Shown piece by piece: positions 1 to 64,000 of a stretch of DNA of 64,000 nucleotides. The DNA lies in assembly GCA_029552945.1 (NCBI GenBank), contig JAKPDD010000008.1:62001-126000 (forward strand), in the 5' to 3' direction. How positions within the stretch are numbered: the stretch's first letter is position 1; each line of letters opens with the position of its first letter. The translations under genes and the position numbers were made by a program. Origin of the DNA: Spirochaetota bacterium (GTDB taxonomy: Bacteria > Spirochaetota > GWB1-36-13 > JAKPDD01). Under the pieces are notes generated by a model. The model was not told where the DNA came from, searched no databases, and worked only from the letters and a program-made list of their open reading frames with translations.

Positions 1-855
1 CTTACAAAAATAGATATTGAAAAAATAGATTTAAACTTTATAAAACCAATAGTATTATCCATTATGAAAAAATTAATAAACAATCTTACAAAAGATGAAT
101 ATTACCTACTCGAGATAGAAAATACAGAGGGTGCAATAATCTATATAGATGAACAATATATCAATACAGATGCAATATATATTAATAAAGGAAAGCACAT
201 TCTAAAAGCAATAAAAGACAACTATAAAACAAAAAAATTAGAATTAGAAATCAATAATGACACAAAAATAAAAATAGAGATGGAAAAAAATGAAGAAAAA
301 GAGATTACTGTAAATTCAAGCCCTAATGGAGCAGCATTATTTTTAGACGATCTTTTTATAGGATTTACTCCAGTATCGTTTAAAGTGATAAAAAATAAGA
401 CTTACAATATAAGGTTATCACTTGAAGGCTTTGAACATTATAATTTAAATTTTAATACAAAAAATCAGGAAAACAATAATATAAAAATTATATTGAAAAA
501 GTATAATTACGAAGTTGAAGAAAAGAAAAAAACAATAAATAAAATAAAAAACTTTACCTTTTATTCATTCTTCCCATTTTTTGCAGGTTTTATATATACA
601 AAAGAGAGAGCTGATTATTATCAGAGTAAGTTTGAGACAATACAATCAATGGAGGTAAGTCAATGGAGTAAATATAATATAAATCAAGTTTACGACAGAG
701 CTATATTTTTTAACAACGCACAACAATTCTTTAAAAATACAAGCATAATAATGCTTATTACAGCCGGTATTTTACAATTGCTTGAACTTGAGATGGATGA
801 TGTAGGTGTCGGTGTTGATCAAGATAAAAATCTTGGAATATTTTATAAATGGTAG
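1..855 (+). CDS. PEGA-domain membrane protein, 3' part (5' end outside window)
   Basis: The frame is open from base 1 to the stop at 853-855, and the first ATG (base 64) has no ribosome-binding site, so this is most likely the 3' part of a longer gene. Numbered from that ATG, residues ~15-70 form a weak PEGA-like beta repeat. Residues ~78-150 are a clear PEGA domain (VNSSPNGAALFLDD, then GFTPVSF, then LEGFEHY). PEGA domains are small surface or envelope beta modules of unknown biochemical role. Two hydrophobic stretches (~163-178 and ~227-242) suggest membrane association of the C-terminus. The gene converges on the SDR gene downstream. Precise function unknown. Confidence 0.6.
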   Translation, partial: LTKIDIEKIDLNFIKPIVLSIMKKLINNLTKDEYYLLEIENTEGAIIYIDEQYINTDAIYINKGKHILKAIKDNYKTKKLELEINNDTKIKIEMEKNEEKEITVNSSPNGAALFLDDLFIGFTPVSFKVIKNKTYNIRLSLEGFEHYNLNFNTKNQENNNIKIILKKYNYEVEEKKKTINKIKNFTFYSFFPFFAGFIYTKERADYYQSKFETIQSMEVSQWSKYNINQVYDRAIFFNNAQQFFKNTSIIMLITAGILQLLELEMDDVGVGVDQDKNLGIFYKW

Positions 856-870
856 CCCAGAAGGGCCACC
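851..870. terminator. hairpin between convergent genes
   Basis: An 8-bp stem with one mismatch (GGTAGCCC / AGGGCCACC, 3-base loop) sits at the stop codon of the PEGA gene and 12 bases beyond the stop of the opposing SDR gene. It is unusually G+C-rich for this window. The following bases are A-rich with no strong T run on either strand, so termination is plausible but not certain. Confidence 0.4.
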
Positions 871-882
871 AAAAATAAAAAT

Positions 883-1677
883 TTATTTTGCTCTTGACTT
901 GTTATAAGAAACACCAGCTGTTATTTCAATAGTAGTTGCATCTATTGCATCATTTTTAACAACATATTTTATTAAATCAGCTATTTCTTCTGGCTCTATT
1001 AATCTACCAAGGTGTACATCTGCAAGTATTGCTTTTAAAGCATCCTGATTCATTCCTCTAACCATTGGAGTACCAACATATCCTGGTGCTATACCTACAA
1101 CTCTTATGTTCTTTATTCCCCTCATGTGGAACTCACCAACAAGTATCTTTGGCCATAACGCAACTGCAACCTTAGTAGAAGAGTAGTTTATCTGTCCTAC
1201 TTGGCCCTCTTTGTTAATAGATGCAACTGTAAAAAGTACACCTTCCCACTTGTTATCAACCATTCTTCTTGCTGCTTCTCTTAAAGTTAAAAATGTACCA
1301 AGAAGGTTTACGTTAATTACAGCCATAAAATCATCTGTTGACATTACTTTTTTAACTTTACCAGTCTCCTTGTCAGTGTTTAACATAAGACCATCTTTGA
1401 TTATACCAGCCGATGGAACAACTATATTAATAGCCCCAAACTTTTGAACAGCAGTATCCATAAGTTTTGCAACTTCATCCTCTTTTGTTACATTACAGAG
1501 AACACCCTCAGCTTCTCCTTTTGAATCTTTGATCTCTTTTACAACTCTATCAATAGCTTCTTGGTTCATATCACCTATAACTACTTTTACACCATCCTGT
1601 GCTAAAGACTTTGCAACAGCTTCACCTATACCACTGGCACCGCCAGTAATAACAGCAACTTTACCTTTTAATTCCAT
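883..1677 (-). CDS. SDR-family NAD(P)-dependent oxidoreductase
   Basis: A classical short-chain dehydrogenase of 264 residues, the normal family length. The nucleotide-binding motif TGGASGIG lies at residues 11-18, an acidic residue (D36) at the end of strand 2 favours NAD(H), and the catalytic set is S153, Y165 and K169 (NYSSTK). The usual NNAG motif is replaced by PSAG (88-91). It resembles FabG-type 3-oxoacyl-ACP reductases and sugar or secondary-alcohol dehydrogenases, and the substrate cannot be read from sequence. An AAAGGAGAG site precedes the ATG. It stands alone, and its G+C (71/180 in three sampled lines) is well above its neighbours (14-15/60), suggesting high expression or transfer. 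Confidence 0.85.
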   Translation of the reverse strand: MELKGKVAVITGGASGIGEAVAKSLAQDGVKVVIGDMNQEAIDRVVKEIKDSKGEAEGVLCNVTKEDEVAKLMDTAVQKFGAINIVVPSAGIIKDGLMLNTDKETGKVKKVMSTDDFMAVINVNLLGTFLTLREAARRMVDNKWEGVLFTVASINKEGQVGQINYSSTKVAVALWPKILVGEFHMRGIKNIRVVGIAPGYVGTPMVRGMNQDALKAILADVHLGRLIEPEEIADLIKYVVKNDAIDATTIEITAGVSYNKSRAK

Positions 1678-1812
1678 GCTTCTCTCCTTTATTTTTTTAA
1701 AAATTTTGATATAAAATATACAAAAAAAAAGAGATTAAATTAAAATTTTAATTTAACTATAATTTACTTGAAAATGAAAAATATTTTCTAAAGATTTTTT
1801 TAAATAAAACAA

Positions 1813-2913
1813 TTATTTAATTATATCAAAATAATCAAAAAAATCTGAATTCTTAATCAAGAAACTGTCCTTAAACATAACAAAATAAAAACCTGATATC
1901 CCAATCCTTGATAATTCACTTGCAAACTCTGAATAATAAACTTTATATAATGTTGAGTCATATCCTCCGTTATCCCCAAATTTTTCTAATTCTGAAACCA
2001 CAATATCTCTATTTATCTCCATATTTTTTTCAAACCCTCTCCTTACTGTTTCATAAATAATATCTCCTATACTCCAACCAATAAGATTGTAATTATTTGG
2101 TTCTTTATCATAATTTTTTTTATATTCCCCAATAAAAAACTCAACAGAAGGTTCATTAGCAGGTTTAACCCAGTTGATAAAAATAGAATTATTTAGTAAT
2201 TTCTTCTCATCATCTTCTTGAAACTTATTAATTATGTTAATATTGTCATGATTAAAAAATATTTTTGTCTTATCTTTCACTTTTTTTAAAACACTAATAA
2301 TATCATCTTTTGAAGAAAGGAAAAGTACTGTATTTTCTTTTATTTTATCAACAAGTGATGGATCATTAACATCAATTAGTTTATCATTCTCAAAAATAGT
2401 AAAAGCATTCTCTTTTGTATCTTGGTTATAAATAACAGAATATTCCAAATTTTCTTTTCTGAAATATTCTCTTAAAAACTTATATCCTGTTTGAACATCA
2501 GGTATAACAGGAAAAACATATTTACTGAAATTTTTTTTAAAACTAACATTTATTGGGAAAATATAAGGTATTTTTTCTCTTTCAGCAAAATCTGATAAAT
2601 ATAATATCTCTTCATCATATAAACATCCTGCAGTAATTATGAAACTATCCTTATTTTTAATAAAATAGGACTTTATTGAATCATTTATACTTTTAGAACC
2701 ATTATCAATAATCTTGAAAACTATATCATAAGAATTAAAGCCCCCTACACTATCCATATATTTTAAAAATGTATTAAGACCCTCTTTTATATCATTGCCA
2801 ATAGCAGCATCATTGCCAGTTAATGGTATTATTAAAACTACATTATAAACAGGCTTTGAAAAAATATTAATATAAATAAGGATTAACAGGCATGATAAAA
2901 AAAATTTTTTCAT
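1813..2913 (-). CDS. periplasmic binding protein, branched-chain amino acid (type 1) family
   Basis: The protein has a signal peptide (residues 1-19, ending near FSKP) and then a type-1 periplasmic-binding fold. The first strand carries the typical PLTGNDAAIGNDIKEGL segment, and a C-terminal segment with GWSIGDIIYETVRRG is typical of LivJ-like proteins. Such proteins bind amino acids, amides or urea in the periplasm and hand them to an ABC transporter. No permease or ATPase gene lies nearby, so it may be a stand-alone sensor or a distant transporter partner. It is encoded upstream of the SDR gene on the same strand, 135 bases away. The ligand is unknown. Confidence 0.7.
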   Translation of the reverse strand: MKKFFLSCLLILIYINIFSKPVYNVVLIIPLTGNDAAIGNDIKEGLNTFLKYMDSVGGFNSYDIVFKIIDNGSKSINDSIKSYFIKNKDSFIITAGCLYDEEILYLSDFAEREKIPYIFPINVSFKKNFSKYVFPVIPDVQTGYKFLREYFRKENLEYSVIYNQDTKENAFTIFENDKLIDVNDPSLVDKIKENTVLFLSSKDDIISVLKKVKDKTKIFFNHDNINIINKFQEDDEKKLLNNSIFINWVKPANEPSVEFFIGEYKKNYDKEPNNYNLIGWSIGDIIYETVRRGFEKNMEINRDIVVSELEKFGDNGGYDSTLYKVYYSEFASELSRIGISGFYFVMFKDSFLIKNSDFFDYFDIIK

Positions 2914-3028
2914 TTTAAAATCCCCAAATAATTTAAATCTTATTACAAAATTCTATTTATAAATTTCGTAAATAATCAAATAAATGTAAATTTAAAATTA
3001 AAATTTTAGAATATTATTAAAATAAAAT

Positions 3029-3056
3029 TTGGATTTAACTATTCAAGTTTTATAAA
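3029..3056 (+). promoter_or_regulatory. candidate promoter of the tRNA-Ile/tRNA-Asp pair
   Basis: TTGGAT (3029-3034) and TATAAA (3051-3056) are separated by 16 bases and would start transcription about 27 bases before the tRNA-Ile. The -10 matches 5 of 6 consensus bases but the -35 only 3. In such AT-rich DNA a -10 match is common, so confidence is limited. Confidence 0.35.
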
Positions 3057-3089
3057 TTTTAATTGGATGAACATTGGTGTTAGGTTAAA

Positions 3090-3163
3090 GGGCTTGTAGC
3101 TCAGGTGGTTAGAGCACACCCCTGATAAGGGTGAGGCCGATGGTTCAAGTCCATCCAGGCCCA
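3090..3163 (+). tRNA. tRNA-Ile (anticodon GAT)
   Basis: A complete 74-base cloverleaf. Acceptor GGGCTTG pairs with CAGGCCC (one G-U), the D arm contains GGTGG, the anticodon loop CTGATAA has GAT at 3124-3126, and the T arm carries GGTTCAAGTCC. The discriminator is A3163. The CCA end is not encoded (TTG follows), so a CCA-adding enzyme must complete it. It is probably co-transcribed with the tRNA-Asp that starts 5 bases later. Confidence 0.95.
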
Positions 3164-3167
3164 TTGT

Positions 3168-3242
3168 GGGGGCGTGGTTCAGTCCGGTTAGAACGCTTGC
3201 CTGTCACGCAAGAGGCCGCGGGTTCAAGTCCCGTCGTCCCCG
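3168..3242 (+). tRNA. tRNA-Asp (anticodon GTC)
   Basis: A complete 75-base cloverleaf. Acceptor GGGGGCG pairs with CGTCCCC, the anticodon stem CTTGC/GCAAG encloses loop CTGTCAC with GTC at 3203-3205, and the T arm is GCGGGTTCAAGTCCCGT. The discriminator is G3242 and CCA is not encoded. After it, 3243-3486 is AT-rich; it holds only a weak A/T palindrome (3301-3322) that could act as a poor terminator. Confidence 0.95.
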
Positions 3243-3486
3243 CTTAAAACAACCTATTTTAAATATAAAAAATTAGAATGTATCTCTTTTTTAAGAAATT
3301 CATTTTTTTAAATAAAAAAATGACAGTTTTTTATTTATACTTTAATTCTAAACCCAAAATACTTTAATTATTACACCAAATATTTTTGTTAACTATCTTT
3401 ATTTCTATATTTCTTAAGTTAAATTGAACTTGTTTAAAGATTGAAAAACCATGCATTTTAGTTAAAAAATTGATAATATTTAAAAC

Positions 3487-4587
3487 TTAGATATTAACCT
3501 TTTGCCTCTCAATTAGATCTTTTATAATTTCCTCTCTCTCAACAAGATTAAGTTTTTCTATTATTTCATCAAGATACCCATTCATAACCTGGTCAAGGTT
3601 ATAAACAGTAAAGTTTATTCTGTGATCAGTAACCCTATTTTGAGGATAATTGTATGTTCTTATTTTCTCAGATCTTTCACCACTACCAACCTGATTTTTT
3701 CTTTTAGTGTCTATCTCATCTTTTTTTTGTCTATCATACAACTCTTTAAGCTTTGCTCTTAAGATACGCATAGCCTTTTCTCTATTTTTATGCTGTGATC
3801 TTTCATCCTGACAATGAACTATTATACCAGTCGGTAGGTGAGTTATTTTAACAGCTGATTCAGTCTTATTAACATGCTGTCCACCTGCCCCCTGTGACCT
3901 TGTTGTCTCTACTTTTATTTCATCAGGCAAAATTTTTACCTCTGTTTCTCCAACTTCAGGCAGGACAGCAACTGTAACAGTTGATGTATGTATTCTTCCT
4001 GCAGCCTCTGTTTTTGGAACTCTTTGAACTCTATGAACACCACTCTCAAATTTTAATAAACCGTAAGCATTTTCACCTTTTACACCAAAAACTATCTCTT
4101 TATAACCACCAGCTTCTTCAGGATTTGAATCTATTATTTCAACAATAAGTCCTTTACTCTCACAGAACATATTATACATTCTAAAAAGGTCACCTGCAAA
4201 TATACCAGCCTCATCACCCCCTGCACCCGCTCTTATTTCAACAATTATATTTTTTCCTTCATTAGGGTCAGGAGGAATTATACTGTACTTTATTCCTTCC
4301 TCTATTTCTAATAATTTTTTCTCCTTTTCAGACAACTCAGATTGTATAAGAGACAACATTTCATCATCTTTTTCAATCTTTAACATATCTTTAAGTTCAT
4401 TAATATTATCCATTAATTGATTATATTCATTATTAAGATTAATTATTTTTTCAAGCCACTTATACTCTTTATTTATCTGGAAATAATCTGGTGAAGAATA
4501 ATCTATATTACCACTAGAAAACTCAGATTCCAGAAACTTATACCTCTTAATTAAAGGTTCAATAAGTCTCTCTAAATAATCAACCAT
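3487..4587 (-). CDS. prfA: peptide chain release factor 1
   Basis: This class I release factor recognises UAA and UAG in the ribosomal A site and triggers hydrolysis of peptidyl-tRNA. The peptidyl-transferase-centre GGQ motif is present (SQGAGGQHVNKTESA). The codon-recognition tripeptide is PKT in RVPKTE, which fits the P-x-T motif of RF1 and not the SPF motif of RF2. The length of 366 residues is normal. The gene follows panD with its ribosome-binding site (AAGGG) lying in the last codons of panD, so the two are probably co-translated in one operon with the upstream PfkB kinase. Confidence 0.97.
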   Translation of the reverse strand: MVDYLERLIEPLIKRYKFLESEFSSGNIDYSSPDYFQINKEYKWLEKIINLNNEYNQLMDNINELKDMLKIEKDDEMLSLIQSELSEKEKKLLEIEEGIKYSIIPPDPNEGKNIIVEIRAGAGGDEAGIFAGDLFRMYNMFCESKGLIVEIIDSNPEEAGGYKEIVFGVKGENAYGLLKFESGVHRVQRVPKTEAAGRIHTSTVTVAVLPEVGETEVKILPDEIKVETTRSQGAGGQHVNKTESAVKITHLPTGIIVHCQDERSQHKNREKAMRILRAKLKELYDRQKKDEIDTKRKNQVGSGERSEKIRTYNYPQNRVTDHRINFTVYNLDQVMNGYLDEIIEKLNLVEREEIIKDLIERQKVNI

Positions 4588-4592
4588 TAAAA

Positions 4593-4955
4593 TTAACCCT
4601 TACTTACTGCTATAACTTTATTATTTTCATCAACATGAACAACAGTCGGTTTATGATTATCAGCCTCTTTTAAATCAATATAACCATAAGCAATTATTAT
4701 AACAAGGTCTCCTTTATGAACCAGTCTGGCAGCAGCCCCATTTATGCATATCTCGCCTGTTCCACTCTTTCCCTCAATAACATATGTCTCAAACCTTGCA
4801 CCATTGTTTATATCAAGTACAGCCACCTTTTCAAAAGGTTTTATACCTGACTTTTCCAAAAGTTCTTTATCTATTGTTATACTTCCTACATAATGAAGAT
4901 CAGCTTCTGTTATTTTTGCCCTGTGTATTTTTGCTCTCATAACTTCTATTAACAA
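4593..4955 (-). CDS. panD: aspartate 1-decarboxylase (TTG start)
   Basis: PanD makes beta-alanine from L-aspartate for pantothenate and CoA synthesis. It is translated as a proenzyme and cleaves itself between Gly and Ser to create the pyruvoyl cofactor; here the site is G24-S25 in [10 protein letters not shown], exactly the usual position. The residues around R/Y in [11 protein letters not shown] and NGAAARL also match the family. The start codon is TTG (4953-4955), supported by a GGGGG ribosome-binding site 6 bases upstream and by the conventional position of the cleavage site; the internal ATG at codon 6 has no comparable site. No panB or panC is in the window. Confidence 0.95.
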
Positions 4956-4965
4956 TTTTAACCCC

Positions 4966-5892
4966 CTAAAATATTTTGGGTATTAAAGAGTAATTAAGAT
5001 ATGTAACATATCTTTTTTTAATATCTTCCAAAGTAATATTTTCAATTCCTTTTACTCCAAATCCTTCTATGTTAAAAGAAGCAAGAATATTAGCATAAAC
5101 AATTGAGTTTTTGAAACAATCAATATCTATTTTACCAGAATTAAAGTCACAATTCTTAACAAGATAACTTAAAAAACCTCCTGCAAAACTGTCACCTGCA
5201 CCTGTGGGGTCTTTAGGATATTGAACAAAAAAAGATGGGTAGTTAACTATATCGCCAAAACTTGAAAAAAACATTACACCACTTCCACCTCTTTTTAACA
5301 CAATATATTTTATTCCCTTATCAAATATAAGTTTAATACTCTCTGAAATATTTTTCTTTTCAGTAAGAAGATAAAGTTCCCCTTCATTTAAGATAATACC
5401 TGATGCTTTTGATAACACTTTATTAAGAGAATTCTTCTTGCCTTCTATCCAAAAGTTCATAGTATCTAGAAAACAGAGACTATAACTAACAGTGTTCATA
5501 ACTTCAAATTGAATATCAGGGTCTATATTAGCAAGAAAAAGTATTTTTGTTTTTTTATTAGAATCAGATATTATTGGTTTAAAACTCGCAAAAGAATTAA
5601 GTTCTGTTTTTAAACTTATTGCATTATCAAGTTCTTCATAATATCCTTCCCAGTAAAATGTTTTATCCTCTTTTTTAACCTGAACATCTGTTATATCAAC
5701 AGATCTATCTATAAAAAAAGAGATATCCTTAAAGTCACCACCAACAACACCTATAATACCGATTTTAGGAGAAAGTTTTGATGCAGCATTAACAAAATGA
5801 GTAAGAGAACCACCTAATGTATTCCTTACTTCCCCAAAAGGCGTTCTTATACTATCATAAGCAATTGAACCTACAGCAACTATATCTTTCAT
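4966..5892 (-). CDS. PfkB-family carbohydrate/nucleoside kinase
   Basis: This is a ribokinase-like sugar kinase of 308 residues. The C-terminal PfkB signature [12 protein letters not shown] carries the catalytic aspartate and the anion hole, and the N-terminal glycine-rich part ([11 protein letters not shown]) is the substrate-binding region. The family phosphorylates sugars, nucleosides or related alcohols with ATP; the substrate is not identifiable here. Its stop codon overlaps the ribosome-binding site of panD, so it is the first gene of a PfkB-panD-prfA operon. Upstream, 5893-6104 is AT-rich and holds a short 6-bp hairpin (6016-6031) without a T run. Confidence 0.8.
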
Positions 5893-6104
5893 TTCAAACC
5901 TTTAAAATAATTTTTACTATAACTAATAAAATCTAATAACAATTATATATAATAGTTACTTTAAAAATTAATTTTAAAATTATTTAATTTAAATTTTTAA
6001 TAACATGTAGTTTTTCAACAAGATGTTGTTGTTCTTATTTCTTATAGATAATTTGATGGATAAAAATACTAATCTTTATAGAAAAATAAAAAATAAATAT
6101 TAAA

Positions 6105-6347
6105 TCAATTTGAAATATCAATCTTTTCAGAGTCTATAATAATTGTCTTTTTTTCAAGTTCTGGATTATTTTTTATATTATTTTTTTCAAGTAAAAAAAG
6201 TTTTTCTTTTATCTCTTCCTGCAACTTATGTACATCTTTTATTAATTCTTTTTGCTCTTTTAAAAGATTATTATAAATAAAATTATTCTGAAGTATCAGA
6301 AAACTTATTGAGATTATAAATATTATGAAAAACAAGTATTTTGACAT
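6105..6347 (-). CDS. FtsL/DivIC-like small division protein
   Basis: An 80-residue protein with one N-terminal membrane helix (residues ~4-20) followed by a heptad-rich, charged segment (~25-55), the architecture of FtsL, FtsB and DivIC, which are short bitopic partners of the division complex. Sequence alone would not identify it. The position, immediately after rsmH with a 25-base overlap, is where ftsL lies in many division clusters. Its ribosome-binding site GGAGG is within the last codons of rsmH. No ftsI or mur genes follow, which is unusual for this cluster. Confidence 0.55.
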   Translation of the reverse strand: MSKYLFFIIFIISISFLILQNNFIYNNLLKEQKELIKDVHKLQEEIKEKLFLLEKNNIKNNPELEKKTIIIDSEKIDISN

Positions 6348-7231
6348 TTGAGAACCTCCATTTTCTCAGCAGCCCTTAGTTTTGCACTCCTTGCACTTGG
6401 ATTAATCTTTATCTCTTCATAATCTGGTATTATCGGCTTTTTTGTAATTATCTTTAAAAAAGATATTTTAGAAAACTGTTTAAACATATTTTTTACAACC
6501 CTATCTTCTATTGAATGATAAGTCAATATTACTATCCTTCCCCCCGTATTTAAAATTTCAATACTATCTGTTATCATCTTTTTAAGATTTTCAATTTCAT
6601 TATTAACAAATATTCTTAAAGCCTGAAATGTTTTTGTTGCAGGGTGAATTCTGCTATTTTTATTATAATATTTACCTATCGCTTTTTTTATTATATCAGC
6701 TAACTCTTTTGTTGTCTCTATTCTTTTTATTTTTCTTGCACTAACAATCTCTCTGGCAATTTTTTTTGAATGGATCTCATCAGAATTAAAATATATTATA
6801 TCTGCTATCTCTTTTTCACTAAAACTATTGACAACATCATATGCATTAGGTCTCTTATTATCAAGGCTCATATCAAGTTTCATGTCATTCATAAAAGAAA
6901 ACCCTTTTTGTGATTCTCTATAATGATACATTGATAGTCCAAGGTCTGCAAGTATGCCATCAACACTATCTATTCCTATTTTTTTAAGAGCATTCTTTAT
7001 ATTAGCAAAATTTTCATTAATAAAAATTATGTTATCATAAGAAGAGAGATTATTTTTTGCAATTCTCTGAATATCAGGATCCCTATCAAAACATATTAAT
7101 TTTTCACACATTGAACTTTCAGCTATCTTTTTACTATGCCCACCCTCCCCTGTAGTAAGGTCAACATATATACCCTTTTTTTTTAATAATAATTCTAAAC
7201 TCTTTTCAAGTAATACTGGAATATGAAACAT
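6323..7231 (-). CDS. rsmH: 16S rRNA (cytosine(1402)-N(4))-methyltransferase
   Basis: RsmH (MraW) uses S-adenosylmethionine to methylate N4 of C1402 in the ribosomal decoding centre. The N-terminus HIPVLLEKSLELL is the family signature, followed by the SAM-binding DLTTGEGGHS. The insertion domain with GFSFMNDMKLDMSLD, the HPATKTFQALRIFVN segment and the closing LTYHSIEDRVVK and ARSAKLRAAEK motifs are all present. The length of 302 residues is normal. It lies between a small membrane protein (7-base gap) and the FtsL-like gene. The ribosome-binding site is weak, suggesting coupling to the upstream gene. Confidence 0.97.
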   Translation of the reverse strand: MFHIPVLLEKSLELLLKKKGIYVDLTTGEGGHSKKIAESSMCEKLICFDRDPDIQRIAKNNLSSYDNIIFINENFANIKNALKKIGIDSVDGILADLGLSMYHYRESQKGFSFMNDMKLDMSLDNKRPNAYDVVNSFSEKEIADIIYFNSDEIHSKKIAREIVSARKIKRIETTKELADIIKKAIGKYYNKNSRIHPATKTFQALRIFVNNEIENLKKMITDSIEILNTGGRIVILTYHSIEDRVVKNMFKQFSKISFLKIITKKPIIPDYEEIKINPSARSAKLRAAEKMEVLKCQNTCFS

Positions 7232-7237
7232 AATATC

Positions 7238-7579
7238 TTATTTTATTATTTTCTCTATAAACTTTAGATTAACTATAACATTTGTATATATAAGAATCCC
7301 TATAATTGATGAAACTAATTGAATCGTTGACCCAAAAACAGCGTATTTTCTTGAAGATACAATAACTTGAAAAATAGAAAGTATTCCAAGTATTAAAAGA
7401 GAGAAAATAACAACTTTTGTATTTGAAGTAAAATTAATAATATTAAAAACAAATAAACCATATATAACAGATATTATAACATTTACAAGTGATGATATTG
7501 AAGGAAGGTTAACAATAAAGTATATTATAGCACCCAAAAATATTAATATTGCAATAACTTGAGTAAGAGAAAGGTCCAT
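7238..7579 (-). CDS. small four-helix membrane protein, unknown function
   Basis: I do not recognise this family. The 113 residues consist almost entirely of four hydrophobic segments (about 8-25, 32-52, 56-73 and 82-103) with short polar links, and no catalytic motif is visible. A strong ribosome-binding site (GGGGGA) precedes the ATG. It is the first gene of a three-gene unit with rsmH and the FtsL-like gene, so a role at the cell envelope or in division is possible but is inference from position only. The upstream gap 7580-7775 shows no gene. Confidence 0.6.
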   Translation of the reverse strand: MDLSLTQVIAILIFLGAIIYFIVNLPSISSLVNVIISVIYGLFVFNIINFTSNTKVVIFSLLILGILSIFQVIVSSRKYAVFGSTIQLVSSIIGILIYTNVIVNLKFIEKIIK

Positions 7580-7775
7580 AAAATCCCCCGTTATAATTTT
7601 TTAACAATAAAAATTATCGGAAAAAATAAAAATTTTAAAAATATATCTAATAGTTGATTCCTTAGAATAAGGAAATATTAAAAATAGTTATTTCAGAAAT
7701 TTTAAATTTAAAAAATTTATTTTCTTTAAAGTGAGTAGTCATCAAAAACTAACATATATATTTTACTAAAAAACT

Positions 7776-8126
7776 TTACTTATTTTTACTTTTTTTATCT
7801 TTTTCCATTAATTCTTTAAAAGCAAGTTCTTCAACTTTTTCATGTGCTTCTATTATTTTATCTCTATCTTTTAATTCTTCCCTGGCAAGTTCCTGGGCCT
7901 TCTCATATGCTTTTATTATCTTCTCTTTTTCTATCTGCTCCTCTCTACTTAATTCAAGGGCAGTTTCATAGGCTTCAAGTGCTTTGGTTATCTCATAAAG
8001 TTTATAGCTTACGTTCTTCTTTATATTATCATAAGAGTATATTATTTTATATGCAATCCTGAGTTCTTCTCTCATCTCCTCTATTATTTTTATAAGTTCA
8101 TCTTTTGTTTTATTATGAAGGTCCAT
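7776..8126 (-). CDS. short coiled-coil protein with 21-residue repeats
   Basis: This 116-residue, highly charged protein is a shortened paralogue of the gene directly upstream. Its residues 6-100 align without gaps to about residues 255-350 of that protein (KDELIKIIEEM versus KEELVEKISEL, VAYKIM versus IAYKII, LSREEQIEKEKIIKAYE versus LQREEQIQKEEIIKAHE). It contains two complete 21-residue units (EKEKIIKAYEKAQELAREELK and a similar one) and part of a third. Three heptads per unit predict a continuous alpha-helical coiled coil. The ATG abuts the TAG of the upstream gene, and its ribosome-binding site GAGGAGG lies inside the upstream gene's terminal Glu codons. There is no signal peptide, so it is presumably cytoplasmic. 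Confidence 0.7.
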   Translation of the reverse strand: MDLHNKTKDELIKIIEEMREELRIAYKIIYSYDNIKKNVSYKLYEITKALEAYETALELSREEQIEKEKIIKAYEKAQELAREELKDRDKIIEAHEKVEELAFKELMEKDKKSKNK

Positions 8127-9374
8127 CTATTCCTCCTCTATCAAAATAAAGTCATCAAAGTCTTCCCCATTATTATTTTCTTTTGGGATACTCTCTTTAT
8201 TATCTAATTCAAGAAGATTATCTTCTTTTATCTCTTTTAATCTGTTATCTTTTTCTTTTAATTCCTCTATTGTGAGTTCCTGAACTTTTTCCTGAGCCTC
8301 AATTATTTTATCTTTCTCCCTAAGTTCTTCTAAAGTCATTTCCTGAACTTTCTGGTGTGCCTCAATTAATTTATCTTTTTCTTCAAGCTCTTTTCTTGCA
8401 ACCTCCTGAACAGCCTCATGTGCTTTTATTATCTCCTCTTTTTGTATCTGTTCTTCTCTCTGCAATTCTGTAAGTTTTTCATAACTTTGAACTATATGAT
8501 CAAGTTCATACAATTTCTCACCCATATCTTTCTTAATATTCTCATGAGTTGACATTATTTTGTATGCAACTTCAAGCTCTTTTTGAAGTTCACTTATCTT
8601 TTCAACAAGCTCCTCTTTAGATAAAGCCTTAAGGCTATTCTCTTTTTTATTTATGTCAGGAGTTTCAACCTTATTTTCTTCAACCTTTCGTTCTCTTTCC
8701 GTAATTTCAATCATCTCTTTTCTTGAGAGTTCTTCAACCTGTTCATGTGCCTCTATTATCTTATCTTTCTGTTCCAATTCACTTCTTGCATAGTCAATAA
8801 CCTGCTGATAAGCTTCAACTATTTTATTAATTTCTATCTGCTCTTTTCTTGCTATCTCTTCAAAGTGTTCATAAGCCTGTATAATCTTATCTTTATCCAT
8901 TATCTCCTGTCTTGCTAGATCAAAAATAAGATTTTCATAAGACCTAAGTAGTTTCTCTTTTTCCAGTAATTCCTGTCTTGCAAGCTCTGCAGCCAGTTCC
9001 TGAGCCTTTATAACCTCATCCCTCTGCTTTATCTCCTCTTGTGATAACTCCTCAACAACCTCATAAGCTTTTATAGTAGTATCTTTCTCTATCATCTCAG
9101 ACCTTGAAAACTCAACAAGTTTTTCATAAGCTTTTAGTATTTTTTCTTTATCAATTTTCCTTTGCCTTGTAATCTCTTCAAGATTTTGCAAAGCTTTTAT
9201 TATATTATCTTTATCAATAAGCTCTTTTCTTGTATATTCAATAGCATTCTCAAAAGCAGTCAATAACTCTTCAAAACTTTTTAACTGATTATCTTTTTCT
9301 TTTATAATTTTCTTGAGTTTTTCATTTGTTTCTTCAAGTTCCTTAATATAATTCAGCCCAACATTGAATCCCAT
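8127..9374 (-). CDS. long coiled-coil protein built of 21-residue repeats
   Basis: The protein has 415 residues, no signal peptide, and is almost entirely predicted helix. From about residue 53 it runs as consecutive units of exactly 21 residues with consensus (E/D)KDKIIEAyE-hhEELaRkEhh: eight units, one of which has 22 residues, then a linker of ~50 residues (ERKVEENKVETPD, then a different helix), then three more units. The C-terminus is acidic (GEDFDDFILIEEE). Such exact three-heptad periodicity suggests a rod or filament-like coiled coil. The ATG directly follows the TAA of the radical SAM gene upstream. No enzyme domain is visible, and the function is unknown; a cytoskeletal or scaffold role is inference. 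Confidence 0.7.
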   Translation of the reverse strand: MGFNVGLNYIKELEETNEKLKKIIKEKDNQLKSFEELLTAFENAIEYTRKELIDKDNIIKALQNLEEITRQRKIDKEKILKAYEKLVEFSRSEMIEKDTTIKAYEVVEELSQEEIKQRDEVIKAQELAAELARQELLEKEKLLRSYENLIFDLARQEIMDKDKIIQAYEHFEEIARKEQIEINKIVEAYQQVIDYARSELEQKDKIIEAHEQVEELSRKEMIEITERERKVEENKVETPDINKKENSLKALSKEELVEKISELQKELEVAYKIMSTHENIKKDMGEKLYELDHIVQSYEKLTELQREEQIQKEEIIKAHEAVQEVARKELEEKDKLIEAHQKVQEMTLEELREKDKIIEAQEKVQELTIEELKEKDNRLKEIKEDNLLELDNKESIPKENNNGEDFDDFILIEEE

Positions 9375-11735
9375 TTATATAACCTCTTGATTATTTAAAT
9401 CAAGTACTTTAATTCTTTTTAAACCTCTAATATTATAATTTTTTATGTTTTTAAAATCATTACACGGCACAAAAAATATTATTTTATCTTCCTCTTCTTT
9501 AAAATTATACCTTTCTTTAATAAAAGATAATAAATCAATTTTGTCAAGTAAAAACTTATTAGCAGAAAATAAAAAAAACTTACTCATTGACTGGAGTGAT
9601 TCCGGTTTAGAATAATAGGAACCTGTTTTAACAATCTTAATGATAGCAGAGCTTGCATCCTCTATTTTTTTTGCAACCTCATTTTCATCAACATCAGCCC
9701 CTAAAAAAACTCTAAAATTTTCATACTCACTTTGATATCCTACTGGTGATATGTATCCAAACTCAAGTTTTACCTTAGGATTAAAACCAGAAGTAAAAAC
9801 AAGCGGTAAACAAGTTTTAACAACAACTTTTTCTATAAACTTTAAAATATCAATAGTTGAAAGATATGATAAAGAGCCTTTTTTCTCAAAAACAATCCCA
9901 ACTATCTTTTTCCACTCACCTTTTTTAAAAAAAACTTGTGGGGAATAATTGTAAACTCTTGGTTCAGCTTTTAAATTCTTATTCTGACTACCACATGCAC
10001 CACAATAATCATTACAGCCATCATTGCACGAAGGTGAAGATTGAAAACTTAAAGACCTTATATACTCTTTATTAATAAAATCACTTGATACCAAAGGATT
10101 AATAAAATGCCATGGTAATTTATAATTACTGTCAATATCACTTTCAAATATTGATAGATCAAAATCTCTTAAAACATCAAACCATATATCTTTATTAAAA
10201 AACTCATCCCACCCATCAAACCTTGAACCTTTCTTAAAAACAGCCTCTATAATTTTAGCTGTCTCTCTACTACCCCTTGCAAGTATACCTTCAATATAAC
10301 TCATATAAGGATCCGAATAACTTAATTTTATTTTTTTAAATTTTTTACTTAAAATTTTTATTTCTTTTAATACATCAATAACCTCATAAGGTTTATAAAG
10401 CTTTTTCCTTTCAAATGGAGTAAAAGGTTTAGGTATAAAAACATTAAGACTTATATTAAACTCAATTCCCCTCTCTTTTCCAAGTCTTTCAATAAAAGAA
10501 ATTATTCTATTTTTCTCATCTATAATATCAAAAAAACCAATCATAAGATATATTTTAATATGTTGCCAACCCCTTTTTTTTGCCTCTTTTATTATTTCAA
10601 ATAACTTTTCATCAGAAACATCTTTATTTATTGCTTTTCTGTAATCTTCATCAGGGCACTCAAGTGCAAGTGTAAGACCTGTCTTTTTTACAGAATATAA
10701 TTTATCTAAAAGATCAAGTGAAAATGAGTTTACCTTTATAGATGGCAGATAAAAGGTAACAAAGTTAGAAGACCAGTTTTCGTTTAGTCTATCAAGTAAT
10801 AAATCTATCCTGGAATAATCAGCACTACTTAAAGACAGGAGTGAAAACTCAAGTGAACCATTGTTAAAAAAATATTCTTTAATTGATTCTTCTATTTTAT
10901 CTATATTTTTTTCTCTTACTGGCTTATAAAAGATTGAAGAAGAACAAAACCTACACCTATGGTAACAGCCCCTCGAGATTTCAATAGACTCTTTATCATG
11001 AACAGTATCCCATGGTATAGGAAACTTATAATATACAGGTAAGGTATTAATATCTTTTTCAATTCTTTTTTCTATACTAAAATCAAACTCTTCTACAAAA
11101 AAATTATTACTGTACTTAATATCATGAAGAGATGGGGAATAAAAACCCTTTATAGACTCAAGTTTTTTAAGTAGTTGATACTTATCAAGTTTATCTTTAT
11201 TATCTTTTATACATTCCAATATTTCAATTATTGCATTATCAGCTTCACCAACAAAAAAACCATCAAAAAAATAGGCTAAAGGTTCTGGATTAAGTATAGG
11301 CCCCCCACCTATTACAAGAGGATATTCTCTATCTTTAGAATATAAAGGTATCTTGCCAAGTTCTATTATATTTAATATATTTGTATAAACAAGCTCATAG
11401 GGTATTGTTATAGCAAGTACGTCAAGGTCTTTAAGTTCTGTAAATGTTTCAAGTGTGTAAAGGCCTATGTTATTTTTTCTTAAGAATTCCTCAAAATCAT
11501 GAGCTGGAGCAAACACTCTTTCAGCTGAAAACTCTTTTATTCTATTTATTCTATCATAAAGTATTTTTAGTGCAAGATTACCCATTCCCACTTCATAAAG
11601 GTCTGGATAACATAATCCAATTCTAAGTTTAACATCCTCTTTTATTACTGAGTTTAATTCTCCACCAATATACCTTAATGGCTTTTTAAAATTTATAAGA
11701 TTTTCAAGTATAAAGTCTTTAGTCTCAATATTCAT
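9375..11735 (-). CDS. B12-binding-like radical SAM protein fused to DUF2344
   Basis: This 786-residue protein matches the fused TIGR03960 + TIGR03936 architecture known in many anaerobes and spirochaetes. Residues ~1-190 look like a cobalamin-binding-type Rossmann domain. The radical SAM cluster motif CYHRCRFC (C-x3-C-x2-C) follows at ~260 and binds a [4Fe-4S] cluster that cleaves SAM. A cysteine-rich segment (CNDGCNDYCGACG, ~580) links to the C-terminal DUF2344 domain. The substrate is unknown; proximity to ribosomal-protein genes in other genomes has suggested RNA-related roles. It heads an operon with the two 21-residue-repeat proteins, which abut it without any gap. Confidence 0.85.
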   Translation of the reverse strand: MNIETKDFILENLINFKKPLRYIGGELNSVIKEDVKLRIGLCYPDLYEVGMGNLALKILYDRINRIKEFSAERVFAPAHDFEEFLRKNNIGLYTLETFTELKDLDVLAITIPYELVYTNILNIIELGKIPLYSKDREYPLVIGGGPILNPEPLAYFFDGFFVGEADNAIIEILECIKDNKDKLDKYQLLKKLESIKGFYSPSLHDIKYSNNFFVEEFDFSIEKRIEKDINTLPVYYKFPIPWDTVHDKESIEISRGCYHRCRFCSSSIFYKPVREKNIDKIEESIKEYFFNNGSLEFSLLSLSSADYSRIDLLLDRLNENWSSNFVTFYLPSIKVNSFSLDLLDKLYSVKKTGLTLALECPDEDYRKAINKDVSDEKLFEIIKEAKKRGWQHIKIYLMIGFFDIIDEKNRIISFIERLGKERGIEFNISLNVFIPKPFTPFERKKLYKPYEVIDVLKEIKILSKKFKKIKLSYSDPYMSYIEGILARGSRETAKIIEAVFKKGSRFDGWDEFFNKDIWFDVLRDFDLSIFESDIDSNYKLPWHFINPLVSSDFINKEYIRSLSFQSSPSCNDGCNDYCGACGSQNKNLKAEPRVYNYSPQVFFKKGEWKKIVGIVFEKKGSLSYLSTIDILKFIEKVVVKTCLPLVFTSGFNPKVKLEFGYISPVGYQSEYENFRVFLGADVDENEVAKKIEDASSAIIKIVKTGSYYSKPESLQSMSKFFLFSANKFLLDKIDLLSFIKERYNFKEEEDKIIFFVPCNDFKNIKNYNIRGLKRIKVLDLNNQEVI

Positions 11736-11843
11736 AAAACCTTCTTAAAGAAAGTAAGAGATTAAAATTTATGAAATATGAAATAAAAATTTTATAAGAT
11801 ACTAAAAATTTAAAATTAACATGAATAATAGCTAAGCTCAAGC

Positions 11844-12473
11844 CTATTTATATATATCTTTTGTCTTAATATACCAGAACAAAAAATCAAGTTCATCAAG
11901 TGGAATATTTATTGACAAGGAAAAATCTTTTAATAACAACTCAAGCCTTAAGTATTCTTTTCTACTAAGATTAGGAATTTTGTCTATAATTTTAAGTTTT
12001 AACATAATATCAAGTATATGTCTATCAAGTATAGCTATATTTTTGCCAAGACCAATATTTCTTAAAAAATGACTTGCCTCTTTATAACCTATACCTTTAA
12101 CCTCTTTAACAATTATGTCTCTTAATTTTATTATATCATCTTTATACTCTTCTATAATCTCTTTTAAAGATATATTACCATAGGGTTTAAACTTTTTATA
12201 AGCATACTGTATATATGCTGCTTTGTGGTTTTTAAACCTTACAAACCTTAACTCGTTTGACAACTTATCAAAGTCATTAATAATTGATATCTTATCTTTT
12301 AATAAATCTACTATTTTTCCAGCATTCCGTGCTTTGGATTGAGGGGTAAGTATACAAAAGAAAAGTTCATAAAGGAGAGAGGAATCATCAAAAAAAATAT
12401 TGTTAATCTGAGCTATTCTCTCCTTTATAAGGTCTTTAATCTCATAATAGGTCTTTATAATATTATCAATCAT
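11844..12473 (-). CDS. N-glycosylase/DNA lyase, Ogg2 type (8-oxoguanine repair)
   Basis: This helix-hairpin-helix base-excision enzyme removes oxidised guanine and cuts the abasic site. The HhH motif VKGIGYKEASHFLRNIG supplies the catalytic lysine (K131), and LDRHIL supplies the essential aspartate (D150). The 209-residue length and the protein ending in lysine (TKDIYK) fit the archaeal/Thermotoga Ogg2 family, in which the terminal lysine contacts the damaged base. There is no iron-sulfur loop, unlike endonuclease III. Its start overlaps the end of the CoA-binding protein gene by 8 bases and it lacks its own ribosome-binding site, so translation is probably coupled. Confidence 0.9.
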   Translation of the reverse strand: MIDNIIKTYYEIKDLIKERIAQINNIFFDDSSLLYELFFCILTPQSKARNAGKIVDLLKDKISIINDFDKLSNELRFVRFKNHKAAYIQYAYKKFKPYGNISLKEIIEEYKDDIIKLRDIIVKEVKGIGYKEASHFLRNIGLGKNIAILDRHILDIMLKLKIIDKIPNLSRKEYLRLELLLKDFSLSINIPLDELDFLFWYIKTKDIYK

Positions 12474-12852
12474 AGTTTGGGTGTTTTAATACACAATCAT
12501 GATAGACAACAGATATTCCATTATCTTCACAAAACTTTATTGCATCAGGTGATTCAGCACCAGGTTGCATCCAGACCTTTTTTATTCCCAATTCTTTACA
12601 CTCTCTTACTATCTTTTCTGTAACAGATGACGGCACTATTATATCTACAGCTTCTGGAACTTCAGGCAATTCAGATAAAGTTTTATATACTTTAACTCCT
12701 TCTATCTCCTTTTCCTGAGGATGAATAGGATAAACTGGCTTTCCCAGGTTTAAAAGTCTTTTAAAAACCAAATAACCAAACTTTTCTTTTTTTGATGTAG
12801 CTCCCACAACAGCAAAGCTCTTACTCTTAAAAAACTCTTCTTGCTTTGTCAT
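12466..12852 (-). CDS. CoA-binding (YccU-like) protein
   Basis: A 128-residue single Rossmann domain of the CoA_binding_2 family: FAVVGATSKKEKFGYLVFK at the nucleotide-binding turn, VYPIHPQEKEIEG, and the C-terminal VWMQPGAES...GISVVYHDCVLK signature. Members resemble the CoA-binding domain of succinyl-CoA synthetase but are stand-alone and of unsettled function. A GGGAG ribosome-binding site precedes the ATG. It lies between the glutaredoxin gene upstream (32 bases) and the Ogg2 gene, which it overlaps. Confidence 0.85.
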   Translation of the reverse strand: MTKQEEFFKSKSFAVVGATSKKEKFGYLVFKRLLNLGKPVYPIHPQEKEIEGVKVYKTLSELPEVPEAVDIIVPSSVTEKIVRECKELGIKKVWMQPGAESPDAIKFCEDNGISVVYHDCVLKHPNYD

Positions 12853-12884
12853 TTATAAACTCCCAACAAAATATTTTCTTAAAA

Positions 12885-13118
12885 TTAACCAAAATTCAAC
12901 AACTGGTCAATCTTTGGCTTATTAAATCCAACTATAACCTGCCCTTTTAAAACTATAACAGGAACACCCATTTGTCCACTCTTTTGTACCATTTCTTGAG
13001 CTTTTATAGGGTCTTTTGATACATCGTATTCCTTTATAGATACACCAAGCTTTTTTAAGTAATCCTTAGCCTTAACACAGTAAGGGCATGTAGGTGTTGT
13101 ATAGATTGTAGCTTCCAT
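12885..13118 (-). CDS. glutaredoxin-like thiol-disulfide protein
   Basis: The 77-residue thioredoxin-fold protein has the active-site motif C11-P-Y-C14 and the cis-proline segment GVPVIV (~52-57), both standard for glutaredoxin and NrdH-like redoxins. It would exchange dithiols with protein disulfides in the cytoplasm. The length fits the small YruB/NrdH-like group, and the sequence does not show whether glutathione or thioredoxin reductase reduces it. AAGGAG lies 7 bases before the ATG. It is the first gene of a glutaredoxin-CoA-binding-Ogg2 unit. Confidence 0.9.
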   Translation of the reverse strand: MEATIYTTPTCPYCVKAKDYLKKLGVSIKEYDVSKDPIKAQEMVQKSGQMGVPVIVLKGQVIVGFNKPKIDQLLNFG

Positions 13119-13293
13119 TTTATACTCCTTATAAAATTTTATTTATATATATAAATATATGAATATTTATAATAAAAGTCAAGAAAATTTTAAAGATAAA
13201 ATTAAAATATATTATTTTAAAAAAATTGATTAAATTTCATATATAAAAAAATATATATCTAAATACAAATATACATAAATAGGAGATTATTTT

Positions 13294-13464
13294 ATGAAGG
13301 TCAATAAAAATAGATGCCCTCAAAATCACAGATGTCCTGCTGTTAGAATATGCCCTGTTGGTGCTATTGAGCAAAAAGGTTTTGGTTTGCCAATAATAAA
13401 TAATAAATGTATAAAATGTGGTAGATGTATTAGTTTTTGTCCTATGGGTGCAATAAATAAATAA
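13294..13464 (+). CDS. 56-residue 4Fe-4S ferredoxin-like protein
   Basis: This small gene has a good ribosome-binding site (AGGAG at 13281-13285, 8 bases before the ATG). It encodes seven cysteines in two ferredoxin-like halves: C8, C14 and C20 (RICPVGAIE) and a canonical C39-x2-C42-x2-C45-x3-C49-P motif (CIKCGRCISFCPMGA). The second half can bind one [4Fe-4S] cluster. The first half has widely spaced cysteines, typical of a small family with a CPQNH...CP start. It would be an electron carrier or a subunit of a redox complex. It is transcribed away from the glutaredoxin gene and ends at a strong hairpin. Confidence 0.8.
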   Translation: MKVNKNRCPQNHRCPAVRICPVGAIEQKGFGLPIINNKCIKCGRCISFCPMGAINK

Positions 13465-13488
13465 AAAACCTGCATTTAAGCAGGTTTT
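13465..13488. terminator. bidirectional intrinsic terminator
   Basis: A perfect 9-bp stem (AAAACCTGC / GCAGGTTTT) with a 6-base loop lies between the ferredoxin-like gene on the plus strand, which ends at 13464, and the opposing repeat-protein gene, which ends at 13495. On both strands the 3' side of the stem ends in TTTT, so it can terminate both transcripts. Confidence 0.75.
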
Positions 13489-13494
13489 AAAATA

Positions 13495-15060
13495 CTATTT
13501 TTCTATTTCAACATCATCTTTATCACTATCATATTTGCCTTTACCAATAAATGTCTCATCCTCAGCAAAAATTAACATATCTTTCTCTTTGTACTCTTTA
13601 TCATTCATGACAACTTTATCTTTAATAACAATTGCCTTTACCTTACCAGTTTCATAAAAAAACATTTTATCCATAACATTAAAAGAGAGTTTACCAATTT
13701 TAATAATTTGTGGTTTAGAAAGGACAATTTTTATTATCTTACCTTTATCATTAAAACCTAAATAATTTACAAAAAATCTTTTATTAAAAACATTTACTGG
13801 TTTTTCTATAATAGAACCACCTTTAACAATTTTATCAGAATAGAACAATGATGTCATCCTTAAACTACCAACAGGAGTTCTTACAAAAGTAGGCTTATCA
13901 AAGTTAATACCAATAATTTTTGTACTATCAGATATATCAAAATAAAAACCAATTACTGAAAAATTACCCAAGGGAGATTGATAAAGGATTGGTTTATTAA
14001 TAACAGCATTAAATAGAGACCCATTGTGATAAAAACTTAATTTTATACAGTTATTTATACTATTTACTGAAACAGGTTCTACAAGCTCAATACTTTTTAG
14101 TTTATTATTTTCATAAAAATATATGGTTTTTACATTAAAACTACCTACTGATGTTTTAATCTCGACAGGAGATATATCAAATCCTATCTTATTCATATTT
14201 TCATCAAGGTATACACTAGTTATATTTATAACCTTACCATCAAAGTCATAAGGTTTTACCTTATCAAGTATTAGTCTACGTACAGCACCACTTTCATAAA
14301 ATTGGATCTCTTTTACATTAAAAATACCATCTAAATTAATGTTTTGAGGAACAATTTCAACTGAAAGAATTTTTCCATTTTCATAAAAAGATGCTCCTTT
14401 AATTTTAAAATTACCAAGGTTATTTGCAAAGTCTGTTGGCTCAGATGTTTGAATACTTTTTAATTTATTATTTTCATAAAAGCTTACATATTTTACTTTA
14501 AAATTACCAACTGGTGTTTTAATTATCTGGTGTTCTGCAAGATATGCACCTAAAAACTTACCAGATTGATGAAAATATAGGGTCCCATCCATTTTAAGTT
14601 TACCAACACTTGTATTTATAATTTGAGCAGAAGATAAATCAACCCTATCAATATTACCATTATCATAGAAAAATGCTATTCCTTCAACTGTCATAACTCC
14701 AACTGGAAGCCTTGCTTTTTGAGGTTCTGCTATATTAATCTCTTTTATTTTCCCATTTTCATAAAAAGATATTTTTCCTTCAAGTTTAAGCCTACCAATA
14801 AGTGTATTAACAAATTGATTTTCAATTTCTCCCTCTTTTATTTTTCCATTTTCATAAAAGTTTATTACACCTTTAAATATTAATTTCCCAACAGGGCTAT
14901 TAAGAGGTGTAGGATCAACAAGTGTAGCCTTTATTATCTTACCATCTTTTTCTTGTACATCTTTTACAACTGCATCAGTTTTTTCAGGCAATAATAAAGG
15001 AAATAGTGAGTTAAATAATGACACAGTAATAAAAAAGATAATTATAAAACTTCTCTTCAT
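13495..15060 (-). CDS. exported beta-repeat protein, ~14 units of ~32 residues
   Basis: A signal peptide (residues 1-~22) is followed by about 14 tandem units of 29-33 residues covering almost the whole 521-residue protein. The consensus is G-x-h-x-h-x-G-x-h-x-FYENGKhxxhxhxxP-xx-h-x-TPV. The FYENG(K/N)(I/L) core resembles MORN-variant/YwqK-type repeats, and the alternating pattern predicts a long beta structure. There is no lipobox and no enzyme motif. It has its own AGGAG ribosome-binding site and is not clearly in an operon. A periplasmic or surface structural or binding role is inference; the exact function is unknown. Confidence 0.65.
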   Translation of the reverse strand: MKRSFIIIFFITVSLFNSLFPLLLPEKTDAVVKDVQEKDGKIIKATLVDPTPLNSPVGKLIFKGVINFYENGKIKEGEIENQFVNTLIGRLKLEGKISFYENGKIKEINIAEPQKARLPVGVMTVEGIAFFYDNGNIDRVDLSSAQIINTSVGKLKMDGTLYFHQSGKFLGAYLAEHQIIKTPVGNFKVKYVSFYENNKLKSIQTSEPTDFANNLGNFKIKGASFYENGKILSVEIVPQNINLDGIFNVKEIQFYESGAVRRLILDKVKPYDFDGKVINITSVYLDENMNKIGFDISPVEIKTSVGSFNVKTIYFYENNKLKSIELVEPVSVNSINNCIKLSFYHNGSLFNAVINKPILYQSPLGNFSVIGFYFDISDSTKIIGINFDKPTFVRTPVGSLRMTSLFYSDKIVKGGSIIEKPVNVFNKRFFVNYLGFNDKGKIIKIVLSKPQIIKIGKLSFNVMDKMFFYETGKVKAIVIKDKVVMNDKEYKEKDMLIFAEDETFIGKGKYDSDKDDVEIEK

Positions 15061-15208
15061 AGTATAATCTCCTAGTTAAGATTTTAAGATATTAAATAAA
15101 TAATATTATAAAAATTATAAAAATATTTTTCAAATATTTAAAAAAACTTGCAACATTTTTCTGAAATACATGTCTTACTATATTAAAAAATTAATAAGGG
15201 GTTTTATA

Positions 15209-15751
15209 ATGGAAATAGAGATAATAGGAAGAGGTGGACAAGGTGTTGTCGTTGCAGGTGAAATACTTGCCTCAGCCCTATTTTATGAAGGATATTTCGT
15301 AAAAGAGTTCCCATTTTTTGGTACAGAAAGAAGAGGAGCACCAGTTAGAGCATATCTTAGAGTCTCAAATAATAAAATATTAGGTGCATACCAGATATAT
15401 AAACCAGACTATTCAATAGTATTTAATTACTCACAGTTATCACTTGTTCAAAAAAATATACCTGTACTTGTTAATTCAACTCATATAATAAAAGAGGTAG
15501 ACGGTGATAATGTAATTAATATTGATGCAAATCATATAGCTATAAAAAACAATCTAGGTACAGAAGCAAATCCAATAATTAACACAATCATGTGTGGAGC
15601 ATTCGCAAGAATCTTTGGAATAAGGTTTCATAATCTTGAAAGAGCAATAAGAAATATATTATCAGATAATTTATTGAAAAATAATATAAATGCTGCCAGA
15701 GAAGTATACAACACACTGAAAATAAAAGAGAGAGAATTATGCATAGTATAG
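15209..15751 (+). CDS. porG: pyruvate:ferredoxin oxidoreductase, gamma subunit
   Basis: The gamma domain of the 2-oxoacid:ferredoxin oxidoreductases begins at MEIEIIGRGGQGVVVAGE and contains FPFFGTERRGAPV, the family signature; about 180 residues is normal. An in-frame ATG lies 39 bases further upstream, but I chose 15209 because AAGGGG lies 8 bases before it and the homologous N-terminus starts there. It is the first gene of a G-D-A-B cluster, the order known from Thermotoga and archaea. The complex oxidises pyruvate (or another 2-oxoacid) with CoA to acetyl-CoA, CO2 and reduced ferredoxin in the anaerobic cytoplasm. Confidence 0.9.
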   Translation: MEIEIIGRGGQGVVVAGEILASALFYEGYFVKEFPFFGTERRGAPVRAYLRVSNNKILGAYQIYKPDYSIVFNYSQLSLVQKNIPVLVNSTHIIKEVDGDNVINIDANHIAIKNNLGTEANPIINTIMCGAFARIFGIRFHNLERAIRNILSDNLLKNNINAAREVYNTLKIKERELCIV

Positions 15752-17181
15752 ACCAGATTATATCATACTCTTATATACCAATAACTGAAAATAAAGTTGG
15801 GACATGGAGGTTCAGTGAGCCTTTTTTTGATGAAAAAACAAGTCCATGTTCATTTCACTGCCCTATAAATCAAGAAATAAGTCATATAATGATACTACTT
15901 GAAAACAAAAAATATAAAGAAGCTTTTTTAAATATGTTTGAAAAAAACCCATTACTTTATACAACAGGTAGCGTATGTCCTGCTTTCTGTAAACAGAATT
16001 GTAATAGAAAAGAGATAGATAGTTCTATAGATATAAACAATATAGAATCTTACCTTGGTAAAATGTTTATAGATTATGACATATCAGAAACTTTAAGTAA
16101 TGAAAAAAGAGATGATAGAATATGTATAATTGGTTTTGGTCCTGCTGGGATATCATTATCATATCAACTTGCAAAAAAAGGTTTTATAGTTGATGTTTTT
16201 GAAAAAATGGAAAAAGGAGGTGGGATGCCAATATATGGTATCCCTGACATAAGATTAGATAAAAAAATAGCTGAAAAGGAGATTAAAAGAATTGAGGCTA
16301 TAAAAAAAATAAATGTTTATTACTCAACTGAAATAAAAAAAGATGATATTGAAAAACTTAAAAAAGAGTACAAAAGAGTAATAGTTGCAACTGGTCTGCA
16401 GGATCCAGTTAAGATTGAAGGGCTCGAAGATGTTTATTATGGTATTGACGTATTAATAAAATATCATACAAAAAAATTTAGTTTCCCATCTAATGGTCAC
16501 TATCTTGTGTTAGGTGGTGGGAACACTGCTATGGATGTTGCACTATATCTTCTTAATAACTCAAACAAGGTAGATATAATTGCAAGAAGAGATGTATTAA
16601 GAGCATTTGAAAAAGAGGTAGAAGAGGTAAAAAAACTTGGTGCTAACATAATATTTAAAGCTGAACTTAAGGAATGGGATAAAAAGAGGGGAGGGGCTCT
16701 AATAAACATTAATGGAAAAGAAGATAAAATAAAAGCAGACGGTATATTTATATGTTTTGGGCAAAAAGATAAAAACTTTACTGATTTGAAAAACATTGAA
16801 AAGATAGGTGATATAGGTGGTTTTGAAGCAAATCTATCTACTGCTATAGCAAGTGGTTTAAAAAAAGCTTACGAAATAATTGGGATAGAAAAAGAAAACA
16901 AAAATATAAAAATTGCTACAATTGAAATGATAAATAAAGATATTATAGAAAAAAAAGATAAAACTGAAATTATAAATAATGAAACACTTATAGAAGAAGC
17001 CTCAAGGTGTATAAAGTGCGGTATCTGTACAGAATGTAAAGTATGTGAGACATTTTGTCCAGACCTTGCTATAGATGTAAATAAAAGGCCAGAATTTGAC
17101 TATGACTACTGTAAAGGTTGTGGCATATGTTACATGGAATGCCCAAGAGGTGTTATATCATTAAGGGAGGTAAATAGGTGA
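15739..17181 (+). CDS. GltD-like flavoprotein fused to PorD-type ferredoxin subunit
   Basis: In the place of the small porD gene lies a 480-residue fusion. Residues 30-95 hold an N-terminal [4Fe-4S] region (C37, C41, C80, C84, C88) as in glutamate synthase small chains. GFGPAG (132-137) binds FAD and VLGGGNTAMDVAL (~255) binds NAD(P)H. The C-terminus (424-480) has ten cysteines in CxxCxxC and CxxCxxCxxxCP patterns (424-440 and 458-468), the two-cluster delta ferredoxin domain. It therefore could pass electrons between the oxidoreductase core and NAD(P). It overlaps porG by 13 bases and porA by 4 (GTGA). Confidence 0.85.
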   Translation: MHSIDQIISYSYIPITENKVGTWRFSEPFFDEKTSPCSFHCPINQEISHIMILLENKKYKEAFLNMFEKNPLLYTTGSVCPAFCKQNCNRKEIDSSIDINNIESYLGKMFIDYDISETLSNEKRDDRICIIGFGPAGISLSYQLAKKGFIVDVFEKMEKGGGMPIYGIPDIRLDKKIAEKEIKRIEAIKKINVYYSTEIKKDDIEKLKKEYKRVIVATGLQDPVKIEGLEDVYYGIDVLIKYHTKKFSFPSNGHYLVLGGGNTAMDVALYLLNNSNKVDIIARRDVLRAFEKEVEEVKKLGANIIFKAELKEWDKKRGGALININGKEDKIKADGIFICFGQKDKNFTDLKNIEKIGDIGGFEANLSTAIASGLKKAYEIIGIEKENKNIKIATIEMINKDIIEKKDKTEIINNETLIEEASRCIKCGICTECKVCETFCPDLAIDVNKRPEFDYDYCKGCGICYMECPRGVISLREVNR

Positions 17182-18311
17182 AAAAAGAGGTATTAAAAGG
17201 AAACTATGTAGTCGCATATGCTGTTAAACAGTCTGATATTGACTTTATACCTGTATATCCTATAACTCCCCAAACTTCTATAATAGAAAAACTTGCTGAC
17301 TTTAAAGCAAAAAATGAAATTAAAGCAGATTATGTTCCTATGGAATCTGAGCACTCTGTTATGGCAGCATGCATAGGAGCCTCTCTTGCAAACGCAAGGG
17401 TTTTCACTGCAACATCAGGGCAAGGACTTTTATATATGCATGAACTCCTTCATTGGGCCTCAGGTTCAAGACTCCCTATTGTAATGAGTGTAGTAAATAG
17501 AGCAGTTGCACCTGGATGGAATATCTGGATGGATCAAAGTGATACAATATCTCAACGAGACACAGGATGGATACAAATATATACTTCAAACCATCAGGAG
17601 GTTTATGACCATATAATTATGGCATATAAACTTGCTGAAAAAATTAATCTACCTGTAATGGTTATACTCGATGCTTTTTTTCTTTCACATACAATATCAG
17701 ACCTTATAATAGAAGATGATGAAAAGATAAAAAAGTTTTTACCTCCTAAAAAAGATCTTCCTTTTGGAATAGACTTTAATAATCCAAGATCAATAGGAAG
17801 TCTTTCCGACCCATCAAACTATATGGAGTTTAGAAAAAAGATAGCAGATGCTTTTATTGAGGCTGAAAGTGAGATAGAAAAAATATATGATGAGTTTAAT
17901 ATTATATTTAACAGAAAATATGAAGTTTATGAAAAATATATGGATCATGATGCAGATTATATTATAGTTACAACTGGAACACTATTTGAAAACTCAATGT
18001 TAGCAGCCGATTCTTTACGAAAAAGTGGAATAAAAACTGGAGTATTAAAGGTAAGGTTTTTAAGACCATTTATAAAAAATAACCTAAGAAATTTTCTTAA
18101 AGGCAAAAAAGTAATAGTTATAGACAGAAACTATTCTTTTGGTAAAGGTGGTGTATTTGCTGAAGAGCTAAGAAGTATAATTAACGAAGATGTTTATTCT
18201 GTTATAGCAGGACTTGGGGGAAGGGATGTCCCACCAAAAACTATTGAGCAAATAGTTATAAAAGTTATTAAAGAAAAAAAAGACTTTTGGGAGACAAATA
18301 TATATGTATGA
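17178..18311 (+). CDS. porA: pyruvate:ferredoxin oxidoreductase, alpha subunit (GTG start)
   Basis: The alpha subunit carries the pyrimidine-binding/transketolase-like domains that bind the 2-oxoacid. Visible family motifs are YPITPQTSI at residue ~26, VPMESEHSVMAACIGAS, the TSGQGLLYMHE segment and RDTGWIQIYTSNHQEVYD. The C-terminal part (VITTGT, KVRFLRPF) is the swivel-type domain. The start is GTG at 17178, with GGGAGG 7 bases upstream and a 4-base overlap with the preceding stop codon. Its 377 residues fit PorA. Confidence 0.93.
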   Translation: MKKEVLKGNYVVAYAVKQSDIDFIPVYPITPQTSIIEKLADFKAKNEIKADYVPMESEHSVMAACIGASLANARVFTATSGQGLLYMHELLHWASGSRLPIVMSVVNRAVAPGWNIWMDQSDTISQRDTGWIQIYTSNHQEVYDHIIMAYKLAEKINLPVMVILDAFFLSHTISDLIIEDDEKIKKFLPPKKDLPFGIDFNNPRSIGSLSDPSNYMEFRKKIADAFIEAESEIEKIYDEFNIIFNRKYEVYEKYMDHDADYIIVTTGTLFENSMLAADSLRKSGIKTGVLKVRFLRPFIKNNLRNFLKGKKVIVIDRNYSFGKGGVFAEELRSIINEDVYSVIAGLGGRDVPPKTIEQIVIKVIKEKKDFWETNIYV

Positions 18312-19170
18312 GACTAAAATGAATAAAGGCCACCTGGCATGTGCAGGGTGTGGTGCAACTATAGCAATGGGGTTAGCCTCAGGAAAATTCCCTGAAAAAT
18401 CTGTTGTTGTAATTCCAGCATCATGCTGGTCTGTAATAGGTGGGCCTTTACCTTATAGAACATTAAATATTCCTTCAGTACACACAGCTTTTGCATGTGC
18501 TCCAGCTGTTGCAACAGGAATATACTATGCTCTTGCTAAAAAGTATAAAGACCATAGAGTTATAGTATGGGCAGGTGATGGTAGCAGTTTTGATATAGGA
18601 CTTCAATCATTATCTGGTGCATTAGAGAGAGGAATACCTTTTACCTATATATGCTATGATAATGAAGCTTACATGAATACAGGAATACAAAGATCATCAG
18701 CAACACCACTATATACAATTACTACCACTACTCCGGAAAATGCGTTTAAAAAAGAGAATAAAAAAAACTTTCTGGAGATAGCAATAGCTCACAATATTGA
18801 ATATGCTGCAACAGCAACAATTGCATTTCCCGATGACTTAAAAAAGAAAGTAGAAAAAGCAGTATCAACAAAAGGCCCCTCAGTAATTCATATTTTTTCA
18901 CCATGCCCAACAGGTCAAGGTTTTAAAGAGATGGAGAGTGTAAAAATATCAAGACTTGCTGGAATATCAGGTTTTTTCCCTATCTATGAATATGAAAATG
19001 AAAAATACAAAATCAATATAGAACCTGACTTTTCAAGGCTCAAAGAATATATTACTATGCAAAAGAGATTTGCCTCTATTGACGATGAGTCATTAAAAAA
19101 AATTGAAAAGATTGTTATACAAAACTTTAATAGACTGAAAAAAAAGAGTTTATTATCTTTAAATAACTAA
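18304..19170 (+). CDS. porB: pyruvate:ferredoxin oxidoreductase, beta subunit
   Basis: This subunit binds thiamine diphosphate and an iron-sulfur cluster. The N-terminal CAGCGA is the first pair of cluster ligands, with a further conserved C in PSPCPTG-like IFSPCPTG. GDGSSFDIG is the ThDP/Mg motif, followed by the NEAYMNTGIQRSSATP segment, which is typical of pyruvate rather than 2-oxoglutarate enzymes. The 288-residue length fits. It overlaps the end of porA by 8 bases and closes the porG-fusion-porA-porB operon. Confidence 0.93.
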   Translation: MYETKMNKGHLACAGCGATIAMGLASGKFPEKSVVVIPASCWSVIGGPLPYRTLNIPSVHTAFACAPAVATGIYYALAKKYKDHRVIVWAGDGSSFDIGLQSLSGALERGIPFTYICYDNEAYMNTGIQRSSATPLYTITTTTPENAFKKENKKNFLEIAIAHNIEYAATATIAFPDDLKKKVEKAVSTKGPSVIHIFSPCPTGQGFKEMESVKISRLAGISGFFPIYEYENEKYKINIEPDFSRLKEYITMQKRFASIDDESLKKIEKIVIQNFNRLKKKSLLSLNN

Positions 19171-19187
19171 AAATTTGAGGTTTAAAA

Positions 19188-19595
19188 ATGGTAGTAGAAC
19201 TATCTGATCAAAGTATTGAGAAACTTGTCAATTTATTATCTCAAAAATCAAGCCCAACTGTAGATATAATTGTATCACTAATTCCTATAGTAGGAATAAT
19301 TGGTGGGTGTTTTGTATTCTTTTCAATATTCTTATTCTATTACAAACAGAGGATTTTAATAATTCAAACTGGAAATTACAAACCATTTAAAGTAAATTGG
19401 AACCTTGTGCTTATACTTACAGGCATGGTAACAACATTTGTAGGTATTGCTATAACAACAGTCTTTATTATTAACAAGGTTTATGGTTTTGAACTTTTAG
19501 GTGGATTAATTCCACTTTTCACTGGACTTGCTATTATATTTACTTATATTATAAGTAATAAGGTGAGAAGTGGAAGAGAAGAAAATAATAGATGA
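19188..19595 (+). CDS. small membrane protein of an ECF sigma module
   Basis: I do not recognise this family with certainty. The 135-residue protein has a short N-terminal helix, then three hydrophobic segments (about 24-50, 70-94 and 99-121) and a basic tail (KVRSGREENNR). It overlaps the sigma-factor gene by 26 bases, and a third membrane protein follows, so the three are co-transcribed. Membrane proteins in this setting often modulate the sigma factor. It starts only 17 bases after porB, with GAGG before the ATG, and could be read through from the por operon. Confidence 0.6.
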   Translation: MVVELSDQSIEKLVNLLSQKSSPTVDIIVSLIPIVGIIGGCFVFFSIFLFYYKQRILIIQTGNYKPFKVNWNLVLILTGMVTTFVGIAITTVFIINKVYGFELLGGLIPLFTGLAIIFTYIISNKVRSGREENNR

Positions 19596-20103
19596 AATTA
19601 AAAATGGTAATTTTAATAGAATAAAAGAGATTATAGAAAAATATAGCCCTTTAGGATTTAGAATACTTTTAAACTTTACTGGTTCAAAAATAGAAGCAGA
19701 GGAAATATTGCAAGATATATGGGTAAAAATATATGACAAAATTATATATATAAAAGAGCCTGATAAGTTTAAATATTGGTTTTTAAAAGTTATTTATAAT
19801 AGAATAAAAAATATGAAATACCCCCCAAAAAACGAAGATATAAATGAAAATAATTTAACTATAATTTACAACCAAAATGAAGTTTTAGATAAAGAGATAA
19901 TTAATAAATTAGATAAAATTGTAAGAAATCTTGATATAAAATACCAGATGCCAATAGTTTTATTTTATTTTGAAAACTTTGATTATAATCAGATAAGTGA
20001 AGTTTTAGAAAAAAACATAAATACAGTAAAGTCCCTTATTAAAAGGGGGAAAGAGATTATAAGAAAAAAATTGGAAGAGGAAGGTATAAAATGGAAAGAT
20101 TAG
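19570..20103 (+). CDS. ECF-type RNA polymerase sigma factor (GTG start)
   Basis: A 177-residue sigma-70-family factor with only regions 2 and 4. Region 2 spans ~20-95 (EEILQDIWVKIYDKI and FKYWFLKVIYNRIKN, the -10 and core-binding part). Region 4 spans ~115-170, with the helix-turn-helix FDYNQISEVLEKNINTVKSLIKRGKEIIRKKL that reads the -35. It starts with GTG at 19570, preceded by AAGGTGAG. It overlaps the preceding membrane protein by 26 bases and the next by 13, a typical sigma/anti-sigma arrangement. The regulon is unknown. Confidence 0.88.
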   Translation: MEEKKIIDEIKNGNFNRIKEIIEKYSPLGFRILLNFTGSKIEAEEILQDIWVKIYDKIIYIKEPDKFKYWFLKVIYNRIKNMKYPPKNEDINENNLTIIYNQNEVLDKEIINKLDKIVRNLDIKYQMPIVLFYFENFDYNQISEVLEKNINTVKSLIKRGKEIIRKKLEEEGIKWKD

Positions 20104-20474
20104 ATGAATTACTATATAAACTAGGAGAAAATAAAAGAAATAATCCGGAAGAGAGTATAAACCCAAACTTTACAGAAAAAACAATTGAAATAATAAAAAG
20201 AAAAAAAAGAGATTTTTTTATACATTCAGCTTTAATATTTGCAATTTTTATACTTATAACTTATATAAGTGGGTTAACATTAACTTCTGTTAAACATAAT
20301 ATGAATAGTCTAAAAATATACATATTTTTATCATTATCTTTCTTCCTAATTTCATTTACACTATTCTGGATTATAAGTAATGAAAGATTAATAGAAAAGT
20401 TTATAAATAAATTTTTTGGTAAAAATTTTGTTAATAATTACATAAATAACAAAAAATGCCATTTTACAGAGTAA
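20091..20474 (+). CDS. probable anti-sigma-like two-helix membrane protein
   Basis: The 127-residue protein begins with a hydrophilic ~40-residue cytoplasmic part followed by two membrane helices (~41-63 and ~76-95) and a basic tail. Overlap with the ECF sigma gene (13 bases) suggests that it controls the sigma factor. It lacks the H-x3-C-x2-C zinc anti-sigma motif, so the assignment rests on position and topology only. The gap that follows (20475-20562) has no clear terminator. Confidence 0.5.
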   Translation: MERLDELLYKLGENKRNNPEESINPNFTEKTIEIIKRKKRDFFIHSALIFAIFILITYISGLTLTSVKHNMNSLKIYIFLSLSFFLISFTLFWIISNERLIEKFINKFFGKNFVNNYINNKKCHFTE

Positions 20475-20562
20475 AAAGTAAGATCTTAAATACTACAAAA
20501 TTATAATATTAAAAGACAATTAAAATCATATTATTCACTTTTTTTACATATAGTTTAAAAAA

Positions 20563-21750
20563 TTAATACTCAAACGTAACTTCAAAACCAAAATAATTAG
20601 ATACATAATTATTGTTGAGTAAAAGATCATTATTATTAGACTTGCCTATCCTTAAAACGTAAACAGGCTTAAAAGAAAAAACATCATCATTTTTATAATC
20701 ATAAGCTAAAGATAAACCATAATATAAATCCCACTCAGTCTTTGAATAATCAAGAGCCCCACTCCCATCATTTTTAGAAGGATGCCTAGCAGAATAAGAC
20801 TTATACCCAATGTTTGGAGTTATAGAAATTGTACTACTTGATGAAAGAAAAATTAATAAAGATAATGAAAACTCAATAGAATTGTAATCCAAATAATCCT
20901 TATTAAAGTCTATTTGAAGTGTTGAATAATCAATAATTTTTCTATAATTATAGTTTGAATTATAATTTATAAAGTTTATTGACAATTCAAGACTAAAATC
21001 ATATTTCTGATAAACAGCATTAAACTTTAACATATTTATAAAATCATACTGATTTTCCTTGCTCATTATATTAACTGAATTTACATAAAGATCTGGATAT
21101 ATTCTATATATTAATGAATATTCAAAAATTAAAAGTAAAAAACTCTTAAAATCTATTGATGCATCAAAATCAAACTGCCAAAAGTTTTGCTTTACAGAAC
21201 CTGAAACACCTTCTATAAGATTAATTGCTTCAGTTTCAAGGTCAGTATAATTTGGAAACCACACATAAGATATATTAACACCAGATCCTAAAATAAGTTT
21301 AGGTGATAAATTATAGGTAAGACTACTACCTATCCCAGTTTTACCAAAGTTATATAATCCCTCAGTCCATTTTTCATTACCAATATTGTAAAACTCATAC
21401 AAAAAATCCAGTTTAAACTCAAAAACAGTATTATCAATAGGATAAAAAAACTTTGTCAAAAAATAGTTATCAAAACTCCTTGATGTAAAGTTTCCTGAAG
21501 AATAACCTTTTATCCCAGGTCCATTATAATCAAGGTTATATACAAATAGAGTATCAAGACCTATTAAATTATCTTTGTAAGCAAAGTATGCATTTATTGA
21601 GTTTGTAGCATCAAGGTCTAAATCTACATTTTTTGGTTTATTAAAAATAAAACCCTGCTCCACTCCCATCTTAGCAAGGAATACTGATGAAGAATAAAGA
21701 TTAATAGAAAATACTATGCTTAATAAAAATAAAAATTTTTTTATCACCAT
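20563..21750 (-). CDS. predicted outer-membrane beta-barrel protein
   Basis: A signal peptide (residues 1-20, INLYSS) is followed by ~375 residues of alternating hydrophobic/polar strands rich in Tyr, Phe, Asn and Ser. The protein ends in FEVTFEY, a terminal aromatic strand of the type recognised by the barrel-assembly machinery. I see no known porin family motif. It is the last gene of a FecR-domain/barrel/barrel cluster on this strand, 9 bases after the preceding gene. AGGGGGC lies before the ATG. It is probably a surface channel or structural protein of the outer membrane. Confidence 0.6.
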   Translation of the reverse strand: MVIKKFLFLLSIVFSINLYSSSVFLAKMGVEQGFIFNKPKNVDLDLDATNSINAYFAYKDNLIGLDTLFVYNLDYNGPGIKGYSSGNFTSRSFDNYFLTKFFYPIDNTVFEFKLDFLYEFYNIGNEKWTEGLYNFGKTGIGSSLTYNLSPKLILGSGVNISYVWFPNYTDLETEAINLIEGVSGSVKQNFWQFDFDASIDFKSFLLLIFEYSLIYRIYPDLYVNSVNIMSKENQYDFINMLKFNAVYQKYDFSLELSINFINYNSNYNYRKIIDYSTLQIDFNKDYLDYNSIEFSLSLLIFLSSSSTISITPNIGYKSYSARHPSKNDGSGALDYSKTEWDLYYGLSLAYDYKNDDVFSFKPVYVLRIGKSNNNDLLLNNNYVSNYFGFEVTFEY

Positions 21751-21759
21751 ACTTGCCCC

Positions 21760-22473
21760 CTAAAAACTAACACTTATTCCTGGATGGATTATTACAGGTG
21801 AATCAGGATAGAAACCTAAAAAAAACGAAAAAGTCTCACCACCAAAAACAAGTTTTGCAAATAACCTTGCAGAAATTATATTATACCCTATCTGAATTCC
21901 TTTATAAGAACCCTCTTTTTCTATAAGCATACTTACAAAAAAAGCAGGATCAATATAAAACTCTTTAATATATGAAGCACTCTTGATCATATCTTTTAAA
22001 GTTCTGTCAGAGACTTGCTCTTCAATAATATCTCTAAAGTTAAAACTTACATATCCTATAGATATCTTTGAACCAAAAGAAAATATAACATTATCAAGGT
22101 CCTTTGAAATACTTATAAAGGGGCTTGCACCAAACATGTTTATATCTTTTGCTTTATCAAGCCCATCGATGTATTTTATAAGCTTTATTCCCCAGAAATA
22201 CCACAAACCACAACCTGCATTAAAATTTAAGTCATTAATTCTTAGTTTTGCATTATAAGAACCATTTGCAACACCTATAACATGGAGTAATAAGTTTGTA
22301 CTTATTCTGTTACTAGAAAATGGAAGATTATTATCAGTATCTGTTTCAATATCAAGAAAAAATATTTTTGGGTTCTTTACAAAGTCCGATAGTGTTTTAT
22401 AAAGATCACTCTCAAAACTTGCAAAATTATAAAAAGGAATAAATATTAACAATATAAAAATATATCTTTTCAT
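21760..22473 (-). CDS. exported protein, probable small outer-membrane barrel
   Basis: The 237-residue protein has a signal peptide (1-18) and a body with repeated amphipathic strands, ending in the aromatic strand IIHPGISVSF. There are no enzymatic motifs. It lies between a FecR-domain protein gene (13 bases upstream) and a larger barrel gene (9 bases downstream), so the three appear to form one envelope operon. AAAGGT precedes the ATG. Family unknown; the barrel assignment rests on the terminal strand and composition. Confidence 0.5.
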   Translation of the reverse strand: MKRYIFILLIFIPFYNFASFESDLYKTLSDFVKNPKIFFLDIETDTDNNLPFSSNRISTNLLLHVIGVANGSYNAKLRINDLNFNAGCGLWYFWGIKLIKYIDGLDKAKDINMFGASPFISISKDLDNVIFSFGSKISIGYVSFNFRDIIEEQVSDRTLKDMIKSASYIKEFYIDPAFFVSMLIEKEGSYKGIQIGYNIISARLFAKLVFGGETFSFFLGFYPDSPVIIHPGISVSF

Positions 22474-22486
22474 ATTATTTACCTTT

Positions 22487-23821
22487 TTACTTTACAAGTT
22501 CATTTATAATCATAAAGCCTATATCAGGTAATACATGAAAATATATACCACTTGGGTTTGTAATAAGCCCACCAATCTGCGTCATATCATCAAAAATAAA
22601 CTTAAATGACATACTCATCAAAAAGTCAGATGAAAGTTCCATATCTTTATATACAGGTACTATACTACCATCCTCTTTTAAAAGATATACCTTTAAAACA
22701 AGACTTGAAGCCCCCAAAGTATAATTTGCACTAAGATATGGATCAGTCTCATTTACCTGTTTAAGCTTTGTATAATCAACACTACTTAAACTTGGTTCGC
22801 TAAGATTATTACTTATACCCATCTGGACAACTTTTGCCATAGGATTTGATTTATCTTCATATATCTTCATTCTTGTTGTGTATATTCCGTCTATCTGAAT
22901 AATATTTATAATTCGCTCCCTCTCTTTACTACTCCCAGATATTATATCCATCACACCATCAATATTTGTAGGTATAACATCCTCATATATTCCTCTATAT
23001 TCAAGAACATTTAAAAAACCATTATTTTTTTTAGTAATATTAACTATCTGTAAAGTATTATCTGAAAGCTTTCTTAATGTCTGACTTACTCTTACAACAT
23101 TACCCTCTTCATCAGTTACAGTCCTTCCAGTTATAAAGTCTGTTTTCCTATTCTCCCCTATAAAAAACCTGTCTCTATTAGCAAAACCTATTGATTTGTA
23201 AAGACTTTTTCTTAAAAAATTCTTTTCAAAATATGATTTTAAGTCTTTAAATCTAATAATAGATGGAAGGTTAGATTTCGCAAGAACAAGATCTTCTGTA
23301 CTAAAATCTCTTATATCAAGACCTGACTTCTTTAATATACCAACTTTCCCTTTTTCAATAAGTCTTTCAACACTTTTATTACCAAAATATACACTACCCT
23401 CAAGTACATAAAGTTTATGAGAATCACTATCTTCAATATCGTATATAAACTCTGTTCCCCTTACACCAGCATTCGAAGTTGGTGTTTTTACCATAAAAGT
23501 ATTTCCAGATAAAAGCTTATTTACCTTAACCCATATCTTACCATTAGAAAAATCAACGTTAATATTAGGTAATAATGACAACACTGAAACTCTTGTATTT
23601 GATGATAGTTTTATACTAAACTCATCACTACCTATTATTGCAACAGACTTATTACCAGTTTCAACAACAGCATTTAGAGGTATCAAATCCCCTGTCTTAA
23701 CTATAAAAACATTATTATCTACATAATACTTAACATCACCTATAACAAATAATATTTTGACCTCATTTGCAAAAACATTAATAGATAAAATAAAAAATAG
23801 AGAAAATAAAAACTTTTTCAT
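22487..23821 (-). CDS. FecR-domain exported protein
   Basis: After a signal peptide (1-18) comes a FecR domain (about 40-160) with the hallmark VKTPTSNAGVRGTEFIYDI and a following LEGSVYF strand. FecR domains without an anti-sigma membrane helix are common in exported proteins of spirochaetes and probably act as ligand- or polysaccharide-binding beta modules. The C-terminal ~270 residues are unassigned. It heads an operon with two predicted barrels. AAGGAGG lies 5 bases before the ATG, so it should be translated well. No TonB-dependent receptor is encoded nearby. Confidence 0.75.
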   Translation of the reverse strand: MKKFLFSLFFILSINVFANEVKILFVIGDVKYYVDNNVFIVKTGDLIPLNAVVETGNKSVAIIGSDEFSIKLSSNTRVSVLSLLPNINVDFSNGKIWVKVNKLLSGNTFMVKTPTSNAGVRGTEFIYDIEDSDSHKLYVLEGSVYFGNKSVERLIEKGKVGILKKSGLDIRDFSTEDLVLAKSNLPSIIRFKDLKSYFEKNFLRKSLYKSIGFANRDRFFIGENRKTDFITGRTVTDEEGNVVRVSQTLRKLSDNTLQIVNITKKNNGFLNVLEYRGIYEDVIPTNIDGVMDIISGSSKERERIINIIQIDGIYTTRMKIYEDKSNPMAKVVQMGISNNLSEPSLSSVDYTKLKQVNETDPYLSANYTLGASSLVLKVYLLKEDGSIVPVYKDMELSSDFLMSMSFKFIFDDMTQIGGLITNPSGIYFHVLPDIGFMIINELVK

Positions 23822-23951
23822 ACATCCTCCTTTTCTATCTTCAGTATTTACAATTAAAAATTAAATTGTAAATTAAAAATAAAAGGAAATTTTAGACTTA
23901 ATATATAATAATAACTAAAAAAGAATAAAAATAAAATTTTTTAAATAAAAT

Positions 23952-25817
23952 TTAAGATTTATTATTAATGTTATTTCTATTCTTCCCTTTTTTTATTTTC
24001 AATGTATAAGAGCATTCAGGATATCTTTCACATCCAAAAAAAGGCCCATACTTTCCCTCTCTTTTTATAAGCCTTGAACCACATTTTGGGCATGGTTCAC
24101 TGTAATAAACCTGTATCCCTTGAACATATTTTGACTTTAAAATAGTGTAATCAAAAGACTGACTATTATTTAATGAAGATGTAACTACAGAGTAAAACTC
24201 ATTTAAAACCTTTAATCTGGATGAATCTCTTGTTTCTATTTTATCAAGTTCTTCTTCCATTTTTGATGTAAACTCTTTACAAATAAGGTCTTTAAAATAA
24301 TTAGAAAGTATAGCATCAACTGTAAAACCAAGTTTTGTAGGTTTCAACGAGTTTTTATATCTTTCTATATATCTTCTACTAAGCAGTATTGAGACAGTTG
24401 TACTATATGTTGAAGGTCTTCCTATCCCCTCCTTTTCCATTTTTTCAATTATTGAAGCTTCAGTATATCTGGGTGGGGGGCTTGTTTCTCTTTTTTTTAT
24501 AGTAATTTTATAAGGTATTAAATTCCCCAAATTAAACTCTTCAATAACATTGAATTTGGATACTGGATAAAACTTCTCAAATCCAATATCTATAAGTTTA
24601 TAAAAAACACCTTCCCATATACCTCCATTATTATTAAGCTTAACCTCTATTTTTTCCCACACTGACGGTTTCATCTGTGTTGCAATAAACCTGTTATATA
24701 TAAGTTCATAAAGTTTAAAAGAATCAGGATCAAGATATTTTTTAACCACCTCTGGAGTAAGTCTTATATCAGTAGGCCTTATAGCTTCATGGGCATCTTG
24801 TACCTTATTTGAGTTTTTAAAAGTCCTTATAGCAGGAGAAATAAATTCTGGATAATTCTCCTTTATATAAAATCTAAGTGATTTAAGAGCAAGATCAGAA
24901 ACCCTCACCGAGTCTGTTCTCATATAGGTTATGAGTCCTGTAATCTTGTTATCAATCTTTACTCCCTCATAAAGTTCCTGTGCTATTTTCATAGTCTTAT
25001 AAGAACTGAACTTAAGCCTATTAAAAGCCTCTTTTTGTAAAGAACTTGTAGTAAAAGGGGGTAGAGAATAAACAAACTTCTTTTCTCTTGATATACTTTC
25101 TATTTTAAACTCTTTTTCAAGAGATCTTTTATAATTATCAAGTTCATCTTTATTTTTAAAAGGTGACTTTTTATCAGCAATACTTAAAAGATTAAACTTA
25201 TATATATCTTGATTATTTTTAAACTCAGCAAACATTTGAAAAAATGTCTCAGGAACAAAGTCAATTATCTCTTTTTCTCTCTCAACAATAAAATTAAGTA
25301 CTGTTGATTGAACTCTACCTGCTGAAAGTTTATTATTTTTTAGTCTTTTCCATAAGAAAGGTGACAGATAAAAACCAATTATCCTATCAATTATTCTCCT
25401 GGTGATTTGAGATTCAACCCTATCAATATTTATTTGTGTTGGATTTTCAAGTGCTTTTAATACTTCATCTCTTGTTATTTCATGAAGAATAAGTCTCTTT
25501 ATATCTTTATCTGGAGAGTCTTTTTTTATCTCCCTTTCTATATGATATCCAATAGCCTCTCCTTCTCTATCAGGGTCTGTTGCTAAAAAGACAGTAGTTG
25601 AGACTTTAGCCTTCTCTTTTATAGCTTCAAGATCCTTTTCTCTATTCTTAATAACTTCAAAAAAAGGTATAAACATATTATCAACATCAATTCCTAAACT
25701 CTTCTTTGGAAGGTCTATAACATGCCCTTTTGATGCAATAACACTGTAACCTTTATCTTTAAGATATGCTGATATTGTTTTTGCTTTTTTGGGTGACTCA
25801 ACAATTATAAGTTTCAT
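23952..25817 (-). CDS. topA: DNA topoisomerase I (type IA), single zinc finger
   Basis: TopA relaxes negatively supercoiled DNA by a 5'-phosphotyrosine intermediate. The TOPRIM domain is at the N-terminus (KLIIVESPKKAKTI and ATDPDREGEAI, metal-binding acidic residues). The active-site tyrosine is Y298 in ITYMRTDSVR. The 621-residue protein is short for the family because the C-terminus has only one four-cysteine zinc finger (CPKC...GCERYPEC, ~580-610), where E. coli has several zinc and ribbon domains. Its ATG overlaps the dut stop (ATGA), so the two are translationally coupled. Confidence 0.96.
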   Translation of the reverse strand: MKLIIVESPKKAKTISAYLKDKGYSVIASKGHVIDLPKKSLGIDVDNMFIPFFEVIKNREKDLEAIKEKAKVSTTVFLATDPDREGEAIGYHIEREIKKDSPDKDIKRLILHEITRDEVLKALENPTQINIDRVESQITRRIIDRIIGFYLSPFLWKRLKNNKLSAGRVQSTVLNFIVEREKEIIDFVPETFFQMFAEFKNNQDIYKFNLLSIADKKSPFKNKDELDNYKRSLEKEFKIESISREKKFVYSLPPFTTSSLQKEAFNRLKFSSYKTMKIAQELYEGVKIDNKITGLITYMRTDSVRVSDLALKSLRFYIKENYPEFISPAIRTFKNSNKVQDAHEAIRPTDIRLTPEVVKKYLDPDSFKLYELIYNRFIATQMKPSVWEKIEVKLNNNGGIWEGVFYKLIDIGFEKFYPVSKFNVIEEFNLGNLIPYKITIKKRETSPPPRYTEASIIEKMEKEGIGRPSTYSTTVSILLSRRYIERYKNSLKPTKLGFTVDAILSNYFKDLICKEFTSKMEEELDKIETRDSSRLKVLNEFYSVVTSSLNNSQSFDYTILKSKYVQGIQVYYSEPCPKCGSRLIKREGKYGPFFGCERYPECSYTLKIKKGKNRNNINNKS

Positions 25818-26329
25818 TTTTTTCCAGTACTCCCAAATCCATTTTTACCTCTGTCAGTTTCTTTAAGATTACTAAAATCATATACTTCAACAAAAAGAGA
25901 ATCATTATTATAAACTTTTCTTATCACAGCTTGAGCAATCCTTTCACCATGTCTTATCTGAATATCTTTTTTACCTAAATTAATTACCATTATACCTATC
26001 TCTCCCCTATAGTCAGGGTCTATTGTCCCTATAGCAAGGAGCCCTTCTCTTGAAAAAAGGCCACTCCTTGACTTTATATCCATCTCCATATCAGGCTCAA
26101 GTTCAACATGCAGCCCAGTAGGTATTACTCTGATTTCATGGGGTTTTATAATAATACTAAAGTCAATTAAGAACTCATCAAAACTAACATTTCTAACCCC
26201 ATTATTATATTCTTCAAGTGCTAAACTAGATAAATCAGCTCTTATATCCCAACCAACAGCATGGCTACTTCCTTTTTGTGGTAATAAAGCATACTTACTT
26301 GATCTATATATTTTTATTTTTTCATTCAT
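25814..26329 (-). CDS. dut: dUTP diphosphatase
   Basis: The trimeric dUTPase hydrolyses dUTP to dUMP, keeping uracil out of DNA and supplying the thymidylate pathway. All five family motifs are visible: GWDIRADL, KSRSGLFSREGL (the serine and arginine of the phosphate site), GTIDPDYRGEIG with the catalytic aspartate, GERIAQAVI, and the C-terminal P-loop-like RGKNGFGSTGK. Its 171 residues are slightly longer than usual because of an insert of ~20 residues near 35-55. It is co-transcribed with topA. Confidence 0.96.
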   Translation of the reverse strand: MNEKIKIYRSSKYALLPQKGSSHAVGWDIRADLSSLALEEYNNGVRNVSFDEFLIDFSIIIKPHEIRVIPTGLHVELEPDMEMDIKSRSGLFSREGLLAIGTIDPDYRGEIGIMVINLGKKDIQIRHGERIAQAVIRKVYNNDSLFVEVYDFSNLKETDRGKNGFGSTGKK

Positions 26330-26401
26330 AAAAAACCTTCTTATTTTTTTAAAATTCTAATTTATTAAATTTTAATTAAATATAAACTAAAAGGATAAAG
26401 A

Positions 26402-26608
26402 TTGAAAAATATAATATCAATTATATTATCTATTTTATTACTAATAACTTCAATAATTGCTGCTGAAAAACAAAAAAAGAATAAAGAGGATGAAAAACCT
26501 CAAAAAGATTATTACCATAAAGACTTTGATTCTATGGACGATGAACTTGAAAAAAAAATTGATGATAAAAAAAGAGAGGATTTTAAAAGAAGACCTAAAA
26601 AATCATAA
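26402..26608 (+). CDS. small exported charged protein (TTG start)
   Basis: The 68-residue protein has a signal peptide (IISIILSILLLITSIIAA, residues ~4-21) and then a strongly charged tail of alternating Lys-, Asp- and Glu-rich stretches. The start is TTG at 26402, with AAGG 7 bases upstream and no nearby ATG. Its stop overlaps that of the opposite FapA gene (tail-to-tail, 6 bases). The family is unknown, and with so short a protein the call depends on the signal peptide and ribosome-binding site. Confidence 0.5.
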   Translation: MKNIISIILSILLLITSIIAAEKQKKNKEDEKPQKDYYHKDFDSMDDELEKKIDDKKREDFKRRPKKS

Positions 26609-28681
26609 ATTGGTTTCAATTATTTCAGCATCTTTTACAGAAAACATAAACTTTTTACTTTTAGCAATATCGTTTAATTTCTTACTAAGACCAGCAATAA
26701 ATATTGTAGTATTTGGAAAAGCTCTTCCTCTTATTTTTAAAACTGCATTAAACTCCTGTTGAACCTCTTTTCTTTTTTCAGCAAAAGTAGTATCTAATTT
26801 GTGTATAAGTTCTTTAAGTTTTTTAAGCTCTTCTACATTTTTGACAACTATTACCCTATCTTTTTGAGAAAGTCTAGGTAATTGGTCCTTTAATGGGATA
26901 TCGAGTCTGATTAATTCTTTTAATATATCTATTATTTTTTCCTCGTTCTTTTTTAGAATATTAATCTTTTCAATCAGTTTTGATATTATTTTTTCAGTAT
27001 AAAAATTAACTCCAAGATTAATAGTATTTTTAACAAACTGGTCATTTCCAACCTCAAAAAGGTCTGCTCCTTTTGCAGCCTCAATAAAAGAATTAAAAAC
27101 CTTAGAATTATCTTCTCCCTGAATAATTCCATTAGTATAAACCTGAGATGAAAGTATATACTTTTTAAAATATATATTCCCAAGTGCCTCAACATGTGAG
27201 TTCTGACAAAACTCAAACCTTAAGTCTCCTTTTGAAAATACCCATGTCTTACCATTCCCTGTAAGCCCTCTTATAAAAACATCAGCACCACCTACTACTT
27301 TTGCATCCTCCACTGTACCTTTAACAACAATATTTCCCTTTGCTTCAAGAAGCATATCTGGCATTACATTTCCTTCAACTATAACATTTTTGTTTGAATG
27401 TATGTTACCAACTTTTATATCAAGGTCACCCTTTATAACAAGAGTATCTAAAAGTGCTACCTCTCTTTTTTTAAATACAAGCATTCCATCTATTGACGCA
27501 ATATAATTCCCTGTAGTTTTATCAAACTCTATATTCTCACCTATTATCACTTCCTCTTTTCTGAGCATTTTTGCAGCTATTTTTTCACCACTTACATAAT
27601 ACCCGTCAATTGGGATTTTTGCAGGTATTAACTTGGCTATCAATGTACCTTTTGTAACATTCAAAAAATTAGAATGTTCATGATAATCTATCTGTTCTGT
27701 TTTTTCATTTACTATTTTACCTATATACTCAGGTTTCTTTTTTATAAGTTCTATATATTCTGGATAGCCATCCTCAGGAGTTTTACCTTCCGCAACTTCT
27801 ATATAATATATTTCCTTCTCTTTAGATGCTTTTACGTAAATATCTTTTATTAGATCATAGTTTATCCCAGCCTTTATTCCGTAATCCTCTAAACCCTGAC
27901 TTATTATTTCCATTGCATTATTAATATCTGTCTCAATAGGAGTTATAAAACCATAAGCATGCATCCTGTCCTCTTTTATTTTAAATGCTGGATAAAACTC
28001 AAGTTTTCCAAACTTATACTCAATAAAACCCATTTTTTTAGCCACAAGTGATTTTATAGAATCATCATACTCAAAATAATCATAATCATAATATATCCCC
28101 GAACTACTCACATTTTTTATAATAACCTTGCCTTTCCACACAAAATTAGAAGATATTTTACTATAAATTCCCTTCTGGCCATTTTCTATATAATGCAAAT
28201 ATTTATTTATGCCAATTAACTCGGTGTCAAAATAAAATATTTTTTTACTGGTTAAATCCTGAACATTAGAAGATGCTATATCGTCTAGTTTATTAATAGA
28301 AATATTAATGTCCTCTTTTATATGATTAATAAAGTTTATACCTTTTTTAATCTCTTTTATAATCTCATCCTGTTTAAAGGGATGATATATTATACTTTCG
28401 CAGAGGTTTTCAAGAGAAAAATCCTTAAACATTGAGAAAATAACAGAATAAAATATAATGTTTTTTGAATTAAGCAAATTATAAAAATCAGAGACTTCCT
28501 CTATTCCTTTATTATTAAATAAAAAAAATACTATAACACTCGGTTCTTTACCATCAGATTCAATTGCTTTTTTAGCATTTAAAATACTATCAAAAACTAA
28601 TAATTGTTGGTCTTTAAAATATTCACTGAAAAACTTTACCCATTTATCTTTTTCCTGTGGTTCTTGAAAAATAAGAAACAC
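26603..28681 (-). CDS. FapA-family (DUF342) protein with receiver-like N-terminus (GTG start)
   Basis: The 692-residue protein has an N-terminal ~115-residue alpha/beta domain resembling a response-regulator receiver, but without a clear phospho-acceptor aspartate. The middle (~320-560) is the FapA beta-helix-like region with repeated GDLDIKVGNIHSNKNVIVEGNV-type strands. The C-terminus (~560-650) is a coiled coil. FapA proteins are associated with flagellar placement or assembly in Vibrio and are common next to flagellar genes in spirochaetes. The start is GTG (28679-28681) after AGAGGTG. It is the last gene of a four-gene unit with a SwrB-like and a JAG-FapA protein. Confidence 0.75.
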   Translation of the reverse strand: MFLIFQEPQEKDKWVKFFSEYFKDQQLLVFDSILNAKKAIESDGKEPSVIVFFLFNNKGIEEVSDFYNLLNSKNIIFYSVIFSMFKDFSLENLCESIIYHPFKQDEIIKEIKKGINFINHIKEDINISINKLDDIASSNVQDLTSKKIFYFDTELIGINKYLHYIENGQKGIYSKISSNFVWKGKVIIKNVSSSGIYYDYDYFEYDDSIKSLVAKKMGFIEYKFGKLEFYPAFKIKEDRMHAYGFITPIETDINNAMEIISQGLEDYGIKAGINYDLIKDIYVKASKEKEIYYIEVAEGKTPEDGYPEYIELIKKKPEYIGKIVNEKTEQIDYHEHSNFLNVTKGTLIAKLIPAKIPIDGYYVSGEKIAAKMLRKEEVIIGENIEFDKTTGNYIASIDGMLVFKKREVALLDTLVIKGDLDIKVGNIHSNKNVIVEGNVMPDMLLEAKGNIVVKGTVEDAKVVGGADVFIRGLTGNGKTWVFSKGDLRFEFCQNSHVEALGNIYFKKYILSSQVYTNGIIQGEDNSKVFNSFIEAAKGADLFEVGNDQFVKNTINLGVNFYTEKIISKLIEKINILKKNEEKIIDILKELIRLDIPLKDQLPRLSQKDRVIVVKNVEELKKLKELIHKLDTTFAEKRKEVQQEFNAVLKIRGRAFPNTTIFIAGLSKKLNDIAKSKKFMFSVKDAEIIETNL

Positions 28682-28751
28682 ACTACACCTCTTAAATCTA
28701 ATTTATCCAATTACAAATAATAATTAAATAATTAAAATACTCAAGAAATTT

Positions 28752-29396
28752 TTATATAAGATTTTCCAATTTCAAAATAAGTTCAATCTCAGTTTTAGAT
28801 AACCCAACCTTTTCTGATATTTTATCTATACTCTCACCATTTTTAAACATATTAACAATATAAAGATTCTTTTCATTAGCATTTTCTTTCTCACTAGAGT
28901 CTTCATTTTTAACTGTTTTAATACCTTCACTGACTTTTATATTAGTATTATCTTTTATTTCATTAGAGTTTAAAGTATCTTTAATAACTTGATTATCTTT
29001 TCCCTCGACTAATTTAATATTTTTTTTAATTTCTTCATAAGCTTTTGCTATTATTGTCTTCGTATTCGTTGAATTTATGACAGATTTTGAATTTATTAAA
29101 AGGTTATTTAATTTAATTTCAGCCTCTTTTATCTCTCTTTCAAGTGTCTTTTTTAATTTTTCCATATATACAACCTGATTTGCTATTTCAGATGCTACAC
29201 TTTTTGCAATATTAACCTTCTCTTCTATAAGTGTTATATTTCTTTCAGCAGATTGGTTAAACTCTGCTATTAGTGATATTATTTCTGATTTTAATTCATC
29301 CGAAAGCTCAAGTTCAATTCCTGCAATTTTTTTAGAAAGTTTTAAGTAAAATATTGCTGCAACAAGAATGGAAAGAAGAAAAAGAAAAAACTCCAT
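28752..29396 (-). CDS. SwrB-like coiled-coil membrane protein
   Basis: This 214-residue protein has an N-terminal membrane helix (residues 2-18), a long coiled coil (~25-105), a polar linker rich in Asn, Lys and Glu, and a C-terminal helix-turn-helix-like motif (MFKNGESIDKISEKVGLSKTEIELILKL). That order is the one of SwrB/DUF6115 proteins of Bacillus, which help activate flagellar export. Its ATG follows the stop of the upstream gene by a single base, with AGAGAG just before. The position between FapA genes supports a flagellar role; the exact role is inference. Confidence 0.65.
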   Translation of the reverse strand: MEFFLFLLSILVAAIFYLKLSKKIAGIELELSDELKSEIISLIAEFNQSAERNITLIEEKVNIAKSVASEIANQVVYMEKLKKTLEREIKEAEIKLNNLLINSKSVINSTNTKTIIAKAYEEIKKNIKLVEGKDNQVIKDTLNSNEIKDNTNIKVSEGIKTVKNEDSSEKENANEKNLYIVNMFKNGESIDKISEKVGLSKTEIELILKLENLI

Positions 29397-29397
29397 T

Positions 29398-29730
29398 TTA
29401 CTCTCTTATATCTATTATCATCCCTTTGTCAGGGTCTGTAAAAATATTATCTTTATCTTCCTCAATATCTTTCGAAGATTCTTTATTTTTTTTATTATGC
29501 TTCATCTCTTTTTTTCTTTCATCTTTTTTTTCATTTTCAGTCGCAGGTATTGTTGATTGTATCTTATCTGTTTTTTCAACTTTTGATTTTCCCTCAATAG
29601 ACTCTCTTTCAATCAAAGATGCTGCATAGTTCTGTTGATTTACATCAACTTTTTTTTGTTTCTGAATCTCCTGGCTTGCATTATCCATTTGAAGTATATT
29701 AACCTGAAGGTCTATAGGTTTCATAGCCAT
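29398..29730 (-). CDS. small hydrophilic flagellar-cluster protein
   Basis: The 110-residue protein begins MKPIDLQVNILQM after two residues. It is Gln-rich, then very rich in Lys, Glu and Asp, and ends in DPDKGMIIDIRE. No enzyme or membrane segment is visible. Small proteins with a similar start and end sit between FapA and fliA-type genes in spirochaete and clostridial flagellar clusters; I recall this pattern but cannot verify it here. A GGGGGT ribosome-binding site precedes the ATG. It is tightly packed (1-3 bases) with its neighbours. Confidence 0.6.
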   Translation of the reverse strand: MAMKPIDLQVNILQMDNASQEIQKQKKVDVNQQNYAASLIERESIEGKSKVEKTDKIQSTIPATENEKKDERKKEMKHNKKNKESSKDIEEDKDNIFTDPDKGMIIDIRE

Positions 29731-29733
29731 TAT

Positions 29734-31620
29734 TTACCCCCTTTTCATACTCTCTCTACGAAGAGTGTTTTCAATATCAAGATCATCATATTTATCTGGC
29801 TTTATAATACCATTAGAATATTTAAAAGTAACGAACTTAAACTCTTGTCTAATTTCATATTCAGCATTTTTTATTTTTATTGTTACTCCAGGATAAATAG
29901 TATATTTTACTGATACTTTTCCTTCACTCTGAAGATTATTTATATATGTTGATACTCTTCTTATCTCAGATTCTATTTTTGCTAATTGAACAGAATATTT
30001 TTCCTTAGCAAGTAACATTTTTTCAAGTAACTTTTTTTTAGACTTATCTTTTTTCTGATCCTCATCAAGATTACCTATATATATAATTAATTTATTAAAC
30101 TTCTCTTCAAGATTTTTTTTAATCTCTTCTAATTCAGCAAGTTTTTTTCTTAAAGCAGGGTCTGTTCCAACCTCAATAAGAGTCTTAGTATAACTTTCAG
30201 AACCTATTCTTTTTGCCACAATAAACTTACCAGCCGTTATTTCTCCACCTACTACACCACCTTTACCACTAACACATATAATCCTGCCGCCTGCTTCAAC
30301 CTTTGAGTTTATTATCTCCTCAGATACAACAACATCAATGCCAGCAGAGATCTCAGCATTATCTATATATTTTGTGTAAATACTCTGCCCACACTTTATC
30401 TTACCACCCTTTAAACCTCCTTTACAAAAAACTTTACCTTCCGCAATAATTTCAGCATTATGTATAACACCTACAATCCTTACATCACCTGCAGCTTTTA
30501 TTTTAAAGTTAGGATTTAAGTTGCCATGTATTATTACAGTACCCACAAAGTCTATATTACCTATATTAAAGTCAACATCCCCTCTTACCTCAAATATCTC
30601 TTTAACTACTATTTCTCCACCAGACAAAAATACATGTCCTTCCTTAGTTGCATAAAGCTTTAAACCATCATCTGATAACCTTGTGTTTTTACCGCCCTTA
30701 AGAGGCACATCTTTACCATCTTTCGCAGGTAATATCTTATTAGTTACAGTTCTTCCTGGCTTTCCCTGAGTAGCAGGTATTTTTTCTGCAAGTATCTGAG
30801 ATGCAACAACATTTTGAACAATATTAAGTTTTCTAAAATCAACTTTGCCATCTTCCTCTTCTTCAGGTTTAACTTTATCTGTCCCAACATTAAACTTATA
30901 TACTATCTTGGCATTTTTACCATCAACAGGTGGTGTTCCCTTTGCAACAACAACAGGAATATTAACAATCTCCTCTTCACACATTTCATTTATCTTATCA
31001 TACAATATACCATACTTAACACCCTCAGCCTCAAGTGCAGCTATTATTTCATCAGGGTCAAGTGTTCTACCAGAATATATTGGAGCACTCATTATCACTG
31101 TTGCTTCCATTACATCTGGAGAAATATTTACAGTAATTTTACTATCATACTCTGGATTTGGTATCCATTCACCTATCTTTATCCATACCCCTTTAGCCTC
31201 ATCAATAATATCTTGTACCTTTTTTTTACTAAAATAATGCACACCCCTACGATAAAGAAGTGTTTCGACATCCTTATATACAACTTTTTCCCCACCGTAC
31301 ATTGGTGGAATAATTTTAAGGAATATACCTTCCCTTTTTATTTTTATTTTAGCTTCACCATTTTTAGGTATTTTAGCTTCTTCAATTATCTCTTCTTTTT
31401 TAATATCAACTTTTGAAAAATCAAAGTTACCAGACTTCCAGACTTTTAACTTAAAAGGTTTTTTACCAAAACCAAAAAAACCTTTATTACCCTTTTCTAT
31501 TATCTCATAATCAATATTTATTATTGAGGTATTAAGTATATCTGCAGCTTTTTTCAATGCACCTTCAAGAGTATAATCACTTACTTCAACAATGTTATCA
31601 AGGTTAAGTTCTATATCCAT
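29734..31620 (-). CDS. JAG-N/FapA-family (DUF342) protein
   Basis: The N-terminal ~60 residues are a Jag-N domain (ALKKAADIL...KGFFGFGKKPFKLKV). They are followed by ~100 residues of basic linker and then the FapA/DUF342 domain. The FapA region (~330-500) has repeated beta strands (FEVRGDVDFNIGNIDF, GTVIIHGNLNPN). A coiled coil spans ~500-580. I chose the ATG at 31618-31620 because GAGG stands 6 bases before it; the in-frame ATG four codons earlier has no ribosome-binding site. It heads the unit with the SwrB-like and second FapA genes. The upstream region 31621-31868 is AT-rich and divergent. Confidence 0.8.
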   Translation of the reverse strand: MDIELNLDNIVEVSDYTLEGALKKAADILNTSIINIDYEIIEKGNKGFFGFGKKPFKLKVWKSGNFDFSKVDIKKEEIIEEAKIPKNGEAKIKIKREGIFLKIIPPMYGGEKVVYKDVETLLYRRGVHYFSKKKVQDIIDEAKGVWIKIGEWIPNPEYDSKITVNISPDVMEATVIMSAPIYSGRTLDPDEIIAALEAEGVKYGILYDKINEMCEEEIVNIPVVVAKGTPPVDGKNAKIVYKFNVGTDKVKPEEEEDGKVDFRKLNIVQNVVASQILAEKIPATQGKPGRTVTNKILPAKDGKDVPLKGGKNTRLSDDGLKLYATKEGHVFLSGGEIVVKEIFEVRGDVDFNIGNIDFVGTVIIHGNLNPNFKIKAAGDVRIVGVIHNAEIIAEGKVFCKGGLKGGKIKCGQSIYTKYIDNAEISAGIDVVVSEEIINSKVEAGGRIICVSGKGGVVGGEITAGKFIVAKRIGSESYTKTLIEVGTDPALRKKLAELEEIKKNLEEKFNKLIIYIGNLDEDQKKDKSKKKLLEKMLLAKEKYSVQLAKIESEIRRVSTYINNLQSEGKVSVKYTIYPGVTIKIKNAEYEIRQEFKFVTFKYSNGIIKPDKYDDLDIENTLRRESMKRG

Positions 31621-31868
31621 AATAAACCTCATAATTTTAAATTATATATGCTATAAAATATTTTTATATCTATTATAAATATAATAATATAATTAATTTA
31701 TAGTCTATAATACAATTATTTTAAAAAACATATTAATTTTCGATTAAATAATATTCAATTCTTAATCTTATTTAACACAATTATTTTTTATTACAAATAA
31801 AATTCTTTATATTAAATTTCAATTTTATTTATTATCTTTTAAAAAACTTTACAAAGGGACTAAAATAA

Positions 31869-33821
31869 ATGTACAAAATACTTATAGTTGATGATGAGCA
31901 GATAAACCATACAGTCTTAAACTCATATTTTAAAAAGCAATCCCAATTTGAAACAACAAATGTAATGAGTGGCAAAGAGGCAATAAAACTAATAGAAAAT
32001 GGAAACATTTATGATCTTATAATCCTGGATGCAATGATGCCTGATGTAGATGGTTTTGAGACAGCAAAGAAAATAAGAGAGATAGAAAAAGACTTTATAC
32101 CTATAATAATGCTTACCGCACTTTCTGATAAAAACTCAAGAAGTAAGGCAGTAGACTCAAAAATAAATGACTTTATTACAAAACCAATAGACTTTTTTGA
32201 GTTTGAACTTTCAATAAAAAACATGTTACAGCTAAAATCACTATTTAGCAAACTTAATATATATAAAGAAATATATTTAGGACTACTTAACAATATAAGT
32301 GATATAATAATACTCTCTGATGAGAAAGGCAAGGTAAAATTCACAAATTCTATGGGTAAAAAATTTATAGACAGTTATAATATTAAAAGAGAGAATATAA
32401 TAGAATCTCTTAAAAATACTTTTGAGTGTAAAAATTTGGATAATATTGATTCCATGAAACATCTTAAAAAAGGCTCAATGACGGTAAATATAAACAAGGA
32501 TAATAATTATTATCAATTGATTATAATAGTAACCCCACTTATAAACGATAATGATATAGAAGAAAAAAATTTTATTTTTATATTCAAAGATACAACAGAA
32601 TACTTAAACAAAACTAAACAACTTGAAACAAGCTTAGAGAAAAGAAAAAAAGATCTTCAAAGAGCATCTTTTATTCAAAAAAATCTTATAATGAGAAAAA
32701 TAAAACCAAGTAAAAAATATATAATAAAATCATTTTATATCCCATCATCATCAATAGGTGGTGATTACCATACTCTTTACAATAGTGGTGACATTATTGC
32801 TGGTATAATTGCAGATGTTTCTGGTCATGGAGTTGAAGCAGCATTGTATGGTACAATACTTCTTATGTCTGTTGAACAAAATAAAAATGAATTATTTAAG
32901 AATACAGGGGATTTTTTAACACTAGTAGATCAAACTATATCAAGTTTTAATCTTGATTATAATTTTATAACCGCATTTGCTTTCAGGTTAGATAAGAAAA
33001 AAAATGTATTTTATTACTCAAACGCAGGACACAATGCTCCTTTCTATAAAAAAGATAATCAAACTGAAAAAGAACCATTGCCAATAGAAAAAGGTGGCCC
33101 ACCATTAGGAATAGGTTTTAAGTTCGAGTTTCAGGAAGAATCATTAAATTTTGCAAATGAGAATTTTAAAATTATAATATACACAGATGGACTCGTAGAA
33201 GATTTTCTAAATGAATCAAAAGTAGCAAGTACCAAGAAAATAAACAGAATATTATACAGTGATAACTGGCTAAAAGAGATGGATAGTATAAAAAAAGAGT
33301 TTCTTGCTCTTGATGATCACCCAGATGTTGATGATACAACTATAATAATTATAGAAAAAAAGAACCCAATAAAACTACAGGCCAATATAAAAAAAATAAA
33401 TGAAATAGATATAGTTTCTAAAAAGATTTCAGCAATACTTGAAAGATTTAATTACACAGAAAAAGAGATAAGGAACTTTTTTACAATATATCAGGAACTA
33501 TCATCTAATGCTGTAAAGTATGGTAAAGAAGCAAAGATAGATATAAAGTTTAATGCAAGCTGGTCAATAATAAGAATAATAGATAGTGGAGAAGGTTTTG
33601 ATATTGAAAGCTATTTTAAGAAAAATATAGATGAAAAATATCAGAGTTTTTTAGAAGAAAAGTATTCTGAATACCCTAAAAAAGACAGTTTAGGATTTGG
33701 CTTATACCTTGCAAGGAAAAAATCATATAAGTTTCTATACAATAATAAAGGAACAAAAATAATTGCAGTACTGAAGAAAGAACCTGTAATAACCGAATAT
33801 ATATCCAAATATGAGGTATAG
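31869..33821 (+). CDS. receiver-PAS-PP2C phosphatase-HATPase signalling protein
   Basis: A 650-residue four-domain protein. Residues 1-120 are a receiver with phospho-acceptor D54 (LIILDAMMPDVDG). Residues ~135-255 look like a PAS domain. Residues ~275-500 are a SpoIIE/RsbU-type PP2C phosphatase (IIADVSGHG and IYTDGLVED supply metal-binding aspartates). Residues ~520-640 are a GHKL ATPase related to anti-sigma kinases (YQELSSNAVKYG, IDSGEGFD, GFGLYLA). Phosphatase and kinase domains acting on STAS anti-anti-sigma proteins are thus on one chain. A second PP2C protein follows 5 bases downstream. AAAGGGA precedes the ATG. Confidence 0.85.
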   Translation: MYKILIVDDEQINHTVLNSYFKKQSQFETTNVMSGKEAIKLIENGNIYDLIILDAMMPDVDGFETAKKIREIEKDFIPIIMLTALSDKNSRSKAVDSKINDFITKPIDFFEFELSIKNMLQLKSLFSKLNIYKEIYLGLLNNISDIIILSDEKGKVKFTNSMGKKFIDSYNIKRENIIESLKNTFECKNLDNIDSMKHLKKGSMTVNINKDNNYYQLIIIVTPLINDNDIEEKNFIFIFKDTTEYLNKTKQLETSLEKRKKDLQRASFIQKNLIMRKIKPSKKYIIKSFYIPSSSIGGDYHTLYNSGDIIAGIIADVSGHGVEAALYGTILLMSVEQNKNELFKNTGDFLTLVDQTISSFNLDYNFITAFAFRLDKKKNVFYYSNAGHNAPFYKKDNQTEKEPLPIEKGGPPLGIGFKFEFQEESLNFANENFKIIIYTDGLVEDFLNESKVASTKKINRILYSDNWLKEMDSIKKEFLALDDHPDVDDTTIIIIEKKNPIKLQANIKKINEIDIVSKKISAILERFNYTEKEIRNFFTIYQELSSNAVKYGKEAKIDIKFNASWSIIRIIDSGEGFDIESYFKKNIDEKYQSFLEEKYSEYPKKDSLGFGLYLARKKSYKFLYNNKGTKIIAVLKKEPVITEYISKYEV

Positions 33822-33826
33822 GAAGT

Positions 33827-34894
33827 ATGATAAAAATCTTATTAAAAAACTTTGAAAAAATTCCAGAAATAAAAGAAAAAATAATAGAAACAATACCTGT
33901 TTTATCTTCTGATATATATGAATTCAGCCCTCTAATATTAAACAATAACTATATACTACTATCTTATATTGAGAATAATAAAGAAATTGAACATATCAAA
34001 AAAATATATACGCAAAAAAACGAAAAAAGCTTTATAATATCAATAGTAAAGAATAATGAAATAATACCTGAAATATTGGATTATATAGACGATTACATAT
34101 TACTTGATAATAGTATGTTTTTTAAAATACTTAAAAAAAAGTTATCAACAATAATACAGTTAGACAAAAGATATGAAATTGATGAAGAACTTGCAAACAA
34201 TATACAGAAAATAATATCAAATGAAATTGCCCCATATTCATCAAAACTTGATATCTCTTCAGAATATATAGAATCTGGCCTTGTTGGTGGAGATATATAT
34301 GACTTTATTTCAATGAGTAACAATCACTATGGTATCTTTATAGCTGATGCTTCAGGTCATGGCCCAAGTTCTGCATTAATAGCAGCTATGGTTAAAATAA
34401 CTTTCAAAAGTTTTGGAATAGATGTAAGTAATCCAGCATGGGTAATAGAAAGTATAAACAAGATAGTATATCCTACAATAAGTCTAAGTGGTAAGTTTGT
34501 ATCAGCATTTTATGCTATTTTTGGGAATGATAAAATAGAATATTCAAACGCAGGGCATATTAATCCTATATTTTATAGAACTGTAGAAGATAAGTTTTTA
34601 GAATTACCACAAACAAACACACTTATTATAGGAATATCAAGAAATTTCAGATATGAAAATAAAAGTATTGATATAATAAAAGGTGATATAATACTTTTTT
34701 ATACAGATGGTCTTATAGAAGCAAAAAACTCACAAAATCAGCTTTTTGGAAAAGAAAGAATAAAAAACATAATAAAAGAAAACAGCAAGAAAAGTGTTGA
34801 AGAAATAAAAAAGATAATATATGATGAGTTAATTAAATTTACAGAAAATAATCTGCAGGACGATATAACTTTTATTGTGGTGAAAGTAAAATAA
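33827..34894 (+). CDS. PP2C/SpoIIE-family serine phosphatase (RsbU-like)
   Basis: The 355-residue protein has an N-terminal ~120-residue domain without recognisable motifs, perhaps a degenerate receiver. It is followed by a coiled linker (ELANNIQKIISNEIAPY) and a PP2C domain: LVGGDIYDF, GIFIADASGHGPSSALIA, YSNAGHINPIF, LFYTDGLIEA and DDITFIVVKVK. It would dephosphorylate a serine of a STAS-domain regulator in a partner-switching pathway. It is co-transcribed with the receiver-PP2C-HATPase gene upstream and with rlmB, whose ATG overlaps its stop by 1 base. No STAS gene is in the window. Confidence 0.85.
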   Translation: MIKILLKNFEKIPEIKEKIIETIPVLSSDIYEFSPLILNNNYILLSYIENNKEIEHIKKIYTQKNEKSFIISIVKNNEIIPEILDYIDDYILLDNSMFFKILKKKLSTIIQLDKRYEIDEELANNIQKIISNEIAPYSSKLDISSEYIESGLVGGDIYDFISMSNNHYGIFIADASGHGPSSALIAAMVKITFKSFGIDVSNPAWVIESINKIVYPTISLSGKFVSAFYAIFGNDKIEYSNAGHINPIFYRTVEDKFLELPQTNTLIIGISRNFRYENKSIDIIKGDIILFYTDGLIEAKNSQNQLFGKERIKNIIKENSKKSVEEIKKIIYDELIKFTENNLQDDITFIVVKVK

Positions 34895-35613
34895 TGGAAA
34901 ATATAGTAATAGGTTTTAATCCTGTAATCGCACTACTTCAATCAAATATTAAAATCGAAGAAGTTTTAATAAGCATTAATATTGATAAGAGTAAAAACAG
35001 GTCTCTATTAGATATTTTAGATAAAAAAAGCAAAAATATAAAAGTCTCATATTTAAAAAAAGAAGAACTTGATAAAATTGCTGGTACTAATAACAATCAG
35101 GGAATAGTTGCAAAAATAAAAACACAGATAAATTATAGAGAAATAAATGAGTTTAAAGAATCAAATACACTTCTTATCCTGGACCATATTCAAGACCCTC
35201 AAAACTTGGGAGCAATAATAAGGAGTGCAAATTTATTTAAAGTAGATGCAGTAGTAATCCCAGAAAAAAGAGCATGCCCAATAACTTCGACAGTAATAAA
35301 AGCATCATCAGGAGCTATATTTTTTACACCTATAGTCAAGATCAATAGCATATTATCAACAATTAAAAACTTAAAAGAATGGGGATTCTGGATATATACA
35401 GCTGATATGTCTGGGGAGGATGTAAGAAAAATAAACTTTGATGGTAAAACAGCATTAATAATAGGTTCAGAGGATGGAGTAAGTCAAAAAGTTATTGAAA
35501 ATTCTGATTTTCTTGTAAAAATACCAACAGCAGGAAATATAGATTCACTTAATGCTTCTGTTGCTTCAGGTATTTTACTTTACAATGTTTTTATAAATAA
35601 AAACCATTTTTAA
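34894..35613 (+). CDS. rlmB: 23S rRNA (guanosine-2'-O-)-methyltransferase, TrmH/SpoU family
   Basis: The family is SPOUT, with an N-terminal substrate-binding domain (~1-80) and a knotted SAM domain. Motif 1 is LDHIQDPQNLGAIIRSA, motif 2 IIGSEDGVSQ and motif 3 IDSLNASVASGI, the normal TrmH-family set. The length of 239 residues suits RlmB, which methylates G2251 of 23S rRNA (E. coli numbering), though other guanosine 2'-O-methylases are similar. It closes the phosphatase unit. Confidence 0.92.
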   Translation: MENIVIGFNPVIALLQSNIKIEEVLISINIDKSKNRSLLDILDKKSKNIKVSYLKKEELDKIAGTNNNQGIVAKIKTQINYREINEFKESNTLLILDHIQDPQNLGAIIRSANLFKVDAVVIPEKRACPITSTVIKASSGAIFFTPIVKINSILSTIKNLKEWGFWIYTADMSGEDVRKINFDGKTALIIGSEDGVSQKVIENSDFLVKIPTAGNIDSLNASVASGILLYNVFINKNHF

Positions 35614-35700
35614 ACAAAATTTAATCTTTGTATCTGAAAATCAAATAATCTAAGATTTAAATTTTTTAAATTTTATTTTTAAAATAAAAAGGTCTAAAAT

Positions 35701-36267
35701 ATGACTTTAATAAAAAATGATGGCATTAATCAACATATATTGCTATTAAGCATTGGCGATTATTTTGCAACAAGTCATCAGACTATATTATCAGTCAATA
35801 TCTGTGAAGCTGTATCAGTATGTTTATTTGATATTGAAAACTCAATTGGTGGTATGAATAATTTTTTATTACCAGAAGTTGACCTTAATAACGGAACAAT
35901 ATACACAAAAGAAACAAGGATAGGTGTCTATGTAATGGATATGCTTATAAATGAAATGTTAAAAAATGGGGCCAAAAGAAAAAACATAAAAGCAAAGGTC
36001 TTCGGTGGGGCATTAAATGGAATATCTAATATATATTTTGCAAAAAAATACCTTGAAATAGAAGAGATAGAAATTATATCATCTGACTTAGGTGGTAATA
36101 ATGCACGAAAAATATTTTTTTATCCAGTCGGCGGAAAAGTTTTATTAAAAAAAATAAATGACACTAATAAGATCAATGAAATAAATAATAAAGAAAGAAA
36201 AGAATTTAAAAACTTTGAAAATATTTTTATGAATAAGAAAAGGTTTGTAGATTTCGATGAATTTTAA
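35701..36267 (+). CDS. cheD: CheD-family protein with substituted catalytic residues
   Basis: CheD deamidates receptor glutamines and interacts with CheC. Family features here are IGDY (18-21), AVSVCLFD (37-44), GGMNNFLLP (50-58) and AKVFGGA. Compared with Thermotoga maritima CheD (catalytic T21, C27, H44), the block from S31 to N54 aligns without gaps and puts S31, A37 and N54 at the three catalytic places; C35 lies two residues away from the cysteine position. The protein is therefore likely inactive as a deamidase and may act as a CheC partner or scaffold. AAAGGT precedes the ATG. Confidence 0.8.
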   Translation: MTLIKNDGINQHILLLSIGDYFATSHQTILSVNICEAVSVCLFDIENSIGGMNNFLLPEVDLNNGTIYTKETRIGVYVMDMLINEMLKNGAKRKNIKAKVFGGALNGISNIYFAKKYLEIEEIEIISSDLGGNNARKIFFYPVGGKVLLKKINDTNKINEINNKERKEFKNFENIFMNKKRFVDFDEF

Positions 36268-36273
36268 TTTAAA

Positions 36274-36984
36274 CTATATCTTTAATCTCTGATTAAAGAC
36301 AGTAAGTCTAAAGTCTTCTATTATTTTTTCCAGTATTTTTAAAAATTCTTTTACCTCTTCATTATCTATCTTCGAATCTTTAAAAATAGAATATATATTA
36401 TTTATAGCAATACCCCAATCTTTGATTATATCCTGTTCCATCTTCTCGAGATACTTATTATCTTGAAAAAAAGGATTTGATACATTTCTTAAATATTCTG
36501 AAAACCTCCCTGAAAAAGGTTTTAGTACAAAGTCCTTAAATACATTTATACTTCTTCTATACTCATCCTGAAACTCCCTTTTTATAAAATAAAAATATTC
36601 TTCTAATATGGGATAAATAACCTTGATCGCACCAGCAAGTTTTCTTATTTCATATCTGACCCTATCACTAACATCTTCGAGTTCTGGATAATTTTTAATT
36701 TTATCAAGTATCTTATTTTCAATATTATCAAAATATTTTTTTATCTCCTCCTGCTTTTTTCTTTTCTCTCTTTTTTCTTCAATCTCTTTTACCCTGTCCT
36801 CTAATGCTTGTATTTCTGCATACAAAAATATTTCTATATCAGATCTTGACTTAAGATATTGATAATACCTATCTTTAAAAGACTTGTAAGAAAAGAACTC
36901 TTTCCCATATTTAGAAGCATACTCATCATACTTTTTTTTAATTTTATCAAGAATCATATCTATCTCTTTTTGAGTAAGCCTCAT
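36274..36984 (-). CDS. coiled-coil protein, unknown function
   Basis: I do not recognise this 236-residue protein. It is soluble, rich in Lys, Glu, Tyr and Phe, with coiled-coil heptads at ~55-95 (EIQALEDRVKEIEEKREKR) and ~180-235. There is no signal peptide or enzyme motif. A ribosome-binding site (GAGGAAGAG) lies about 10 bases upstream. It follows pyrK by 16 bases in the NtrC-argD-pyrK unit and converges on cheD with a 6-base gap. Confidence 0.55.
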   Translation of the reverse strand: MRLTQKEIDMILDKIKKKYDEYASKYGKEFFSYKSFKDRYYQYLKSRSDIEIFLYAEIQALEDRVKEIEEKREKRKKQEEIKKYFDNIENKILDKIKNYPELEDVSDRVRYEIRKLAGAIKVIYPILEEYFYFIKREFQDEYRRSINVFKDFVLKPFSGRFSEYLRNVSNPFFQDNKYLEKMEQDIIKDWGIAINNIYSIFKDSKIDNEEVKEFLKILEKIIEDFRLTVFNQRLKI

Positions 36985-37000
36985 AGTTATAACTCTTCCT

Positions 37001-37753
37001 CTAGAGAACTATATCAGAAAGTAAAAAAGCAGGTCCATCTTTACAAACATATTTAAAATTGTTATCTTTAGTCTGAACAGCACAACCAAGACATGCACCA
37101 AAACCACAACCCATTCTTTCCTCTAAGGATACCCATATTTTTTCAATATCATAATATTTTTCAAATCTGTATAAAGAAGCTAACATTTTATGTGGACCAC
37201 ATGAATATATAGTTTTTTTGCCTTTTATATTATCTATCTCTTTTTCTAAAAGCTCTATAACATTACCTTTAAACCCATACCCTCCATCCATACTACTTAT
37301 AAAAATTTCTGACCCATTTTTAGAAAAAATCTCATAAAAATACCTTGATTCATCAGAAGAAGAAAAGCCCAAAAAAATATATTTTTCACCTTCAATCTTA
37401 TTTGATAAATAATAAAGTGAAGCTATACCTGTCCCACCACCAACCATAACTGTAATATTATTATCAAGAGCAAAAGGTTTGCCAAGTGGACCAAGACACT
37501 CTGTTTTTAACCCTGTTTGCCAATCGCTCATTATTTTTGTTCCTTCACCCACAACCTTATATAGTATAGAAAGAACATTATTTTCATAATTAAATACAGT
37601 AAAAGGTCTTTTAAGAAACTTCCCCGGGACACTTATATTAACAAACTGGCCTGGTAATGGTTCAGTTCCATTCCATAAAAAGCTCATTAAATAAAAGTTT
37701 TCAGTTATTTTCTTATTTTCTATTACATCAACAATATTATCCAATTTCATCAT
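37001..37753 (-). CDS. pyrK: dihydroorotate dehydrogenase electron-transfer subunit
   Basis: PyrK carries FAD and a [2Fe-2S] cluster and passes electrons from type 1B dihydroorotate dehydrogenase to NAD+. The FAD motif is RPFTVFNY, followed by MVGGGTGIASLYYL and YSCGPHKMLAS. The cluster cysteines are in EERMGCGFGACLGCAV and YVCKDGP, the PyrK pattern rather than that of NfnA/SudB. The start is taken at 37753, where GGAGGG lies 6-7 bases upstream; the longer frame would begin nine codons earlier without a site. It overlaps argD by 17 bases. The catalytic subunit pyrD is not in the window, so its partner is elsewhere. Confidence 0.85.
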   Translation of the reverse strand: MMKLDNIVDVIENKKITENFYLMSFLWNGTEPLPGQFVNISVPGKFLKRPFTVFNYENNVLSILYKVVGEGTKIMSDWQTGLKTECLGPLGKPFALDNNITVMVGGGTGIASLYYLSNKIEGEKYIFLGFSSSDESRYFYEIFSKNGSEIFISSMDGGYGFKGNVIELLEKEIDNIKGKKTIYSCGPHKMLASLYRFEKYYDIEKIWVSLEERMGCGFGACLGCAVQTKDNNFKYVCKDGPAFLLSDIVL

Positions 37754-38927
37754 TAACCCTCCTCTTAATAGAGTCAGCAAAAATATTCAAGAAATAATCG
37801 ATATCATCCTTACCAATAATTAATGGGGGCAAAAGTCTTATAACCTTATTTTTTATATTTGATACAATTATTTTATTTTCAAACATAATATCGAAGATAT
37901 TTTTAGCATAATCAGTCTCAATCCCTATCATAAGTCCAATTCCCCTTACCTGTTTTATTATAGCCGGGTAAGAGTCCTGAATTTTTTTAAGACCCGATAT
38001 AAAATAATCTCCTATTTCTAAAACTCTTCTTAAAAAAGCTTTTTTTGATACTATTCTCAAAACTTCATAAGCAACAGCTGTAACCAAATGATTACCACCA
38101 AAAGTCGAAGCATGTTCCCCTGGGTTTAATACAGCCACATCATCTTTTGCATGCATTACACCTATAGGTATTCCGTTGCCAAGCCCTTTAGCAAGTGTTA
38201 TTACATCAGGTTCAATCCCAAAGTGTTTATATGCAAAAATTTTGCCAGTTCTTCCAATTCCAGTCTGAACCTCATCAACAATAAAAAGAGCATTATATTT
38301 TCCAGAAAGTCTCCTTACCTCTTTTACAAAGTCTTTATTAAGAGGAAGCACACCACCCTCGCCCTGAATAACCTCGATGAAAATGCCACACACATCGGAA
38401 TTAAACTTTGCCCGTAGTTCATCTATATTATTAGGTTCAATATATTCAATTCCAGGCAAAAGAGGCTCAAATCCCTGTTGATAAACCTGTTGCCCTGTCA
38501 GTGTTAATGAACCTAATGTCCTGCCATGAAAAGAGTTTTTTAATGAAATAATCCTGTTTTTTGTATCACTAAACTTTTTTCCCCATCTTCTTGCCAGTTT
38601 TAAAGCAGCTTCATTTGCTTCAGCACCACTATTACAGAAAAATGTCTTGCCTTTAAACGATAATTCAGATATATACTTAGCAACCTTATACTGTTTCTCT
38701 ATCAAAAAAAGATTAGAAGTATGCCATAAAAGAGCTGCCTGTTTTTTCAATGTTCTAACTATTTTTGGATTTGAGTGCCCAAGATTAACAACACCAATCC
38801 CAGATATCATATCCATCCATCTATTATTATCAGAATCAAAAAGATAAACCCCATCTCCATAAGAAAAACTTACATTCAATCTATTATATGTACCCATTAC
38901 ATACTCATTAAAATCATTCATTGTCAT
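37737..38927 (-). CDS. argD: acetylornithine/succinyldiaminopimelate-type aminotransferase
   Basis: A class III PLP aminotransferase of the ArgD group, making N-acetylornithine from N-acetylglutamate 5-semialdehyde in arginine synthesis. Motifs visible are FFCNSGAEANEAALKLAR, SFHGRTLGSL, VDEVQTGIGRTG, and the PLP-binding lysine in TLAKGLGNGIP. The start is the third codon of the open frame (ATG at 38925-38927), with AAGGAG 9 bases upstream; the earlier TTG would be only 3 bases from that site. It overlaps the NtrC-type gene by 14 bases, which suggests the regulator and argD share a transcript. ArgD-like members also act on 4-aminobutyrate or lysine, so substrate is probable, not proven. Confidence 0.85.
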   Translation of the reverse strand: MTMNDFNEYVMGTYNRLNVSFSYGDGVYLFDSDNNRWMDMISGIGVVNLGHSNPKIVRTLKKQAALLWHTSNLFLIEKQYKVAKYISELSFKGKTFFCNSGAEANEAALKLARRWGKKFSDTKNRIISLKNSFHGRTLGSLTLTGQQVYQQGFEPLLPGIEYIEPNNIDELRAKFNSDVCGIFIEVIQGEGGVLPLNKDFVKEVRRLSGKYNALFIVDEVQTGIGRTGKIFAYKHFGIEPDVITLAKGLGNGIPIGVMHAKDDVAVLNPGEHASTFGGNHLVTAVAYEVLRIVSKKAFLRRVLEIGDYFISGLKKIQDSYPAIIKQVRGIGLMIGIETDYAKNIFDIMFENKIIVSNIKNKVIRLLPPLIIGKDDIDYFLNIFADSIKRRVNDEIG

Positions 38928-40335
38928 CTTCAAAATCTCCTTTCCTAAAATTATCTATACTTATCTCATATTTTTTTAGCATATCATATAAGTCAGTCCT
39001 GTGCTTACCAGATATTTCAGACGCTTTCTTTATATTGCCTCTTGTATACTCCAACAACCTTGTGATATACTCTTTTTCAAATATCTCTTTTGCTCTTTTA
39101 TAAGATATAATTATATCATTACTACTAAAGTATTCATCATTTTTCTTACTGGCAGTAATATCTTCAGGAAGGTCATTAATCTGAATTACAGAAGTTTTTG
39201 TCAGTAAAACCGCCCTTTCTATCACATTTTCCATCTCTCTTACATTTCCTGGCCAGTTATATTTTATAAATAGATCCATAACAATATTTGAAAAACCAGA
39301 TATATTTTTATTGTATTTATGAGCAAATTTAGCAAGAAAATAGTTAGCAAGTACAGGTATATCATCCGGTCTTTCTCTTAAAGGTGGTATATGAATATTA
39401 ACAACATTGAGTCTATAATAGAGGTCACTCCTGAATTGTCCACTTTCTACAAGTTTTGCAAGATCTCTATTTGTTGCTGCAATAACTCTAACATTTATTT
39501 TTGTTGAAACATTACTACCAATAGGTTTTATCTCTCGCTCCTGTAACACACGAAGAAGTTTAACCTGTAATGATAAAGGCAGTTCCCCTATTTCATCTAA
39601 GAATATAGTACCATTATTAGCTTCCTGAAAAAGACCTGCTTTATCAAAGTCAGCCCCAGTGAAAGCACCCTTTTTATAGCCAAAAAACTCAGATTCAAGT
39701 AGTGTTTCAGGAATAGCACCACAATTTACTGCAACAAAGTTTTTGTCCCTTCTATTACTCAAATGGTGTATTGTCCTTGCAAATAACTCTTTGCCAGTTC
39801 CACTCTCACCAGTTATAAGAACTGTAGAATCTGTTGAAGATATAATGCTTATATTTTCAAGAATACTTTTTATTGACTTACTTATACCAATAATCTTATA
39901 CTGTGTTTCAAAGTCCTGTTGTATAACTTTTTTTATCTTTTCAAGTTCAGAAGTCAAAAACTTATTATGCAATGCTCTCTTTACTTTTAATATAAGAATA
40001 TCATTATTTATTGGCCTTTGAATAAAATCATATGCACCGGATTTAATTGCTCTTACAGCACTCTCTATATCCCCATAAGCAGTAAGTATTATAACCTCTG
40101 AACCAGGAGACCTCTTTTTTATCTCTTTTGTAAGTTCAATCCCATCTATACCAGGTGGCATAAGAAAGTCTGTTATAACAAGGTCAAAATTATCTCTTTT
40201 TATCTTCCTTAAAGCATCATTTGCATCTGATGAAGTTACAATACTAAACCCCTCTTCGCTTAATACAATCCTCATAAGTTCTATATTACTCTTGTTATCA
40301 TCAACTATAAGAATCTTAGAATTGTTAAACTCCAT
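38914..40335 (-). CDS. sigma-54-dependent response regulator (NtrC family)
   Basis: A three-domain activator of 473 residues. The receiver has D56 as phospho-acceptor (LVITDFLMPPGIDG). The AAA+ domain has Walker A GESGTGKE, the sigma-54-contacting GAFTGA loop, Walker B-like GTIFLDEIGELP and the arginine region RSDLYYRLNV. The C-terminus is a Fis-type helix-turn-helix (NIKKASEISGKHRTDLYDMLKKY). It opens transcription from sigma-54 promoters upon phosphorylation. No histidine kinase is adjacent. It overlaps argD by 14 bases. A candidate -24/-12 element lies at 62606, though far away. Confidence 0.95.
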   Translation of the reverse strand: MEFNNSKILIVDDNKSNIELMRIVLSEEGFSIVTSSDANDALRKIKRDNFDLVITDFLMPPGIDGIELTKEIKKRSPGSEVIILTAYGDIESAVRAIKSGAYDFIQRPINNDILILKVKRALHNKFLTSELEKIKKVIQQDFETQYKIIGISKSIKSILENISIISSTDSTVLITGESGTGKELFARTIHHLSNRRDKNFVAVNCGAIPETLLESEFFGYKKGAFTGADFDKAGLFQEANNGTIFLDEIGELPLSLQVKLLRVLQEREIKPIGSNVSTKINVRVIAATNRDLAKLVESGQFRSDLYYRLNVVNIHIPPLRERPDDIPVLANYFLAKFAHKYNKNISGFSNIVMDLFIKYNWPGNVREMENVIERAVLLTKTSVIQINDLPEDITASKKNDEYFSSNDIIISYKRAKEIFEKEYITRLLEYTRGNIKKASEISGKHRTDLYDMLKKYEISIDNFRKGDFEDDNE

Positions 40336-40379
40336 AAAAAAACCTTAAAATTTTCATAAAAAAATTTAAAAATAGTCTA

Positions 40380-41213
40380 CTAAATTCTACTTGTTAATAT
40401 AACTAAAATAAAACCAAAAAAAGCTGAAAAAATATACAAAAAAATATTTAAAAGTCCAGTCTCTGTTATAGCAGGAAATATAATATATATAGACCCCAGG
40501 ACAAGCCCAAGAACAAAAAACATAATAAAGTCTTTAAACCTTTTAATTAAAATACTTATAATTTTAACAATAAAAACAATACCAATCAAAACCCCTACTC
40601 CAAATACAAATATTATCCTCAAATTATCAGCATAAGGAATATAAGTAAATGTCAAAGCAGACATTACAGTTTTATAAAATCCAAGGACAAGTAATACAAA
40701 AGAACCTGAAATACCTGGTAGAACCATAGATGAAGCACCAATTATACCCATAAAAAATAGTTTAATATAAAATAAAAGATCAAATTCATGACTGGCTTTC
40801 TGAGGATTTAAAAAAGATATAAAAATTATAAGGAGAATACCAGACAAAAGAAAAAGATAATTTATAATCTTTTTTCTATTATCAATCTCTTTTAACACAG
40901 ATGGAATTGAAGCAATTATAAGCCCTATAAAAAAGAATATAGTGTAGACATAGTAATTATTTAAAAATATAAGTAATATCTTAGCAAATACAAAAACACC
41001 TAATAATAAACCTATCCCAATCCTAAAAAGATATAAAATCTTCTCTTTTTCTCTAAAAAAATAGATAGACAAAAGAGAGTTTACTGACATTATAAGTTTA
41101 TCATAAATACCAAGAGATAGTGCGATACTACCACCTGATACACCTGGGATAACATTCGCAATCCCTATAAGTATTCCTGATATTATATCCTTTATAATTT
41201 TTTTAATCATCAT
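40380..41213 (-). CDS. DUF368/PopT-family undecaprenyl-phosphate translocase
   Basis: A polytopic membrane protein of 277 residues with about 8 helices and the family motifs GIANVIPGVSGGSIALSLGIYDKL near the N-terminus and GIIGASSMVLPGISGSFVLLVLG near the middle, two related internal halves. DUF368 members have been linked to recycling of undecaprenyl phosphate across the membrane for cell wall and polysaccharide synthesis. The start overlaps the end of the protease gene upstream (AATGATGATTAA), so they are translated together. The exact lipid is inferred from the family. Confidence 0.85.
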   Translation of the reverse strand: MMIKKIIKDIISGILIGIANVIPGVSGGSIALSLGIYDKLIMSVNSLLSIYFFREKEKILYLFRIGIGLLLGVFVFAKILLIFLNNYYVYTIFFFIGLIIASIPSVLKEIDNRKKIINYLFLLSGILLIIFISFLNPQKASHEFDLLFYIKLFFMGIIGASSMVLPGISGSFVLLVLGFYKTVMSALTFTYIPYADNLRIIFVFGVGVLIGIVFIVKIISILIKRFKDFIMFFVLGLVLGSIYIIFPAITETGLLNIFLYIFSAFFGFILVILTSRI

Positions 41214-41883
41214 TACCTCTTGCTATTAGTATAAGCCTTAAAAGCTCGAGTATACCCATAAGAGCAGAAGCAATATATGTTAATGCTGCTGCTTGCAGAA
41301 CTTTTTTTGCACCTTCATACTCATAAGAGTTTAAATAACCTGACTTAAGTATTTTTAAAGCCCTCCTTGAAGCATCAAACTCAACTGGGAGAGTAATTAT
41401 CTGAAATAAAACTACTCCACTAAAAAATATAATTCCCAATTTAACAAAAAGAGGATTATGCAAAAAAAATCCAAGAATAAATAGAGGGAAAGCAGCCCAG
41501 GAAACAAGATTAACAACAGGAACAAAAGAGTTTCTTAAAGCAAGTGGTGCATAACCTTTATTATGTTGAATTGCATGCCCAGCCTCATGTGCTGCAACCC
41601 CTATTGCTGCAATAGAACTTGATTCATAAACATCATCAGAAAGTCTTAAAACCTTTGATCGTGGGTCATAATGGTCAGTTAAACTGCCTTCAACCCTCTC
41701 TATTTTAACATAGGAAAGCCCATAATAGTTTAAAATATCTCTTGCTATTTCCCTTGCTGTCCTTCCATTTAATATTCTATATTTTGAAAAATGATTAAAA
41801 GTATACTTAACCTTATATTGTGCCCATATAGCAAGTATCAGTGCAGGCAAAACTATTATATATGTGGAATCAAAAAATAGCAT
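41203..41883 (-). CDS. YugP-type membrane zinc metallopeptidase
   Basis: A 226-residue protein with an N-terminal membrane helix (~4-22), a zinc-binding HEAGH motif (AAIGVAAHEAGHAIQHNKGYAP, ~100), two or three further hydrophobic helices (~125-165, ~195-215) and the VEFDASRRALKIL segment. This is the YugP/neutral zinc metallopeptidase family. The substrate is unknown, probably membrane proteins. AAGGAGGTT stands right before the ATG. It is followed by the DUF368 gene with a short overlap. Confidence 0.85.
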   Translation of the reverse strand: MLFFDSTYIIVLPALILAIWAQYKVKYTFNHFSKYRILNGRTAREIARDILNYYGLSYVKIERVEGSLTDHYDPRSKVLRLSDDVYESSSIAAIGVAAHEAGHAIQHNKGYAPLALRNSFVPVVNLVSWAAFPLFILGFFLHNPLFVKLGIIFFSGVVLFQIITLPVEFDASRRALKILKSGYLNSYEYEGAKKVLQAAALTYIASALMGILELLRLILIARGNDD

Positions 41884-41988
41884 AATAACCTCCTTGAAAC
41901 TAAGATAGTTATATATTTAAAATTTAAAACAAAATAAAATTTTTTAAGATTAAATTTTAAATATATTAAAATAAAGAAGGGGGAATAT

Positions 41989-42246
41989 ATGTTTCCTTTT
42001 TTTAACAAAAAGGAGATAAAGATAGAAGATAAAAAAAGTGGCAACAATATATATATAACTCAGGAAAGTTTTAAGACTGAAAATGAAAACTTCAAAATAG
42101 AAGGTATTTCAACATCTATATTTATGAACTTGAGTAATAATGATTTTCTAAACAGCATTTTAAACCCATTTAACTTTATGTTACCATTTTCAAGTTTTTT
42201 ATCAAATAACACAAATAAAGCAATAGAAAATAAAAGTAAACAATAA
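41989..42246 (+). CDS. small protein of unknown function
   Basis: The 85-residue frame starts at an ATG with a strong ribosome-binding site (AGGGGG at 41978-41983). It has a charged N-terminal half (KKEIKIEDKKSGNNIYI) and a Phe/Asn/Ser-rich C-terminal half (SILNPFNFMLPFSSFLSN). There is no signal peptide or recognised domain. It is isolated between the protease gene and the phospholipase-like gene, both on the opposite strand. An overlapping frame on the minus strand (42060-42311) is less convincing. Confidence 0.45.
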   Translation: MFPFFNKKEIKIEDKKSGNNIYITQESFKTENENFKIEGISTSIFMNLSNNDFLNSILNPFNFMLPFSSFLSNNTNKAIENKSKQ

Positions 42247-42323
42247 AAAATTTTTGAATGAATTAAATACTGGTATTTTAATACTTCTAGAAACTCTTTT
42301 GTTATTTTCATAACAATTATATT

Positions 42324-43442
42324 TTAATTACTTTTAAAATAATTCAAACTAAAAGAAAAAGGCTCAATTTTTGCGATCTCTCTTTCAAAAACAGAATAAA
42401 TACTATAAGCATTTTCTATAATTACAAAATTTTCATCATTATCATTTACAGCGTTATTACTGAAATTCATTGAACCCATTATAATAGTATTTTTATCTAT
42501 AATAATAACCTTATGATGTAGTTTTTTATCATAATTAAAAACTATTTTTATATCAACCCCAGAATTATATAAGTCTTCAAGATATTGATAGATATAACTA
42601 TAATTAGCCTTAAACTGAGAATAATCAAGATAAATTCTTATTTTAATATTATTAAGAGCCCTCTCTTTAATTTTATAAATGATAAGTTCATCTGTAAGAG
42701 AAAAAGCTATAATATCTATTGATGATATTGCTGAATCTATAAGTGCTAGGACTTTATAACCTATTGGATTTGTATAATCTTTAGGATCATAAATGGGCGT
42801 ATAAGGATTGTCAAGCAAAATTTTAGCACCATTAATAGTTTCATAGCAATAAGTGTAAGGAGTAAAAAAGACTGTTATATAAAAATTGCCAACAATTTTC
42901 TTTAAACCAATATCTATACAACCACTATCATCTTTATTTGATGAGAATTTTTTCTCTACAAACATTTTTTCAAAGTCCTGCTTATATACTGACGCTAAAT
43001 CCTTATTATCAATTAATATAACTGAATTATAATTTTTACCAAGGTCAGTCGTAAAGTTAAGAGAACCAGTAAATACAAACCTATCATCAACAATAATGTA
43101 TTTATTGTGCATTATCCCATTTGAGTTACCATAGATAACAGGAATATAATAAGATAATATCTCCCATCCACTGTTTTTCTGGCTATCATAATCAGTCACA
43201 CCCCTTATTATAACCCCTCTTTTATAAGCATCCAGTAAAAGATTATAGATATCTTGATTATAAAACTCATAGAGAGCTATATCTATACTCTTTTTAGAAG
43301 TTTGAATTATAGTTTTTATAATATCTTCAAAACAATCTTTATCTGTGCATACTAAAATTGAGTTATTATTAAGAAGAACTGGCTTTTCAAAACATGAGAA
43401 AAAAAACAAAAAAATAGGCAGTAAAAAAAGAGTTTTCTTCAT
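42324..43442 (-). CDS. phospholipase-D-like lipoprotein with two HKD motifs
   Basis: A 372-residue protein with a lipoprotein-type signal (residues 1-17, FLFFFSC, C17). Both HxKx4D catalytic motifs are present: H112, K114 and D119 (MHNKYIIVDD...TGSLNF) and a second copy near 310 (HHKVIIIDK...GSMNF). PLD-fold enzymes hydrolyse phosphodiesters of lipids or nucleic acids; the pseudo-dimer arrangement suits cardiolipin synthase, Nuc-like nucleases or lipid hydrolases. The ATG directly follows the TAG of the NACHT/pentapeptide gene (no gap, no ribosome-binding site of its own), so translation must be coupled. The lipobox suggests that it acts in the envelope. Confidence 0.8.
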   Translation of the reverse strand: MKKTLFLLPIFLFFFSCFEKPVLLNNNSILVCTDKDCFEDIIKTIIQTSKKSIDIALYEFYNQDIYNLLLDAYKRGVIIRGVTDYDSQKNSGWEILSYYIPVIYGNSNGIMHNKYIIVDDRFVFTGSLNFTTDLGKNYNSVILIDNKDLASVYKQDFEKMFVEKKFSSNKDDSGCIDIGLKKIVGNFYITVFFTPYTYCYETINGAKILLDNPYTPIYDPKDYTNPIGYKVLALIDSAISSIDIIAFSLTDELIIYKIKERALNNIKIRIYLDYSQFKANYSYIYQYLEDLYNSGVDIKIVFNYDKKLHHKVIIIDKNTIIMGSMNFSNNAVNDNDENFVIIENAYSIYSVFEREIAKIEPFSFSLNYFKSN

Positions 43443-45797
43443 CTAACTTATTGCTTTTTTAATACTCTCCTTTGTATCTTCACACATCTTTACACCTGTA
43501 AAATCAACCCCTCTTATATCAGCCCCCTCAAAATCTACATTCTTAAGTACAGCGTTTTTAAAAGAGGCATTCATAAGATTAGAAAACTTAAAAGATACAC
43601 CATTAAGATTAGCATTATCAAAAATACTTCCATAAAGATTAACTGCTTCAAGCTTAACATTAAAGAAACTTGATGAAGAAAGATCAGTATTATGAAAAAA
43701 TGAAAATGGAAATTTTGAATCCCTTATTGTTACAGAAGCAAGATCAGAATAACAGAAAGATACAGACTTTGAGTTTATCTCCTCAAATGTTGTTTCGGTA
43801 AAAACTGCCTTGGCAAAGTCACAATTAGAAATATCTGACTTTCTTATATCACACTTCTTAAAAATAGACTCACAACCAATAACCCCATGCAAGTTAGATG
43901 CATTAAAATTTGAAAAAGAGAGATTAGACTTTATTATCTTTGACTGAAAAAGATTTGCCTTGTGAAAACTTGAGTTTGAAAGATTTGATTTTATAATATT
44001 TGAGAACTTCATACTACACATATTAAAAGTTGAGGACTTAAACTCAGATTCAGAAACAACAACTTTTTCCATGTTTGATGCTGTAAAGTCAATATTTGTA
44101 CATTTACAGTTTTTAAAATCAGCTGACTTTAATATTGTCTCTCTTAGATCAGCGGAGGATATTTTAAGATAATTAAACTCCCTTGAAATAAGGTCAATTT
44201 TTTGAAGAGAAATTCTGACAATCGGTATTTCTGAATCTATACCAATATGGTTAGAAACTTTATACATAAGATAAAAAACATCACCTCTATCTTTTGGATA
44301 TTTTTCTCTTGTATACTTTTCTATCAATATATTCATTATCTTGTCATAGCCAAGATAATCCTCTACAAAATCAAGAATAAACTTTGATGAAAGCAGATTT
44401 ATATTATTATAATTCCCTCTTCTTATCTCTTCAACAAGTTTTTTAGCAAGGAAAAAGTAAGTAAAAGATGAGTGAATAAAAGTATAAGTGTTAGGCCCCA
44501 ACTTTTTTATAAAAAAAGATTTTTCAAGGTCTTTGTTCAAAAACTCAGTAGAAAATGGCATTGCTTTATATTCATTATTTATAAAACTCTCTATAAAGTC
44601 AGGTATATCTTTCTTAGAATCAAAATAACCTTTATTTATTATTACTCTAGCCATTTCTTCACAAATTGTTGCTTTACCAAGTGGTGTAAGATAAGAAGTA
44701 TTCCATTGCTTTAAAGCCTCTTTATATATATCTATAGGTTTATTTATAACAGTATCATCTGTTAAAGATATTTTTGTTATTATATCAAAAAATATCGGTA
44801 GTTTTACAAGTTCTGAAAGATTCTTATTATCAAAGATCTTTTGGATATTTTGCCCCTTTATCTTCTTTTTAATATCTGAAAATGTAAGATGAGCTATAGT
44901 AAATATCTTTGGTTTAAATAATGCAATAACCCTGTATATAGCATGGTTTGAATGATAATTATTTGTTATAAAATTATCATCAGCTGTAAATAAAATCGGT
45001 GTATTGGTACTAATAAGACGTTCAAACTCCTTATAGAAAGAATCATCAGAATTTATATTAACAAGATAGTCAAGATTATCAAAAAGAAATATTATTTTTT
45101 TCTCTCTACATAATATATGAAATATTTTCTCAGACTTTATCTTTATATTATTTTTTTTTAACCCATTACTTATAATAAAATCATATAGAGACCCAGACTT
45201 ATAATCCTTAAAGTCAATAAAAATAGGTAAAAAATTATTGTCATCATATTCATTGAATAATATATATTTTAAAAGAGTGGTTTTCCCAGAACCAGTCTCT
45301 CCTTTTACTATAATAGGATAAGACTCACTACTAGTTAAAATCTTTGTAAATACACTTAATTTAACAGTATTATTGTTTTCAGAAATAAGATTAACAGAGA
45401 AAAAATTATCTTCTAAAGACTTTTTCTGTTCAAAAAGTTTTTCTCGATACAAGGTAGTATCAACAAGGTTTGATAGTATCTCATCAACATTTAATGTTGT
45501 TATATTAAGACTATTTGCAACCTCTATTGCTTTTGATGTAAACCCAGGGTAACCAATAAAAACTGGTTTACCATCTATTTTAACTGTATTTATATCAATA
45601 AAAAAGTCTCTTATATTCTCTTCTGTCACATAACCATCTTTAATATATTCTATCCTTAAAATAAAAGGAATTTCTATTTTTGTAACTTTTAAAGATGCTG
45701 AATATGTATTTCTTTTTATTTTTTTAAAATTAAAAAAATCAATTTCTTCGAGTAATTCAATTATATTTTCAACAAAAAGTTTAGAAGCCCATCTCAT
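43443..45797 (-). CDS. NACHT-type STAND ATPase with pentapeptide-repeat C-terminus
   Basis: The 784-residue protein has three parts. Residues 1-115 resemble a restriction-endonuclease-like (Mrr-type) fold (KPVFIGYPGFTSKAIEVAN, LNITTLNVDEIL) but without a clear D-(E/Q)xK active site. Residues ~145-500 are a NACHT-like NTPase: Walker A GETGSGKTT (166-174), Walker B IIFLFDNLD (235-243), TADDN sensor-like motif. From ~545 to 775, roughly 45 pentapeptide repeats (A/S-N/D-L/F-x-x) form a predicted right-handed beta helix. STAND ATPases often act as immune-type switches; the pentapeptide domain would be the sensor or scaffold. It is co-transcribed with the PLD-like gene. Confidence 0.8.
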   Translation of the reverse strand: MRWASKLFVENIIELLEEIDFFNFKKIKRNTYSASLKVTKIEIPFILRIEYIKDGYVTEENIRDFFIDINTVKIDGKPVFIGYPGFTSKAIEVANSLNITTLNVDEILSNLVDTTLYREKLFEQKKSLEDNFFSVNLISENNNTVKLSVFTKILTSSESYPIIVKGETGSGKTTLLKYILFNEYDDNNFLPIFIDFKDYKSGSLYDFIISNGLKKNNIKIKSEKIFHILCREKKIIFLFDNLDYLVNINSDDSFYKEFERLISTNTPILFTADDNFITNNYHSNHAIYRVIALFKPKIFTIAHLTFSDIKKKIKGQNIQKIFDNKNLSELVKLPIFFDIITKISLTDDTVINKPIDIYKEALKQWNTSYLTPLGKATICEEMARVIINKGYFDSKKDIPDFIESFINNEYKAMPFSTEFLNKDLEKSFFIKKLGPNTYTFIHSSFTYFFLAKKLVEEIRRGNYNNINLLSSKFILDFVEDYLGYDKIMNILIEKYTREKYPKDRGDVFYLMYKVSNHIGIDSEIPIVRISLQKIDLISREFNYLKISSADLRETILKSADFKNCKCTNIDFTASNMEKVVVSESEFKSSTFNMCSMKFSNIIKSNLSNSSFHKANLFQSKIIKSNLSFSNFNASNLHGVIGCESIFKKCDIRKSDISNCDFAKAVFTETTFEEINSKSVSFCYSDLASVTIRDSKFPFSFFHNTDLSSSSFFNVKLEAVNLYGSIFDNANLNGVSFKFSNLMNASFKNAVLKNVDFEGADIRGVDFTGVKMCEDTKESIKKAIS

Positions 45798-45946
45798 TTT
45801 TACCCCACATAAAATTTTGTAACCTTATAAAATAATAATCGAAATTTATTATTAAACTAATTAAAATTTTATTTTTAAATTTTCTAAAAATAAAAGAAAA
45901 TTTATAAATTGTTAATTTATTTATAAAAAAATTAAAAGGTAAAAAA

Positions 45947-47539
45947 ATGAAATTAAGAAAAATAATAATATTAGTTACATTAATAAATGTATTAATTCTT
46001 AACAGGTTTTTTGGTGAAAACATTGACGATAAACTACTTGAAGAGTATAAAAATATTTTGATGTTTGGAATAGCAGATAAAAGAGCTGAAGTATTAAGAA
46101 AAATAGGTGATTATAAAGGTGATAACAAAAAATTTTATTCACTTATAGAATATGTTATAGAAAATGATACAAATACAATTGTATTAAGAGAGGCTTTAAA
46201 CCTTGTTGAAAAGTTTAAAATAAGTGAAGTTGGAGATAAGGTTGCAAAGATACTTGAAGAGACAAAAGAGAATCAGATAAAAGTTGCATCTCTTAGAGCA
46301 TTAGGATCTATAAATTATAATAAAGTATCAAATAAAGTATTAGAACTACTGGATGAAAAAGACCCAAATATAAAAAGAGCAGTATTATTCTTTATAGGTG
46401 AAACTAAAGATAAAAAAGGACTTGACTCAATATATAAAATCCTTGAAAATATGGATGAAAAAGAGGACGTATTACAGGAGGCTATAGCAACTCTGGGAAA
46501 AATAGGAGATAAAAACTCAATTGAAAAACTAAAAGATATACTTGAAAATCCAGGGTATTCAAAATATGTAAGGATGTATGCTCCAATAAGCTTGGCTCAA
46601 ATAGGTGGAAAAGAGGTTGTTGATATAATTAAAAAAGCAACTGAAGACAGTGAATATGTCATAAGAATAAGAGCAATATATAGCCTTTCACTACTTGAAG
46701 GAGTTGACATAAACATATTCTCAAAACAGATTGAAAATGCACTGAAAGACTCTGATGTTAATGTAAGACTTACAGCCCTTGATGTTGTAAAAAATCTGAA
46801 TGCTATCTCTTTTGTACCGTTCTTAAAATATCTTATATCAAACGACCCTGAGCTTAAAGTAAGAGACAAAGCCCTTAAAGTATATGCTAAAATAGAAAAA
46901 GAGAAAGATGTTATAGAAACAATCCAGGAAATGGTTGACAAAAAAGACTTTTACTCAAAAATACTTGCACTTGATACAATGAAAGAAGTTGGAGTTGAAA
47001 AGTTTATTAGTTTCTTAAAAAAAACATTTATAGAAAAGACAACATATGATATAAGGGATAAAATATTAAGGGTAGCTGCTGAAAAAATAGAAAATGAAAG
47101 TGTTTTTGAATTTATACAAGAGATAGCACTTAATAAAAACATACCTGGATATTATGATGCTATAAATAAAATAAGATATAATGCTATGCTTACACTTACA
47201 AAAGCAGGATGGCAAAAATCTTTTCCCACTTTATCAAGAATAGCAGAAGATAATAATGACCCTATAAACACATTTGCAATAAAGCTAATAATAAACCTCA
47301 ATAGAGATGCAGCAAAAAATTACTTTATTGAAAAATTAAACAACATAAGTTTATACAACTATAAAATAAGATATGAGATAATAAAAGCAATAGGAGACTT
47401 AAAACCTGAAGGAATAGAAGATAAACTTAAAGCTATTTACATTACAGAAAAAGATGCAGGTATGAAAATAGTAATAGGTAAAGTATTAAGTCTATACGGT
47501 ATTGATCCAAAAACCCTGGATGAAAAGCAGATAAAATAA
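45947..47539 (+). CDS. exported HEAT-repeat protein
   Basis: A signal peptide (residues ~1-23) precedes about 500 residues of HEAT/PBS-lyase-like repeats of ~35 residues (examples: LREALNLVEKFKISEVGDKV, LQEAIATLGKIGDKNSIEKL). It probably forms an alpha-solenoid binding surface in the periplasm. There is no enzyme motif. It diverges from the NACHT gene; the gap 45798-45946 carries both promoters. It converges on a FecR/barrel gene; the gap 47540-47695 has only a weak A/T hairpin. AAAGG lies 7 bases before the ATG. The partner is unknown. Confidence 0.75.
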   Translation: MKLRKIIILVTLINVLILNRFFGENIDDKLLEEYKNILMFGIADKRAEVLRKIGDYKGDNKKFYSLIEYVIENDTNTIVLREALNLVEKFKISEVGDKVAKILEETKENQIKVASLRALGSINYNKVSNKVLELLDEKDPNIKRAVLFFIGETKDKKGLDSIYKILENMDEKEDVLQEAIATLGKIGDKNSIEKLKDILENPGYSKYVRMYAPISLAQIGGKEVVDIIKKATEDSEYVIRIRAIYSLSLLEGVDINIFSKQIENALKDSDVNVRLTALDVVKNLNAISFVPFLKYLISNDPELKVRDKALKVYAKIEKEKDVIETIQEMVDKKDFYSKILALDTMKEVGVEKFISFLKKTFIEKTTYDIRDKILRVAAEKIENESVFEFIQEIALNKNIPGYYDAINKIRYNAMLTLTKAGWQKSFPTLSRIAEDNNDPINTFAIKLIINLNRDAAKNYFIEKLNNISLYNYKIRYEIIKAIGDLKPEGIEDKLKAIYITEKDAGMKIVIGKVLSLYGIDPKTLDEKQIK

Positions 47540-47695
47540 AAATATTTTTTCATATATTAAGTACTTTTTAAATTTTTCTATAAAATTTTTATAAAAAAGT
47601 TAAATAAAATGTCTTAGATCTTGTATTTTAATTAAAAATAAATTTTAACTATAATAATCATAGATTAATATCTGAAAAATAATAAATTAAAAGTA

Positions 47696-49714
47696 TTAAA
47701 ATCTTACATAAGTAATGAGCATAACTCTATTTTCTTTTTCTCCTTTAGTGTTATACATCCAGAATTTTTTAAAGGATATATACGCGTTTGGAGCAATCAT
47801 ATATGTTAAACTGAATAGTAAAATAGAATCTTTATCATAAGTCTCTATACTAAAACCCTGTAACAATTTTTGATAATATAAATCAATAAAGAACCCATAA
47901 ACATCTGTAGTTTTAACATTAACAAAAGAAAAACTCATATCATTTTTTTTCAAATATAAACTTGTGCCACCTTCAAAACTAAATAAAGAAGGTATTTCGA
48001 AACCTATGTTTGCCTTAAAAGAATGATCGTCTGATTTAGAAGGAGTAACCATGTATAAAATATTTGATGCTCTCTTAACATAACACATCTTATCAAAATA
48101 TGAGTCCAAAAATCCACTATGAAGATAACTATAATAGAATCTATAATTCACATAATTTACAATTTTACCTGTAAAACCTAATCCAGCACCATAATTGTCA
48201 AAGAGATGGAAATGGGCAAAATCTGTTCCATCAGCCCATGAAGCTGGTCTTGTCTCCCAATGTCTATAATAGAGCCCCTGTTTACCTATATCAAAAACAA
48301 TACTACTATTAAAAATATTTCCACCTAACAATGGTATAAGTGAGTTTATACCAACATAAAAATATGCAGGGTTGTTAAAATCACTCAATGGATTCTTGTC
48401 AATATCAATCTCAAGTCCAATCCTGAACTTCCCCATAAATGGAACACCATAAAAAGGCCTTAAAAACATATTAATAAAAATAATTTCTGGGTCTGTTACA
48501 TTATTTACAAAACCCTCAACACCAAAATTACCATTATCTATAGCTACCTCAGCTCCAATTTTCCTATCAAAAACAGAACCACTGTTGTCAAAATAATTTA
48601 CCATAAAACCATTAGCAATAACTATATTATTTAGTTCACCTAATCTTATAAATAATAGGTCAGACCTATCATTATATTGAAAATATGATATTTTAAGAAA
48701 AATGTCATTTATTATATCGCTTCCATTAGAAAAATTAAACTCATCATAATTTCCCCATTTTGAGATATTATAAATAGGTACCCTACCATCAATTATTAAT
48801 GGTAAAAATAATTCAAGTTTTATGTTATCTCTTATTTTAAAATATGGCTTAAAGAACAAAGTTTTATAAAAATAGTTGTCTTTTGAAACAGAACCAAGCC
48901 CAATACTTAAACTAAAAACCTTATCTTTTTTCTTATCAAAAATATCTGATACTCTTTTTATACCCTCATCTTCTCTCTGTTTATTTTCTTCTAATTTCTC
49001 TATATTTATTTTATCTTCTTTCTCTTTTTTTTCTTCTGCCTGGACTAAATTCGTAGTTTTATCAGGAATATTATTAAGAGATGTTACATCAGGATATTCA
49101 CTTTTTACATTGGTAATAGCTGTAGAATCAGGGCCTATATAACTTAACTTTGGATCAAGTTTATCTATTTTAAACTCTAATTCCTCAATTGTGGCATTTG
49201 AAACCCTTGCTTCCTTAAAAGAGTATGATGTATCCCACTCAAACTTCTGTCCTTTTGTTAAAGAAAAATAACCAGTAGCTTGAGTATCAGATACCTCAAC
49301 TATACCATCATATAATACAACCTTATTAAGAGCCCCGGCTGCACTTACCCTAAATATTGTGCCTCTAACACCAACAACAAGAGCCAAAGTCTTAACAGTA
49401 TGATTTCTATCAACAATAAACTCACTCTCTCCAGCATGTAAAAATGATGTATTTGAATCAATAAAGGATAAAGTAGATTCAGGATAGACAAAAAACTTTC
49501 TATTATCAGATGATATAATCTTTAAATATGAATTTTTACCTGTTCTTACTGTTTTTATATCCTCAATAATCTCATTAACTTTAATTTTAGAATATTTACT
49601 ATCTTTTACAGTATTATACTCAGCGTTACCTATAACATAGGTAACCTGAAACCTAATTGCAAAAATATTAACAGAAAACAAAATAAAAATTTGTATAATA
49701 AAGAAAACTCTCAT
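47696..49714 (-). CDS. FecR domain fused to outer-membrane beta barrel
   Basis: The 672-residue protein has a signal peptide (1-19), a FecR domain (~35-160, with VKTLALVVGVRGTIFRV and the strand VVLYDGIVEV), a charged Lys/Glu linker (~225-265) and a C-terminal ~400-residue barrel ending in the aromatic strand VMLITYVRF. The barrel part is homologous to the gene just upstream: both contain RLGELNNIVIANGF- / RVASLDNVEFGYGI-like and MFLRPF / GFLRPF segments in the same order. The protein would sit in the outer membrane with the FecR part in the periplasm. It follows the paralogue by 11 bases. Confidence 0.7.
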   Translation of the reverse strand: MRVFFIIQIFILFSVNIFAIRFQVTYVIGNAEYNTVKDSKYSKIKVNEIIEDIKTVRTGKNSYLKIISSDNRKFFVYPESTLSFIDSNTSFLHAGESEFIVDRNHTVKTLALVVGVRGTIFRVSAAGALNKVVLYDGIVEVSDTQATGYFSLTKGQKFEWDTSYSFKEARVSNATIEELEFKIDKLDPKLSYIGPDSTAITNVKSEYPDVTSLNNIPDKTTNLVQAEEKKEKEDKINIEKLEENKQREDEGIKRVSDIFDKKKDKVFSLSIGLGSVSKDNYFYKTLFFKPYFKIRDNIKLELFLPLIIDGRVPIYNISKWGNYDEFNFSNGSDIINDIFLKISYFQYNDRSDLLFIRLGELNNIVIANGFMVNYFDNSGSVFDRKIGAEVAIDNGNFGVEGFVNNVTDPEIIFINMFLRPFYGVPFMGKFRIGLEIDIDKNPLSDFNNPAYFYVGINSLIPLLGGNIFNSSIVFDIGKQGLYYRHWETRPASWADGTDFAHFHLFDNYGAGLGFTGKIVNYVNYRFYYSYLHSGFLDSYFDKMCYVKRASNILYMVTPSKSDDHSFKANIGFEIPSLFSFEGGTSLYLKKNDMSFSFVNVKTTDVYGFFIDLYYQKLLQGFSIETYDKDSILLFSLTYMIAPNAYISFKKFWMYNTKGEKENRVMLITYVRF

Positions 49715-49725
49715 AATAACACTCT

Positions 49726-50973
49726 TTAAAAAACTATATTTGTTTGTATCTCAGTTAAACTACTATTTGTAACAAAACCATCAATCTCTTTAAAACTCTT
49801 AACATACCTTATTGAAATGTATGCATTTCTTGTGATTTGATATCCAATCTCAAAAAAGTTTAATATATTATCTTTACCTGTCGTAATATCAAAAGTTTCA
49901 GTTAAACCTTTGACATCTCTCTTTGCATAAAAAATTCTAATAAAAAAACCTTTCAGTAGTTCAGGTTCAAGAGTACCATAAAAAGTAAATATAATACCAT
50001 CCCCCTTTGTATAATAGGTTTGAGTGCCAATTTTTAGATCTTTAAATTCAAGCCAACCATCAAGAGAAAAGTTCCATCCATCAGGTGATGATATGGTAGT
50101 ATCATAAATCGATGATCTTATATTCCTTACCTCATAAAAACTTGAAAAATAACCTGGTATAAATCCACTCCAACTATATATAACAGACCCCTTAAAATTG
50201 ATAATATCAATAAACTTTAATGTAACACCAAAACTTAAACCACTGCCACCTGTGTGTAATTTTGCGTACTCAACAAAGTTTGAACCTGTAAAAACTCCTT
50301 TTTCCTCAAAAAAAGGAACAAAAACATCAAATCCATAAAACTTTACAGTCTTTGAAGCCGGGTCATCTTTATAAATGTAATAAGTATCAGATGAACTATC
50401 TTTATCAAGATTATCATAATCAAATATAAAAAAACCACCTATCTGAAAATTTTTTACATACTCTGGAACACCCTCTTTTATAAAATTAAAAGGTCTTAAA
50501 AATCCCCTCAAACCAATAAGATCAAGATCATATACATCATCAATAAATGAGTTAATTCCAGCATAATTATAGTCAACTTTTAAAATAAAACCAGGTTTTA
50601 TCCTGTTTGGATAATAGACATCATTCCTAAAATTATTTACAAGTATTCCGTATCCAAACTCAACATTATCTAATGATGCTACTCTTAAAACTACTTTATC
50701 ACCCTTCTGTCCATATCCCAAATATAATTTTTCAATAATTGCTCTTGTATTATCCCAATCATCCTGTTTAAGTGTAGAATCACTTTTAAAAGAAAACTCA
50801 TTATTTAAACCAACAAAAAAGTCATTATATTTAAAAAACGGCTTAAAAACTATTGTTATATAACCATTATCATCTAATGTTTTGTTTGATGCTCCTACCT
50901 TAAGATCAAACTTAGATTCTGAATATAAAATAACATTAAAAAATACAAAGACAATTATTAAAGTTCTCTTCAT
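49726..50973 (-). CDS. outer-membrane beta-barrel protein, paralogue of the FecR-barrel
   Basis: A 415-residue exported protein with a signal peptide, an alternating-strand body and the terminal aromatic strand SLTEIQTNIVF. The barrel aligns with the C-terminal part of the downstream FecR fusion (FGYGILVNNFRND, LIGLRGFLRPF, LSFGVTLKFIDIINF). The open frame allows a start at 51006, but I prefer 50973 because GTGGAG lies 7 bases before it and the signal peptide then begins MKRTLIIVF. It lies between the TPR gene and the FecR fusion on the same strand. Function unknown. Confidence 0.65.
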   Translation of the reverse strand: MKRTLIIVFVFFNVILYSESKFDLKVGASNKTLDDNGYITIVFKPFFKYNDFFVGLNNEFSFKSDSTLKQDDWDNTRAIIEKLYLGYGQKGDKVVLRVASLDNVEFGYGILVNNFRNDVYYPNRIKPGFILKVDYNYAGINSFIDDVYDLDLIGLRGFLRPFNFIKEGVPEYVKNFQIGGFFIFDYDNLDKDSSSDTYYIYKDDPASKTVKFYGFDVFVPFFEEKGVFTGSNFVEYAKLHTGGSGLSFGVTLKFIDIINFKGSVIYSWSGFIPGYFSSFYEVRNIRSSIYDTTISSPDGWNFSLDGWLEFKDLKIGTQTYYTKGDGIIFTFYGTLEPELLKGFFIRIFYAKRDVKGLTETFDITTGKDNILNFFEIGYQITRNAYISIRYVKSFKEIDGFVTNSSLTEIQTNIVF

Positions 50974-51073
50974 TAAAAACTCCACACATATTAAAAATTT
51001 TAACACAAAATTTTAATTTTAATACAAAATTTTAATTAGTACAAAAAAAATACTTTCTATTTTTAAACTAAAT

Positions 51074-53071
51074 TTAATTAACTTTTTCTATCTTTTTTAT
51101 TTTATCAAGTATTCTATTTTTTATACTATCATTTTTAGCAATGTTTAAAGCTTTTTCAAGCACCTCTTTGGCTTCATTAAACATCTTTTTTGCTATATAA
51201 ACATTTGCCTTCCCCTCATAAGCCTCAATAAAACCTGGGTCCTCACTTATAACAGAATCATACATATTTAAAGCCCTGTCATAATCTTCACTTGCAAGAA
51301 GTGATCCTGCAAAATTATATTTAGTTATTTTCTCCGGATATATACTGTAAGCCTTTTCATAAGCCTCCACAGACTTTTTAAAATCTTTCTTTAAAAAATA
51401 GACCTCACCAAGTTTTGACCATACCTCATAATCTTTTGAATTAACTGAAGTGGCCTCAATAAGTATTTTTTCAGCTTCATCATACTTATTTTGTTTTATA
51501 CTTGAAAATGCAAGCCCTTTGTATATATCAACATCGTTAGGATTAAGTTTAAGACCATCTTTGAAAGAGTTCTCAGCTTCAACATATCTTCCAAGCCCAA
51601 TATAAGCAAGTCCAAGCTGTACATACAATTTACTCTCTTTATTAATATCCATAGCAGTATTTAAAAACTTTACTGCTTTATCATTATCACCAAGTTTTAC
51701 GTAAACTCTACCTATATTATAAAGTAGGTCATAATCTTTTGAATCAATATCAAATGCTTTAAGATAATATTTTATAGCAGTATTATAGTCTTCAACAGCA
51801 TCATAACTCTTTCCTAAAAGAAAATTAACAAAAAAGTCATTTGAGTTTATGTTATATGCTTCTTTAAGATATGATATAGCATCTTTATACCCTTTCCTGT
51901 CATATAAAACCTGAGCAAGTGAAATATAAGTCTTAAGATTTTTAGAATCAACTTTTAAAGACATTTTAAAAAAGTCAGAAGCTTTAGATAGGTCTTTTAA
52001 TCTCTCATATGCTTTTCCCATGTTATAATATAATTTTGCCTTTATACTCTTTTCAAGGTAAACAAGGTCAGGTGATTCATAAGCTTTTTTAAAGTACTCA
52101 AGAGCCCTATCATTATTCTTCTTTATAAGTTCAAGTACACCCAATCTATAGTATGCAAGTGCAAGGTTCGAAGAATCAGTTGCCTTTAAAAAATACTTTT
52201 CAGCATCACTATCATTTTTTTCCTTATACTTAATTTCACCCATACCAAGATTAGCAAGCGGGTCATCACTATTACGAGATAATAATCTGTTTATAATATC
52301 CTTTGCCTTTTCATTCTCATCAAGTCTCAAGTATGCAATAGACTTAAGCCCATTAGCAGCAGAATCATCAGGTTTAATAAGTAATGCCTCATTTAAAGCG
52401 TCAATAGCTTCAATATACTTCTCATCTCCTATTTTCTGGTATGCTTCCTTTATTTTGTTCTGATATTTTGTCTCTTCCTCTTTCATCTTTTGAGCAAGTT
52501 TTTTCTCATTTTCTTTACTTGCCTCCTCTCTCTGTTTTTCAAGTTCCTTTTTTCTTTCCTCCTCTAACTTTTTAAGCTCCTCCTCTTTTCTCTTTAACTC
52601 CTCTAACCTTTTGGCCTCTTTCTCACCAATTTCCTTTTTTATTATATCATCTTCTCTTTTAGGTTCAAACTTAGACGATACAGCTTTCTCAATTTTATTA
52701 CTATCAGGTTCGATTTTACGAGAACTTTCAGTTGACTTTATATCTTTATCAACCTTTTTGCTTATCTCCTCTATTTTATTACTAAAGATATCTTTTTTAT
52801 TAGGGTCTTTTTTAATTTGAACAATTATCTCTCTTAACGAGTCTATTATCTGTTTCTGGTCATCAGTCACACCATCACTTATTGCTGCCTGGTCAAGTTT
52901 ATCAAGTGCTCTATCATAATCACCTAATTTCATATAATAGAGTGATTCTTTTATAAGAAGGTTTGCCTTATTTGTTTTTGAAGTATTCAATATAATACCA
53001 ATAGTTCCCAATGAAAAAAAGAGTATTCCTATTGCTATCCATCTACTTTTGGAACTTTTTTTTTCAATCAT
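51074..53071 (-). CDS. membrane-anchored TPR-repeat protein
   Basis: The 665-residue protein has one N-terminal membrane helix (~11-29), then a short TPR-like part. A highly charged coiled coil (~150-200, rich in KELEKQREEASKENEKK) follows, and then ~13 tetratricopeptide repeats (~210-655, such as ALAYYRLGVLELIKKNNDRALEYFKKA). TPR arrays mediate protein-protein contacts; the large soluble part is probably periplasmic or cytoplasmic depending on topology. It starts 17 bases after fliD and has a good AAAGGAG site, so it is co-transcribed with the flagellar cap gene. The partner is unknown. Confidence 0.8.
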   Translation of the reverse strand: MIEKKSSKSRWIAIGILFFSLGTIGIILNTSKTNKANLLIKESLYYMKLGDYDRALDKLDQAAISDGVTDDQKQIIDSLREIIVQIKKDPNKKDIFSNKIEEISKKVDKDIKSTESSRKIEPDSNKIEKAVSSKFEPKREDDIIKKEIGEKEAKRLEELKRKEEELKKLEEERKKELEKQREEASKENEKKLAQKMKEEETKYQNKIKEAYQKIGDEKYIEAIDALNEALLIKPDDSAANGLKSIAYLRLDENEKAKDIINRLLSRNSDDPLANLGMGEIKYKEKNDSDAEKYFLKATDSSNLALAYYRLGVLELIKKNNDRALEYFKKAYESPDLVYLEKSIKAKLYYNMGKAYERLKDLSKASDFFKMSLKVDSKNLKTYISLAQVLYDRKGYKDAISYLKEAYNINSNDFFVNFLLGKSYDAVEDYNTAIKYYLKAFDIDSKDYDLLYNIGRVYVKLGDNDKAVKFLNTAMDINKESKLYVQLGLAYIGLGRYVEAENSFKDGLKLNPNDVDIYKGLAFSSIKQNKYDEAEKILIEATSVNSKDYEVWSKLGEVYFLKKDFKKSVEAYEKAYSIYPEKITKYNFAGSLLASEDYDRALNMYDSVISEDPGFIEAYEGKANVYIAKKMFNEAKEVLEKALNIAKNDSIKNRILDKIKKIEKVN

Positions 53072-53088
53072 TTTAAACTCCTTTACTT

Positions 53089-55152
53089 TTATTCTTTATT
53101 TGAAAAACCTTTTATTCTTTGACTTTCAACTTTAGACTTCTGGAAAGCCTCATACATTTTTGCAAACTTTTTTCTTATTTGAATTTCATAATCCTTAACA
53201 TGCCTATCCCACGCTTCTATCTCCTTAACCTTCAATGCAATACTTGAATCAAGCATATTCAATCTTGACTTTATCATCCCAGGATATACTCTCCCATCAG
53301 AACCTCTGAAACTATCAGATGCAATCATATTAAGTGTTTCATTAAGTTTTACAGCAACACCATCATCATACAAAAGGTCACCATTAGTATCTCTAAAAAA
53401 AATATCAGTCAAAGCCTCATAATTAGACTTTAAAACCTGATCAAACTTGTTTTCATCAAAATTAAGATACCCTGCTCTAAGATTTTCTCTCTCCTCTTCA
53501 GTTCCACCAGTTGTATATTTAGGGTCATCAATACCTATCTGTGATAAAAACATTAAAGATTCATCTCTTGTTTTATACAAACCTTTTATAACTTCTCGGA
53601 TCTTTGTCTTTATAGAACTTACTGTAAGGTCTCCATTTAAAACACCTTCATACAACTCACCTGTTTTATCCTTCTCTTCCAGTTCTTTCTTATCTATATT
53701 TTTAAACGATTCCCTATAAGCTTTTAACTCTTTTTGATTCTTAGGTGGAATAGCTTTAGTAACATTTTTTATATAATCCATTGCATTATTATACATAATA
53801 ACAAGTTCCATAACCTTATCTTTAATACCTTTAAGATCCCAATCAACATTTATATTGACAGGTTTATCTGAAACACCTTTAATATTGAGTGTCATCCCAT
53901 CAACTATATCTTTGATTATATTTTCAGGTCTTATTACTTTAACACCTTTATACTCAACAATAGCATCTTTTGGTTCTTTTATCCTGTTTTTAGGTACATA
54001 GCCCTTTTTATTTTCATCCACTATTATAACATCTTTTATCCATATCTCTTTATTTGTAAAAGGGTTTCTAAAACTTAATCTATTTACATAGTCATCTTTA
54101 AGCTCAATGGATATATCCTGCCAATCTGTAACTGTAGAATCATACAAAAAACTTGCAACCTCTTCATTTCTCTGATAGTTAATTATCAAAAGATACTGGC
54201 CCCCAGAAATTTTTTTCTCTTCCTTACCAAAATCAGGGTCAGTCAAAAGGTACTCACCCTCAATATCAACATCACCAACCCAGACTTTATCTATATATCC
54301 TACTTTTCCTTCAAGAGCTTTTTTGTACTCACTTTCAGGTGGAACATATTTATCTATCTTAAACTTAAACTTAAGATATATATTTTTACCACCTTTTGCA
54401 GGTGTTGACAATATTTTTTCAGCTTCAGTAAGTGGAGAAAGATAAAGTGATCCATCTCTTATTATTTGGTCAACAGGTTTATTCGAACCAAGGCCAAGTG
54501 TATTTGTTACGTCTATTTTCACATCCCCATAAGTATATTTGTATAGGAGCCCTATATTCTCAAGAGATTCAAGATTACCTTTAAATACTATATTTGAGTT
54601 TTCACCTGTATCTTTTCCCTCAATTGTTAAAATATGTGAGGCATCATCCACCTTAATTATACTTGAAGTAAGTATATTTTTAGCAGCCTCATTAAGATAT
54701 TTACTGAATGCATCAAGGCTACCACCTTTAAAGTTAAAATTATATGTTTTATCCTTATATATTATTGAAAACTGAAGTTCTGGGATCTTAGTATCCCTTG
54801 GTATAGGATTAGTCCTAAAAATCTCATTACTTGCCATCTGAATAACTTTGAACTCATAATCTCCAACCTTAACTTTTGAGGAAGCATCAGCAGTAAGAAC
54901 ATTCTCATCACTTGACTTTGTCTTCATCTTTTTAAAAGGAGAAGTAACTGGATTATAAAGATTACTTGCTGCTGTTTTAATCTCAGATAATTTTTTACTT
55001 AATCCCACATACGCTTTTCTTCTTAACTCAAGTACAAACTTCTCATTTTCCCACTTATCAGCCTTTGATTTTTCAGCTTCAATCAGTTTTTCTATAGCTT
55101 TATCAGCATCAAATTTATCTGTAAAAAGAGTACCTGTCTCTATTTCAGCCAT
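53089..55152 (-). CDS. fliD: flagellar hook-associated protein 2 (filament cap)
   Basis: FliD forms the cap at the filament tip and helps flagellin assemble. The N-terminal coiled segment (EKLIEAEKSKADKWENEKFVL) and the following FliD_N part with QMASNEIFRTNPI are typical, as is the C-terminal FliD_C region with LNMLDSSIALKVKEIEAWD and a final coiled coil. At 687 residues it is long for FliD, as in spirochaetes with periplasmic flagella. AGAGG precedes the ATG. The region upstream (55153-55385) is divergent with the next gene; a CCGAAAT at 55201-55207 is a poor sigma-28 candidate. Confidence 0.88.
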   Translation of the reverse strand: MAEIETGTLFTDKFDADKAIEKLIEAEKSKADKWENEKFVLELRRKAYVGLSKKLSEIKTAASNLYNPVTSPFKKMKTKSSDENVLTADASSKVKVGDYEFKVIQMASNEIFRTNPIPRDTKIPELQFSIIYKDKTYNFNFKGGSLDAFSKYLNEAAKNILTSSIIKVDDASHILTIEGKDTGENSNIVFKGNLESLENIGLLYKYTYGDVKIDVTNTLGLGSNKPVDQIIRDGSLYLSPLTEAEKILSTPAKGGKNIYLKFKFKIDKYVPPESEYKKALEGKVGYIDKVWVGDVDIEGEYLLTDPDFGKEEKKISGGQYLLIINYQRNEEVASFLYDSTVTDWQDISIELKDDYVNRLSFRNPFTNKEIWIKDVIIVDENKKGYVPKNRIKEPKDAIVEYKGVKVIRPENIIKDIVDGMTLNIKGVSDKPVNINVDWDLKGIKDKVMELVIMYNNAMDYIKNVTKAIPPKNQKELKAYRESFKNIDKKELEEKDKTGELYEGVLNGDLTVSSIKTKIREVIKGLYKTRDESLMFLSQIGIDDPKYTTGGTEEERENLRAGYLNFDENKFDQVLKSNYEALTDIFFRDTNGDLLYDDGVAVKLNETLNMIASDSFRGSDGRVYPGMIKSRLNMLDSSIALKVKEIEAWDRHVKDYEIQIRKKFAKMYEAFQKSKVESQRIKGFSNKE

Positions 55153-55385
55153 CTTTTCCTCTAAAATATTAAATTAAAAAATTAAAATTTTCAATAAAAA
55201 ATTTCGGTATATTTAAGAATATCATAATGAAAATAAAAGATTGAACTTAAATTATTAAATAAATTAATTTCTTTAAAAAATTTTAATTTATCATAATAAG
55301 TTTATCTAAAATAAATTTTAATATTTAAATTTTGAAAAACAAAAAAGAAAATTTATAATAGATAAAAGTAAAAGGTAGACAATAT

Positions 55386-57059
55386 ATGACTACAAAAAAT
55401 CAGAATATTAATGATGAGTTTTTCAGGAAAGAGCTATACACACTACTTGTATATAGTTCTTTATTAAAAAAGAAAAGGTCAAAAAAAGCAGATGAAGAGG
55501 TAAAAAAAGTCCTTGAAGAAGAAAAGACAATTGTTGCAAGAATAAATAAAATAAAAGAGATAGACCAAAAATATGAAGAAAAAGAGGAATCAACAGAAGA
55601 GATTGAGGGTGTATTAAAACCTGTTATAGAAAATATAGAAAAAGAGACAAAAGTAAAAAAAACTTCTTTTTTAAGTTATTTTTTCGGTATAAGACAAACT
55701 TTAGTAAAACTAGCACACGATACTGGTATTATAAAACCAAAGTTCTTTGGAATTTCATTCAAAGCAACAAGTGAGTCATTAGCACTACTTGAAGAAATAA
55801 GAGTTAATATACATAACAATATACTAAGAATATTATGGGAAATCCTTGAAAAAGGCTGGCTTGTTCTAAATCCATCACAATATAATCTTTTTTATTATTT
55901 TTATGAATTCCTATCAACATACGTAAAAAACTTTAATATAAAGGAAGACATTGATTCGAACTTCAATTTTATTCAAACTTTTCTATCAAAGTTTTTAATA
56001 TTCTTCTCAAAAAAATATTACATACAGGAAATCAGAGAAGCAGCTTATATATTCTATAATAACAAAGAAAATGATGACCTATTAAAATTACTTTTATTTA
56101 TTGAGGGATTAACTGATACAAAGAAGTCATTTTCATTTACAAATTATATAAGCATGATATATTCAGCATACTATAAAAAAATAATTTCTTTTAAGAAGAT
56201 AACCGAAACAGAAAAAATAGATGAAATATCAACCACAACATATATAATACCACCACGGCTAAAAGACTTTATTGAGGATCATATTAATAAAATTAAAAGT
56301 AAACAGAAGGTTTATGAAAAAAGACTATTTAGAATAAACTATGTACTTGATGATAATTCATTAGAAACATTTATAAAAAAATATTCAAATCCAAAGTTTG
56401 ATCCATCAGGACTTAAATTAGATATCCTAACATATACAAAAGACTTTTTGAACAGTTTTATAAACTATGGGAAACCAATACTTCTTGAACCAGTAACTCT
56501 TATAAAAGACCAGGAGTTAATATCATCTCCAATATTCAGATATATCTTTAATCCACCTTTTAATAATTTAATAAATATATCAATGGAAATAAATTATATT
56601 AAAGAAAACTATAAGTTTTTACTTGTACCATTATCAAAATACAATGAATATATAAAACAGGGAAAAAAACTTGAATCTGAAAAAGATGAAAAAATATGTT
56701 CTTTGGTGGATAGTGTTGTTAAAAATATTTATGATATCTTTGAAACACTTATAACCATACTTTACAATCATCACAAAACACTTTACGAAGAAACAAATAT
56801 AGTTGATAAGATAAAGACAAAAACAACACCATTATCAGACATAACAAAAGAGGGTTTTTTGCCATACTATGATTATACACCAAAGGAATATAATAATGAA
56901 AATGTATGGGATATTGTCTCAAAATTAGCACTTGTATCAGGTAATTTTTTATATAAAATAGGACATCCAAAAATAATAGAAGAGGTAAACGCTAAAGAGA
57001 GTATAATAACAAGTGTTAAAAGTAATATTGAAATTATTTCAAGGTTTACTAATATTTAA
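55386..57059 (+). CDS. conserved spirochaete-type protein, unknown function
   Basis: A soluble, mostly helical protein of 557 residues with a coiled segment at ~25-75 (KKRSKKADEEVKKVLEEEK). Its length and the motifs SLLKKKRSKKA, SFLSYFFGIRQTL and FLPYYDYTPKEYN remind me of a family largely restricted to spirochaetes (DUF5312-like), which I could not verify. No signal peptide or catalytic motif is seen. AAAGGT precedes the ATG. The sirtuin gene follows 11 bases downstream, so they are probably co-transcribed. Confidence 0.6.
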   Translation: MTTKNQNINDEFFRKELYTLLVYSSLLKKKRSKKADEEVKKVLEEEKTIVARINKIKEIDQKYEEKEESTEEIEGVLKPVIENIEKETKVKKTSFLSYFFGIRQTLVKLAHDTGIIKPKFFGISFKATSESLALLEEIRVNIHNNILRILWEILEKGWLVLNPSQYNLFYYFYEFLSTYVKNFNIKEDIDSNFNFIQTFLSKFLIFFSKKYYIQEIREAAYIFYNNKENDDLLKLLLFIEGLTDTKKSFSFTNYISMIYSAYYKKIISFKKITETEKIDEISTTTYIIPPRLKDFIEDHINKIKSKQKVYEKRLFRINYVLDDNSLETFIKKYSNPKFDPSGLKLDILTYTKDFLNSFINYGKPILLEPVTLIKDQELISSPIFRYIFNPPFNNLINISMEINYIKENYKFLLVPLSKYNEYIKQGKKLESEKDEKICSLVDSVVKNIYDIFETLITILYNHHKTLYEETNIVDKIKTKTTPLSDITKEGFLPYYDYTPKEYNNENVWDIVSKLALVSGNFLYKIGHPKIIEEVNAKESIITSVKSNIEIISRFTNI

Positions 57060-57070
57060 GGTTAAACAAT

Positions 57071-57817
57071 ATGGATAACATAATTAAAGCAGCAGAAATA
57101 ATAGCAAAGTCTAAGGGTATTGCTTTCACTGGTGCAGGTATTTCAACCCCAAGTAATATACCAGACTTCAGATCACCCTCTGGAATATGGGCAAAATATA
57201 ATGTAAGAGAATATGCTTATATAGACAGGTTTATCGAAAATCCGGAAAAAGTATGGGAGTTTTTCAAATTAAGAATAAAAGAGTTTTCAAAGGCTCTACC
57301 TAATAATGCTCATATGGCCTTTGCTGAACTTGAGAGTATTGGCTTTCTAGAAGCTGTAATAACACAAAATATTGATGGCCTACACCAGAAAGGTGGTTCA
57401 AAAAACGTTCTTGAGTTACATGGTACAATAACAAAACTTGTATGCCTTAACTGTCAAAAAAAATATGAATCAAAAGACTTTGATTTTGAACAGATAAAAC
57501 TACCATTATGTAAATGTGGAAAAATATTAAAACCAGACGTTGTCTTTTTCGGTGAACCACTTCCTGAAGGAGTGTTTAATAGGGCAGTTTCTTTAGCACT
57601 ATCCTCCTCTTTTGTAATAGTCGCTGGTACATCAGGAGTTGTATACCCTGCGGCTCAAATACCATATATAGCAAAAAGAAATGGTGCAACAATAATAGAA
57701 ATAAATAAAGAGAAAACAGAAATAACAAGGACAATAACTGATATATTTATTCAGGGAAGTGTGGATATATCCATCCCTGAAATTGTTGAGAATGTAAAAA
57801 AGATAATCGGAAAATAA
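57071..57817 (+). CDS. cobB: NAD-dependent protein deacylase (sirtuin)
   Basis: A 248-residue sirtuin that removes acyl groups from lysines using NAD+. The motifs are GAGIS (21-25), TQNIDGLH (98-105), the catalytic H117 (ELHGT), and a zinc-binding set C125, C128, C147 and C149. The C-terminal VVAGTSGVVYPAAQIP is the NAD-binding strand. Size and motifs fit the bacterial CobB/SrtN group (class U or III is not decidable by eye). AAGG stands before the ATG. It converges on cheB across 8 bases. Confidence 0.93.
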   Translation: MDNIIKAAEIIAKSKGIAFTGAGISTPSNIPDFRSPSGIWAKYNVREYAYIDRFIENPEKVWEFFKLRIKEFSKALPNNAHMAFAELESIGFLEAVITQNIDGLHQKGGSKNVLELHGTITKLVCLNCQKKYESKDFDFEQIKLPLCKCGKILKPDVVFFGEPLPEGVFNRAVSLALSSSFVIVAGTSGVVYPAAQIPYIAKRNGATIIEINKEKTEITRTITDIFIQGSVDISIPEIVENVKKIIGK

Positions 57818-57825
57818 AAAATAAA

Positions 57826-58935
57826 CTACAAATTATTTATAAAATCTGCTATATCGTTTATATCAAGTATTTTATCAACTCCACCAAGCTCTATGGCAAC
57901 TCTTGGCATACCAAAAACAACACAATCAGAAGGGGACTGTGCGATAGTAGGATGACCAAGTTCATGAAGTTTTTTTATAGCATAAGCCCCATCTTTCCCC
58001 ATACCAGTCATTATTATAGATAGGGTCTTAACATTATTTTTAATAGCAGCCTCAAAAAGAACATCAACTGAAGGCTTGTGCCCATTAACAGGCTGTGTAT
58101 CAAGTAATTCAATAAAAATTTTACTATTATACTTTCTAAAAGAAAGGTGTTTATCCCCAGGTGCTATATAAACATGCTTATCTCTTACTAATTCCCCCTC
58201 TTCAGCCTCTTTAACAGTAAGATTTGTAATTCTATCAAGACTTTTTGCAAACTCTTTTGTAAAACCAGCTGGCATATGTTGAACAATTAATATTGGATAT
58301 TTTGAGTCACTAACTTTTGAAAAAAGATCCCTTAAAGCAGCAGGTCCCCCTGTTGATATACCTATAAGTATAAGTTCAATATTTTTAAGTTTACTCTCTA
58401 TATCTTTAAAAGACTTATCTCTTATCTCTTTGATTACATAATTCTTATTTTGTTTTTCTTCTGGTTTTATTTTTTCTGTTATTATTTTATCTATCTCTTC
58501 ATTAAACTTTCTTACTTCAACATCTTTTATCTCTTTTGAACCACCATACTTTTTTATTGCAGAAATTATCTCTGTTCCAACTCTCTCAATATCAAGAGAA
58601 ATAGAGCCTGATGGCTTCATTATAAAGTCTTTTGCTCCAAGATCGAGTGCCTGCATTGTTATCTCTGGTTTATCACCTAAAGAACTTAAGACTATCGCTG
58701 GAATATCAATCCCAAGATCTCTTTTATTTTTTAAAAACTCAAGACCATTCATTTCAGGCATCTCTATATCAAGCAGTATAATATCAATCTCTTTTGTTTT
58801 AAGTTTTTTAAGTGCAAAGAGTCCATTCATTGCTGTATCAACAACCTCTATTTGAGAATCTTTTGTAAGTATATTGGTAATAAGTTTTCTCATCAAAGCA
58901 GAATCATCAACAACAAGAACCTTTATTTTATTCAT
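57826..58935 (-). CDS. cheB: chemotaxis protein-glutamate methylesterase/deamidase
   Basis: CheB removes methyl groups from chemoreceptors when phosphorylated. The receiver (1-120) has phospho-acceptor D56 (IILLDIEMPEMNG), and the esterase domain has the catalytic serine in GISTGGPAALRD, the histidine in VQHMPAGFT, and the aspartate in MTGMGKDGA. A linker of ~60 charged residues separates them. I place the start at ATG 58933-58935, with AAGGAG 8 bases upstream; the longer frame would begin at a GTG that overlaps that site. It directly follows cheR, whose stop lies 6 bases upstream. Confidence 0.95.
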   Translation of the reverse strand: MNKIKVLVVDDSALMRKLITNILTKDSQIEVVDTAMNGLFALKKLKTKEIDIILLDIEMPEMNGLEFLKNKRDLGIDIPAIVLSSLGDKPEITMQALDLGAKDFIMKPSGSISLDIERVGTEIISAIKKYGGSKEIKDVEVRKFNEEIDKIITEKIKPEEKQNKNYVIKEIRDKSFKDIESKLKNIELILIGISTGGPAALRDLFSKVSDSKYPILIVQHMPAGFTKEFAKSLDRITNLTVKEAEEGELVRDKHVYIAPGDKHLSFRKYNSKIFIELLDTQPVNGHKPSVDVLFEAAIKNNVKTLSIIMTGMGKDGAYAIKKLHELGHPTIAQSPSDCVVFGMPRVAIELGGVDKILDINDIADFINNL

Positions 58936-58940
58936 GAAAA

Positions 58941-59735
58941 TCACTCCTTAATATAAATAAAACTATCACCTATTTTTTTAGGCTTAAAAGGCGTATTCAT
59001 ACCAAAAAGACTCTCAGAATGGCCTAAAAAAAGATATCCTGGTTTTTTAAGACAGTTATAAAAATGATTTATTATTCTCTCCTGTTCATTTTTATCAAAA
59101 TATATGATAACATTCCGACAAAATATTATATCAAAATCCCTCTCTCCGTTATCATTTTTAAGGTTATGATAGTCAAATCTTATTATACTTTTTAACTCCT
59201 CTTTTACCTTATATCCCTCTTTTTCTTCTACCATATATTTTCTTAAATAATCATCAGGAAAGTTCTCAATCCTCTCTTTAGGATAATACCCTGCTTTGGC
59301 CTTCATAAGTGACTTCAAACTAATATCAGAAGCTATTATAATTACATTCCATAAATTAATATTAGGCAAAGCATTAAAAACTTCCATTGCTATAGAATAT
59401 GGTTCTTCACCAGTTGAGCAACCTGCACTCCATATTTTAATCTTTCTTGTAATTTTATTTCTCTCTATAACTTCAGGTAAAACTATCTCTCTTAAAGAAT
59501 CAAATTGTCTTGGATTTCTAAAAAACTTTGTAAGATTTGTGGTAACACTATCAAGTAATTCTTCAAGTTCTTTTTTATCAGACTTAACAAGATTATAATA
59601 TTCAGAAAAATCAGAAAGTTTTCTTAATCTTAATCTCTCTCTTAACCTGCTATCAAGTATAGACATATTTGAATCATCAAAAAATATTCCACTTTCATTA
59701 TGTATAAGTTCTTTAAATAATGACAAATAATCCAT
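58941..59735 (-). CDS. cheR: chemotaxis protein methyltransferase
   Basis: CheR transfers methyl groups from SAM to chemoreceptor glutamates. The N-terminal helical domain includes SVTTNLTKFFRNPRQFD, and the SAM domain has IWSAGCSTGEEPYSIAM, FDIIFCRNVIIYFDK and LFLGHSESLFG. The 264-residue length is normal. It is the first gene of a cheR-cheB pair. The upstream gap 59736-59929 is divergent with a membrane-protein gene and shows no strong promoter to the eye. Confidence 0.96.
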   Translation of the reverse strand: MDYLSLFKELIHNESGIFFDDSNMSILDSRLRERLRLRKLSDFSEYYNLVKSDKKELEELLDSVTTNLTKFFRNPRQFDSLREIVLPEVIERNKITRKIKIWSAGCSTGEEPYSIAMEVFNALPNINLWNVIIIASDISLKSLMKAKAGYYPKERIENFPDDYLRKYMVEEKEGYKVKEELKSIIRFDYHNLKNDNGERDFDIIFCRNVIIYFDKNEQERIINHFYNCLKKPGYLFLGHSESLFGMNTPFKPKKIGDSFIYIKE

Positions 59736-59929
59736 AATATTTTCCTTAACAAAAATATAGCAACTAAATAAAAATTATTAAAATTAAAAATTTCGACAAT
59801 AAATCAACAATAATGAAATTTAAAAAATGTAAATAAGTTTTTAAAAATTATAATCTTAATAGAAAATCTTTTTTATAAATTTTTAATTTAGAGATATATA
59901 TTTTAATAATATAAACCCAGGAGGATATT

Positions 59930-60370
59930 ATGATATTAGGATTAACAGGTATATTAACAGGTTTTTTCATCTCTTTTGAGTTTTTCACTCAATGGGAACC
60001 AAGACTTGAAAAAATAAGAGGTATTGTAGAAAAATATAGCAAATATTTAGGTATAATATCAATTTTTGTTGGCATATGGAAGTTTTTCGGGCCTGATCTT
60101 ACTGCAAGCATTTCTGAATATATATCAGATACAATAACACAAAAAATAACATACATATCTCAGCCATTCGTAGGAGATTTATTACCATCTATATTCTGTT
60201 TTTTAGGAGGAATAATTCTATTTCCTGAATCTGTTAATTTGATTAATATAAAGGAAGAAAAAAGAAAAAAGATACTTGAAATAACAAATAATTTTAAAAT
60301 GATACTTGGGCTTGGTAATATTATATTAGGACTTGTCCATTTATTAATACCAAACGTTATACTATTTTAA
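59930..60370 (+). CDS. small four-helix membrane protein, unknown function
   Basis: The 146-residue protein has four hydrophobic segments (about 1-18, 38-54, 81-98 and 122-144) and no catalytic motif. I do not recognise its family. The ribosome-binding site (CCCAGGAGG, 6 bases before the ATG) is one of the strongest in the window. It is followed after 34 bases by the TPR-NHL-VWA gene on the same strand, so the two may be linked. Confidence 0.6.
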   Translation: MILGLTGILTGFFISFEFFTQWEPRLEKIRGIVEKYSKYLGIISIFVGIWKFFGPDLTASISEYISDTITQKITYISQPFVGDLLPSIFCFLGGIILFPESVNLINIKEEKRKKILEITNNFKMILGLGNIILGLVHLLIPNVILF

Positions 60371-60404
60371 TTACCAAAAAATTAACTAATTATATAAAAT
60401 TTGA

Positions 60405-62384
60405 ATGAAAAGAAAAATAATAATCTTCACTATACTTATAACTTCAATCATAACAGGTCAACAAAACTACTTTGACCTTACAAGTCGCTCAAAGTCAGAA
60501 GAGTTTTTTGTGAAAGGTTATTATTATTATAATAATATGGCATATTCACAGGCTGTAGATTTTTTTAGAAAGTCACTTGAAGCAATGCCACTTAACTGGA
60601 ATGTAAGGTATTGGCTTGGGAAAGCATATCTTATGGCAGGTTATAAAGAACTTGCTATAAGTGAATGGGAAACTGCACTAAAACACAGTAACAACATATT
60701 TATAGCACAAAAACTTCAACAGCTATATTCAAGCAATTTTGTATATGATGTAAAGGTTGAAGAGTCTTTAGTCTTTCTTAAATACTTTTATTCTTTACCT
60801 GGTGTATCGGCAATAGAGAGTGATAATTCAAAATTTTATATATCAAATTTTGTAAACAACACTATTGAAATACGAGATAAAAACTTTAAGTTAATAGATC
60901 AGATCAAAGTAAACAAACCTATGGATATAGATATAACAGATAACTTTATAATTGTAGCATCTTTTGAGGATAATAAGATATATTTTTATGACAAAAATAA
61001 TCTTAATATTTTATACTCTATAGGGGGATTTGGTATAGGAAAAGAAAACCTATCAGGTCCATCAGGTATATATTTTTCAACTACAACAAAAAATCTATTT
61101 ATAGCTGACACTGGAAATAATAAAATAAAAGTCTTCAGGATAGGAAAAGAACCTGTATTTTTAATGGAGTTTGGAGAAAGGGGTGAGGGTGCCGGAGAGT
61201 TCTTACTGCCAACTGATGTTATAGAATATAAAGAGACAATAATAGTTGCAGATAAAAAAAACTCAAGACTTCAGGTTTTCGATAAGAGCGGAAATTTTAT
61301 ATACTCATACGGGCAGGATGAACTATCATCACCTATAAAATTAAAAATATATGATAATAATCTATACGTACTTGATGAATATAAAGGTATATTTATAACA
61401 AACCCAGAAGAAAAAAACTTCAAACTTGTAAAAGGGCTTGACAATGATATTCAAAAACCAATAGGATTCCATAAAGACAGTAATGGAATATTTTATATAT
61501 CAGACTTTTTCACAAATAAGATATCAGCTTATATTAATGAAAGGTTTAAACTCTCATCACTTAAAGTAGATGCTTTATTTACATTCAACACAGCATATCC
61601 AACAATAACAATAAAGACAAGAGTACAGGACTTAAAAGGAAAAGATATAGATGGACTTAAAAACGATAACTTTAAACTATACCAGGAAGGTGAGGAGATA
61701 AAAAATAAAAAAGTATTTATATACAAACCAGACTCTGATAAAATATCAGCTATATTTCTTGTAAACAGTTCAAGTAATATGAAACAGTATAGCAAAGATA
61801 TTAATGAATACATAAAAAAATTAATGGAGACAAGTAAACCATTAGATAGATTTGGGTTAATATCTTATAATGATGCTATAAACATAAAACCATTTACTTC
61901 TCAAAAACTAACACTACAGGAATATTTTTCAGAAATAAGTTATAAAGACACAAACAAATCATTAGATACAGCTCTCTATCAGGCAATAACAAAAAACCTT
62001 AATAATGACTTTAATAATACTATAATTATATTTGATGATGGAAAAAATGATTCATATAACAACTATACACCTGAAGTATTAGCAACATACGCAAAAAACA
62101 ATGGAGTATCAATATATGTTATGGCAGTATCTGAAGGACCTTCAACTGGTCATCTTAAGTACCTTGCAAACGAGACCAATGGACAATATATAGAGTTCTA
62201 CAGGTCAAACCAAATATATAATTTATTAAAAATAGTAAGAAATAACCCAACCATCTACTACATAATAGTATACAATTCTGTTCTTTATTCACCCGCAAAC
62301 AAATATCATTGGCTTAATATAGACATAAAAGTAAACTACAAAAATCTATACGGGGTAGAAAAAACAGGATTTTACATTCCGTAA
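60405..62384 (+). CDS. exported TPR-NHL-VWA protein
   Basis: A signal peptide (1-~18) is followed by a short TPR part (~30-110: AYSQAVDFFRKSLEAMP and WEVRYWLGKAYLMAG-like). NHL-type six-bladed propeller repeats follow (~120-385: GPSGIYFSTTTKNLFIADTGNNKIKVF, LPTDVIEYKETIIVADKKNSRLQVF), and then a von Willebrand A-like domain (~440-620: AIFLVNSSSNMKQYSK, YDDAIN-like). The metal-site motif DxSxS reads NSSSN, so the first aspartate is an asparagine. Such chains resemble spirochaete exported proteins. It is probably an adhesion or envelope-organising protein in the periplasm. No clear ribosome-binding site precedes the ATG. Confidence 0.75.
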   Translation: MKRKIIIFTILITSIITGQQNYFDLTSRSKSEEFFVKGYYYYNNMAYSQAVDFFRKSLEAMPLNWNVRYWLGKAYLMAGYKELAISEWETALKHSNNIFIAQKLQQLYSSNFVYDVKVEESLVFLKYFYSLPGVSAIESDNSKFYISNFVNNTIEIRDKNFKLIDQIKVNKPMDIDITDNFIIVASFEDNKIYFYDKNNLNILYSIGGFGIGKENLSGPSGIYFSTTTKNLFIADTGNNKIKVFRIGKEPVFLMEFGERGEGAGEFLLPTDVIEYKETIIVADKKNSRLQVFDKSGNFIYSYGQDELSSPIKLKIYDNNLYVLDEYKGIFITNPEEKNFKLVKGLDNDIQKPIGFHKDSNGIFYISDFFTNKISAYINERFKLSSLKVDALFTFNTAYPTITIKTRVQDLKGKDIDGLKNDNFKLYQEGEEIKNKKVFIYKPDSDKISAIFLVNSSSNMKQYSKDINEYIKKLMETSKPLDRFGLISYNDAINIKPFTSQKLTLQEYFSEISYKDTNKSLDTALYQAITKNLNNDFNNTIIIFDDGKNDSYNNYTPEVLATYAKNNGVSIYVMAVSEGPSTGHLKYLANETNGQYIEFYRSNQIYNLLKIVRNNPTIYYIIVYNSVLYSPANKYHWLNIDIKVNYKNLYGVEKTGFYIP

Positions 62385-62407
62385 ATTCTATGCTGTTAAA
62401 CTTAAGT

Positions 62408-62466
62408 TGTGTCCAAAAAATATACACTTTAACTAAAAAAGTAAAATATGTGTCATAAATATACAT
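62408..62466. repeat. imperfect direct repeat in an intergenic region
   Basis: TGTGTCCAAAAAATATACAC (62408-62427) and TGTGTCATAAATATACAT (62449-62466) are related units about 41 bases apart, in the 282-base gap after the TPR-NHL-VWA gene. The GTGT/ACAC ends make each unit partly palindromic. They could be a mobile-element remnant or a protein-binding site; nothing else identifies them. Confidence 0.3.
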
Positions 62467-62605
62467 CCAAGAAATTATATCTTTGCTACTTGTATCTTTT
62501 TCATATAAAAAATAGTGATTAATTATTATTGCAAGAGATAAAAAATCAATAAAAATTAGTATTATTAATTAATAAATTAATTGATTATCAATATTTATAT
62601 TAATT

Positions 62606-62620
62606 TGGCACAAATATTGA
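62606..62620 (+). promoter_or_regulatory. sigma-54-like -24/-12 element
   Basis: TTGGCAC with 5 bases then TTGA (62606-62620) reproduces the -24/-12 spacing of the sigma-54 consensus (TGGCAC-N5-TTGC), except for A in place of C in the -12 dinucleotide. It lies 60 bases before the lipoprotein ATG. The same bases could instead be a -35 hexamer of an ordinary promoter. Confidence 0.3.
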
Positions 62621-62666
62621 TGTATTAAAATTGTAATTTAATAATCAAAATAAAATGGAGGAAAAA

Positions 62667-63158
62667 ATGAGAAAATTAATACCAGTAGTATTATTAGCAC
62701 TCTCTGTATTTATAGGGTGTGCAAAAAATGAAGAGACGCCAGTTGCAACATCAGCAAACTCTTTAGAAAGAGTTGCATACACTGATGGTATATATAAGTT
62801 TGATTTGACAAACTCATACCTTAAGGTTTACAAAAGTGGTGCTTTGCTTTTCCAAGTATCTTTGCCAGGTTCAAACTATATATTAGGTATGGACTCAGAT
62901 AAGACAAAGGTTGTAGTACTTGGGCCTCACAAAATGTATATTGTTAAAATAAGTTCTCAGATAGAAGCTAACTTTGACTTCGGGTATGAAGAGATACCTA
63001 ACTTAAAGAGTTCACTTGGAATAAAAGGTGGTGTTATAGGTAACATGATAGCAAGTTACTTAAGTGGAAAAGCTCTATTATATGGAATGTGGGGAATGGC
63101 TCCACTTGCTGCATGGTATCAGACATGGGCATGGTTTTTTTACGCTTTACCATTTTAA
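62667..63158 (+). CDS. small lipoprotein, unknown function
   Basis: I place the start at 62667, after GGAGG (62658-62662), rather than at an ATG 12 bases earlier that overlaps it. The 163-residue product starts MRKLIPVVLLALSVFIGC, a lipoprotein signal with lipobox VFIGC. The mature part has beta-like strands (YKFDLTNSYLKVYKSG) and a Trp/Ala-rich hydrophobic C-terminus (GMWGMAPLAAWYQTWAWFFY) that may insert in the membrane. The family is not recognised. A terminator hairpin follows. Confidence 0.7.
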   Translation: MRKLIPVVLLALSVFIGCAKNEETPVATSANSLERVAYTDGIYKFDLTNSYLKVYKSGALLFQVSLPGSNYILGMDSDKTKVVVLGPHKMYIVKISSQIEANFDFGYEEIPNLKSSLGIKGGVIGNMIASYLSGKALLYGMWGMAPLAAWYQTWAWFFYALPF

Positions 63159-63211
63159 AAATATAAATAAACTGAAAATCCTGAAATATTTTATTACCCT
63201 AAAAAAATTAT

Positions 63212-63232
63212 AGGGGGTTTAAGCCCCCTTTC
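63212..63232 (+). terminator. intrinsic terminator after the lipoprotein gene
   Basis: A G+C-rich stem AGGGGG (63212-63217) pairs with CCCCCT (63224-63229) around a 6-base loop, and TT and C follow. It ends the lipoprotein gene 54 bases downstream of its stop. The rest of 63159-63421 is AT-rich and shows no gene. Confidence 0.7.
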
Positions 63233-63421
63233 AAATAAATTTAAAAAATTATTATAAGCTATAAATCATTTTTAATTTTTTTAATTATAAATTAAAATTT
63301 TAAATTAATTTCTTTATAGTAAAAAATTTTGACTTTCTTAAAAAGTGTATTATTTTAATTTGGTATATTACCTGTTTTAATATTAATAAATTAGCAATTT
63401 AGTTTACTAAGGAAACAAAAA

Positions 63422-63973
63422 ATGAAAAAAACGTTTTTTATTGTCTTTATTTTATTATTCACAACAATCTTTAACTACTGCAGACTACCTGAGAATAATG
63501 TCTGTCTTGTTCCAACTCAATTTGTTATGGCAAAAATTAATAATCTTTATTCTCTTATACTTGGGAAAGATGCCACTGTATGGGCTACCGGTAATAATAG
63601 TAGCGGTCAACTTGGGACAGGGCAAAGTGGATCAGGTATTAAGGAAACTACATTCACAAAAGTAGCCTCAGATGTAAAAATGATTGCTGCAGGAGGATCT
63701 CATTCTCTTATCATTAAAACCGATGGGACTGTCTGGGCTACAGGAGATAATGCTTACGGTCAACTTGGGAAAGTGGGTACTTATACGACATTCACACCAG
63801 TAGCCTCAGATGTAAAAATGATTGCTGCAGGATACGCTCATTCCTTAATACTAAAAAATGATGGAACTGTCTGGACTACGGGTTATAATAATTACGGTCA
63901 ACTTGGAACTGGGGATAATACTACTAGAAATACATTTACAAAAATAAATAAAGAATTGTTTAAATGTAAATAA
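63422..63973 (+). CDS. RCC1-repeat exported protein, about three repeats
   Basis: The 183-residue product has a signal peptide (~1-19, ending near a cysteine in FNYC, so possibly a lipoprotein with a relaxed lipobox). About three RCC1/BNR-like units of 46 residues follow (VWATGNNSSGQLGTG, VWATGDNAYGQLG, VWTTGYNNYGQLGTG, each after SL(I/L)(I/L)K/G..). A complete propeller has seven blades, so this may be a short or oligomeric form. The fourth unit breaks off (TFTKINKELFKCK). G+C is higher than elsewhere (22 and 26 of 60 in two lines). The start ATG lies after AAGGAAAC; another gene begins 17 bases after the stop. Confidence 0.75.
   Translation: MKKTFFIVFILLFTTIFNYCRLPENNVCLVPTQFVMAKINNLYSLILGKDATVWATGNNSSGQLGTGQSGSGIKETTFTKVASDVKMIAAGGSHSLIIKTDGTVWATGDNAYGQLGKVGTYTTFTPVASDVKMIAAGYAHSLILKNDGTVWTTGYNNYGQLGTGDNTTRNTFTKINKELFKCK
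63661..63832 (+). repeat. perfect 34-base direct repeat in the RCC1 gene
   Basis: Bases 63661-63694 and 63799-63832 are identical (beginning AGTAGCCTCAGATG, ending GCTGCAGGA). They lie 138 bases apart, exactly 46 codons, so the two copies encode the same part of adjacent RCC1 units. Exact identity at synonymous sites points to recent unit duplication or gene conversion. Confidence 0.85.
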
Positions 63974-63990
63974 TAAAAAGAGGTGAAAAA

Positions 63991-64000
63991 ATGAAAAAAA
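63991..64000 (+). CDS. start of a further gene, cut by the window end
   Basis: ATG-AAA-AAA follows an AGAGGTG ribosome-binding site (63980-63985) 17 bases after the RCC1 stop. The MKK start is like that of other exported proteins in this window. Nothing more can be read. Confidence 0.45.

Follow-up and report, generated by a model that had tools for sequence, protein, structure and literature searches.

Two abutting genes in a Spirochaetota genome, one for a NACHT-type STAND NTPase with a pentapeptide-repeat tail and one for a lipoprotein of the phospholipase D (PLD) superfamily, raise the question of whether they work as a pair. The first-pass annotation proposed that they do, as a two-gene system that could act in envelope stress or host interaction. 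The comparative analysis presented below indicates that this system is probably not real.

The window is a 64,000-nt stretch of DNA from a Spirochaetota bacterium (GCA_029552945.1, JAKPDD010000008.1, positions 62,001-126,000, forward strand). Its open reading frames and Pfam matches define an NTPase of 784 aa (43443..45797, minus strand), with an Mrr-like head, a NACHT module, and a pentapeptide tail, and a nuclease-like, two-HKD lipoprotein of 372 aa (42324..43442, minus strand), an ortholog of PLD genes that stand in a cassette elsewhere. As first annotated, the NTPase stop codon TAG directly abuts the PLD start codon ATG (gap 0), and the PLD gene has no ribosome-binding site of its own: no Shine-Dalgarno sequence lies within 20 nt of its start, and an AAGGAG is found ~25 nt upstream. 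The other two zero-gap pairs do have a Shine-Dalgarno sequence, GAGGAGG in one and AAGAGG in the other. Zero-gap spacing is not rare here (3 of 44 same-strand neighbors within the window, with gaps of ≤30 nt in 29 of 44). Because zero and near-zero gaps are ordinary in the window, the abutment suggests a shared transcript and not a shared function. The layout, lacking a Shine-Dalgarno sequence, also suggests that in this lineage translation of the PLD gene is coupled to that of the NTPase gene, and such a link could have evolved recently. A terminator-like site was sought in positions 41850-47700 and none was found; promoter-like sites in this AT-rich region occur at chance level. A small plus-strand reading frame (41989-42246, 85 aa, no Pfam match) lies between the PLD gene and a Zn-peptidase gene.

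Architecture of the NTPase

The domain reading of the first-pass annotation, a STAND-type NTPase with Walker A and B motifs, ~45 pentapeptide repeats, and an N-terminal restriction-endonuclease-like domain without a clear active site, was borne out, with the fold of that domain probable. Residues 145-500 (FIHSSFTYFFLAKKL; 44298..45365, minus strand) hold the NACHT NTPase with its helical and winged-helix region, recognized by Pfam NACHT (32.9 bits; cut-off, 26.7), by sequence matches to NLRC4 and NLRP proteins, and by fold matches of a low-confidence model to Avs4 and NLRC4. Walker A (GETGSGKTT, residues 166-174, 45276..45302, minus strand) and the Walker B region (residues 235-243, 45069..45095, minus strand, with FLFDNLD at 237-243) are both kept in the only full-length ortholog, that of genome G001, and a NACHT winged-helix signature is present. 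A NACHT domain with both Walker motifs places the protein among the NACHT STAND NTPases. The tail scores 86.9 bits against Pfam Pentapeptide, and 45 pentapeptides were counted in register, most of them within residues 536-772 (43482..44192, minus strand), where the model reaches a pLDDT of ~90 at the C-terminal end. No signal peptide, transmembrane segment, or other hydrophobic segment was found in the NTPase, which is accordingly predicted to be cytoplasmic. The AlphaFold models were built from two-sequence alignments and are poor (mean pLDDT, 51.8 and 59.9), so fold matches made with them are only supporting evidence.

The head (residues 1-115, 45453..45797, minus strand) probably, but not certainly, has an Mrr/PD-(D/E)XK fold. 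Residues 1-131 of the G001 ortholog match Pfam Mrr_cat at 22.2 bits (curated cut-off, 21); the window head alone gives no Mrr_cat match at detection level, and a PDB search with a profile of the head returned nothing meaningful. In its low-confidence model, elements follow the helix-strand-strand-strand-helix-strand order of PD-(D/E)XK folds, and PD-(D/E)XK enzymes rank first in the fold search. Top-ranked PDB hits are, among others, MspJI, EndoMS, and AF1548, and no hit falls below an E value of 0.001. The catalytic D and (E/Q)xK are absent, by eye in the alignment, from the expected positions in both the window NTPase and the ortholog. The strand expected to hold (E/Q)xK reads RIEY in one and NIHY in the other, and the alignment shows no conserved acidic residue ahead of it. 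The head thus appears to have lost catalysis, as judged from one comparison of two sequences.

Distribution and surroundings of the NTPase gene

We searched 393 genomes of the phylum for the NTPase core (residues 1-529). Full-length matches were found in two, the window genome and Spirochaetes bacterium GWB1_36_13 (G001, contig MIAO01000071), which are the two genomes representing the class in the set; two further genomes gave weak partial matches. The two NTPases are 41% identical from end to end, and every NTPase motif is preserved. TopA, at 53% identity between the genomes, was chosen as the yardstick of divergence; the DUF368-type neighbor (40380-41213) is absent from G001. Somewhat lower identities for the NTPase (41%) and for the adjacent HEAT-repeat protein (44%) are compatible with vertical descent. 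GC content matches the surroundings, and no compositional sign of transfer was detected. Scans of genome contigs, a weak test outside the phylum in that they rely on few short patterns, returned nothing with the single NTPase sequence and the G001 contig only with the two-sequence alignment; a scan of viral contigs, likewise with few short patterns, returned nothing. Plasmid and phage searches gave matches to the pentapeptides and no relative of the core. With searches outside the phylum being shallow, the best reading of this distribution is a chromosomal, class-restricted NACHT switch. Elsewhere in the phylum, three other NACHT proteins exceed the Pfam cut-off in one genome (G026; contigs C36, which is locus L077, C224, and C39), and another locus (L005, G034:C1:1298776-1320831) holds a cluster of very long pentapeptide-repeat reading frames of up to ~1057 aa.

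These results bear on whether the NTPase is an anti-phage protein of the kind represented by bNACHT25 and bNACHT32, clade 6 bacterial NACHT proteins in which defense depends on nuclease residue D48 (PMC12169576). Its tail would sense a phage product and its oligomerized head would block infection, perhaps as a degenerate or non-nucleolytic effector of nuclease fold. The three-part order of PD-(D/E)XK head, NACHT module, and C-terminal sensor is the same (PMC12169576), and the full-length model resembles Avs4 and NLRC4. Against this, the catalytic residues are absent from both orthologs, and the core has no plasmid, phage, or viral-contig relative and no compositional sign of transfer. No NCBIfam defense family was matched over its cut-off, and the PADLOC matches are weak and generic. 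Among nine neighbors tested no true defense gene was found, only generic HEAT and response-regulator matches, and the neighbors are of housekeeping type, with no sign of a defense island or mobile element. We consider this anti-phage reading unlikely. A defense role in general is possible but not favored, and unsupported, because catalysis, a convincing defense-family match, and a mobile location are all lacking. Two PADLOC matches were rejected: the gene at 38914-40335 matched RtcR through generic similarity among sigma-54 regulators, and the PLD protein matched DrmC/DpdK through HKD similarity of a generic kind (NCBIfam DrmC score, 55 bits; cut-off, 133).

The one neighbor shared with G001 is the gene for a secreted HEAT-repeat protein (530 aa, 45947..47539, plus strand), which is divergent from the NTPase gene in both genomes; apart from these two, the genes of the 15.4-kb G001 stretch have no match in the window. 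The pairing is thus seen as conserved in one comparison, of two genomes. A regulatory relationship could be drawn from it, in which the catalytically dead head binds the 149-bp intergenic region (45798..45946). MalT and other STAND proteins that carry DNA-binding domains act as transcription regulators. On that model an immune-type switch would have had its nuclease head retired into a DNA-binding output, regulating transcription of the divergent periplasmic HEAT-repeat protein. The persistence of the divergent pair amid so little other local synteny speaks for such a role. HEAT relatives, however, are far commoner than the NTPase (54 of 149 phylum genomes, nearly all without it), and comparison of the two intergenic regions gave no shared motif above shuffles and no shared word longer than those in shuffled sequences. 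We regard both the binding of this region and the resulting regulation as doubtful. Since its relatives mostly occur without the NTPase, the HEAT protein is not dependent on it; the NTPase may depend on the HEAT protein.

Origin of the PLD gene

The PLD protein begins with a signal peptide and a candidate lipobox (FFSC, Cys17; 43392..43442, minus strand), and a Cys likewise follows a hydrophobic stretch in the G001 and G063 orthologs. It scores 145 bits against Pfam PLDc_2 and belongs to the PLD superfamily by two intact HKD motifs of the HxKx4Dx6GSxN pattern, at residues 112-129 (43056..43109, minus strand) and 309-326 (42465..42518, minus strand). Its nearest sequence matches are Nuc/MitoPLD-type nucleases and cardiolipin hydrolases, not classical phospholipases. 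A second, more distant two-HKD PLD-like protein of the same genome (325 aa, L046:7774-8751) is encoded beside a PilZ-like gene.

PLD relatives are present in 54 of 100 phylum genomes, set against 2 of 393 for the full-length NTPase. A survey of gene neighborhoods for a conserved PLD pairing had been set beforehand as the refuting test. In G001, the only other NTPase genome, a convergent unrelated gene and no PLD gene lies downstream of the NTPase gene, and the PLD ortholog sits on a different contig, followed by genes for a lipoprotein with a lamin tail domain (LTD) and an outer-membrane-barrel-like protein (OMP). The pairing is therefore not conserved among homologs, and the claim of a two-gene system is not supported. 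The order PLD-LTD-OMP recurs in G001, G063, and G124 (L044:9288-14403, L045:6618-11047, and L072:1644-5944), which come from three families of the phylum; the arrangement is looser in G017, G047, and G065 (L073, L074, and L076). We did not find a name for such a set. Its third gene matched no Pfam family, and the product is predicted to be barrel-like from the character of its sequence.

The window PLD gene is not adjacent to LTD or OMP genes. Homologs of both lie side by side on contig C47 of the window genome (L060:5019-8049), with no adjoining PLD gene. A 22-protein PLD tree unites the window PLD and the three cassette PLDs in one group (support, 100/100), apart from a paralog of the same genome on contig C30. 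Because of this grouping, and because LTD and OMP remain on C47 without a PLD gene, the window PLD gene was probably displaced from the cassette to behind the NTPase gene in this lineage. It branches first in the cassette-PLD group, outside the other three and not with that of G001, which may reflect long-branch noise or a history beyond one relocation. The cassette itself is probably an exported surface set for nucleic acid processing. Other extracellular nucleases of bacteria, ExeM among them, also contain lamin tail domains (PMC6085458), and on that analogy a surface nucleic-acid-processing role for the PLD protein is a reasonable inference.

A joint envelope-stress or host-interaction switch, to which the zero gap and the missing Shine-Dalgarno sequence lend some color, found no comparative support and is highly improbable: the genes are apart in G001, PLD belongs to another conserved cassette, and the two products are predicted to occupy different compartments.

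A proposed stand-alone switch and its known relatives

We favor, with moderate confidence, an explanation in which the NTPase stands alone as a cytoplasmic NACHT switch, apparently inherited vertically, whose nuclease-fold head is non-catalytic, and in which the PLD protein is a displaced cassette member and not its effector. By analogy with STAND biology, the pentapeptide helix would sense or dock a ligand or partner, and ATP-driven assembly would bring several heads together. The clustered heads might then act by binding DNA or protein, not by cutting. The PLD gene would now be co-transcribed with the NTPase gene in this one lineage without serving as its effector. Should the head indeed work by binding and not by cleavage, the protein would be a bacterial NLR-like switch moved off nucleolytic defense and, being confined to one small class, would make a clean case of how NLR-like proteins get repurposed. 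The locus also carries a caution: a zero-gap pair in one genome can stem from gene relocation, and one related genome exposes that.

Among known systems, bNACHT25 and bNACHT32 share the three-part layout; their heads, however, are active nucleases, an effector that the window NTPase lacks by its missing catalytic residues, and their C-terminal domain is NCH1, not a run of pentapeptide repeats. Fusions of Mrr and NACHT have been known since 2007 from a survey of PD-(D/E)XK proteins (PMC1913061). The fusion reported there likewise joins an Mrr-type domain to a NACHT ATPase, but it is cited as a restriction endonuclease, and the survey's account of it does not describe a pentapeptide tail. Conflict systems built with superstructure-forming repeats (PMC7159879, PMC8195603) repeatedly feature STAND NTPases and repeats of the pentapeptide, TPR, or HEAT kind, but the MoxR/vWA, TRADD-N, caspase, or TIR partners of those systems have no counterpart at the window locus. 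The PLD protein, for its part, resembles nuclease-type enzymes in its HKD domains, and its sequence matches are NucT, Nuc, and mitochondrial cardiolipin hydrolase; it differs from them in scoring far under the NucT equivalog cut-offs and in combining two HKD domains in one lipoprotein.
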